A stretch of DNA of 64,000 nucleotides from Prochilodus magdalenae. Taxonomy: Eukaryota; Chordata; Actinopteri; Characiformes; Prochilodontidae. The stretch's first letter is position 1. The number at the start of each line of letters is the position of its first letter. The translations under genes were made by a program, and so were the position numbers. Location of the stretch: positions 1-64,000 of the forward strand of contig JAMWET010001256.1 in the NCBI GenBank assembly GCA_024036415.1, read 5' to 3'. Positions 1-64,000 of this stretch are shown here, one piece after another. The notes under the pieces are model-generated. The model was not told the DNA's origin, did no database searches, and saw nothing but the letters and a program-made list of their open reading frames with translations.

Positions 1-1139
1 TTTTTGAGCTTTAGCGAAATTAATGGAAGGAAAGAGTTTCAATCATCAGATTTACCTCCCCCCACCCCTTCATGTGTTGCCTGAAAGAAGAAGCTAGGCT
101 GAAGCTTAGGTTCGTGTAATTCTCGAGCGGGGCTTTCAGGAAAGCTTGGAAAGCCTTGACCGCCTTTTTCCGTGGAGTTGTTATTAGGAGTTTTTATTTA
201 TTTACATAGATTTATCTTCCCGTCGCGGTTCACCAGTTATTTGCGGCCCTCAACGGCCGTTTGCCCTGCTTTGCGCTGCTGCTCGTGTTCTGAATTGGCT
301 GATGCTGTTTTACGCTTGATATTCCACCCCACCCCCATCAACCCACTCTTTTTTCTCAGGAATAAGGCATTATAGTAGCCGCCTTAAGTCGATCCGGCCC
401 ATTTGTGGGAGGGGGTCTTTTAAATCCACAAACAACACACAAAGGCCCCGCCCCTTTTGCCGTATGTACACGTTTTCCCCAGTGGGTGGGGGGGTCATGC
501 TGGGTTTCAGGGTCGGGTGTGTGCCGTATACCAGATTTTTTTTTTTTGCCCAGGATGAAAAGGGGTCGTCCCCCCATTTTCTTGCTGTCTGATGGGCGAT
601 GGGTCTGGGCTGGGGGGTGCAAACCTGTGGGCGCGAGCCACACTTGGCTAATACGATGCCTGTGGCGGCCCGCTCCCCCAGGAAAATCTAGGTCAAGTTT
701 GAAACTGCCTGCCGCTGCCGCCCGCCGCCACCGCCTCGCCGCCCCTGCTGATGCTGGAGGATGCTTCTGACAGGACTGAACAGCACAGAGAAGAGCCACA
801 CTTCCCCCTCGCACATACATCCCTTCCTTCCTCACCCGCACATGCATGCGTTAACACTGCGAACGTGATTGAAGGCAGTGCAGACATTGCCCACAAGGCA
901 GAGGCCACGCATGCGCTGACCTGGTGATATAGAGATACCGATTGATTCTGAAATGGAAGATGACTCCATTACATCGCTTTGGGCTCAAGACTCTCCAACA
1001 CGGACCTGAGAAAACGCGCGTGGAGCCTAAGCATAGCTATTCCTTGGGAGATGCGGTTGGATGGACCGACAGCTGCCCCTGGTTAAACAAACGCCGTGTA
1101 GGCCCACTTGCGTGTCAAAGCGCTTACATCTAGGGACCT
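1..1139. other. GC-rich non-coding stretch, no supported gene
   Basis: This stretch is GC-rich with many CpGs, notably a CCG/CGC-rich patch near 700-755, and has poly-T and poly-G runs near 490-550. Open frames exist on both strands, but none shows a recognisable domain or a convincing exon with splice sites; they look like products of the base composition. It could be a CpG island or 5' non-coding exon of a gene to the left (arhgap5 lies next to nubpl in mammals, from general knowledge), but nothing here proves that. Confidence 0.4.
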
Positions 1140-1374
1140 CATTCAATTTATTTCAATTTTCATTTGTATGGCATTTAGCTGACGCTCTTATCCAGAGCGA
1201 CTTACAATGTTAATCATATTACAGGTGGGCCAATGTGGTGTTAGGAGTCTTGCCCAAGGACTCTTATTGGTGTAGCACAGCATAGTCACCTAGACCGGGA
1301 ATCGAACCCTAGTCTCCCACATGTGGTGGTTCCCTGGAGGGTAGTGGTGTTATCCGCTGAGCTACACCAACCAC
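1140..1374 (-). repeat. tRNA-derived SINE
   Basis: Read on the minus strand, this begins with a tRNA-like head: an A-box-like TAGCTCAGCGG (complement of 1354-1364) and a B-box-like GGTTCGATTCCCGG (complement of about 1295-1308), the two internal RNA polymerase III promoter elements. The far end (about 1167-1210) is the short segment ending in GAGCGACTTACAATG, which I recall as very common among fish interspersed repeats. It is a retroposed SINE, not a tRNA gene, because the cloverleaf is not closed. Family assignment (V-SINE- or HE-like) is uncertain. Confidence 0.75.
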
Positions 1375-1378
1375 AGAC

Positions 1379-2750
1379 CTCAGAGCAGTGGGTCAGTCAG
1401 CCAGAGAGGCAGAAAGACGACTACTAATACTGCAGCTAAGGTGATTCATCTCTGAGTTTAGGTTCAGGCCAGTCGGTTTTGGGCCGGTAAGCTCAGGACG
1501 TCCAGTCTTTCTGGCTTGACCCCAGGCTGTAGTGCACCAGGCTGCAGGCAAGTTGTAGTTGTGATGTCACAACACTTGGAGGTGCAAAGAAATTGCAGCT
1601 GTTTCAATTTAAAAATCGCACAATCTGAAATTGTGGTTCTCCAGAAAGAAGAAGTTTTTTCACTGGGCGTTGATTACCTATAGTTTCTGACTAGGTACAG
1701 TATAGTTCAGTCTGGTGCTTCCCGTCTTCATATTTACTGTTACTGTACAGTCTTATAGCAACAAGGAAAAAACGCTTGATCTTATAAAGCTGATTGTCTC
1801 GGTTTGTCTAGCCTCTTGCTTTAGCTTACCATGGGGTGGAATGGCCCTGGCTGTTTAATGTTGGGGCCATCAGTGTTGGTCATAATGAGAAAAAGGTAAG
1901 TGGGTTTTTTGCTAACTGTTGGCTGGAGTGCAAATCGCCCCCACTGAATTTACACTATTCACAGTTAACAGCTTTGGAAGCGTGATTTTTAGACCATGAG
2001 GGATCTTGTGCAAAACCGACAACCCCGATTTCTCGTTCTGACGCTCGTAACTAAACAAATTAACACACATCTTACTATATTATTAGTCACCTTTGGGAGT
2101 GTTTTACGGATTGGTCACATGTATTCCTCTCAGGCCTCACTGCATGGATGGCGCTGCCTAGAGATTGATGGAGATATTAATACCTGCTACGGGGTGTTGA
2201 GTAATGGGATCCCAAGATTTGGGAAGAGGTGGTACAGTTGCAGGGAATGTGGGAATGGGAATGTGGATACCGCTCCAAAGCAGGTATCTTAATGACTTGG
2301 CTTAAAAGGAGGGCCTGCATTGTGGTCGTGTGGCCATAAGGACCATAGTGTGAAGGAAGTAGCATGAAGTCTGCAGCTGTGCTATGGACGCGTCCGCCAG
2401 CAGTGGCTAAAATCCCCAGTCTACAGGACAACTTCTTGGAATTGTGCCCAGGGAAGATATCCCACCAAATACCGTGGACACCAAACTGATCAATTCTCTG
2501 ATAACGCAACAGTATCTGAACATTGATGTGGCTACATACAGAAGCTGGTCCAGGGCCATGGGAAAAATCCAGTCACCCAGCGTTATTGATCCCTGGTGGA
2601 GGGTATTACAGGCTATTAGGTACATTTCAGCACAGAATAATTCCACCCCCCAATATACCCCCCCAGAGAGTCAGAGAGTTGAGTTTTATACGCTGATTTA
2701 GTTTGTTTAGGACTTCCAGAAGCCTCCCTAGAGAAACATGACTGTATGAT
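1379..2750. other. Intergenic, nothing recognised
   Basis: Unique-looking sequence with short open frames on both strands (for example near 1996-2292 and 2177-2509) that overlap each other and carry no recognisable domain. No promoter, RNA gene or mobile element could be supported. Confidence 0.4.
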
Positions 2751-2759
2751 TGTAACCCA

Positions 2760-3345
2760 AAACATGATGGGCTGATTCCAAAATCACTAACTTTCTTACT
2801 GGTTAATCTGGGACGTTAGGCCTCCTGTCCGGCTTCTGAAGGTCTTACCAAGGGGAGGGCTAGCTTCACCATAGCTGCCTAGATACTGAGAAGTTAGTGA
2901 TTAATAAATGACATTTTGAGTTACAATCAGATGGATTTTTTTATTTTTGGGAATCAGATTTCTTTTTTGCAGCTCCCCAATGGGAAAGCTAGCTTGACTA
3001 TATTCAACACTATGTATTATTTTTTTTTGCTTTAGGCCTTTTATCTACCTCCTGGAAGCCTAGCCAATGGGAGAGCTAGCTTGACTATAGCTACCTAGGA
3101 AATTTGGTAACTGGTTGTGGAATCATACAATCATGTTTTGATTTACAATCAGAAGGAGAAATTTTCTAGGCCTTCTGTCCAGCTCCTGAAGGGCCTAACA
3201 AAAGGGAGCTAGCCTAGGGAAGTTGGTAACTGATTGTGCAAGCAACCAAATCACGTTTTGTTTTTGGCTGCTAGGCTTTCTATCTAGATCCTGAGGGCTT
3301 AATCAATGAGAGAAACTATTCTTGACTCTTATAAGTTAAATAGAC
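2760..3345. repeat. Decayed tandem repeat, unit about 105-135 bp
   Basis: A motif of the form TAGGCCT-TCTGTCC-GCTCCTGAAGG, then CCAATGGGAGAGCTAGCTTGA, a GGTAACTGATTGTG block and a GTTTTGATTTACAATCAGA block, recurs with heavy divergence. Copies start near 2818, 2970 (partial), 3034, 3167 and 3270. Spacing is irregular from indels and copies are clearly non-identical, so this is an old local amplification. It matches no transposon I know. Confidence 0.6.
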
Positions 3346-5750
3346 CACCCATAAAACAAAATTAATCCTGATTGGACAATTTTCGGTGGGCGTATCACGT
3401 ATGGAGTCCTTTTAGCTTCATCCACAAACTACCCACAGCACATGCGGAGTAAGTAAAAACTCAGTGTTTTGAATACTGTAGATACTGAATGTTCAGCCAG
3501 AGAGCTATGATCTCGAAAACCATGATCACCTACCAATCGACTGTGACTGGAAGACCACCAGACCAGTCTGACTTTAAGGCCCCCACCGTTTTTTTTTTAA
3601 TAGGTACCCCCCATGCTTGGGGCATTTTTTTGACGCTCTCTCGACATTCCGACACAACTCGGCTAAATTTAGTTAAGCAAGCTTTTCATTAACCCGGTCA
3701 GATTCAGTTGCAGCCGGGGAGAAACACACGGTGAATGTCTGCGGTGCCTTGTGACCCCTTAGGGCTGGGCTTAAGAAACCGCTGGCTTTACTCAGTTATA
3801 AAATAATCATATCAGCATCCAGGCTCCTATTAAAATCTCATTTATGACATAGTAATTCTAATACATTGCTACCGCTCGCTCCCTCCGTCCCCTGCCGTGC
3901 TTCATGGAAGTGCTGAGCGCTTCCACGGCTGTGTTCCACGTGACCGGAGAAGGAGGGAAGGGAGGGAAAGAGCTTTTTTATTTTTTATTTCGCCTCCCCC
4001 TTCCTTCTCCCCCCTCCTCTACTCTCCACTCTCGTTGGCACCGGAGAGCAGGAGCTAGTATTTTGGTAGAGGGCACGTGGACTCCCAGCTGCAGATGCTG
4101 CAACGGAACGCCTAGGCTCCCCACTTTCTGTCCCTGTTTCCCTCATTGGAGAGTTTTTCTTTTTTTTCCCTACTCCAGCTTTATTTAGGGATAAAGCAGG
4201 GGCTGTTCCTAGAGTGGGTATCAGGCATGTTGACATTTTTCATGTGTGGGTACGTATGACGGGTTGTTTATACCAACCACCGTTAACAGGGTCACATAGC
4301 AGTATATATGACTGAATATGTTATTAAATCCCAACAAAATTCCTGGTTTTCCCATTTTACGTTCGATTAGAGGGAAACCTTTCCAGCCCGTTTTCGTTAT
4401 CGATCCCCCTCTCCTCTGTGCTTCTTGTCCTGATTGTAGGTAAGTAGGTCAGTTTGTGTAGTTACTCAGAGTGGAGGCCTAATCTCCTAATCGAGCTGGA
4501 AATGTGGGATATTCCAAACTCAGGGATCCGTTCTCTCGCCCGCTGCTGTGTTAAGTCGGTAGTTTTTTTGGTGCATTACCTCACGCCTTCATTGTATTCA
4601 GGCGGATGGCCTTTTAAGCGTACTACCTAAAACCAGGGGACCCCCCTCCCGGCACCCCTCCCTAAAACCCCTACCCAACCTGTGCTCTCATGGCTTTTCG
4701 GCTGGCTCCGCTTGCTGTGTGAGCCTCACCAGCTTTTGGACACCATGGATACAGCGGAAATGTAGGAGAGCTCAGCCCCGACCAACGGAGCGCAGGACCT
4801 TCCTCAGCCCTGCGGATTCGTTAAGTTGCCCCGCGGCCCTTTTCAGGACGATCCTCCATTCACACCCCTCCCCATTTTTCCGTCTCCATTACCTGCCGCC
4901 GCTTCGTGCTCCAGCACCGCAATCTCTTTCAGTAGGGGGTGCTGGACGCACAAACAGCCCCTTCAGGAGCCTCTCCATCGGACAGAAGCTACGCAGGAAC
5001 GGAAGCCCCCACCACCCTCCGGGGGGGAACCACCCAGCCTGCAGGCACTGTGGCTTCTGGGCAACGCCCTGGGCTGAGCAGTCCGTACCTCAATGCCTGT
5101 GCGCAGCGATACGGTCCATCCAGCACCGGGAGGTCCTTACTCTACCAGAAACCGCTCTTTCTACTCTTCTTCCTCTTTCTTTAAGCTCTGTTATGCCTTT
5201 TTGACGTCTCTTTCATAATCCCGAGCCTTTGAATCAATGCAGACGACTCTTTAAACTTAAAAAACATAAAACGTCACTTTCCGGAAAATTCCTTCGGAAA
5301 AGCCCATGCCTGAAGCCGGCCATCTCTAGGCTTTATCCGCTGTAGAGAAATCTGAAAAAATCCAGGCTAGACTGCTTTGCTCACTGCAGCGCTTGGCCAC
5401 AGCAGGCTTTACGCGCCGGGCTTATACCGGCCCCTATCGCCTCGTTTAGTAGCTGGGCCAGGGAGTAATAGCAAAGTGCCCAAGGGGCTAACCAGTGCTT
5501 CACGAAAATGGTCTTCTGGCCCTGCGTTCACACTAGCAAGGCACGGAGTCGCATAAGTCGGATGGATCCCGTTGCCTTATGTGGCCTGGGTACCAGGCGC
5601 TCGCCGCTGTGGTGCGTGTGGGGGCTGACTAGTTTTGAAAGCACACATGAGGAACTATGGCCGTTGTTTTCCAGACTTCCTTCATCCCTAAGAATTAAAT
5701 CAGGGTGTTTTTTGTGTAAAATGAAAGCTTTTGTGTGCTAAAATATTAGG
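3346..5750. other. GC-rich intergenic segment with CpG clusters
   Basis: CpG density is high around 3860-3960 and 4600-5480. Several open frames (4719-5204, 4826-5077, 4939-5184) overlap one another in the GC-rich part and lack domains or plausible splice sites. The composition is compatible with a CpG-island promoter or first exon of an undetected transcript, but I see no coding evidence. Confidence 0.35.
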
Positions 5751-5989
5751 AACACAGATTAGAACCTGTGTTCAGTTTTCTCGTACCCACAAAAAAAAAA
5801 TCTTTTATGTGTTTTGCTGCAGGGGGGAGGAAAAAAAAATAGAATCAGAGTGATGAGTGGAAACTGGTTGTGGGGCGCATTGTCTTTGGTTCTTACCCCC
5901 CGTAATTTATTATAAAAGTCTATTATAGTACCAAAAGTATAGTGACTCAGTGCTTGGGCTTTAACCCTATTAGTTTTTTTTTTTAAACT

Positions 5990-6263
5990 ACACTCCTCTC
6001 TCTCTCTCTCTTCCCTCTGTCTCTCTCTGTCTCTCGGTCCTCTCTCTCTCTCTGTCCCCCTCCCTCTCTCTCCTTGTTCTCTGTCTATCTCTCTCTCTCT
6101 CCGTCTCCCTCTGTCTCTCTGTGCACTCTCTTGTCTCTCTCCCCCTCCACTCTCTGCTCCCGCTTCTCTCATCCCTCTTTCTGTGCTCTCTCTCTCTCGT
6201 TTCTTTTCTCTTCTCTTCGCGCTCTCTCTGTCTCCTCTCTCTCTGTCTGCATCTCCCTCTCTG

Positions 6264-6296
<33 letters not shown>

Positions 6297-6560
6297 CTCC
6301 TCTGTTCTGTTCCTGTTCTGATCTCTCTCTCTCTCTCTCTCTCTCTCATTGTCTCCTACGTTCACTTTTACTCTTTCTTCCTTTCTTTCTTTCTTTCTCT
6401 TTCTCTTCTCCATGTTTCCTTTTCTCTCCTTTCTGTCTTTTCCCTCCTCTTTCTCTCTTACTCTCAATTCCTTTCTTTCATTTTCTCTCCATTTCTGTCT
6501 CTGTGTTGTATGTGTATGTGGTCGTGTGTGTGTGTGTGCTGTTGTGTGTGTTGTGTAAGC
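5990..6560. repeat. Polypyrimidine (CT)n tract with TG-rich tail
   Basis: About 500 bases of almost uninterrupted pyrimidines on the plus strand (CT, CTCC, CTGT and CTTT units), ending in a TG-rich segment near 6500-6560. The open frames here, Arg/Glu-rich on the minus strand and Ser/Leu-rich on the plus strand, are low-complexity translations of the repeat. Such purine/pyrimidine-asymmetric tracts can form triplex (H-DNA) structures and vary in length between individuals. Confidence 0.92.
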
Positions 6561-8121
6561 ACCATCAATCAGCTTGGTGAACAATGCCCATAAATCATTA
6601 ACGATCCTACGTCCCTTTTAAAAGCTGTCTGAAAACCACTTCTGTCCGAACAACAGACTGTATAAAAACATGTTTCTTAAGTGTGCAGTAGTATTATACG
6701 TTATACAGCCGGAAAATAACAACGTTATTATTATTCATTATTTAATATTATTATTATTGTTATTATATTTATTTCATGCCGCTTAATCAGCAGCCGTGTT
6801 CTCGGTTGTTGTTTACGAATGGGGGAAGGAAACCGCAGCACGGTGTTTGTAGGCCAGCTCTCTTGGCGTGACCCCATTGCAGATGATGTGAGCTGGGGGA
6901 GGAGATTTATGGGTAGGCACGCTGGGCAGAGGGATGGCACACACGAGCGCTAGCCACCACTTGCTTGGCCTTGAGACCTCAAACGTGCACCTCTTAACCG
7001 GAGGCAGAAGAGCGGCGCCGGTGCTCTGCAGCCGGAGTACAAGTTACAGCAGGGATACTGTACACGGCGGGAAACTCGGGTAACGTTTCACGCAGGCTAA
7101 TTCCCAGCACAGCGGTCAAATGTAGCTCAATATGCCCAGTATGGGGACAGATGATGAAACTGGCAGTGGTATCCATCACACCCACACGCTGGCAATTGGA
7201 ATGGTTTCTTGTCCACATGGTCTGTTTAAGCCTCGCTGAAAACCGAAAGAGGCATCTGGGGGTGTTATCCTAGCGACGCGCGCGGCCCTCGCACAATCAT
7301 GCCCGCATATCGAGCCCGGTGTGTGTCTCACGAGCCGCGCCCCTCGCCGTCGTAGGGCGCCGGACCCCGCCGGACAGCCAGAGAGAGAGACTGGACACAC
7401 ACATCAACCCCCCCCAGATGCCACTAAGCTTTTTTTGCCCCCCCCCCCTGACCCTGCTCGAAAAAGATAAGCTATAGATAAAGGTAGCAGGCCTATGTTC
7501 TCCTTTTTTTTGGAGGCCTACCAATCAAAATTTTCCTAGGAGTATTCCTTTAAGCGCAGATACCGATTGACCAGTTACAGGTTTACTGCACTATCTGCGG
7601 CAAGCCATTTGGATTCTTGCAGAGATCCCCACACACCATGGTAAACAAAGGGTATAAATAGACTCTTGTGTGTAAGATTTGTGTGTGTTGCACAATGTGT
7701 GGGTTATCAAACATGCACACTCCTTGCTTGACCCTTTATCACTGCCCTTAGGGCAGTATGTGAATTCTGTTTTTCCTTCCCCATAAAAGGCCACTGAAAA
7801 AGCCCTGTTATCAGCACAGCAGCAACACGTTTCCTGTTTGTGTGTCTATAATAGCCTTTCGGATAACAGAGGGAAGAAACATGCCGTTTTATTTCCACTA
7901 TTAAAGCTATTTAATGCAGCTTGTTCAATATTGTGGCACACTTTCTTCCGGGCACTAAGCCAAAACAAACTTCCATAAACACTCCATTCTCTCATTAATA
8001 GTAATGCATGTCTTACTCAGTGAATATGAATCAATGAAATGTAAATGTTTGATTTCCCTTTTTTTTTTAGCCTTATGAATACTTCATTAGATACACCTGC
8101 ATGTATTTACGCTCATTTTCC
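6561..8121. other. Intergenic, no gene recognised
   Basis: It includes an ATT-rich stretch near 6722-6770, a small CpG-rich patch at 7255-7385 and a poly-C run at 7439-7449. Short open frames have no recognisable domains. Nothing else could be supported. Confidence 0.35.
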
Positions 8122-8425
8122 ATTTTATCAGTTCCACTTACCATGTTTCTCTGCATACTGTCCTTTAATGGTCAGGACCACCACAGACCCCCAAACAGGC
8201 CCCACAGAACAGTATTATGTGGATGGTGGATCATTCTCAGCACTGCAGTGACACTGACATGGTGGTGGTGTGTTAGTGTGTGTTGTGCTGGTGTAAGTGG
8301 ATCAGGCACAGAAGCTGCTGGAGTTTTAAATACCTTAGTGTCCCTGCTGGACCCAGAATAGTCCACCCACTAAAACTTCGCAGCCAAAAGGGTCCTGTGG
8401 GCAGCGCCTGTGACCAGTGTCCTGT
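8122..8425. repeat. Foldback (palindromic) DNA element, half copy
   Basis: This matches the left half of the fuller element at 38507-39233: a TTTTATCAGTTCCACTTACC end, a GGTCAGGACC block, CAGCACTGCAGTGACACTGA, then the TG-rich GTGTTAGTGTGTGTTGTGCT segment and GTGGATCAGGCACAG. The inverted right half is missing. Open frames inside are products of the repeat. Likely a truncated non-autonomous DNA transposon. Confidence 0.75.
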
Positions 8426-11400
8426 GACACTTATTTCATCAAAAGAAAATGTTGCACCCAGAAGGAATTAACCAATAGGAAAGAACCTGGGTACAAGACA
8501 TGTAAACGATTTAAGTTACGGCTACGCATGGGATAGTAGAGACGGGCCTTATTATTGTACCTGACAGATCCAACAACCACGATTGCAGACATTCAGCGAG
8601 CAGTGATGCCTTCCATGAGTCATGGAAGATGGCTGCACGATGCAGGACTACATGCCTGTAGACTGTTAGAACAACTGCCCTTTTCCCATGGGATACTGCA
8701 TGGGATGAATTATCGCAGGACACCATTAGGAATCTCTAGAACTCTATACTGAGACGTCTGGCATGTTGAATTAGAAAACATGGAGGCCACACATCATACT
8801 GAGAGACACTACCTCTGTATGTGTAGCTCAGTAAATGTCGTCTGTATCAGTCCAAATGTATCATCATTTATTGTTCCTGGTCATCTTTATCCTCATTCTG
8901 AGTTGCGTAGCTATCCGACACTTCCTTTTGGGTGCAACTATTCTTTTGAAATTTAAAAACTTGTACTCAGTGGCTGTTTGGACTGGACTCTGAATGAGTT
9001 TGCATAATGATAATTGATTGCTGTATGCTTCCATTAGCTACATTAGCCCAACACCTGGAGTTTGAAGCTATACTAACTAAGCCTTAGACATCAAAGCTGT
9101 CTTGGCTGACGGACTATGTTTGTGGTAAGGGCTAAATGTGTGAATTAGTGTCTTTTCAGGGCAGAATCAACATCAGCAATCTGTGGTATCAGGCACTACC
9201 TCTAACTAACCTGTGCGTGTTTGTGCTGACATCAAAAGCACAGCAGCAGGCTTCACATCAGTCCTCGCCTTTCTGCCAGTGCCTCCCTCTACCCCCCCTT
9301 CTTGCTTCTCTGCATCACCATGAATTATTCACCTTCCCCTACCCCCAAAATCTCCCGGACCCACTTCTCTCAGATCCGCCGATTCGTGGGCAGCTGCCCT
9401 GGAGGGTCCAGCTGAGCACGCCTGCTGCCTCAGCTTTTGGTGTATTTGAACTCATTATGCTAGACAAGTCTAATTATTGCTAAGCGCTAACAAAACATGT
9501 CTCAGCTAAGCCAGTTTTGATGAACTTCAGGCGTTTAAAACTCTTCGATTATGTAAATGATGTGATCTTTTAGGATGTAAGGCCGGCCGAATGTCACAAT
9601 TAAGTTCCCTTAAATCTTCAGGACTGCTTACTCAGTCAGCAGTCAAGGGTTGATGCCTGCTTTAGCTGAACAAATATAAAGCAATAATCAGAATGGAGAA
9701 TGGTTAGAGCTTTGTGGGGGTGTGGGTGTGGACTGCCCTCATAACCTACTCCCACAAAGCCCCCCAAAGCATATACACAGTCCCTGATCGTGCAGCGCAA
9801 TTGGAACCAGCTGCGGCTATTTACCCTGGGCAGCGCCGCAGCTGCATCACCATGGTTACAGGTCCACGCTCGGGAACGCTGGGCGGGGCCAGGTTTCTAG
9901 AGGTCACCAGGAATGGGGCCATGGATGGGGAAATTGAGAAACCATTCAAGTAGCCAGCAAAATAAACAAGCATGTCAGTAACCTGTATCAAGAATTACTA
10001 TCAAGCCATTTTCACGGGAGTCTGTTACTAAGGCTGTGGATTTCTCAGTGCCAAGAAACGAAATGAAAATCCTGCTGAAATTTACAGCCCTTTGGAATTC
10101 TCATGACGCATCCATTTTCCCCTAATTTTGGAATGCAGGAAGTGGCTTTTTTTCCTGGTGAGTCCTTCTGACAGGCGGCATAGCTGAAATGAAAGAAAGG
10201 CCAAAATGAAGTTACAAAGGTTAAATGAACAGAAAAGAGACACACATTAACTGAACTTTTAGAACTTTTGCAGTGCATCCGACCCAATGCTTTTCGAAAT
10301 CAGCCGTGAACATCAAACATTCATGGGAATTTATTTTAAGCATGCTAACTGCGTAAGCTAACGCTTTAAAAAAGCAGAGCTCCAACAGGGATACGTCACC
10401 CAACCTCGATCAATAATACATGCTCATCTACTATATAATACATGCAGATGCCATTTTAGTTAAGTTATGAAGACATTCTGTGGGTTAGACTTTGCTCATA
10501 CTCACAAAATATCATTTCTTAGTTTGTAACATGAATAATACAATGAATTTGGCCATAAAACGGTAATGAGTCCTTTTTTTTATTTCTTCTTTTTTTTTTA
10601 CTAATGAAAGTGCTTTACAAAGCCCTGCTGACAAAACCAGCACAGATCATAGCTGGCCATTGCTGGTTTAGCTGGTCACCCCAGCATGGTCATACAACAT
10701 ATACAACATATGCTAGTCTTGGTGGTGGCTTATCAACTTCCATTGCTGCTGATCCCAGGATCCCAGCATCCAATAACAACATACGCCAGTTTCCTGGAGA
10801 ATTTTGGGCCACTGAAACGTGATGGTTGAAATAAAAAACGTAAATAAATGAAATAAAATAATAGAACATATGGATTCTAGAACAAGAAACTGTCCTACAC
10901 TATTAACCATGTATCAAAACTGGAAAGCACATTGTCCTGAGATTTAAGACCTTGTCATCATCATTTAACCTATCAAAGAAGCAGAAAACCTTTGGTGTTG
11001 TCCCTCCACATCCATCTGGCTCATTCATTTATCTCCTATTCATTCATCTTATCAATGCTCATTCATTTTCCATGAACCTCAGGTGACATGGAAAGCAGAC
11101 ACCCTCTCGCCCATCTTGTGCAGCGCAGCTCCCTGATTTAATTATTGATTTTTTTTCCTCATAGCCTCAGGAAGCAGTGCACTCTCGACGGGTATTCTAT
11201 GCTTTACTTACTGCACGGGGCAAAGGCTGCTTTTATTCCATTGCCAATGATAGCACAGCCATGTCACTGAACTATGCTTTCAAAGAAGAGTACAGTTGAA
11301 CTTTGGAATTGAATTTTTTATGTACGTCATTAACCTACAAAGTAAACACTGCCTTATGACTCTCGCATCCAGCTGTGTTTTCTATTTCCTTCTGAATCTC

Positions 11401-11689
11401 TGTACAGTGCCCACAGTTCGCCATGGTCCCTGTTCAAGCTTGCATCAAACACCACTCTGCAAAAGTGCAGTCTGACCGATTTGGCACAAAATATGGCCCA
11501 CAATATCAAAACTCATCCCAATACAGCTAATACACAAATGGCTCTATTGTTGGTTCTAACTTTATTTGTTCTTGTTTTTTATGTAACTAAGTGAAACCAA
11601 GTGAGCTGACACATTTACATGATTGATCTGCACAACCTTGATGAGTAAAACCCAATGGGAAACTCATACTTCCCACTAGTTTCTGATAT
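8426..11689. other. Intergenic, no gene recognised
   Basis: No exon chain was found. At about 10615-10745 there is a GCTGGTTTAGCTGGTCA-rich segment resembling a fish MITE (weak). The open frame at 9136-9483 has no known domain; its 3' part (9430-9510) is complex sequence that could be conserved non-coding DNA, but this is a guess. Confidence 0.35.
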
Positions 11690-11965
11690 TATCAGACTGC
11701 ATATTGTTTTGTTTGCTTTGATCTGTGCAGAGTTTGTATGTTCTCCCTGTGTCTGCATTCGTTGGGTTGGGTGGGAGATGCTACGTTGCCCCTAGGTGTG
11801 AGTGTGTATGTGAATGTGTATATCTGTGCATCTCCCCTGTGATGGACTGGCGGCCTGTCCAGGGTCTTTCCTGACTTCTGCTCAGTGAAGGCTGAGATAG
11901 ACTTCAGCACCCTCCGTGAATGATAACAGGCTTGGAGAATGAATGAATGAATGAATGAATAAATG
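11690..11965 (+). repeat. LINE (L2/CR1-like) 3' tail fragment with (GAAT)n
   Basis: This segment has the GTTTGTATGTTCTCCCTGTGTCTGC block, then GATGGACTGGCGGCCTGTCC and a CTTCAGCACCCTCCGTGA block, a combination I associate with 3' ends of fish L2/CR1-type LINEs. It ends in a GAAT microsatellite (about 11937-11965), the usual kind of 3' tail. Clade assignment is from memory. Confidence 0.6.
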
Positions 11966-12559
11966 TTTTACTCACTCTCTTTGTGTTGTATTTCTTGGTT
12001 ACCTTCTTCATCAGGCCTTTGATGTTGGTGGCTGTAACAAGTTATCACAGGTTCCTTGCTTTAGTGAGCATGTTTCTATAGCAACAACTTAACCAAACTA
12101 TGTACATAGTTCCTTCTTCTGCAACATTATCAAGTAAAAATCATCAGAACAGTTTATCAGAATTTACTTAATTAATGGATTAATTTAATTTACTAAGGAC
12201 ATATTAAGGTATCTCAGCTACTTAACATGGTTGCATGGAAGCATGGGATGTATGTAACTGTTGTGTGTTCTGTAAAGCCTAAAATAAAAAAATTAATTGA
12301 TTTGGTAGAAGGGCACGATGCCCGTTTTTGCATATTAGACAGAGATTTCAAATGTAAAAATCAACATTAAACTGATGAAGATGTTCTGACAATAGTGGAT
12401 ATTCCTGCACAAAGGCTTGACTGGGTTTCCTTTAATTATGGTTTCTATGCGCTCCTAATCATCAGATTGGTCTGCTCAGAGAGTGGTGTCCTCTCCAGGA
12501 CTCTCAGGACTACACACACTCAATCCAACAAGTTAAAATATCTACCTCTAAATCTTTAA

Positions 12560-13075
12560 TCCTCCTAATCACTCTCTGTCTCTGTCTCTCTCTTTCTTTC
12601 TCTCTTGGTAATGTGGTAATGTTTCATTGCCCGGCATTACCATAACCTTACACTGACCAGCATCTGGCTCTGATCATGAACTCAATCTATGGGTCAGCTC
12701 CATCTTGCAGTTACTCCCTCCTGGACTAATCAGACTGGATCCAATAGATGTTCTTCTCCTGTTAGTTCTGTCTTTCTTGTCTCATCCGGGTTCGACCTAA
12801 GGAGGTTGGGTTCCGCCCTTGAGCCTGGTTCCTCTCGAGGTTTCTTCCTTACTCACGGGAGTTTTTCCTCGCCACTGTTGCCTCTGGCTTGCTCAAGGGG
12901 GGCTTGGACCCAGTTTTTCCCCACCCCCCCACCCTTAAATGTCTATACATTAACTTTGTGTTTTTCTTTTTTTCTTTCCTTTTCTTGTATAAACTGATTT
13001 TCTGTGAAGCTGCTTTAAGACAACACTGGTTGTAAAAAGCGCTATACAAATAAACAATGATTGATTGATTGATTG
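12560..13075 (+). repeat. Interspersed retroelement 3' end with (ATTG)n tail
   Basis: The sequence has the GGTTCCTCTCGAGGTTTCTTCC block, then a GTGAAGCTGCTTTAAGACAAC block, AAAAAGCGCTATACAAATAAA and a tandem ATTG tail (about 13055-13074). This arrangement is extremely common in fish genomes, even in gene 3' UTRs. The tail and the AATAAA just before it fit a retroposed element. The 102-aa open frame at 12689 is a translation of the repeat. Confidence 0.7.
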
Positions 13076-13512
13076 GTGTGAATGATAATCGAGAATGTTG
13101 TCTGCACGTTAAGTGCAATTACATCCTTCAACCAGAATCCAAAATCCAAATGTCAAAACGCAGACTGTGTGGCTTAAGTAAATTCAGTATTAACATTTTT
13201 GTCTGTAACTAATCTGAAAGTAAACCCACTAGGCCCATATCCTGACCAAAGCCTACAGTCCCTCTAACAGTAACCAGCTGCACAGTGAACAATGAAAGTG
13301 ATCTTATTTAGTTATTCACTGGTCATATTGAGCATGGTTAATCATATCCTTTATAAGACAAACACATTGCATAGAAACATTTTGACACTTGCCTGCTTCT
13401 GAATGTGTCCACCACCCCACTCTCTTTTGGAAGGTGACTGTCCTAAAGCCTAAATCTTAACATGGAAAAGTGAAGTGTTGTTTTATGTTTTTTTTTTTAC
13501 TACTGTTCTATA

Positions 13513-14584
13513 TACACTACACTCACAAAAGTATTCACTCACCCATTGTCATTGAATTCAGATGTTACAATCACATCTATGGACTTCCAAGCGCCTAAGC
13601 ATGCAGAGTGCTTCTACACACATTAGTAACAGAATGGGTAGCTCTCAGGAGCTTTGTAAATTCCAGCACGGTACTGTGATAGGATGCCCCCACTCATGAA
13701 ATTTCCTCACTACTAAATATTCCACAGTCCCCTGTATTAAGACAAAGAGGAAGCGATTGGAAACGGCAGCAACTCAGCCATGAAGTAGAAGGCAATGACA
13801 GAGCAGGGTCAGAGGATGCTGAGACGCATACTATGCAGAGGTCGCCAACTTTCTGCAGATTCAATCACTACAGAACTCCAAAGTTCATGTGGCCTTCAGA
13901 TCAGCTCAACAACTGTGCGTAGAGAGCTTTACGGAATGTAAGCTGCATCCAAGCCTTACATTACCAAGCGCAATGCAAAGTGTTAAGTGCAGTGGTGTAA
14001 GACGTGTTCTCTGGAGTGACGAATCGCGCTTCTCCGTTTTGCAGTCCGATGGACGAGTCTGGGTTTGCCGGTTGCCAGGAGAATGGTACTTGTCTCACTG
14101 CATTGTGCTAAGTGTTTGGTGAAGGGGGGATTATGGTGTGGGGTTGCTGGGCTCAGCCTCCTAGTACCAGTGAAAGGAACCCCTAATGCTTCAGCAGACC
14201 AAGAGATTTTGGACAATTTCATGCTCCCAACTTTGTGGGGACAGCTTGGGGGTGGCCCCTTCCTGTTCCACCATGACTACACACCAGGTCTGTAAAGACA
14301 TGGATGAGTACCCGATAGAACACCTTTGGGATGAATTAGAGCAGACTGCGAGCCAGGCCTTCTTGTCCAACATAAGTGTCTGACCTCACTAAATACGCTT
14401 CAGGAAGAATGTTCATAAACTCCCATAAACACATTCCTAAACCATGACAGCCTTCCTAGAAGTGTTGAAGCTGTTACAGGGTGGGCCGAAATAATATTAA
14501 ACCCTATGGATTTAATATGGGATGTCACTCAAGTTCATACATGTATGAATGCAGGAGAGTGGATTGTTTTGGCAGTACAGTGTA
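13513..14584 (+). pseudogene. Decayed Tc1/mariner transposon with transposase remnants
   Basis: The two ends form imperfect inverted repeats: TACACTACACTCACAAAAGT at the left and the complement of TTGGCAGTACAGTGTA at the right (ending near 14584). Between them are Tc1 transposase remnants in the plus orientation, including the catalytic-domain stretch VLWSDESRFSVLQSDGRVW (near 14010-14070) and a later IEHLWDELEQ block. Several frameshifts and stops break the frame, so it cannot encode an active enzyme. Length (about 1.07 kb) is short of the roughly 1.6 kb usual for the family, showing internal deletion. Confidence 0.85.
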
Positions 14585-16552
14585 TGTGGGAAATAGAAAT
14601 AAAACAAACAGATAAATAAGGTAAACTTTTCTGTGTGTAAACCAGGGAAGTTGAGTAGCTCAGCAGGTCCTGACTGAAATGATTGATTGACAACTTGTTA
14701 AAACCTGGTGCTGGTCTCTGGCAAAACACTTCCCCCTGAAACCCACCCACAACTCCTCTAGCCTTTGTTGGATTACAGTCAATAACAAAAGCAAACAGGC
14801 TATAAATAGGAAAATACTGTATACTGTATATTTTTACCACATGTAATATGTTCTCCAGACTCAGGTCACAAGCTGGACTGGTCTGGAAATGTAACAGTTT
14901 GCTCCCACCCTAATAAGTCTATGATCCCACCCACAGCAAATATTTCACATCTGCCCCATAAGACAAAAGACTATTGGTTCAGCACCTGCCCACAGTACTG
15001 CTGTAATTGTGTTTTGATCCAGCAGATTCTCTTTTCTTTAACTTAGCACACATCAAATTATAGTATATGGTAATCTACTATATCCTACATATGCTCCAAA
15101 TAGACATTAAGTTGGAAACGTGGGAGATTTCCTTAAAAATAGCAGTATTCTGCTGACCACAAACTCCACCAACAAACAAAACACGCCATCTTCACACAGC
15201 CTACTCTTAGCTTAAGGTCAGAAACAAACTGAAAACACAAGACAAACCCTGCTGTAAGTGTGTATGTAGAAAATACAGTTGCAAGTTCACGGCTGGTCTT
15301 CCAGGAACAGAACGGAGTATGTGAAGTGATAAGCAAAACAGCTTTGTTGACCTGATGAATCACAGGCCGCTCTGTCTGGCAACTGGAGGCAGTACAGCTG
15401 CTGCGGCTGAGTCAAGGGAGCGAGGAAACTATGCAGGAAGTGGCCCTGTTCGGTGCACAGAAAGACTCTGTAGGCCCTTGTGTTGACTTCTGCCTATTCT
15501 CTTAGTCACATCCTACCCTTAATTAATAATCAGTATTACAGAAGCTTTTATTATGATGCCATTCAAAAGGGACAGTGGAACTCCCAGCTACTTCAAGTTA
15601 GCAGATATTTGCTGTTACAGTGCTGTCTAGTGGTAAGAAGGTGCAAGAACATCCACAATCTGCAAACTGTTTCTTTGATTTCATTGTAGTTAGAAAGTAA
15701 GAGCACATAAGGAATTAATCTGGTTGCATAGTAAGTTTAATTGTGCTTTGTTTCTAAGGATCAAATACAAAATCTTCATTATGCATTAATGTAGAAGTGC
15801 ATTGATGATTACTGATAATGGCTGAAAAAAAGGACAACCACAATTCAAACCGAGGGAATGCGTTACATGAGAAACTAGACATATTGGTAATATTGTTAAA
15901 CAAATGACAAGAGTATATCCAAGGTAATACTAAAAGAAAAACATCCATTTACTGTCTCGAGAACGTACAATGATTATCATTGTAACAATGTAAAAACAAC
16001 AAATCATTCATTTCCAAAATGAACTACATTTAACTTCGTCATCACTTCAAACAACAAGCCCGTTCGTCTATGGTACATCAGTTTGCTGGAAACATTTAAG
16101 ATTCCATCTGCTTTGTGGTCCATTCAGTTTGGTTCACAGGATCTTCTCTGAAATCTTACACTCTGGCATGTCGTGACCTACTGTAAACTGGACTGGCAGG
16201 CAGCTGCAGAGGAATGGGCTCAAGCTTCAGCATACTGGATTTCCTCAGGATTTCACACTGGAACACTATTCATCCACATTTATGACATACTGAAGAACGG
16301 TTTCAGTGACTACCCAATACAAGACATGTACTTTTAAGTAACTTACATATGCCGACAGACTTAAAACTTTATGGGCTTTCTTAACCTTACATATCTTAAC
16401 CTACCAATGACCCTGTGTGGTACTGATAAAACATGTGCGTTTTCCAATAAGTACATGCAATACCCTGTAAAAGTTCAGGGCAGGGAATACTGAAAGCTCT
16501 AGGTGATTCCATTAGTCCGCTGTAACTCTTTACCAGTGACGAGGGAGGTCAT
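14585..16552. other. Region downstream of nubpl, including its likely 3' UTR
   Basis: No coding exon was found. The part nearest 16552 should hold the nubpl 3' UTR (minus strand). Possible polyadenylation signals on the minus strand lie near 15736 (ATTAAA, read as its complement) and 15547 (AATAAA complement), but neither can be chosen from sequence alone. Confidence 0.4.
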
Positions 16553-19500
16553 TCATCCGGACTCCTCCTCGAGCCGGCGCACCACAGCTGAGGCTACTCT
16601 TCTGTACGCTTCAGCCTAAACATGATTGTAGCACAAGGTCAATGAAAATATACACTATGGGGAAAGTCTGAGAATTGACAAATGGATTAACAGCAACCAA
16701 TAATATTATTGCCGAATATTTGGTAACACATTACTGTAGAGGTCTGCAGAATTCCTTCCTGACACAGACACAAGCTTGTCATTACGATGGACAAAACCCT
16801 ACATAAAGGTTTATAAATTTATATTCCAATAGGATTCCTTTATAGTAAAGGTTACATTTGCCAGTTTCAACATGATAGTACCAGGTCTAACAGCGTGTAG
16901 CTAGTATCAAGCAAAACAACTGTACATAAAGTTACTTCAGCTAGATTTGTTATAGTCACATTATTATAAGTCATATCGTGCAGTATTATACATCTATACA
17001 TTAAAGGAATGTATTTTTATGGCACAATTTAGTGCCTACCATTTCAGATGGGACCCTCATTGAGCTTTCTAAAGAACTCAACAGTTAGGGCATGCAGGCT
17101 TTCAACTAAAGGTTAAAAGCTGTAACTTAATCTAATCATCTCACACTATGCTCTAGGAAAGCCATCCCTGCTTCTGTAGGAAACTGTAAAACATTCTGGC
17201 CTAATCCACTCACCTCAGGACTGTCAGGAGAGGACACGACCACAGGCTGACCCATGTCTGAGGTCTCTCTGATTTTAAGATGAAGTGGAATATCTCCTGT
17301 AGAGTAAACAGAGCAACCATGTAACCTTGAGATCAACATCAAAGGACAAATTAACAGTTCCAGAATATCATACAATTTAATTACATGATAAATAATAATA
17401 AAAATAATAAAAAAGAAGAAACAGGATCTCAACATACAGTGAGAATTAAACAAAAAACACCTGTACAAATCAGCACAAATCACACTTGCTAAACAAGTTG
17501 AGGAATATAAACAGTCAGTAAGACCCTAAAACACACAAAACAGAAAACAATACATAGTAATATTAAAAGATAATAAAACAACCGATTAAAGAGCAAACTT
17601 ATTCACTTACTCACCTAATAACCAACCCACTCATTTACCCATTCACCCTACTATACACCAACTCACATCCCTCAGCTACGAGCCAACTTATTTGCCCTCC
17701 TGTAAACTCACTCACTCAGCTATAAACCCACTTACTCACTCACCTACCAACCAACTCACTCACTCACCCACCTATAAACCCGCTTATGCACTCACCTACC
17801 AGCCAACTTACTCACCCACCTATAAACTCACTTACTCACTCACCTACCAACCAACTCACTCACCCACCTATAAACCCACTTACTCACTCACCTACCAGCC
17901 AACTTACTCACTTACCAACCCACTCACTCACTCACTCATGAATGAGGAGAAAGAGGGCAGAGTTTTTATAGGAATAGAGCTCCAGAGTTTTGGGCCTACA
18001 ACCGAAGAAGTCATATCTCTTGAGAAAGTTCTGTCAAAATCTCCAGTTTCAGCATTTAAAAATCACCACAGTTTAAGTCACATTCTCATGAGAATGTTCT
18101 GAGAATAACTTGAGTTCGCTTTTTCTGGCAGGATCACATCCGTTAAGCTTTCTTTGAAAAAAATTTAATCTTACCAAGAACCTCTACTCCAAGAGTACGA
18201 GCCAGCTCTCTAGCCCCATCCGACCCAAAGATGTGTGTTTGGTGGTTGCACTGGGGACACTGAAAAACACTCATGTTTTGAACCAAGCCCAGCACCTACA
18301 AGAAAAGTCAGTTAGTGACAAATGACCCTCCTGAGCATATTTACTGGAACAGTGCACAACACATAGCAGTGTAACTGATTTCTGTGTATGGATGTTAAAC
18401 AGAGCTGACAGGGTTTTACTTTGTTAGATGTTGCTCTGAATTCTAGCTTCTCTTGTACGGATTATTGCTAGGATTTAAATGAATGTCCATAAATACATGC
18501 AGATTACCATGAAATGGTCGATTTTACCACAGGGAGCTGCTTAAACCACAATTCATTCTTTAGGAAAACTTTGACTGAAATGTTCTCCTGAAAGGCCAAA
18601 AACATCTGGAACTCAGCCCTCCCTACCAAGGAAGGAGGGTTTTGTTTCAGAAATGTATCCCAGATGCTTTTAAGGTGTCTCACCGGTACATTAACTTTGC
18701 GGAACATCTCAGCACCCCTGCGTGCATCTAACAAAGCAATGTCTTGTGGAGTAGACACTATCACAGCTCCTGCAAGAATAAGAGTACATACGGTGTCAGA
18801 ATGAAATAATCATCTAGGCCGCCATTCAACTTTTAAAAGTTCTGGATTTGTGACTTTGGGAGTAACATATTAAACTGTTGCAAAACCTCAAAAGTAACAG
18901 CAGGATGTGTATTGCACAGGCATCATATATTTTTTTTTACTGCACTCCAGCTGACCTCACACACACAGATTCTGAGTAACTCATGTTAGAATTATTGCTA
19001 GGTAGGACCACCTCTTTGGCTTGCTGCCTAGAAAGTTTGTTCTCTGTGGAGGATGTGTTCACTAATGTTCACTTACAAAACCAACAAACGTTTACTACTG
19101 ACTGTAGTTACCTGCTATTGGGATATTCTGTGTGATGGACAGTTGTACATCCCCAGTTCCAGGTGGCATGTCAACTACCAAGTAATCCAAAATCCCCCAG
19201 TCAACCTGAACACCAATTAACACAACAGTAAGGCCCATCAACAGTAAACATCATTTTAGAAAATCTACATTAACAAGAACCTCTCTTGAGTTCACAATAT
19301 TACATTCTAGTCCCATGAGATATTCAGGCAATCAGGGCTAAACGCAAAAATACAAAACCTACATACATGACAAATCATAAAAACATACACACAGCAAATT
19401 ATACTAGCCCACCTGTCTAAGAAGCTTCTCGATGGCTGACATCACCATCAGACCCCTCCACACAATGGGTGCAGTATCTTCAACCAAAAAGCCCATTGAC

Positions 19501-19842
19501 ATACTGCAGAAAGTATGGACAACAGGCAAGCAGACTGAAAATTGTTGTACATTGACTTATTGCATATTACACGGGTAAGGAGGGCCTATTACACCCCTTA
19601 AAAACTTCAGCTCCTCACTCTTATAAGTACAAGGCTTACAATTTAATTTTACTGCAGCTAGAATAGAATACTTTAAAGCAGTTACTGAATAATAAGCCTT
19701 AAGATTAATAAGGACAGGATTCAAAGGGTTAAATGTGGTATACTCACCAAGGGATTCCAAAGTTCGTAAGAGGTCTCATTAAGTTGTCTGAAAATATAGA
19801 GCATGGATTGATATTTATAACATACATATGTGATATATGTGT

Positions 19843-19874
<32 letters not shown>

Positions 19875-22800
19875 CATATATACAGGGGTTGGACAATGAA
19901 ACTGAAACACCTGGTTTTAGACCACAATCATTTATTAGTATGGTGTAGGGCCTCCTTTTGCGGCCAATACAGCGTCATTTGGGCAGCCGTGGTTTTATGT
20001 TTTTTGGATACACTCCGGGTTAGCACCCGAACATCCCTCTCAGACAGCTTCCTCTTGCGTCCACAGGTAATCCTGTTGGATGTGGTTCGTCCTTCTTGGT
20101 GGTATGCTGACATTACCTTGGATACCGTGGCTCTTGATACATCACAAAGACTTGCTGTCTTGGTCACAGATGAGCCAGCAGGACGTGCACCAACAATTTG
20201 TCCTCTGTTGAACTCTGGTATGTCACCCATAATGCTGTGTGCATTGCAATATTTTGAGCAGAACTGTGCTCTTACCTGCTAACTGAACCTTCACACTCTG
20301 CTCTTACTGGTGCAATGTGCAATTAATGAAGATTGGCCACTAGGCTGGTCCAATTTAGCCATGAAACCTCCCACACTAAAATGACAGTAAAATGACTAAA
20401 ATTTCAGTTTCATTGTCCAACCCCTGTACATACATACATACATACATACATACATACATACATACATGTTCAAAGAAAAAACATGCATCTCTAAAATTGT
20501 TACTTCATAGAAGAAGGCAAAAAATGTCTTGTCATTTAAGTAAAGAGATTTTATTTTAAGCATATTAAAGTATTCTATTGGTCCATTAATCATAAAAGGG
20601 CATATGGATAAGGGCATAATGCTACACTCGACTAATGTTATGAAAAAGACATTTGCATTACTACAACATATCACCTACTGTCTGTTAATTCTGGATTTCC
20701 TTTTAGGTTCATCAGCTTTGGAATTGACGGGCCATAAACATCAGCATCTAACAGTCCCACTCGCTTATTCTGCAGAAAGGAGTAGAGAAGAAAACAAGAC
20801 GATGCATAGTGTTTATAAGACATGCTGCACGCTTATTGCAATATGGGTGATGCTGAGGGTGTTTCTTTGTTACCTGATCATTCGCCAAAATGCCAAGAGC
20901 AAGATTCACTGCAAAGAGACACAAAGGTGTGTAAACAAAACACGTGCATGTCCACATTAAATCAGCCAGGCTTTGGGATCGTCACCAACAGATCTGGGAA
21001 GTATTTCATCAGACCAGGTTCAAAGTAGTGTCAAGAATCAGATCATCTGCAATAAAGTCTGAAATTGCACAATGCTCAAGGGGAAGACAGTAAATCCTGC
21101 CCTGTTGCAACTTTGTCATATGATTTCCTACATGACAACAGCAGGCTTCTATAAGAGCCATACTAAAGCAAAGAGTCATAACTGTTATTCAGCCTGAGAT
21201 TAGTTTGTGAACTTGGACTGTTGTGTATCATAGTAATATGAGGGGTGACTCGTTTGATTGAGGGAGATAACAGAACTCTAAGTTTCTCCTAGATGGCTGG
21301 CATTGGAATGAGGAACATTGAGAAGGTAGGAAGGTGGTGAGAACTGCAAACCTTTGTCACAGAAACAGAAAGAAGAAAAAGAAAAAGAATTTACAGCACA
21401 TGAGATTGGCAGGAGGGGTCTCGTGGATAGTCCTCCTTGCAAATATCATTTACATATTTCTGCAATTATTCCATAACATAATAATACATAATAATATCCC
21501 ACATAAATAAACTGTAGTTTAAATAATCAGTAACAGTGTAATGTCAACAACCCTCTGTTCATTTTATGCTTTGTTAGGATTCCAAGCATTGGTCTGTTGC
21601 TTTGTGCACTTGCAGGCACACTTCCTTGTCCCATATCAAATTTCAAGGTCATTATAAACAAAGGTTTCTCAGCTAAATATCTGAAGTGTTGTCAGAATGC
21701 TCTATTTTAAAAGGGTAACAGTACCATCTTCCTCTCTCCCTCTTATGCAGTGGATCCAAAACCTGTGATGTGGTGTACAACCCAACTGACTTAACAATAA
21801 CATTGGCAGGTCAAAAAAGATGGGCATAAACAACATCTGCTGCAGCCTTCTTTCAGAATGAAAATGTACACAGTGTGGTCCAATATGTGGTCAACCCTCC
21901 TAATTATGAGTTTATGAAACTGGTTTCCATGCCTCATCAGCTTCACACAAGCTTAAGATCACCAAGCGCAATACCAACTGGGAGCGCTGTGTAGCACACT
22001 CCCGTTGGACTCTGGAGCAGTGGAAATATGTTCTTTGGAGTGATGAATCAGCTTTACTATCTGAAAGCTTGACGGATGAAAGCGGTTTTGGCAGATGCCA
22101 GAAGAATGCTACCTTCCAGAATGTAGAGTGGCAAAAGTAAAGTTTGGTGGGGGCGGGAAATGGTCTGGTTTTGGTTTTGGGTGTTTGGGTTCCATGGCTC
22201 CTGTGAAAGCTAAGGTTAATGCTACAGATACAAATATATATCACAGTTATGTTCCAAATTTGTGTCAACAGGTTTGGGGAAGAACCTTATCTGCTCCAGC
22301 ACAACTGTAGCCCAGTGCACAAAGCAAGGCCCATAAAGATACACTGCAATGTAAATTCTGAGCCAGACCTTTTTGTCCAACATCAATCCCTGACCTGATA
22401 AATGCTCTTCTGACTGAATGAGCAGAAATTCCCACAGACACATTCCAAAATATTGTGGAAAGACTTCCCAGAAGAGTAGGTGCTATTACAGCAGGAAAGA
22501 TATTACTACCCATGGTTTAGGAATGGGATGTCTGAACAAGTTGATATAAATGATGACTAGAACTCCACATACTTGGTCGTATGGTGTATCTTGAACAAAA
22601 AACAGGCTCTGTTTGATAAGGACAAGTGAAGGTTACCTGCTGTTGTAGACTTTCCAACACCTCCTTTTCCTGAAGCAACAACGATGACCTCTTTAACACC
22701 TGCTATGGGTTTTTGTTTGGGTAGGCCTCGTGCCATATGTGCCTTCTGCCTTTCCTGCAGTGCTCTCTCACCTGAAGACTAAAAAGCAAAAAACACATGA

Positions 22801-24502
22801 CTAACTGTAGACCAGAAACATCAGCACCAACAAAAAGTTCAGGCCTGAGAAAGTATTCTGGAACTGTAGTGTCTGTTAGTACAAATTAAACTGGCGCAAA
22901 GCTTTCAAATTACTGCTAGAAGTGAAGAAACTATGGACGAGCATTGTCAAAAGTCCATCATGCCAACACATTAGTCCACAGCAAGTGGATAACGTTGCTG
23001 TTGTGAAAACTGATGACCTGTTATCAAAAATGGATGTTGGCTCAGAAAGAAAGGGATGATTTTGGGAATGACATTTTTTAGAAAAAGGCCATGTACATGT
23101 ACATTGATTCTTTGCTTTCAAACCAACTTATTTTCAAACTGCTGAGTACAATATTCGGATTGCAGGAGCTGCAATTTTATATATAGGATATTTAAATCAA
23201 AGCTGTATCTTACATGGGTAACGTTAACACAGTAGCAGGACTTGTAAACTGCCTGTAGATGAGTTAGACCCATCAGAGGCAGCCAAACAACAATATGCTG
23301 TAACATTACAACCACTGTAATTGAGAAAGGGAATGCTCTTGGCTTACTGACCAAATAACGGGCCTGAACTTCATTTCACAGAAAAAAAAAAATGCCATTT
23401 AAATCGCAGTCACAATACTGATAAGAACAATCACAATTATTCTTCCCCAATAATGCATGCTGTAAGGCAAAATAGTTCATCCCCATAAAATTTACATTTT
23501 AACTATTATAGTATTGTCATTGCTACATACATGTTTAGATGATTCTTCAAGGGTTCAGTAACCAAGAAAATAGTTCTATATATAATCATAAACACTTAAA
23601 GAACAATCTGCATGATTAACATGTTCTTTACAACAAGAAAAGGCTCTGTGTGATTTTTGTTAAAGGGTTCTGCCACTGTTATAATAAAAAAGCTTGCAAA
23701 ACTATTTTAATATTGTTATTACCAAAAAAAGAACCCTTATAGGACAGTCTTTTTAAAGTGTGGATATAAACTCAGCGGATATATGTAAGTTCACTTGTTT
23801 GGATAGCATAAAACAAACAAACAAACAAACAAACAAACAAACAAACGGCTGGGCAACATGACAATATGCCTATTATGATAAATCATACCACAATGTGCTT
23901 GAACATCAGTATTTGACCAACTGATCTCCCGCATGCTTTCATTATGAAGAGAAAAATGTGAGACCCACTGAACTGGATTACACATACTAAATACATACTG
24001 AATAAAAATCAGTATGTATGATATTATTTTGGAAATATAGCACTCTATAGTATATTTGGCTCTCTCTGTTCCAAATGATCAGGTGCCTGAAAGCATATTG
24101 TGGCATAGGCATCGTGAAATTCTGCTAACGTATTGCTAATTGTATTTGCCATACCGATCACCTCTACTAGATTAGACATGGCGACCGCTGGTTCCCATCA
24201 TCTGCACTGTAAAGTAATCTGAATCACTACAACCAACCACTACACACCAAACCCCAAGTGCTGAATAAAGTTGTTTACATCTGAACGACTGGATGAGTTC
24301 AAAAATCTCAGTTAAACCGGTGGAGTTCCCCTTTAATTACTGACAGCAGAGAGAATCCTGATCTCACCTTAAAGCGAACATCATTACAGACCACTGTAAC
24401 CGCTCCACTATGTCGGTTACTAGACCATAAGACAGCGGCAGCCCTAGCCGAGGCGCGCTTACAGACGTGAGCGAACTTCCTGCAGCTGTAATACAGTAGC
24501 AT
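16553..24502 (-). CDS. nubpl: NUBPL, mitochondrial Fe-S P-loop NTPase (complex I assembly)
   Basis: Mrp/Nbp35-family P-loop ATPase that delivers 4Fe-4S clusters to respiratory complex I in the mitochondrial matrix. Coding exons in transcript order (minus strand): 24368-24502, 22637-22778, 20874-20908, 20679-20769, 19748-19787, 19413-19503, 19112-19205, 18684-18769, 18175-18295, 17214-17296, 16553-16615. They total 981 nt, 326 aa, near the human length (about 319). Visible landmarks are the deviant Walker [12 protein letters not shown] (residues 81-91), DADVYGPS, a [11 protein letters not shown]alker B-region block and the cluster-binding CPQC pair (C251, C254). The first 40 residues are Arg/Ala-rich with few acidic residues, fitting a mitochondrial presequence. 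The start is ATG at 24502; the frame extends upstream only with a TTG. For exon 4 I chose the GTAGGT donor because it keeps the NLMRPL frame. Introns hold several transposon relics. It diverges from dtd2 across a 371-bp promoter. Confidence 0.97.
17690..17945. repeat. 48-bp minisatellite in a nubpl intron
   Basis: A CACT/CACC-rich unit of 48 bp (for example the copy beginning near 17772: CCTATAAACC ... CTCACCCA) repeats about four to five times inside the intron between exons 10 and 9 of nubpl. Degenerate related sequence extends left to about 17600. The 136-aa open frame through it (Thr/Tyr/Pro-rich) is a translation of the repeat. Confidence 0.85.
19800..19880. repeat. (TACA)n microsatellite, left part
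   Basis: The clearest ATAC/TATG tandem repeat runs about 19848-19880 and continues on the other side of the transposon at 20427-20466. The element therefore landed inside one microsatellite. Confidence 0.85.
19883..20426 (-). mobile_element. Internally deleted Tc1/mariner element, HTH domain only
   Basis: It has perfect 25-bp terminal inverted repeats: 19883-19907 (beginning CAGGGGTTGGACAATGAA) and 20402-20426 as its exact complement. TA target duplications lie on both sides (19881-19882, 20427-20428). The minus strand holds a 100-aa open frame (19928-20230) whose start matches the N-terminal helix-turn-helix of Tc1 transposases: [19 protein letters not shown], then [15 protein letters not shown] and [10 protein letters not shown]. 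The catalytic DDE domain is absent, so it is non-autonomous. It sits in the nubpl intron between exons 4 and 5. Perfect inverted repeats suggest a fairly young insertion. Confidence 0.9.
20427..20466. repeat. (TACA)n microsatellite, right part
   Basis: About ten TACA units directly follow the right end of the Tc1-derived element, continuing the microsatellite present on its left side. Confidence 0.9.
21867..22588 (+). pseudogene. Decayed Tc1/mariner copy in nubpl intron 2
   Basis: The ends are imperfect inverted repeats: TACACAGTGTGGTCCAATAT at the left and, at the right, the complement of ATACTTGGTCGTATGGTGTA ending near 22588. The interior keeps eroded transposase sequence in the plus orientation, such as the VLWSDES-like stretch near 22030 and a CACAAAGCAAGGCCCATAAA block near 22318. 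The frame is broken many times and about half the usual length is missing. It runs opposite to nubpl transcription. Confidence 0.8.
23540..23760. repeat. Possible non-autonomous DNA element (MITE-like)
   Basis: AT-rich segment in nubpl intron 1 with GGTTCAGTAACC and AAAGAACCCTT-type motifs that recall short fish MITEs. No clear terminal repeat pair could be fixed by eye, so this is a weak call. Confidence 0.25.
23808..23846. repeat. (AAAC)n microsatellite
   Basis: About nine tandem AAAC units inside nubpl intron 1. Confidence 0.95.
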
Positions 24503-24873
24503 GTTTATAACCTCCAAACGCTCAGCAGCTCAGCAGCTACCAGCAGGGAACGCTGTCATTTACAGGAACACAGACTCGGGCCGGCCAGCTGCGCAAACTC
24601 ATCTCCTAACATCGCCTTCTGACTATCACGTGTTAAAGAAAATTAAAGCATTTACTGAAAATAAAAAGTCCGCATAAAACAAAACCTGCAACTAAACCCG
24701 TCGCAGCTCCCCGAGGTGCAGGACGTGGCCACTTTTGATGACGTAGTAACACGGAAAAGACGCCAGCAATCTTTGAAAGCCTGTTTGTTTAAAGGAGGCT
24801 GCAAATGAGTTTGGTTCTTAGGTTAAATTGTTAGGTCCTTGTCAGCTGTCAGCATTGATGCGGTTTCTACATA
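24503..24873. promoter_or_regulatory. Divergent promoter between nubpl and dtd2
   Basis: Only 371 bp separate the nubpl ATG (minus, 24502) from the dtd2 ATG (plus, 24874). Sequence is moderately CpG-rich and has no TATA box. It contains a palindromic E-box CACGTG (24627-24632) and a CRE/ATF-like TGACGTAG (24739-24746). This arrangement is typical of bidirectional housekeeping promoters. Transcription start sites cannot be fixed from sequence. Confidence 0.7.
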
Positions 24874-26553
24874 ATGACGGCGGCAAACGGATCCTCAGTC
24901 AGCGCTCGGGCGGTCCTTCAGCAGTGTCTGCACGCCAGACTGCAGGTCAGACCTCCTGAAGAGGACTGTGAGGCCCAGTGGGTCGAGGTATACTTCATAC
25001 TTGTCTTTTCAAGTCTGAATATGGGGCACCTTTTCAGAAGTAAAAATAAAGTCAAATAAAACTGAACTAAAGTAAAAAAAAAAAAAAAAAAAAAGTACAG
25101 ATAGAAGCTATAAAACTGTTTAATGTGTAATTTTACTTATTATTAAAAACATTGGACTAATAAAATGGGAAATCAGAAATATGAAATGTTCAAAGGGGCA
25201 ATATGTAAGTTTAAACTTTATAATTTTAACTGAAATAATCAGCAGAATGGTAAGAAAGAACTGTTTTGATGATGTGTCAAAGACTTCTATGTATCGTGCT
25301 GTAGAGATATCTATAGGAGTTAGCATGCTAACCAGTTAGTCCCGACCCATCCTGTCGTGCAATACAGTTAGTCATTGTACTGTCTGTTTGGATCAGTCTC
25401 GCATGAAAGGATGAAGAAGTAGTACTGACTGTTTCCTAGCCTCTTGTTGAATGTTCTGCTCTCAGATCTTTTAAGGACATGTAGACAATGAAAGGAAGAG
25501 TAAATGTATGGTGGTGAATATGCTGCTGGATTTATGAGATAATTTTATATTAATTTTAAAATCCATTAATGGTAGAGAGTTACATGTGGGGCACTGTAAG
25601 TTAAAAAAGTGATTAAAAAAAGCTCTTTCAGTATTATCAGCATGCTTGTTGTGGTTATTCTGGATGGCAAATGAAATGCCAAAGCTTGATTGTTCGGCGG
25701 GCAAATTGAGCCACCTTTCTCCTGCATCTGCATTTGTAATCCACATCACATGCATAGCCACAGCATCCCATACATGGATGTGTCTAGACACACGAATACG
25801 ATCTTTGCAAATAACAATTTGTGCAGATGTCTCAAAAGATGTGATTTGAGAAACAAATCTGACTTACCTGCAGTCTGAGAACAGCCTTAAGCTTTGTTCA
25901 GACTACCAGCCCAGATCTTATGTTTGGATTATATGCACGTGGATTTATTGATTGTCACACTAAATCTGATCAGATCCAAAACGGATGCCTATAGCAGAGT
26001 GGACAGTCATCTCAAAAGATCTGATTTAAAAAACAAATCTAATTTGTGTTTTGATGCTCGTTTGTCCCCACAGATTAACCGAGGAATGGTTATCTACATC
26101 TGCTTCTACAAAGGTGCAACTGAAGAAATCATCCCTAAAATGGGTATGACTCTTGTGAAGGAGAATGGTTTGTGTTTAAACACTGCATACAGACTAACTG
26201 TTTTAATTTCCTCTTGCTTCCTTTTAGTGAACACCCTTCTAAACATGAAGCTCAGTGAGACAGATTCTGGAAAATACACTTCAGTCCTTGAGCTACCTGG
26301 CAGTATCCTCATCGTGCCTCAAGCCACACTGGGAGGAAAACCAAAGGGTAGAGGCATGCAGTACCATGGCAACATTGGCAAAGAGGATGGGCAGAAGCTC
26401 TATGCCAGCTTCGTCTCCCACTGTGAGAAGGAACTAAATTCGGCTGTCAAGTGTAATGAAGCTGGGACAGAAGTGAAACATGGAACATACGGTAACAGAC
26501 AAGTCCTGAAGCTGGATACAAATGGACCCTATACTCATTTAATGGAGTTTTAA
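24874..26553 (+). CDS. dtd2: DTD2 / animal tRNA deacylase
   Basis: Small cytosolic proofreading deacylase of the DTD-like fold. From the literature I recall, the animal form (ATD) removes L-Ala mischarged on tRNA-Thr. Three coding exons: 24874-24987, 26074-26143, 26228-26553, total 510 nt, 169 aa, against about 168 in human. Both signature motifs I recall for ATD are intact: PQATL at residues 92-96 and TNGPYTH at 159-165. The first exon (residues 1-38) carries the conserved [13 protein letters not shown] helix. ATG 24874 is the first in frame and matches the family start. A longer frame through 25894-26553 is exon 3 plus exon 2 read through introns. Intron 1 holds dispersed repeats. An AATAAA lies at 26644. 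Confidence 0.97.
25074..25094. repeat. Poly-A run in dtd2 intron 1
   Basis: About 20 consecutive A residues after an AAATAAAACTGAACTAAAGT segment. It could be the tail of a retroposed fragment, but no head could be identified. Confidence 0.6.
25290..25360. repeat. Dispersed repeat containing TTAGCATGCTAACCAG
   Basis: The GATATCTAT...GTTAGCATGCTAACCAGTTAGTC segment in dtd2 intron 1 recurs at about 37360-37395, just downstream of the second DTD2 domain (GTTAGCATGCTAACCAGCTAGTC). Both lie on the plus strand. Confidence 0.6.
25815..26048. repeat. Locally duplicated MITE-like segment in dtd2 intron 1
   Basis: Two similar about 40-bp blocks, CTCAAAAGATGTGATTTGAG near 25830 and CTCAAAAGATCTGATTTAAA near 26012, lie about 180 bp apart in the same orientation with a TTCAGACTACCAGCCCAGAT motif between them. 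This looks like nested or duplicated short interspersed elements. Family unknown. Confidence 0.45.
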
Positions 26554-26643
26554 GAACTTAATGTTTGGACTTGAATTTGATGGACAGGTGGTGAGGGGAC
26601 ATTTACCTCATTAGGACACTTATACTGAATGAGCTTGAAAGAA

Positions 26644-26649
26644 AATAAA
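26644..26649 (+). terminator. dtd2 polyadenylation signal
   Basis: AATAAA located 91 bases after the dtd2 stop codon. A second AATAAATAAA cluster lies near 26814. Confidence 0.7.
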
Positions 26650-28037
26650 TCTTTCCTATATTTGGTTAATTTCTATGTCGTTTCATGTGGCTTGACATTT
26701 TATGCTTCTTGAACATATGATGCTGTATAAGTGATTACAAAATGTATGTCAGAGAACACTGTTCACTTGTAGAAATGGCAACAAAGATACAAGAACTAGT
26801 AAATCACATGGAAAATAAATAAACATTTGAAAAGAAAAGAGCATGGAGACTGTTATAACTTTCCATTCAGAAACTTTTTATTGAAAACGTATTATGTAAT
26901 TTTACCCACATGGGCATGGAAATGTATGTTTATATCTATATATGCAGCTTTGATGGATGGAATTACTAGGAAAAACAACATTGACCACCCAGTGGCAATT
27001 CTGGAGTCTTTTGGGGCCATCCAACCAGCGTTTATCTCCATAATGTTATAAATAATTGCACTCCAAAACCACCTCATTTTGTATTTTGACCTTGATGTCC
27101 TGGTCATCAGTTAAAACAGCACTAGATAGGTAATTAAGGTAGATGCCCTTTTAATAAAGAGGACACTAGAGAGTTGATTATTATGATTATTTATCATGGT
27201 AAGCTGCTATTTTATGTATATATTGTCGCAGTAATCTTCAGTGTATCTTCATGATTATAACAGGGAGCGTGTCAATTTAAACGTATAGTAATAAAGCTAA
27301 TCTTCAAACTGTTCTGTGGAGAGGTTCGCGTTAATTTCGCTAGCTCGGGGAACTTTTATTTTGACAAACATCAGGAGGAAGTGACGTAGGGGCTCTGTAA
27401 AATTCCGTCGTCGATTTTTCTTGCTGCATACTTTCTCAAACAATCTACATACTTTACTCTTCAACACTTTATTCAAACGCTAAAAAAATAAGTACGACAG
27501 TTAGTTAAGGTTATTATTTTAGATCGTTATTTAGAAAATTGATGGAGTCGGTAAACACGCAGGATTATAGAGGAATTTCTGGAGAACGTGATGTACTGCA
27601 AAAAATCGTTCCCCTTTAGAAATGTGTCCTGCTGATGTATGTTAACGTTGGATCCGCTGCGCCTGCACTTCCACAAAATCAAATGATATTAACGCTAATA
27701 TTTTAAGTCGACACTCGCGTTGAAGAATCTGAGGAGGTACGTTGTTAAAACAGAAGTTAATTTAAGTTGGGAGTTGTGTTTTGAGCTGGTTGTATAGGAG
27801 TGGTAGGTGTTTGTCCGTTACTAACTTTCAGCAACCTGTAGGTGGGTAGGTGACTGAAACCTGTGTCACAGGTTGGTATGGGTTAAATCGTCTTTGCCTT
27901 AAAATGCACTTTAATTATGAATCTTGTCTGATTCAGAACAATAATGATGTTAGACCACTTTACAACTTCACTGTTCATCACCTCCTAATACACAAAAAGC
28001 AGATTTTAAATTAACACTAACTTCTTATAGGTAAAGG
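26650..28037 (+). promoter_or_regulatory. Intergenic with probable promoter and 5' UTR of the chimeric gene
   Basis: CpG-containing sequence around 27300-27740 includes a CRE/ATF-like TGACGTAG (27382-27389), the same octamer as in the nubpl/dtd2 promoter. A good splice donor (GAG followed by GTACGT) near 27737 could end a non-coding first exon, spliced to the acceptor at 28029-28030 just before the start codon at 28038. No coding exon was found here. Confidence 0.5.
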
Positions 28038-28809
28038 ATGAGCTTCAGCAAGTTTGATGAAGTTGAGAAGTACCTTCGATTCGGCACATATACACAACAC
28101 GACAAAGCTTCTAAAGGCGTATTAAGAAGGTCCAGTAAGAAGTTTCGTTGGGCAGGTGAGTGGCCAAATTTCAAATGAGTAAATTGCTCCTCAACTCAAC
28201 CACAGTAAATAATTTTTCCCTTAGGTGGTGTTTTGTGGTACATTGATGGCAAACGTCAACGTAAGGTGCTCCGCAGCGAAGAGGAGGTGAGAGCAGTCCT
28301 GGTGGAACAGCATAACAACCGAAATCATGCAGGCCGCAAGAGGTGCCTGAAAGCCGTGTCTGATCTTTACTACTGGCGCTCCATATCTAAAGACATCACT
28401 GAGTGGATAGACAATTGCGAGGGTTGTTCTCATCCATCCAATCCAGTCATACGTTTACAGTGCATTGTCCCTGGCTGTGAGAGCTCTGGACTGGTTGAGG
28501 ATGAAGATGAGGTCACTTTTCACCGGTACGGATGACCCCAGGTTTACCTGTGTTTGTGGCTAATTTTGAACTCCTATTTAGAATGAATGCTGGACTTCAG
28601 TTTAATTTATCAACAGGTTCCCTTTTGGCGAGCCAGGCAGACTCAACTGTTGGATCAGCTTCGCTCAGAGGGACCGCTGGTCCATCCACAGCAGATCGGC
28701 TATATGTTCCAAACACTTTACAGAGGACAGCTTTGAACAAAGTGGAGACAGAGTTTGCCTTAAATCTGACGCTGTGCCAACGCTTCAGACATCTGCATGT
28801 TCAGAGGAA
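28038..28809 (+). other. Module 1: KxD-helix, HHCC and THAP finger (3 exons)
   Basis: Exon 1 encodes a SKFDEVEKYL segment and a basic RRSSKKFRW stretch like the region before integrase zinc domains. Exon 2 carries H69, H74, C104, C107 and the first THAP ligands C119 and C124. Exon 3 completes THAP: P142, W152, C170, H173 (CSKHF) and the terminal AVPTL. All THAP hallmarks are present, including 45 residues between the two ligand pairs. The exon 3 donor GTCAGT is non-optimal but gives phase 0, matching the start of module 2. Confidence 0.82.
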
Positions 28810-31800
28810 GTCAGTGGAAATTAATACCTGTCATTTTGTCATTTGCTGAGTTTCATATATGCTGGTATATTACGCACACTACGCACAAGTCTCAGGCTCC
28901 CACAAAACACACTGTACAAAACACACACTGTAAGTCATTTATGCAACTACAAATCAGTCAGTAAACAGAATATTTTATGAAATTGCATCAGAAGATTTAT
29001 TAAATAAGGGATTGGCTGAGGGAGGCCCTGCATGGTAACTGTTAATATTTCCTAAATAGGAAGGGACCACCACAGGACAACCACTCAGTAGTGACAGCAA
29101 AATAACACAAGTGTAGCCTTTTCATGGTTTCATGATGTTTGATGATTCATTTCAGTTAATAATTTACTTGTTAAAAACAATTTTATGTTAACTGAATACA
29201 GCTATAAACCTAAAATAAGACAAACTGGGCGATTGTGATTATGAAAAAATTATGACTGGCCTAGTGTATCAGTCTGTGGTCCTATAGCGGTCCTGTTTCA
29301 TTGTTGGACAGAGTAGAAGGTGGCTGATGCGGTTTGCACCACCAGATGGGCTACAATGAGTAACTGTATGGTATGTGTACATTATGAATGTAGCTATAGG
29401 GGCGATGTAACTGATAAATTGGCAGCATTGTGAAGATAAGTAATCCCATATTATCTTGGGAGAATGTTCAGTAGTATCACCTCTAAAATTGTGCTTGTGC
29501 CATTTTTAACAGTTTGTTATTGAAACAGGTCAGTGATGAATGCTGGGTTGGTGTTTCTGTGGAATCTATGGAGGATGAGCACCCATCAGTAGATGAGGAT
29601 TTGGTCCACATGGAGCATCCATATTCCAAAGGTCATACTGTGCAGACCAGCCCCCTACTGATCTCCACATCAGAGCCTTATTTCAGAAAATATGATGCCT
29701 TGGAGAAATTCCTGCGTACGGGTGTATACAGCAGTATGCCCTACTGCAGGAGAGACGCTGTAAAGAGATGTGCCAAACGTTTCTGCCTGCAAGGTAAGCT
29801 CATTGTTTTTATTCCTTAAGATGAGCTCGTTGCAAGCTCAAAGTCACCTTTGCCTGACAGTAGGAAAGAAAGTAATCAGTCCCCGGTTGTATTATACTGG
29901 TATAATTGCAGGGGATCGTGCAATGATGTTAGACCCACTAGCAATTTCTGCACAATTTGTGTAAACAATTATGCCATTCTAGAGCAACACACCGTTTCAA
30001 AATTGTTTACTGTGGTGGTGATAGGAACCAGACATCTGAAATGTTTCATGACTCTAACAGCTACTGTACATAAAGATATTAAATGAAATGTTTATAAATG
30101 TGCTGCCTGATGTTTGAGGCCTGTCCATCACCACCATTGTAATCTACTTTCTCTGTGACAACGAAGATCACTTGAACTAAATCTTTATGGGGTGTTTTAA
30201 GCCAAATTAATGTAGTATTTTACCAACTTTAGAAGTTTTAGAAGACGTGTTGATTGGATGTTTAGGATAGTAAATGGCTGTATTTTTAAAATATTTTATT
30301 TTTATGTGTTTAAAACAAAAAGAGTCTCTACAATGTGTTATACGTTTCAAGTATTGTATTATGCAGATTTTGTATGCGGCATTAAGTGCAATACAATGCA
30401 TGGTTTTGACAAAAAAGAGATGTAGTGTTTGTGCAAGTTAGTATTTAGAATATCCTAATAAATAAAACAAGGAAGCAAAAATTAAAAACCACAGTTACTT
30501 GAAAATGATAATTATTTATTTTAATTATTTGATTTGTCAAATAATTATTTGTTATTGTCTTTTATTCTTAGATGGAGTCTTGCATTACCGCCACGGCTCC
30601 AGGCTTCGCCGAGTCCTTCGAAGCAGAGAGGAAGTCATTAGTGTGCTAAAGGAGCACCATGACAAAAGAGGACACTTTGGACTGAAAAGATGTTTGAACT
30701 CAATCTCTGAGCTTTATTACTGGGGCACTATTACCAGAGACATCGAGGAGTGGATTGGCAATTGCCGATTCTGCATGGAGAAGGACGACGCAACACAGAA
30801 GTACCGCTGTGCTGTTTACAGCTGCAATAACTATAACGGGCCTTTGGAGAGGATGCTGGGCCTGACCTTTCATCGGTGAGAATAAAGTGGCTTTAGAGTG
30901 AACTGAAATATCAGAAATATTAGTGTTTCATGTGACAAACATGACTTTTAAATATCTGCAGCATTGACCTTTTTTAGGTATCTCCATTGTTTGAACACAT
31001 CAGCTTTAATGATCACTGAACCAGTAGAAATGGTTCATACTAACTTACCACTTATTTGCTGTAATTTATCTGATTTAGCGTTTAGCATTTAGCATACTGA
31101 TTTAAGTAACAACATTTCATTTCAGTGATAATTCAGTAAAAAAAACTTGTTGCTCTATAATTACAAGGTTAACATAGATCCAGGTATTGGAGCTTGGCAT
31201 TGTTAATATTATTTGTCCCATACACTGATGCACAGTAATCAGAACTCAGAAGATATTTTATGGTGTTACACTTTGATAGAAGGTTACAGAAAAACAGGAA
31301 TCTGTCTTTTAATGGTATGATATACTAACATTTAACATTACCAGGGACATGGACTAATGACTCCCAAAGTGGGGATGCTTGGCATAAGCTGATTTGCATA
31401 AAGCTGAGCCATCCACTAACATATTGTCATTAATAATATATTTATAATTTATGAAAATGTTGTGTTCTCTTAAAGGGCCTGTATTTATAAAATGTTTCCT
31501 TTACCCTGAGAACCACTTGTAGTGAGTGGAAGGGTCCATGTACCAAATACAGTCATAATTTGCAATATTTGCATGTGTTTACATACTATATCAAATGTTC
31601 TTTCATTAAACGAAATGATAGTGGCCCTTTAATGCTGGTTGTACCAGTATGCCTGTAACTAACACTAGAATTCATTTTGTTTTGATAGTTTTCCTTTTGA
31701 TGAGCCGGAACGCCTTAATCAGTGGATCAGAAACTTGCGCAGAGTGAACTGGCAGCCGCGGCCCAGATCTGTTGTTTGTTCCACTCACTTTACAGAAGAC

Positions 31801-33429
31801 TGTTTTGACCACTCAGGAGGGTCTGTTTGCCTCAAGTCTCACGCAGCACCCACTCTACTACTCTGCACCACACAGGTAGTTCACTGGTAGTATTTACTGT
31901 GCATCGCCTTTTTATTGTTGTTTTGAATTTGGAATGGAGTCAAGTACCATACTAGTATCATACCAGTCAATGTAGACTACATAGTCTCTCTTTCTTCACA
32001 GGAAGCTGAAGGTGAAGATTCCACTTATGGATTGGATGACAAAAGTGTTTCTTGTGAGGTGCAGGATGATTTGAGTACGCAGCATGCGTTTTTCTCCAAA
32101 TATGATGCTATAGAGAAATATCTGAATGGAAAAGGCTATCCAACAGGATTGACCTCTGTGGAAAAGAACACTTTCAGGAGACTCTGCTCCAGATTTGCTA
32201 TCCATGGTGAGTCATTTAGCCTCCTGTTCTCTGACCTCGCAGCTGGCAGTATTCAGCAGCATATGAATTGACTGAAATGACACTGACTACTGACTTTGGG
32301 GTAATATTCTTAATGTGTAGATGGTTTTCTAGACATTAAACTTAACCATGGACTGGGCAATGCCATAGTCAACTGAAAATGAATTTGTTACTCTAGGCTT
32401 ATGTTACTCTAATGCTTTTACTGAGGGAAGGAGGTTGTTCAAATCTTGTGATACATGACCCTATCCATCCTCCCTTCAATACGGTGCAGTCATCTTGTCC
32501 CCTTTGCAGAAAAGCACCCCCAAAGTATGATGTTTCCACTACAATGTGATTTTTTTTGGATTTTTTTTTACCTACGATAAAAAATTACAGACCTCAGATG
32601 GGCATAACTAAGCTTCTTATTACTGCCACTGTTAAAAAAAAAAACAAGAGTTGGTAACTTTCCCCATAATGAGCCGTTTCTTATTTGCCTAGATTTGTTT
32701 ATATCTCAGTTTTATATGCAGGGTTTGAAAATTCTTGAAATTCCCCTTTAAGAGAACTAAAAGCTATGTTCCATTTAGGTGCTATGGATTCACTGTGGAC
32801 TAAATTCGTCTGTTGGGTTAATTTCAGATGGCTTCCTCTTTTACACTTCGGGGAGAGGCATTCAGGAGCATGGGAGGCGCAGAGTCCTCAGGAGCAAAGA
32901 GGAGGTGCAGTCCACGCTTACCGTGTATCATGATGACATGAACCACCTTGCATTTGAGAAGTGCTTGAAGCTCATCTCCAGACATTTCTTCTGGGGCTCT
33001 TTGAAGGCAGACATAGCAATGTGGATTCAACGCTGCCTCCAGTGTTCAAGCTCTGAAGAACCTGGCATAGAGCCTTGTGCTAGTCCAGGAAGCCCTGAGG
33101 TCACTGAACTTTTGGAGCCCTTGGAGGTTCAATACAGGTTGGCGTTGATTTAAAAGAAAATGTTTCGTCCCTTTGCATTAAGTTTTGTCGATCATTCCAG
33201 AAACATTTACTTAGCATTTACTTTACAGTTTCGCAGTGAAATGAATGGTTAATGTAGCAATCAAGTAATAAAAGCTTATATGTGTTTACCCTGCTGTTCT
33301 ATAAAATCTGGCAAAATTATGGAAAACTTCAGGCTTTGGCTGCTACTAAAGTTTTTAGCTGTGCAACATTATTTTACCTTTGTATTTATTTTGTATAAAC
33401 TTACGTATTACAAATACAACAATACTAAT

Positions 33430-33462
<33 letters not shown>

Positions 33463-35001
33463 TTAAATGACTAATTCTACAGAATTTTAGACTGTACATA
33501 TTGGTTTAGCTCAGTTCTCAACTTTTGGTTGGTCCCAGAATCATAAACTGGGAGAAATAATTAAAAAATTACCATGTGAAATGTATTAGGTCCAACACAT
33601 GGATCGTTCGTCATCCTTGAATGGTCAAAAACTATTTAACTTTAAAATTGGTAAAAAAAAAAAAAATGTTAAGTTTCTGGGGAACTTTTCTGTGATGCAC
33701 GTTCTGCTCATGGGGCCCTTAATGTTCTTGTTCACATTTGATGCTGTTTCAGTTGTGTGGCCATACTCATATTCCATATGTGTTATTTGTTACTGAACTA
33801 GATTAACTTTATCTGCTTTAGTTTGGCATTGGCCGGCCAGGGGAACGGGACAATGGCAACCGAACATGACCTGAATCTCTCCGTCTCAGAGGTGGCTGTG
33901 GAGCAGTGTCTGATCAGCTCTATGCCCAAGAGTCTCCATCCATGTCATCCTGATAGGAACACGACTGATGGAACAGTTATCATAAGAACGGACTTGGTAA
34001 CAAGGTATACAACTGTGTCTTATTAAGAACTTGTTTGATACATTGTTATACATGATTTAATATTAGTCATACAAATCCTTATGCCAGTGTGATGATGTTT
34101 ATGAAGTCAGTTGTTTGTAATACAGTACATGTTATTAATAATATATAAAAATAAAGCTAAAGGTTTGTGTGTGTTAAGCTACTAAAAACTATGAGAATAC
34201 TTTCTTACATGATCGTTTCCAAAGTTTTCTATATCCCTAAACATCTCTTTTTGCTACTGTACCTTTAGACTCATATATGTAAAACACATCAGGTACACAC
34301 AACGACGGCGCCCTGTTCGACTGCGGCTGCTATGGTTCCTGAGTATCGGAGATTTCATGGCTTATAACTCAAATTCACACAGATTCACAGCGAAACCACA
34401 GCGCATACATTTTAAATCAGTATACGACCCTCGGGAGATACTGGATTTAAGAGGATTGAATAATTTGGAATACATACATATGTTTACATATGCACTACAC
34501 TTTGCACTACATTGTACTTTGCACTTTCTCCCCAATCTACTCTGAGCCAGTGCGACGTGATTTCATTCTAATCTGCACTGTACGGTGTAAATTTGAATGA
34601 CAAAGTCAGTCAGAGTCTAAGGTCTAAGTATGTTGATCTCTTGTTGTAACTGTGTTGTGGAGCATGTATAATGCAGTGTGTACTGATACCATACTTATAA
34701 CTTCAGCCTCAATGGGTGGAGATAAACTGCTGTAGGTTTACTTTTTTTTTTTTATTTTGCCCCCCCCCCCTTTATCGGAGGACTTTTATGCCTTTGTTAT
34801 TTATTACATTGTTCCCATTGTGTCCAATGAGGAGAGGGTAGTACATATAGCATACAGATAAGGTTAGATAACACAAAAGAAAGATGAGACCTAGATAAAC
34901 AGCATTGATATCAAAACAAGAGAAAGACTAACAAATCAAGAAAAGGAAAGAAAAGGGGACAAATGCATAATATATATATATATATATATATAACAGCAAT
35001 G

Positions 35002-35040
<39 letters not shown>

Positions 35041-36822
35041 GCCACTTGTGTGTGTGTGTGTGTGTGTGTGCCTGTGTGTATGTGTGTGTGAATGTATGTA
35101 TAAATGTGATGGGATGGAGTTTTTCTTAGGTGGTGTATTGGCTCTGGGGGGGGTGGAGTTGTATATAGCATAGAAGTAGTTCAGAAGTTACTGTAGGGCT
35201 TGTATTAGAGATGATCAATTTGTGTTGGTGTTTTTGTGGTTGATTGATTCAGATGACTTCTCCATTGATATATAGTCTAAACTAAATCTGCTGTAGGTTG
35301 AGTGGGCAGGTATATGTTAATATATTGTTTTTTGTTACATCAGGCAAAATGTCATTTACATTATATTATTCTTTTTCTTTATACTAGTTCCAGTGGTTCT
35401 CGTCAGCCGCCTGAAGACTTAGCGCAGGAGCGGAGGACCTGCAACTTGAGTGCGAGGACTGTGGTTCAGCAGTGCACCCATGCCTTACTGCAGGTTAAGC
35501 CTCAAGTAGCTGATACTGATTCTGAATGGGTGGAGGTATTTTACACACTTCCTTCTGCATCTCTGTGTTTTTTTAAGTGGGTTGATGTTATGAGCATGAG
35601 TTATGGGGTAATACATTTCGCAGGTTTTTTTAATCTCTTCAGAACTCATCCAGAAGTCATTCACAGAGCAATTTAGTGTGAAATTACTAATTATAAAGAC
35701 ATTGGTGGTAATAGATCACGGTGCCAACATTGTAAACATGGCCAAAAACATAAGTGAAGTCCTCTGGGTTTTTATATGTGATGTTGACAATGGTACAATA
35801 GTAGGACATATGGAACAATGTTGTCTTTCTGTGGGGACTCTACCATTCGGCCATGAATATGTATGAATGACTTGACAATGTGTTTTAGGCAAGAGTTTTA
35901 CCACAGTCATAAAACAGTCTCAGGCATCAGTTTGCCTAGAAATGAGCATCTATGTTGTGTCTGTTTTGTTATTTTAAACCATCAACATGACAACATGTGT
36001 CACAGACTCAGACTGATGAGAAAAGTTGCTGTGATTGTGCCTTGTTTACAGATTCATGAGGGAATGGTGATCTATGTGTGCTTTTATAAAGGCGCTACTG
36101 AGAAAATCATTCCAAAAATGGGTAAGTATTAAGTAAGCTCAAGCTAACGAGTAATAATGTATGCCAGGGCACTTTTGAATTAGCTTATTATTACGTGGTA
36201 TGTTTTATATTTATTTACTCCTTAGAACTGCAGTATTTTATGTTTCAGGTGATTATGATGTTTATTTTTAGTATATATACAATCTAGAAGACAATATCTG
36301 CATTGTACCTCCGAAGTATTTTATATGCCTCTATGATCAAGTAATTGGACTGTGTACAGTTTTATCTACTTGTTCTAGAACCGTTGAAAGTATCAGCATA
36401 CTACTGTAGATTACTGCTTTTACTGAATGTTCATGCTTGACATCTCTCTTAATGCACTTCATGCAGTAATGTTGATCTGTGTTCTAAATCCCACAGTGAA
36501 CTCTTTGCTCAACGCAAAGTTCTTCCCAACAAGCAACGGTAGGTGTCTATCTGTCCTGGAGCTTCCGGGAAGCGTGCTGATCGTTCCCCAAGACACCATG
36601 ACCGGGGTGATGAAAGGCAGTCGAGTGCAGCACAATGACGCTGTGGAGCGCTGGAAAGGCCTCCACCTGTACAAGGGCTTTGTCTCTCTGTGCGAGAAGG
36701 AGATGGCTGCGTCCACAAAGTGCTCTGAGGCTGGGACAGTCGTCAGACACGGAGTGTACGGAAACATGCAAGCGATATACCTTAACAGCAATGGACCGCT
36801 CACTCATGTAATGGAGTTTTGA
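28038..36822 (+). CDS. Chimeric protein: (integrase HHCC zinc module + THAP)n fused to a DTD2 domain
   Basis: Predicted coding exons: 28038-28155, 28225-28525, 28617-28809, 29529-29793, 30572-30875, 31689-31875, 32002-32206, 32828-33137, 33822-34004, 35388-35535, 36052-36121, 36497-36822; 2610 nt, about 869 aa. Every junction has GT-AG sites and compatible phase. Domains: HHCC zinc-binding modules resembling the N-terminal domain of Gypsy/GIN-type integrases at residues 69-107, 322-360 and 559-597 (each HX4HX29CX2C); THAP C2CH fingers at about 119-190 and 372-445; a DTD2 domain at about 705-869. No integrase DDE core is present. Inference: a domesticated, transposon-derived DNA- or RNA-binding array joined to a duplicated tRNA deacylase. 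The weakest point is the join between exons 9 and 10. I do not recognise a named gene; function is unknown. Confidence 0.75.
29529..31875 (+). other. Module 2: KxD-helix, HHCC and THAP finger (3 exons)
   Basis: Same architecture and exon phases as module 1. The first exon has an acidic linker and then RKYDALEKFL. The second has HHCC ligands H322, H327, C357, C360 and THAP C372, C377. The third has RFPFDEPERL, W406, C424, H427 (CSTHF) and AAPTL. All zinc ligands are intact, so both fingers probably fold. Confidence 0.85.
32002..34004 (+). other. Module 3: HHCC intact, THAP degenerated
   Basis: The first exon has SKYDAIEKYL. The second keeps H559, H564, C594 and C597. The THAP half has lost its pattern: only one Cys (in EPCASPGS) remains of the first pair. 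The third exon (33822-34004) starts in the same phase as the THAP exons of modules 1 and 2 and is of similar length (183 nt against 193 and 187), but has no C-x2-H, no AVPTL and no family tryptophan. It ends in phase 2 and links to the DTD2 part. Confidence 0.7.
33423..33462. repeat. (AAT)n microsatellite
   Basis: About twelve AAT/TAA units in the intron between exons 8 and 9 of the chimeric gene. Confidence 0.95.
34150..34155 (+). terminator. Possible intronic polyadenylation signal
   Basis: AATAAA located 124 bases past the in-frame TAA (34024-34026) that would be read if the exon 9 donor were not used. Use of this site would end a transcript that codes for the zinc modules without the DTD2 domain. 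Confidence 0.4.
34290..34640. other. Unrecognised segment in the fusion intron
   Basis: Sequence of higher GC than its surroundings (starting near 34300) with a 62-aa open frame and a TTTGCACTACA-rich end. It could be a transposon fragment; no family recognised. It lies between the zinc-module exons and the DTD2 exons. Confidence 0.3.
34970..35100. repeat. Compound (AT)n-(ATA)n-(GT)n microsatellite
   Basis: An AT run (about 34971-34992), an AAT/ATA run (35003-35041) and a GT run (35047-35092) follow each other in the intron just before the DTD2 exons. Confidence 0.93.
35388..36822 (+). other. Second DTD2 domain (three exons, part of the chimeric gene)
   Basis: Exons 35388-35535, 36052-36121 and 36497-36822. 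The last two are exactly as long (70 and 326 nt) as exons 2 and 3 of upstream dtd2, with the same phases, showing a tandem duplication. The first exon aligns with dtd2 exon 1 (NLSARTVVQQC against [11 protein letters not shown]) but extends 16 or so residues further upstream and contains no methionine, so it needs an upstream exon. Signature motifs differ from intact ATD: PQDTM for PQATL and SNGPLTH for TNGPYTH. The domain is otherwise full length without breaks, which argues for selection and against a pseudogene. Confidence 0.88.
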
Positions 36823-36912
36823 TGCTGCGTTCAAATTTTCTATGAAAATTTCTTGTTTGAATTCTCTCAATAGATGTAAGCCATGTCCTTTTGAGAAATG
36901 AGCTTGTAAAAA

Positions 36913-36918
36913 AATAAA
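36913..36918 (+). terminator. Polyadenylation signal of the chimeric gene
   Basis: AATAAA located 91 bases after the stop codon at 36822, the same distance as the AATAAA after upstream dtd2, consistent with duplication of the 3' end. Confidence 0.7.
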
Positions 36919-38100
36919 CATTTATTTATTTCATCTTAATTTTCTGTTTCGTTTTTGATGTTTGTTTGTTTCGAACTATGCAAAGTACCCCTAGCACCAT
37001 TTGCTTTATAGCTACAGTGCCAAACCAAAAAGGACAGGAAATTTGATGCCAAGTCTTGGCTTATTGACTGTATGTGGGGTAAGAGCCAGTATCTGCACAG
37101 TACTGTACTCCAGGGCTCCATTCAGCCCTGACCAAACATAGAAAATCCTTTATTTAAATGGAAATATTGGTGGATTGAAGACTGTTATGCAAGTCTTAAC
37201 TGTAACTATAGTCCCTAAACAGGTCATTCTTTGTTATTTCCAAACCAATTTTAGAATCTTGTTAAAAGATTACAATAAAAAATGTATGACTAACATTGTT
37301 GCGTTTAAACCATTACAAAATTAAATTAAACATAAAAGTCTGTGCAAGGTGTTGCCAAGATATCTATTTAAGTTAGCATGCTAACCAGCTAGTCTGTCTC
37401 GTGAGAGGATTAAGAAGAGGAATGCATACACTTTAAGAGTAGGCAGTGAGTGTCTGTGGAATGTATGAAGTTGACAGAATGCATCATCTTACATATTACT
37501 TCTTTAAACACTTCAGACGTCTGGGTTCCACCTCTGTGAACAGCTCTGACTTGGTACATTCCTCTACAAGTGATAATTGTATATCAATAATTTCTAAATG
37601 TTGTTAATATACAGTATTAGCGTTTTTATGTTTGAAATGTTTGTCTCACGTATCCGGTGTTGGTCTCCTCTCCGTCGGCAGGTGGCAGTGATCAGCCCAC
37701 GTCGCCAAGCGAACGCCACGGCAGCAAACGAAGAGCAGCTGAGCTAAACGGAGCACTACAGACCCGAAGTGTAAACACTACAAGACAAGCTGGAACTTTT
37801 ACAGCTGCACAGTTAAGCTCATATGCCAGGTTCCGCCTCTGTACTGCAGAACAAGTCTTTTTATTCTGTTTTTACCTCGTTTTAAGTCAAAAGGAATTAA
37901 AAGTCAGAGCCTGCACAAACCTCTCTTCTGTTCTCTGTGTAGCTCAGTTGAACTAAAGAGGGCAGACAGCTCGCCCTCGCCGCCAATTTTTAAACTTTGT
38001 TTTTGTTGTTTAGTTTCATTTTTTTTTGTTGTCACATCTACTGGCGGAACACCACGTTCACCAGTCGGAACACAACCCGCTTACTTTTACCAGCGGTCTG
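36919..38100. other. Intergenic and pomt2 5' region
   Basis: It holds the dispersed repeat at 37360-37395 shared with dtd2 intron 1. Sequence from about 37650 to 38100 has more CpG and probably includes the pomt2 promoter and 5' UTR. A 99-aa open frame at 37657-37956 has no recognisable domain and does not continue into pomt2. Confidence 0.45.
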
Positions 38101-49010
<10,910 letters not shown>

Positions 49011-49358
49011 AAAAAGATTTGTTTTAACTTACTGTCTAGTCTAGTGACTAGCAAGCTGCTGAACTATAGTGTGCTACATTTTATCCTCTTTTAAAGACCC
49101 TTTAAGTGTTACACTACAGTCTCGTTTTGTAAAAGAACACTACAGCTAAGTTTTGCCGTTATTTATTGTGGTTAATATTATTTGTTTTATTCAGTACACT
49201 ACACATAGTTCTAATTAAATTGTAAACTGTCTGCATTATTTGATTTATTTTGTTTCCTGACAGGCTGCGTTTCAGTATTGTGAAACATTACACAAGTCAT
49301 TATTTACACTTTGGTGAGGTACTTGTATGGATTTATACTTTATACTTGCTTTGACTGA

Positions 49359-49364
49359 AATAAA
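49359..49364 (+). terminator. pomt2 polyadenylation signal (first candidate)
   Basis: AATAAA about 350 bases past the pomt2 stop; a second AATAAA lies at 49639-49644. Either could be used. Confidence 0.6.
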
Positions 49365-50560
49365 CAACCAGAAATCATGTGCCTTTTAAGTATTTAAAAG
49401 CAGATCGTGTGTCAGTGATGGAAGATATTTGAACACTAACCTCGCTTATGGATTTTTTTTTTAATTTGACAGCTATTTCTGTGGAATTTCAGAACTTCTG
49501 TCCCTTTTCAAAAATTTTGTGTCACTGAATATATGATGTGTTATGGAGTCTAGAGAACTAGGAACAAATAGCAATATCATTTGGTTTGTTTACATAGCTG
49601 GATTGATATCAAGTGGATTATTGTACATCACTGTAAAGAATAAATATTTTTTACAAGAGTTTCCTATTCCTGTTGTTTTCTGATTGGTTCATTACTTTGT
49701 AGGATTGCATGAAACTTTTTACCACCTGTTTTTTTAACAACATTTTGGAAGTGGAATATTTTTTCCTTCTTGCTTTATATAGGATTTTAGCTGCTTTGTG
49801 TGTGTGTGTGTGTGTGTGTGCGTGTGTGTGTGTGCAGTACAGCTAGAACCCAACCTTCTGTTCCTAACTAAGAACCTGCTGAACATGTGGAGATGCTGAT
49901 TTAAGAAGACACTGGCGAGGTCTCTTATTTATTTCCATAGCTGTATGTTGTTCCAAAACCTGACCTGACTATATCTCTGACCATTAATGCTGCCCTCACT
50001 AATCACCCATGCCATGTGCCATTATGGCCCTTAAACCAACATGGATGCTGACTTTTGAACTGTGCACACATAACATGCTGGATGGTTCCTCTTATCTTTG
50101 GCCTGAAGCACGTAGCATCCATAATTGCCAAAAAGAATTTCACATTTTCTACCATATACAATAAATGGTAAAATCCACAAGTTCTTTGATATTTTGTGTT
50201 ATTCCTGAATCGGAGCACTATTTGCCTATGTAGTCTTTCAGACAAATCTTTATAATCATCTTATTGATCTGTTGCCAATTAATCTAATTAGGTGTGAGAT
50301 GCTTCCCCACTTTTTACTATTACATGATTTAACGGTATTTTGTTGATGACAAATTTATTTTGGACATAAAAATTTCATCAAAATAAACTAATTATAGGGT
50401 TTCTATTATGTATATATTTCCATATTGTACAGCATCCCAACATATAAAAACGATATGGTTTTAAACATGATAGTAATTGTCACAAAAGCTCATTCTAGAT
50501 CTAATCTTTGTATACAGAGCCGAGACTCGCATCTTAGACTTTCTGTAGTCTCGCCTGGCT
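49365..50560. other. pomt2 3' flank and intergenic
   Basis: AT-rich sequence with a (GT)n microsatellite at about 49796-49835. The 80-aa open frame at 50003-50245 (minus) has no known domain. Nothing else was recognised. Confidence 0.5.
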
Positions 50561-50599
50561 TCAATTTGTTGTTCGACGCTAATGATGATGTTCGATAAA

Positions 50600-50739
50600 A
50601 ACGTGAACCGCTCTGCTGCTAATCTGGACTTCATTTCCCAGAAGTCTTTAGGTCAAATGAGGAGGCGGGACGATTCACCTCAGTCAGTTAACATCTAACG
50701 AACGATTGGCTGAAGGAGATCACGTGTGTGGTTGTCAAG
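50600..50739 (+). promoter_or_regulatory. lin52 core promoter
   Basis: A CpG-containing, TATA-less stretch before the lin52 ATG has a TTTCCCAGAAGTC motif (50634-50646, similar to the ZNF143 site), a GGCGGGA GC/E2F-like box (50664-50670), an inverted CCAAT box (ATTGG, 50705-50709) and an E-box CACGTG (50721-50726). These are common in cell-cycle and housekeeping promoters. Site identity is by motif only. Confidence 0.55.
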
Positions 50740-53700
50740 ATGGCGTCTCCGAATGGAGGTAAAATTTAATTCCTCTCCGGTAACAAGTTTCTCTGTCGTT
50801 ATTGTTTAGATTTAATGTCAGGCGTTAGCTGTCTGGTATATTATGTGTGTGTGTACTCTTCAGTTTACGGTGTCCTGAACTCCAAAAGGAGTCGTCTTTA
50901 CTTTTTAAAAATCGACTGTCTGCGCCTATATGCGAATCTCCAGTTGCGCTAGTAGCTCCTGCTAACAAACTGTATTTACTACCAGTATGTTTACTGGCTG
51001 CTACCGTACAGCGCGGATCATGGACAGGGAGGTAGCACTCACTCTCCTCCTCCTTTTCCGGAGAGCTTTGTTTGTTGACACAGCCTTAGGTTGGAGGTAT
51101 ATCGTAGACTTGTAAACCTTTAATGGCATTTTCATGAGTATTTTCATGCTCCAGCATAATAAAAACATTGCTGTTTTACGGCGTATCTAATAACACGGCC
51201 TGGTCCCAACATGGACAAACAGGACTAAACGGCCTGGAGAACAACTGGTTCTAATTGGCATTTCGAGAATTGCTCAGGCAGCAATCCCATGTATAAGGAG
51301 ATTTCTTTTATTGCTATTATTAATTTTATTGTTATTTCTTGTATTGTTTGGTGGTAGACGTGTTCTAGCCGTTCCTGGTGTTAATTATGTGTTATACACT
51401 AGTTATAACACTTCTGACTTTAGAAACTACAGTGAGTAAAAAAGGTGGTTATGTATCTAAAACGTATCAGTTAAATGTACATTTCTAGATATAGTTTAAA
51501 TCTATTTATACATATTTAAAAATATTTTAAATATGTATAAGTCTTTTAGCCTATCCTATTAGACTCTGTGCAGTCCTCATCTTTTGGTTCACAAGTGCTG
51601 AATATTTCGGGAGCTAGTACTATTAAACTAGTTACATATGCTGATTTACCAAAAGTCATAGCATAGCAGGATGTACGTTGATTATGAAGTGGTGTTCTCT
51701 CAGGGAGCAGCTTGGGAGTGCCCGCACCTGTATAAGTTGTAGGTTATTATGTGGGAGTGAGTTTGCACATGCCCATGGAACTCTCCAGAATGCCACCAAT
51801 TCTGAACAGTTTTGGCCCGATAGCATGGTGGCTTGTCCTGCTGAAATGTGACATCATTGTGGGTGCAAATTTTCAATAAGGGCTGGGAGTGTTCACCAAG
51901 CGGTAAAACACTGGTCAGTTAAGTGTTTAGGCGGACCAGTGGACCCAACCAATGCCTTGAAAACCAGCCTGCACAGTGCCTTGTTGACACCTGCCACAAA
52001 CCCTACCATCAGCCCAAACCAAATGGTACTGTGACTCTTCAGACCACCATCTTGTTGCCAAGTCCGGTGTCATCAACCTGTATCCGATGTTGTAATGTTA
52101 ACAGAGACACTCTGGTAAATCTTCTGCTCTTATTTCTCATTGAAGCTATAGAACGTTGCACTGATTTATGGGTTGTGTGTGTGGGTCCTCCTGCATTGAA
52201 TGTAGATGTAAATTGTGCCAGAGACAATTGTCCTGTCCGTTCACACAGACAGTTATAACCAGATGCCTCCAGGCATGATCATTTAAGCACCCGTGGGCTG
52301 AAAATTTACATTGCCTTGCCATGAGCACACTCCAAACTCCTTCACAAGATAACCTTTTTCAACTTATACAGGTGTGGGGGTTCCTAAGCTGTACCCTGAG
52401 GTAACACTCCTTCATAATCAATTTACATACTTCTGTCCCATGGCTTTGAGCATGTCGGTGTAAACGATGCACTGAAAAAGAGACAAGCCTGATAAAGTTA
52501 CTAGGTTCTGTCTATATTTATTATAGTTAACACTTTTTACTATTCTTATGCTGAAGATGCTGAACTGTACCTACAGAACATCGGTTAAATCAGTGGTCCT
52601 GCAGGAGTTTACAGTTGCATAAAAATAACTCTTTATAATAAACCCTTTAAAACTGCTTTCAGACATAACACCCCACAATTTATTTATTTTTCAGGAATGA
52701 CCAGCATGTTTTAAAGAGAAGCAGGTTAATGTATATGAAGTTCTGGATGGATAAAACAATTATTTTTGAACCAGACTTGGCTCTTGTATCACAGGCTTTG
52801 TGATAAAATCGACTCCTTTAAAGATTTGTCTTGTAAAAATGGGTAATGCAGGACCCTCGACCAATTGTTTCAAAATTCTACATAATTAAGTGGTTGAGAT
52901 GCAAACTACATCATTTAAAATGATTTGATCTAAAAACATCCCAAGTCAGAATTGTTCATCGTTGTAGGAATAGGAACTAGACATCTAAAGTTTTGAAAAC
53001 TTATGTAAAAATATTAACTAAAATAATTAGATATTTGCTCATATTGTTATAGATAGCATAATAGTATTCTGATACTTCTGGCCAAAATTGGACAATATGC
53101 AGGTCACTGCAAGATAAAATAGTCCCCAAAAAAACATTTGGTGTCTCATTACATTATATACATTTCGATGCAGCAGAAATAAGAAGTGAAAATGTATCAT
53201 ACATTAATATGTCAATGTTTCTATATATCACTTTTTTAAAGTGTTAACTGAGGTATATGGCCTCATTTGTTTTATATTGTCTTGGTCCAAAACATTAGCC
53301 ACAAACCTTAAGGTTAATCTCTATTCTGACCCCAAATCCCCCCAAAAGAAACGTATAAGAAATAATTTGATAAACTGTGATGCATTCATCCATGTGAAGG
53401 TTTGGTATTTCATTAAGGAATAATTTCTGTCTTTTTCTAAGGTGAGGACTTTGAGTCCTCTTTGTTAAGCTATGAAAAGCTTGATCGCGCTTCACCTGAC
53501 CTGTGGCCAGAGCAGCGTAAGTTTTACATGGTTTGCTTCAGATATTGCCGTCTAAAATAAGATAATACATAGCAGTAGTTTATGTTGACTGTTAGAACAG
53601 AATTCTGCATTAATGTTATAAATGTGGGTTAATTCTGTTCTTCTGTGTTTAATGTTTACCTTGGACAACAGTGCCAGGGGTGTCAGAATTTGCTGCTTCT

Positions 53701-54120
53701 TTTAAAAATGTGAGTATTATTACCGTCTTTGTCTGTGATTGACCTTATGATTGGTATAGATTTAACAGAGGGAGTTAATTTTTTTTTCTTCCAGCCGATC
53801 ACAAATTCTCCACCAAAATGGATGGCAGAACTGGAAACAGAAGATATTGAAATGTTGAAAGGTGCGTTTTTTTAATGTCACAAATGCATGTATATTCTAA
53901 TGTTCATTTTATATTGTAATTTTCATAATGCATATTCATTCCCTGTCTTTATTTGCCATTTATTAGTGTGGATGTTTACCCTTTTTTATTGTGCAAAAGA
54001 GTAAATAGTTTGTTTTTCTGTTGTTTTCTCTTAAAGAACTTGGAAGTCTGACCACAGCTAACTTGATGGAAAAAGTTAAAGGCCTGCAGAACTTGGCGTA
54101 TCAGCTGGGCTTGGAGGAGT
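50740..54120 (+). CDS. lin52: LIN52, MuvB/DREAM complex subunit (partial, 3' exon outside window)
   Basis: Core subunit of the nuclear MuvB complex, which represses cell-cycle genes as DREAM and activates them with B-MYB/FOXM1. Exons: 50740-50758, 53442-53516, 53672-53709, 53795-53861, 54037-54120; 283 nt, 94 complete codons plus one base, matching all but about the last 22 residues of the human protein (116 aa). Visible motifs are the pocket-protein-binding LxSxExL (residues 14-20, LLSYEKL) and the following RASPDLWPEQ with S24, equivalent to the DYRK1A site S28 in human. The C-terminal part (DIEMLKELGSLTTANLMEK) forms the LIN9-binding helix. ATG 50740 in AAGATGG context starts a very short first exon (MASPNG). 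The last donor is at 54121; no matching final exon was found up to 64000, so the gene continues to the right. Confidence 0.96.
51640..52470. repeat. Decayed interspersed DNA repeat in lin52 intron 1
   Basis: Blocks such as CCCATGGAACTCTCCAGAAT, TTTTGGCCCGATAGCATGGT and ATCAGCCCAAACCAAATGGT resemble a repeat I recall in many fish genomes, with heavy divergence. The open frames over it (51923-52258 and others) are without domains. Family not assigned. Confidence 0.4.
52790..53030. repeat. Dispersed repeat related to 29900-30090
   Basis: The segments TTGTTTCAAAATT and GGAATAGGAACTAGACATCTAAA here parallel CGTTTCAAAATTG and GATAGGAACCAGACATCTGAAA near 29990-30040 (an intron of the chimeric gene). 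This points to a shared short interspersed element, family unknown. Confidence 0.4.
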
Positions 54121-56560
54121 GTGAGTAGACTGTATTAGTTTTGGGGTAACATTTCAAGCAGAAATGGAAATTATTACTTTTTTTGGCTCTCATTGGGAGC
54201 CGTGAGTTTCCTCCTCTAGATGGTGCTATTAATCTAAAAGAAACATTTCATGCCCATTTGCAAGGAGCCAGTGATTTTCAGCACTGACCCTTTAAAGGAT
54301 AAATCTACCAGGTTTTCATGCGTGGTAACATATTAACTTATGCATTGTCATATCAAAATCAAATCAAATAGTTACGACCAAACAAAAGCACTCAGCTTTT
54401 TGTCAAAAGTCAAACTTGTGGTCATGATATGAACTGAATATCTAAAGTTAAAGGTCTCCAAAAGCTCTCTCATAGAAACTTCTTTTAAATTGTTGATATA
54501 TATTTTTAATTGAGTTTGTGTAATAAAGGTACATACAGCGTGCTGTAAGAAAACAGCCTCAACTAAAGCTTTATGTTTTTAAATTTCCCAGTATTTGACC
54601 ACCATCTGTGGTACATAGAAACAAAGATTGCTTCACTGGTCATTTTGGGTAATAAATAAAAATGGCTGTGGACGTTGTGACTCCTGATTCCTATTTTTTG
54701 TCATACGATATTGATTCTCAATAGTTTACAATCAAAGATTGGTGGCAGACAGTGGTTAATTGTGCTGTGTTTATACCCCCGACCACTAGATAGCAGTGCA
54801 CTAATCTTTAGCCATTAGACTCTTCTCTCTGTGCATTTAGAAAACAGAAACACTCATATCTCCACAGTAAATAGAGGTTATGCATATGCATTATAACTGT
54901 ACAGATGAACTGACATGTGACATGTGAAATCCAGTGTGACAGCAATGCTGCATTTAGTCTTAATCCAGGCTCTGTGGATTAGAGGAAACTACTAAGTGCT
55001 CCATTTTTCCAGAAGATAAAGATGGGCACTTAATATTGTACAAAATGAACAAAGCTTACACAGCATAAGAGACCACAGAGAGGAACAGCCACTGAGAGGA
55101 ACTGAGAGTTTAAATGCAACCCATCACTACCCATCGTCTTCCTTTTAACCCTTTATTTTATTTTAGTACAGTAAATCTGTTTGTTTTTGTTTGGTCATTC
55201 TCTTAAAAACTACATATAGAATATAGTTAAAAATTAATCTCCGAAATACTAACCCAGAAATACAGGATAAAAATGGTCTTAAGCTAACTGTAAGCATTCT
55301 ATTCTCAGTAATTGTGGAGCAATTTAGCTGGTAATATATGTCTTGCCTTTTTCTTCACTTTGTAAAGGACAGGGGCCTTGTTCAAATAATGTAGAAAAAC
55401 CAAAAAAAAATTGGGCTGTCGACAGTACTGTACCAAACATTTCTGAAGAAAAATGAATGCTATACACGGTTAGAAAAAAAAATACATCTTCATTCATCAG
55501 CTTGCTTTTCTCTTAAAAGTCTCAATGTACTAAATATTTGAAATAATGAATACAGATGTCCCAGCTAAATTAAGATCTGTTTTCTCCTCTGTTGCTGAGT
55601 TGTGTAGTAGTGAGGAGTGCTTTTAGAAAATATCAAAGAAGATAAATGTGATTAAATGTTCTGCAGAGGTTAAAGCATATTATATTTGCAGCTCATGTGT
55701 TTCCACTGTTTAACTTGATGCCTTTCATCTGAACATCAGCATGTAAAATGTGAGTGCACAGAGGCTTCCCACCACTTCCCACAAGAGACATGCTATCAAA
55801 CCCATGTACCAAGTTCAGTCCTGCAGTGTTTCTCACCCTTGTGTTAACAACTGGTTAACAACTGTGTTGGAAACATTGTTTTTTCCATGCAAGGGTGCCA
55901 TTTATGTTTTAAAACGGACATTAGCAGAAATGTTCAGAGGTGAGAAAATTCAGAATATTCGCAGCCCTGTAAGGTCAGATCAGATTTCATTATAAGCTTA
56001 TGTCACACACAGTAAGAATTGGCTGTTTAAAAAAAACTCTTTTTAGCTGCTTTTACTGTAGTGTTAAATGGCAGACAAGCAGCTGTATTATCTATGAAAA
56101 CACTAATAGTAAATTGGACTTGGTATTGTCTCGTGCTCGGTATTAAGGAACTCAAAAAGCTCAATCGTAAAATATGCCTCAGTTAAATTATAAAAATGGA
56201 TCTTTTATTGTGTCCCAAAATGTCAAACAGAGGTCCTGTTATATATTGAATATACATATTGTATATTAGTGTATATATTGACTACATACCATATTAATGT
56301 GTGTCTGCATTGCTATGGTGAAGGTATTAAAAAGCATTGAATTAGATATGAACAACAGTGCAGCAACCCTAATCAAGGTACAGCGTAAATGTGCACTCAA
56401 TCAGGGTTTAAAGGTCCACATGTGTACTTTAAATATGTTTTTAAAATGGAACAAAATAAAATTTCTCAAGACAGGATGTGTGTAGTCAAGACAAGACAGC
56501 TGTAATCAAGCATACCAACCTGTGGCGTTTTAGTATAGAGAATATAGGAGAGTAAAGGCT
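54121..56560 (+). other. lin52 last intron, proximal part
   Basis: AT-rich intronic sequence without recognisable exons. Several short open frames (for example 55750-55995) lack domains and splice context. Nothing else was supported. Confidence 0.6.
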
Positions 56561-56569
56561 GTGTTGTGT

Positions 56570-56575
56570 AATATA

Positions 56576-56645
<70 letters not shown>
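56570..56645. repeat. (AT)n microsatellite
   Basis: Over 70 bases of almost pure AT dinucleotide in the lin52 last intron. Confidence 0.97.
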
Positions 56646-56647
<2 letters not shown>

Positions 56648-56766
56648 TAATGTTCTTCTGTTTGAGCGTGATAGAAGGTGAAACATAAATGTTGTGGACT
56701 TATGTAGATGTAGGCTTACACGACTATAACATTGAAGCCAACTCACTGATTCTACACTCATTGTCC

Positions 56767-57265
56767 GTTTTATCTGCTCCACATGCACTCGTACTAAACA
56801 GTGCTCCTATGTGGTACCTGACAAAGCAGTGCTGCTGTAGTTTTTAGCACCAACCTGTCACTGCTGGACTGAACAAACAATCCAGCCAACAGCATCCTGT
56901 GACCACTGATGGAGAACCAGAAGATGACCAACACAAAATGTACAGAGACAGATGAGCCATAATTTGTTTTAATAATTTCTTAACATCTGGTGGACCAGCA
57001 AGGTATGAGTGTCTAATACGAGGGAACAGTGAGTGGACACAGTGTTTAAACACTCCAGCAGCACTGCTGTGTCTGATCCACTCACACTAACACACCACCA
57101 CATCAGCGTGGTGCTGAAAATGATCCACCTGCCACAGAATACCTGTTGGCTTTTGTGGTGTAGGGTCTTGAACAGAAAACGACAGGGTGAATAAGCAAGG
57201 CAGATGGACGACAGTCTGTATATGTAGAACTACGAAGTGCTCCTATATGGTAAGTGCAGATGATG
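56767..57265. repeat. Foldback (palindromic) DNA element in lin52 intron
   Basis: Third copy of the family at 38507-39233. The left end is TTTTATCTGCTCCACATGCA, the right end the complement of GCTCCTATATGGTAAGTGCA. The inner right arm (TCTGATCCACTCACACTAAC near 57075) is well kept, while the left arm has lost the TG-rich part. About 500 bp. Confidence 0.78.
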
Positions 57266-57799
57266 ATGAATATAGATACAAGGCAGGGGTTTTAATGTTC
57301 GAGCTGGTGAGTGTAGATGTAGCAAGTGCTTTGTGTGTTGGCACTGACGCTAGTTGTCTAATCACATTTTGGCAGCACATTTTGGCATCTAATCTAAGTT
57401 AGATTGAATTATAAGGTCCCTAGAATTTGCCCCCACTATTCTAGATGATTGATAAAGGAATTTCCAGTAGAGGTTTGTTATAAAGAAAGGAATTTCCGGT
57501 AGAGCTTCGTGAAAAAATGGGGCCGCTACACCCAGATAAAAGTAGTTTGAAATTATAGTCCACAGAGTCAGTGTTTGACTGGATTATTGTTTTTGAAAAC
57601 GGATGATCAGATATGTGTTTTAGAAGTTTGGACATTAAAAAGATGTAAAAGTTACATGCTTTATCTGAGATTGTTTTTCAGTGATGTAGGGAAACTTTCA
57701 GGAAACCTCTATAGTCAAAACTTATCACACTGCCACATCTGTTTGAGAAACCAGCATGACAGAATCCGTGTTGTAAGGTCATGGTTTGAGTCACTCTAA

Positions 57800-60700
57800 A
57801 TGATTTTTGTAAGCTCAACTAAATACATTCACTTCATTTTAGGAAGTGTGTAATTCTACACATCCTATACTTTAGACATACGGGCCTCAGCCAAGTAAAC
57901 AGTAGTGCTGAGAGCTCACTGATGGCGTGATGAGAGAGCACAGAGAGGAAGGCCACCATGTGAGTTCAGTGCTGATTTGTAAAATTCCATTAGAAGACCA
58001 TGATTAAAGTAGGCTCATTCAGCTGGGGATTATGCCACGGACAATTTGTCATGGCTTTATGCAGTTTAGGGCGGATCATGTTAATAATGATCTGTTCATT
58101 TGAGATTGCTTAGGCCTAAAACTAACTTAAGCACATTTATTTCTTGAACCTAGGAAGTTAAACATAATTCTTCTGGAATTTTTCAGTAGGCTGTGGTGAG
58201 CATCAGCGTCAGTTGTCCAGCATTTTTTTAGAACTGCACAGGCTGGCAGAAACCATGAACTATATTATGCATCATTAAACAATTTAATTCTTAAAACAAT
58301 GTCTCAGGCATCAGGCGGTGTCATTCTGTGTAATCCGTTTGTAGAGACAGCAAATACATTGAATATCTGGTTCCTGTTGCCACCATTGTAGTTCTCCCTA
58401 GAGCCGAGCATTTCCTATCAAAGTACTACGACTATATGACTTTGATTTGTTATGATTAAGCAAAAATTAGAAAAACTATATACCCTAAGAAAAGTACTTT
58501 TTTTGTGGCCATACAGGTTACCTTCTGAATATGATTAAACTTGATTAAATACAATGATAAATTTAACATTATCCGAATATAAGCCTAATCCTTTCTGAAT
58601 AATTTTTAATCTGTAATTTTTAAGTAGTTGTTCAACTGCAACTAACTGAATGCAAAACGGTGAGCTGAAATAGTTTCATCTACTACCTTACAGATGTTCT
58701 TGGTAACACTGTAATTGGTAACCTTTACCTAAAACTGCAAACTCCGAGAATGTCAAACAGAAAGCCATTTTGAGAACGTTGTCTAGAGTGCCGCTTGAGG
58801 TCATATTCATATCTAACCAGGTTTTTCTAATTGTACAGTGGTTTGACAGTCTATATTGATTAAATGTAGAAGAGAAAGTACACTCTCTTGCCTTAGTGTT
58901 CCTTTTTGGGGTGAAAGTGTGCAATGATTATTTGTTTCCAAGTGTCGCCTTGTGCAAACACCCTTTAACGTAGCAGGTTTTAATTTTCCTCCTTTTCCTG
59001 GCTGGCAGGGGAAGCCTTGTAAATCTCAGCTACTTTTTCATCATGTTTCTTTCACTCTTCAGCGCCTTTAAAATGAGCTGGCGAAGGGTAGTGTTGGGGG
59101 AGGATGAGTGGGCTGGGGAGGACGATTTACTGTGCCTTAGGCACAGCGGCCATTAAAGTCTTGAGCTGGTTAATAGGGATGTCATAATCAAGCAGTGAAA
59201 ACTCACCCCTAAAGCCTTTGGCTGGAGGACACACAACTGGCTGAGACATTTCAGAGTTGTTGGGGGAAACCTTTTCCTATTTTGGGGGGGAGCCTTAAGC
59301 TGTAATCTTTAATACATGAATAAACATTGAAAGGCTAACCAGTATTATTCAAATGAGAATTAAAATGTTACAAGTCCCATATAATGTAAAATCATACTTT
59401 TCTTACTTTGGCATAGTTCGAAACATAGCATTCACTAGCCAGTCTGTACACACAAGTTTTTCACAAAAACAATCCATGTTGAATTATTTTTTTTTCGTGA
59501 CGTTATAAAACCTGATACCTGTTCAGCCTATATGAGTTTACTCTTATTCATTTACACTAAAGTTATTAGGAGTGTTTCAGGCCAGACCACTTTTTGAATA
59601 GGGCATCATTCAGGAAGGCCAGTCAAAACAGGGCTCATTTACATATATCAGTTTTAAAGACACAGACTAAAAGACTGTTTTATTCTGAGGAATAAACAGA
59701 GGTTTAAAATGGTTTACCAGAGGTTAGACGAGGTTTAGAAAAATAATTATGAATTTTGAGACACAAACTTCATTAATGGATCTTGGATGGGGAGACAGAA
59801 TAACAAGAAAACTTTTTCCAGCCAAGCCTATTTGTTGTCTGAAATTTGGATCTTTGTCCATGAATCTAAGAGGCTAAGAAGCTAATACCCCACCACTTAT
59901 CATCATTATTGTAATCATGCAACCTGCATGCCTAGATTATCACACACTTGCCACATACATGTTGAGTAGTTAAGTATTCTTAAACGGACTTGCTTATTAC
60001 TGCCAATTATTAAAATAAGCAAACCTACAAACAGTAGTAGCAACAATTCTTTTGTCCATTTCTGTAATACCGATTTCTATTCCAAAAAATGATGCTCGCT
60101 TTGGCTGCTTGTGCCTGGAAGCATGTACCCCTGTTTATTTGTGAGCTTGGTAGTGAGGCGTGTGCCAGACCTGTCTTCCCAGGGGAGCACTCCCCTCTTC
60201 TACAGGCCACTGAGTGACGCTGAGCCGCTATGCTCTCTGAGGACCTGACGCGTGCCCAGCCCTCCGTCCCCCCACCAGTCCCCATCTGCTCCAGGCCATG
60301 ATGAATGCTGCTGTCGGGGGCTGCTGCGCGTGGTCATCAGCACCCTCTCCTCCCACAGGGCCAGTCACTACACTGATAAGTGCTGTTATTGAAGGTAATT
60401 GAATGGAGAGTGGTCCTTTGGGACAGGCAGGCCTCAGGCAATGCTGATGATACTACTAATGCCTGCTGTTGCAAGCAGGGGGTGATGTAACACATTTGTT
60501 TCCTCTTGACAAATGCTTGGGGGTGGGTCATTTACACGCCACAGGTCTTAATTTTTATTTATTTATTTATTTTAAATTGTTATAAATATTTACAGTTAAA
60601 TATTTAACTAAATATTTTAGGGATATTTGAGTGTAATATTGATTTTTTGTAGTAGACAGATTGTTTATAGGTTTTTGTCTATTTCCCAACAAAATGGGTT

Positions 60701-63250
60701 GCATTTTTACCACAATTAATGAATCTTTTAGAGATGAAATTGTGTTCACAGTTTGTCCAAGTGAATTATGAAGTTCTCAGATGGATGGAATAAGGGCAGC
60801 ACTTAGTAGATGGATTATTTTGAACCTAGAGAGGTGCCTTCACATTAGAACATGGTTGGTTCTGGAATGATGCTGGGGTGCAGACAGTCTGAAACTGAAG
60901 AAAGCGGGGAAAAGTCTGCAAAATGTTGACACAGTTCAATGCCGTAATTCAGGGGAATTACTAGGAAGTGGTCAGACTCTGAAAATCACCTTCTTGGAGA
61001 AGCTTTCATACCTGGAGTTAGACTGAAGGTCACACCTGTCCAACACTAATGGCCCCAGCGTTCACTGCCCCCTCCCCCAGATCAATCTCAGCTCTATTAA
61101 GCGCACTGTGGCGCTGAATATGATTGCGCGGACGCTACCCTATCGTAGTAATGGGCTTCCATCAATCCATCAGAGACACGCGACCGCAGGGGCCAGCGGT
61201 TATGAAGTGCTGTCAGATGACAGGCTGTGCTGGGTGAAAGCACTCCTCTGCCCGAGTCCCCTTTATCTGTCCTCTCCTCCCTGCTTTACCCTTATTTCTA
61301 CACACACTGGTCTTTTACTGTCACAGGATTGTGTTGATGGCAAAATAAATTGGGGCAGTGTTATGCTTGCTGTTAACTTTTGCATGATCTAAATTTATTC
61401 TTGCGTCCTCTGATTTAACATGGACTATGTGCGTATATTTTTCTTTACTTTGCTGCACTTTATTTTAGCATCCAGCAGGCGTGTGCTTTGCTGAATATCT
61501 AGCTTCTTATTGTTTTTATCAAATGTTAGGTTACAAGTGGCTTCTTGTGTCTCAGGTGCTCAGAGTCTGAGACCACCTTTCATTTATTACATTTTTTATT
61601 TAATTTTAAAAAACAAAAAACTACTTAATTTAAAGTCATTAAGTGCAAGTTAAGGGGATAATCGGAAAACATAAATCATACATATTAAATCTAGTTTCTA
61701 AATTGTTACTGTTTAATATGTTTGTCCTTTAATACTACTTCTACTACTACTGCCTTCTTTTCGGGAGACTTGCTTTCTGTTTTTCAAAGTCAGCTGCTGA
61801 AGTCCAAAGTAAGATGGCTTGGTTGTGTGGGATATTTGTTGGGGCTTAATTTATTTGAGGATCCAGTTTCTCTAAATCTTTTAATATAATTAAATATTCA
61901 TTTGGAAACCAGACTAAAGTTCTGGTTCTCACTTATTCTTCTGTAGACATTTACTTTCCTTATGCCATTGTGTTGTGTTATATCAGATCTTAAAAAACCA
62001 AACTCCTGAAAATTAACTTTTATGTAATGTCCATTTTAAATGGAAATTGTATTGTACTCTGTAGTTTATTGATATAGATTTGGTACCAAAGTAAATCAAA
62101 TTGGTCCTCTTGTTCCTCTGATATCTGTATTTTGTGCTACAGTTGGTGCAGTAAAGAGACTGTAACTTGCATTGATTAAAAAATTGCATAAAAATTGCAT
62201 AAAAAAATTGCATAAAAAAAATTGCATAAAAAAATGCATGTGCACAAACTGCACAGCTGATCTTGGCTGCAGCTAAGCTGGCTCAAAGAGGTAAAGGGAA
62301 CGCATCCAGCTTGCTCTCCCTCCACCGTCCTCCCTGCCGCCTCCATCAACAGATCGGAAATGACACCTCATTTCCATAAATACATTAGGAATTCATTGGA
62401 TTTTCTTTCCCAGCTAATCATAGTGTCTGTGTGAAACCTTTTAAGGTTTTTAATGAATGAATTTTGACTGATTGCCTATTAATAAGGACACCTCTTGAAC
62501 AGGGATAGGCTGTGGCAGGGGTGGGGATGAGAATGTGTGTGTGTGTGTGCGCGTGTGGACGCGTGCCTGTGTACGTCTGTAATGATTCGTGGTGTGGAGG
62601 GGAGATGGGGAGGGGTGAGCAGAGGAGAGCTCTCGGCTGGGACATTAAGAGGAAGCAGTGGCTCCCCTGGGAAATCACTCTCCATGTCTGCATCTTAAAT
62701 ATCCCTGTGAAGTATCAATAAGTGGGTAATTGAATTTTGAACACAAACATGAGCGTCAGGTGTATGTGTTCTGAAGCGGAGGGACAAGTGGGTGTGGGTT
62801 AGTGTGTGTGTGTGCGCGTGTCCATGTGTGTCCTCGGTGTTCCTCCTGGGTCTCTTGAGATTCAGGCAGTTAGTATGGATGTTAAATCTATTAAATAAAG
62901 ATTATGGCCTCTAATAGCCAAGTGGCAGTTTCAGATGCGCAACAGGGGTACGATTAGTATGTTTGACTCTTTAATGAAAGTGAATTGGGGCAGGAAGGTC
63001 TAAGCTCAGTCCAAGCAGTCATTTTTTTTCCTCAGGATTGAAAAAGATCCATCTTGCTGCGGTGGGGAGTCCTCCCTTTAATCGTTTTGATCCCGTAAGA
63101 TGGAGGAAAGGTATCCGTGTTGGACCACCCTGCTTAGAAATACATTGGTATTTGGTATGATGATGATGATGATGATGATAAAAAACCTGCTTATGTTGCC
63201 CATAGGATTGTGGCAATGCAAATATAGTCAGGTTCAATGCAGTTCATTTT
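57800..63250 (+). other. lin52 last intron, distal part with possible regulatory blocks
   Basis: No final lin52 exon was found. Complex, repeat-poor blocks stand out against AT-rich intron at about 57880-58260, 58980-59290, 60080-60540, 61020-61400 and 62270-62780. They contain homeobox-type cores such as TTAATAATGATC and GGTAATTGAATGG. In vertebrates vsx2 lies next to lin52 (general knowledge), so such blocks could be its enhancers; this is inference only. (GT)n at 62536-62550 and (ATG)n at 63157-63180 are microsatellites. Confidence 0.4.
62176..62240. repeat. Short tandem repeat of ATTGCATAAAAA
   Basis: About five near-identical units of 12-16 bp (AAATTGCATAAAAA with varying A-run length) in tandem inside the lin52 intron. 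Confidence 0.9.
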
Positions 63251-64000
63251 AACAAAATAAACAGCAGAAATTCTTGAACATTTAAGATCTACAGATAACA
63301 TTCCAATCATTTAATGTTTGGTTGTTGGGGGTACTATAAAAGGATTTGTTCTGATGGCTAGGTTTGGTCATTAACAATGATTTCTACCAACTATAGTAAG
63401 TATGAGATGTTCAAAGGAGAGTAGGCCAGCACAGTATCATTTTTGCATTGTCATCGTGAAAGTAGTCACATTGCACAACAAGATCAGGTAAGGCAAATTA
63501 AACACATCTCGCTACAGTTTTATGCTGCTCGATAGTTTTGAAAATCTTAAACTACTTAATTAAGTTGACAATCAACTGTAAAGTCTCTTACCAAGAAAAC
63601 ATCCATACCCACATAGCTAAAATGTTGACACATAGTCAAAAAAAAGAATCCATAAGCACGATAGTTAAAATCCAGACTGGTAAAGTCAAGTGCAATCAAA
63701 TGTAAATGGTTGTATTCAAAAAGAAGTGCAATCCAATAAAAAGCGTACAAAAAAGTGCAAACAGAAGTGGGCAGTTAAGTGAAACTTCTAAATATTGTAA
63801 AAGTGCTCTGTGCTGTTTAACAGCTCCGCTGTTTCTATTTCCCAAAGGCTTTTGGTGGTTTGTTTGTTACAGTAATTTATCATTGTGAGACCCTTTGTTG
63901 ACTTAAGGTCCAGATCTATTGCTTTCTGTGTACGACAAATAAAGAATAGCTGTTACTAACACAGAAACAACAACCATAATCACAACTATAATCTGTAGCG
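63251..64000. other. lin52 intron to window end, nothing certain
   Basis: Sequence from about 63640 has repeated AAGTGCAATC and AAAAGTGCAA words and ends with a GACAAATAAAGAATAG segment, a combination seen at 3' ends of retroelements. No family could be assigned and no exon was found. Confidence 0.3.

Follow-up and report, generated by a model that had tools for sequence, protein, structure and literature searches.

Composition of the locus

We analyzed a 64,000-nucleotide stretch of the forward strand of contig JAMWET010001256.1 of Prochilodus magdalenae (GCA_024036415.1), which is referred to as the window. Two genes encoding a DTD fold lie in tandem here (Table 1), including an ordinary dtd2/ATD gene of 169 residues (24874-26553) and, downstream of it, a paralogue in which the deacylase domain is joined to zinc modules (the fused gene, 28038-36822). 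The ordinary copy adjoins NUBPL, pieces of which match the NUBPL family, and is followed by a gene for a protein-O-mannosyltransferase that, by family match, is consistent with POMT2. NUBPL on the minus strand and ordinary dtd2 on the plus strand appear to start no more than approximately 400 bases apart in a CpG-rich stretch (24400-25100), which is likely a shared two-way promoter. When the 1.18-Gb genome was searched with PF02580, four matches were obtained at three places: the two genes described above and, on C4452, a further locus that is presumably dtd1.

The fused gene consists of 12 exons that provide 2,610 nt of coding sequence in a single frame (869 amino acids plus a stop codon). 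All 11 introns, about 6.2 kb in total, are of the GT-AG type, and an in-frame stop at 28032 lies just 5′ of the ATG. The preliminary description had claimed twelve exons, GT-AG junctions, and an 869-residue frame, and recomputing the gene exon by exon returned the same model. Exon 3 has a weak donor, and the frame downstream of it agrees with the orthologues, with a length difference of one residue. The predicted protein comprises three integrase-type HHCC modules (N-terminal extension plus zinc motif), two THAP fingers, a long linker, and, at its C terminus, a DTD domain of the ATD type. The linker is predicted to be disordered from the structure model of the Salminus orthologue, in which residues 605 to 712, a region that takes in exon 9, have pLDDT values below 50. 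A model of an eel protein made without an alignment reached a pLDDT of 40.5 and was set aside.

Table 1. Coordinates of the ordinary and fused genes and associated signals in the window
Feature	Position	Strand	Basis
Ordinary dtd2/ATD, exon 1	24874-24987	+	Gene model, Pfam
Ordinary dtd2/ATD, exon 2	26074-26143	+	Gene model
Ordinary dtd2/ATD, exon 3; PQATL and TNGPYTH intact	26228-26553	+	Gene model, motif comparison
Likely fused-gene promoter, CpG-rich, upstream of exon 1	27001-27900	+	CpG observed/expected
Fused gene, exon 1: ATG and beginning of HHCC module 1, residues 1-39	28038-28155	+	Donor CAG/GTGAGT
Exon 2: HHCC zinc motif 1, beginning of THAP 1	28225-28525	+	Gene model, Pfam, motif
Exon 3: remainder of THAP 1	28617-28809	+	Gene model, Pfam; weak donor GAA/GTCAGT
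Exon 4: linker, beginning of HHCC module 2	29529-29793	+	Gene model, orthologue comparison
Exon 5: HHCC zinc motif 2, beginning of THAP 2	30572-30875	+	Gene model, Pfam, motif
Exon 6: remainder of THAP 2	31689-31875	+	Gene model, Pfam
Exon 7: linker, beginning of HHCC module 3	32002-32206	+	Gene model, orthologue comparison
Exon 8: HHCC zinc motif 3, not followed by a THAP	32828-33137	+	Gene model, Pfam, motif
Exon 9: part of long linker ahead of DTD domain	33822-34004	+	Gene model
AATAAA in intron 9, may serve as poly(A) signal of an isoform lacking DTD	34150-34155	+	Pattern only
Exon 10: first DTD (ATD-like) exon, no in-frame ATG	35388-35535	+	Gene model
Exon 11: DTD domain	36052-36121	+	Gene model, Pfam
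Exon 12: DTD remainder and stop; PQDTM, SNGPLTH, Met at the Arg151 position	36497-36822	+	Gene model
AATAAA past the stop, likely poly(A) signal	36913-36918	+	Pattern only

The N-terminal part is built of copied zinc modules

Pfam detected Integrase_H2C2 in three stretches (E = 3.8e-37) and THAP in two (E = 1.8e-33). Three HX4HX29CX2C motifs were found at residues 69, 322, and 559 and two C2CH motifs starting at residues 119 and 372, which bears out the three integrase zinc modules and two THAP fingers read earlier from the sequence. The protein thus has the zinc motif and fold of the integrase N-terminal HHCC module as well as the C2CH zinc finger of the THAP fold, and no integrase catalytic core is among its five Pfam matches at E values up to 1.

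Exons 1 to 3, 4 to 6, and 7 and 8 share one plan, with entry phases 0, 1, and 2. The HHCC modules are identical to each other at 41 to 49 of 102 to 113 aligned positions, and THAP 1 and THAP 2 at 42 of 80; none of 1,000 shuffles scored as high in any of these four comparisons. The shared exon plan and the similarity of the modules indicated that a three-exon unit was copied, the third copy being without a THAP. We also considered whether exon 9 might be a decayed duplicate, either of the first DTD exon or of a THAP, and rejected both possibilities, with 124, 208, 667, and 998 of 1,000 shuffles scoring as high.

A search of the 1.18-Gb genome revealed no other close copy of the zinc part, the best match elsewhere having an E value of 1.5e-7, and its reading as a recent repeat copy was set aside. 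Nor did the search reveal a close element copy from which the DNA-binding part, putatively transposon-derived, might have come. The nearest matches of the HHCC part elsewhere include long open frames such as L024, which, by its motifs, we take to be a Ty3/gypsy-type Pol. The genome search did not find an element with the same HHCC-THAP composite. Two adjacent weak matches to HHCC module 3 (G000, C3589, 783120-785173; 24% identity, two TAG codons each) are possibly a distant paralogue or relic. THAP domains are very numerous in this genome (643 candidates), and the eight best loci among 150 of the 643, which were scored, are near-identical copies.

The DTD domain is complete and altered at ATD signature positions

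The Tyr_Deacylase match of the fused protein (E = 1.9e-29) is complete, covering positions 1 to 144 of 144, and the best matches of the domain are to mouse ATD (5xaq). The product of the vertebrate gene named DTD2, ATD, is a DTD-fold enzyme distinct from the archaeal and plant DTD2. Of the "complete DTD2 fold" in the preliminary description, the complete DTD fold stands, and the domain is, by sequence similarity, of the ATD type (vertebrate gene DTD2) rather than the archaeal/plant type.

The marks of ATD given by Kuncha et al. (2018) include the DTD fold, PQATL, TNGPYTH with its Gly-Pro, Arg151 (mouse numbering), and Gln16 in place of Arg7 of DTD, and the enzyme is described there as deacylating L-Ala-tRNA(Thr)(G4-U69). 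Relative to ATD (Animalia-specific tRNA deacylase, vertebrate dtd2, 5xaq), the Prochilodus fused copy, which retains the DTD fold, sits behind zinc modules and a disordered linker, and its active-site motifs have changed from PQATL to PQDTM and from TNGPYTH to SNGPLTH, with Met replacing Arg151. The Ala of PQATL is absent from all 58 fused domains (Asp or Glu in 55) and present in all 121 canonical rows, and the Gln of PQ is kept in 58 of 58. SNGPLTH retains the Gly-Pro of the second motif; the pair is intact in only 5 of the 58 fused domains (three characins, Electrophorus, and Prochilodus), and the elopomorph rows carry Gly-Leu or Gly-Val at this position. Arg151 occurs in 6 of 58 fused versus 119 of 121 canonical domains, while Gln16 is present in the Prochilodus copy and in 52 of 58 overall. 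These counts of fused domains leave out P0052 to P0055 (no DTD domain listed), P0060 to P0062 (other THAP proteins), and P0065 to P0069. Since two of the ATD marks tested are missing, the fused protein should not be filed as an ATD enzyme. The motif changes suggest the reuse of an enzyme of translation, perhaps for pairing a nuclear protein.

The fused architecture is conserved among fishes

A protein search with the fused protein yielded 62 matches. Fifty-one of them, spanning characins, catfishes, herrings, and perch-like fishes, list THAP, H2C2, and Tyr_Deacylase together, an architecture whose occurrence in other fishes had been set beforehand as a test. THAP and H2C2 only are listed for four (P0052 to P0055), three are other THAP proteins (P0060 to P0062), and the remaining four (Anguilla twice, Albula, and Synaphobranchus) combine THAP and a P-transposase-like region with Tyr_Deacylase; a second search added Megalops and Aldrovandia with this eel-type architecture. 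P0052 (isoform X2) enters the first DTD exon and then stops, and because it reaches that far, it looks like an isoform, not a loss. All three families were found in each of 47 of the 51 three-domain proteins upon rescanning, a set that leaves out P0013, P0048 to P0050, and the elopomorphs. Salminus brasiliensis has the same architecture at full length with 84% identity, and the exon joins are colinear with those of orthologues (five shown) except for small differences in linker length, so that the observed architecture is well beyond what chance would produce. The preliminary description was to fall if no species conserved the joined frame, and other species do conserve it.

The fused gene is already in databases for many fishes. 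Most entries go under "uncharacterized protein" or "D-aminoacyl-tRNA deacylase," others are called "THAP domain-containing protein 1," and the eel member P0057 is named THAP7-like. The preliminary description mentions neither these entries nor the ordinary dtd2/ATD copy nor the repeated three-exon unit. In protein searches under length and word limits, no fused copy was found in cyprinids, salmonids, pikes, milkfish, Denticeps, or bonytongues, all of which appear with the ordinary copy. That these searches found none in carps and related fishes may explain why the gene went unnoticed. The herring Clupea harengus has three fused entries (P0016, P0018, and P0048) and the anchovy Coilia grayii two (P0017 and P0019). 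The Coilia entries have adjacent locus tags (ACEWY4_005474/005475) and those of Clupea lie on contigs of one same size, so the fused gene may be tandem-duplicated there.

The zinc and DTD parts are probably spliced into one mRNA

The complete joined frame was found on three short contigs: 879 residues on 3,051 bases (P0009), 870 residues on 2,933 bases (P0015), and 985 residues on 3,555 bases (P0029). Only 320 to 597 bases are left beyond these frames, versus the 6.2 kb or so of introns in Prochilodus, and the junction 34004/35388 falls within each of them. With so little room for introns, joined spliced mRNAs very likely exist, as far as contig sizes can tell. The three entries bear the mark "lgn," which we take to mean assembled read archives.

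The alternative is that the joined model is an annotation artifact, in which a zinc-module mRNA ends in intron 9 and the DTD domain has an mRNA of its own. Such an arrangement could draw on the AATAAA at 34150, on the stop at 34024 met by the frame reading through beyond exon 9, on the in-frame ATG at 35314 inside intron 9, and on the absence of a listed DTD domain from P0052 to P0055, but it does not account for the whole frame on three short contigs or for the colinear joins in orthologues. Exon 10 has no ATG of its own, and no CpG-rich start precedes it: the highest CpG observed/expected ratio among 634 segments of 600 bases (1.29) is at 27201-27800, and none of the 25 highest lies ahead of the DTD exons at 33.6 to 35.6 kb. 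Moreover, the fused DTD domains form one clade (see below). We consider two separate genes very improbable and rejected this reading.

Origin of the fused gene

A tree was built from 75 DTD domains, consisting of 31 of 57 fused homologues, 42 of at least 120 canonical ones, and the two of the window. As a result, the 32 fused domains formed one clade (100/97*), which divides into elopomorphs (100/99*) and the rest (99/99*). The non-elopomorph fused rows broadly track species groups, with clupeiforms placed beside euteleosts weakly (93/67), and Engystomops (frog) and Atractosteus (gar) were placed among teleost rows. For most deep lineages, the fused domains have longer branches than the canonical domains (0.31 to 0.8 for the elopomorph, clupeiform, and percomorph stems), whereas the path between Prochilodus and Salminus is 0.13 for the fused and 0.19 for the ordinary domain.

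Because the fused clade includes tarpon and eel proteins, the duplication is older than the divergence of Elopomorpha from the other fused lineages sampled. Adjacent locus tags for the fused and ordinary genes occur in Megalops (MATL_G00165130/165140), Synaphobranchus (SKAU_G00339800/339790), and Albula (JZ751_002744/002743). The contigs listed for the two proteins are of identical size in 11 species; against synteny, the two genes are on different contigs in Aldrovandia. Most simply, a tandem ATD duplicate would have been joined to an upstream THAP-bearing gene before the Elopomorpha split, probably in a single event. All three HHCC modules and both THAPs were in place before the divergence of otocephalans and euteleosts. 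The elopomorph THAP may or may not be orthologous to the other teleost THAPs and stem from the same capture: in the THAP tree, the four elopomorph rows grouped (91/91, not starred) with THAPs of lamprey, hagfish, bowfin, and an insect and with one genome THAP, and several of these rows sit on long branches. This tree holds no THAP from Aldrovandia and one each from Channa and Sebastes, the Sebastes THAP 2 being labelled T1.

Proposed function of the fused protein

We judge it somewhat likelier to be right than wrong that this real, single-copy gene encodes a nuclear DNA-binding regulator in which the ATD duplicate mainly dimerizes and is largely nonediting. We infer that the THAP fingers and HHCC modules would contact DNA and chromatin partners, that the ATD-derived domain, coming from a homodimer-forming fold, would pair two zinc arrays, as BTB may do in ZBTB11-like proteins, and that L-Ala-tRNA(Thr) editing would no longer be the main role of the duplicate.

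Three other functions were weighed against this proposal. The DTD domain could still deacylate tRNA or another aminoacyl ester, with the zinc array bringing it to nuclear nucleic acid or tRNA genes. The retention of Gly-Pro in Prochilodus and four matches, of the PQ Gln throughout, and of Gln16 in most fused domains favors such an enzyme, as does the Prochilodus-Salminus path, no faster for the fused domain than for the ordinary one, and side chains may be dispensable. Nevertheless, the motif 1 Ala is replaced in every fused domain, Arg151 and the Gly-Pro pair are rarely kept, elopomorphs carry Gly-Leu or Gly-Val, deeper fused branches are long where canonical ones are short, and an ordinary ATD with intact motifs adjoins. 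Tethering of a deacylase to nucleic acid, as initially suggested, is weakened by the changed signature positions and appears unlikely; use of the fold as a binding module, offered alongside it, fits them better. A nonediting sensor, binding the 3′ ends of tRNA or tRNA that is mischarged and thereby coupling translation quality to transcription, is favored by a fold kept complete while its signature positions changed alike (Ala to Asp or Glu in nearly all), but an acidic residue in the motif 1 loop is not obviously RNA-favoring; we regard such a sensor as quite unlikely.

A role in genome defense, with HHCC and THAP modules recognizing transposon ends or binding element integrases and the DTD domain dimerizing or recruiting, is suggested by the open frames among the nearest matches of the HHCC part, including the Ty3/gypsy-like one, and by the occurrence of these modules in threes. 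Evolution among the 12 nearest orthologues is slow, however, which is not the pattern of an arms race, although deeper branches are faster, and the genome yielded no element with the same composite; its chance appears small. Returning to the nuclear regulator, one may speculate that, before Elopomorpha diverged from other teleosts, a tRNA-proofreading enzyme became a domain for pairing or sensing within a transcription factor of transposon origin, and that this regulator may answer mischarged tRNA or aminoacyl ligands, an extension that we hold to be rather unlikely.

Relation to known systems

With a transposon-type DNA-binding part and a host domain in one protein (spliced, as the gene model and short contigs suggest), the fused gene most likely works like a host-transposase fusion. 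It resembles THAP7 and such fusions in that THAP-bearing transposase parts are joined to host sequence, and it differs from them in that the host partner is a tRNA-editing enzyme and that the non-elopomorph members carry three integrase-type HHCC modules. Captured transposon DNA-binding parts are usually joined to chromatin or protein-interaction domains (KRAB, SET, and BTB). Here the partner is a translation quality-control enzyme, kept since before the elopomorph split while its signature motifs changed, which offers a natural experiment in the loss or change of an editing enzyme's function, in an unstudied gene conserved in many fishes. Searches of open-licence papers showed no description of a protein combining HHCC or THAP modules with a tRNA deacylase, in agreement with the novelty claimed at the outset.

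Two vertebrate proteins provide partial parallels. ZBTB11 is described as having a zinc domain of the integrase type at its N terminus and, apart from it, a BTB domain, and a metal-binding residue is reported to be required for TP53 repression (PMC12062965, citing Keightley 2017); it has BTB where the fused protein has the DTD fold and C-terminal zinc fingers where the latter has THAP. DUE-B/DTD1 is presented in a preprint (PMC12262730) as a DTD-fold protein with a proposed chromatin role, an added vertebrate tail, and viable zebrafish mutants. This tail comprises 60 residues, is C-terminal, and in the relevant passages of that source is not described as a zinc-finger array.

Other features of the window

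A transposon-like stretch with mirrored ends at 19889-20435 contains a minus-strand frame that we take to be a Tc1-type helix-turn-helix, and 21900-22600 holds what is presumably a decayed Tc1-like transposase relic, apparently in a NUBPL intron. A UnaL2 LINE 3′ element (58.4 bits) lies at 1165-1218 on the minus strand. The stretch at 50101-51300, to which no gene was assigned, is CpG-rich, with observed/expected ratios up to 1.04.
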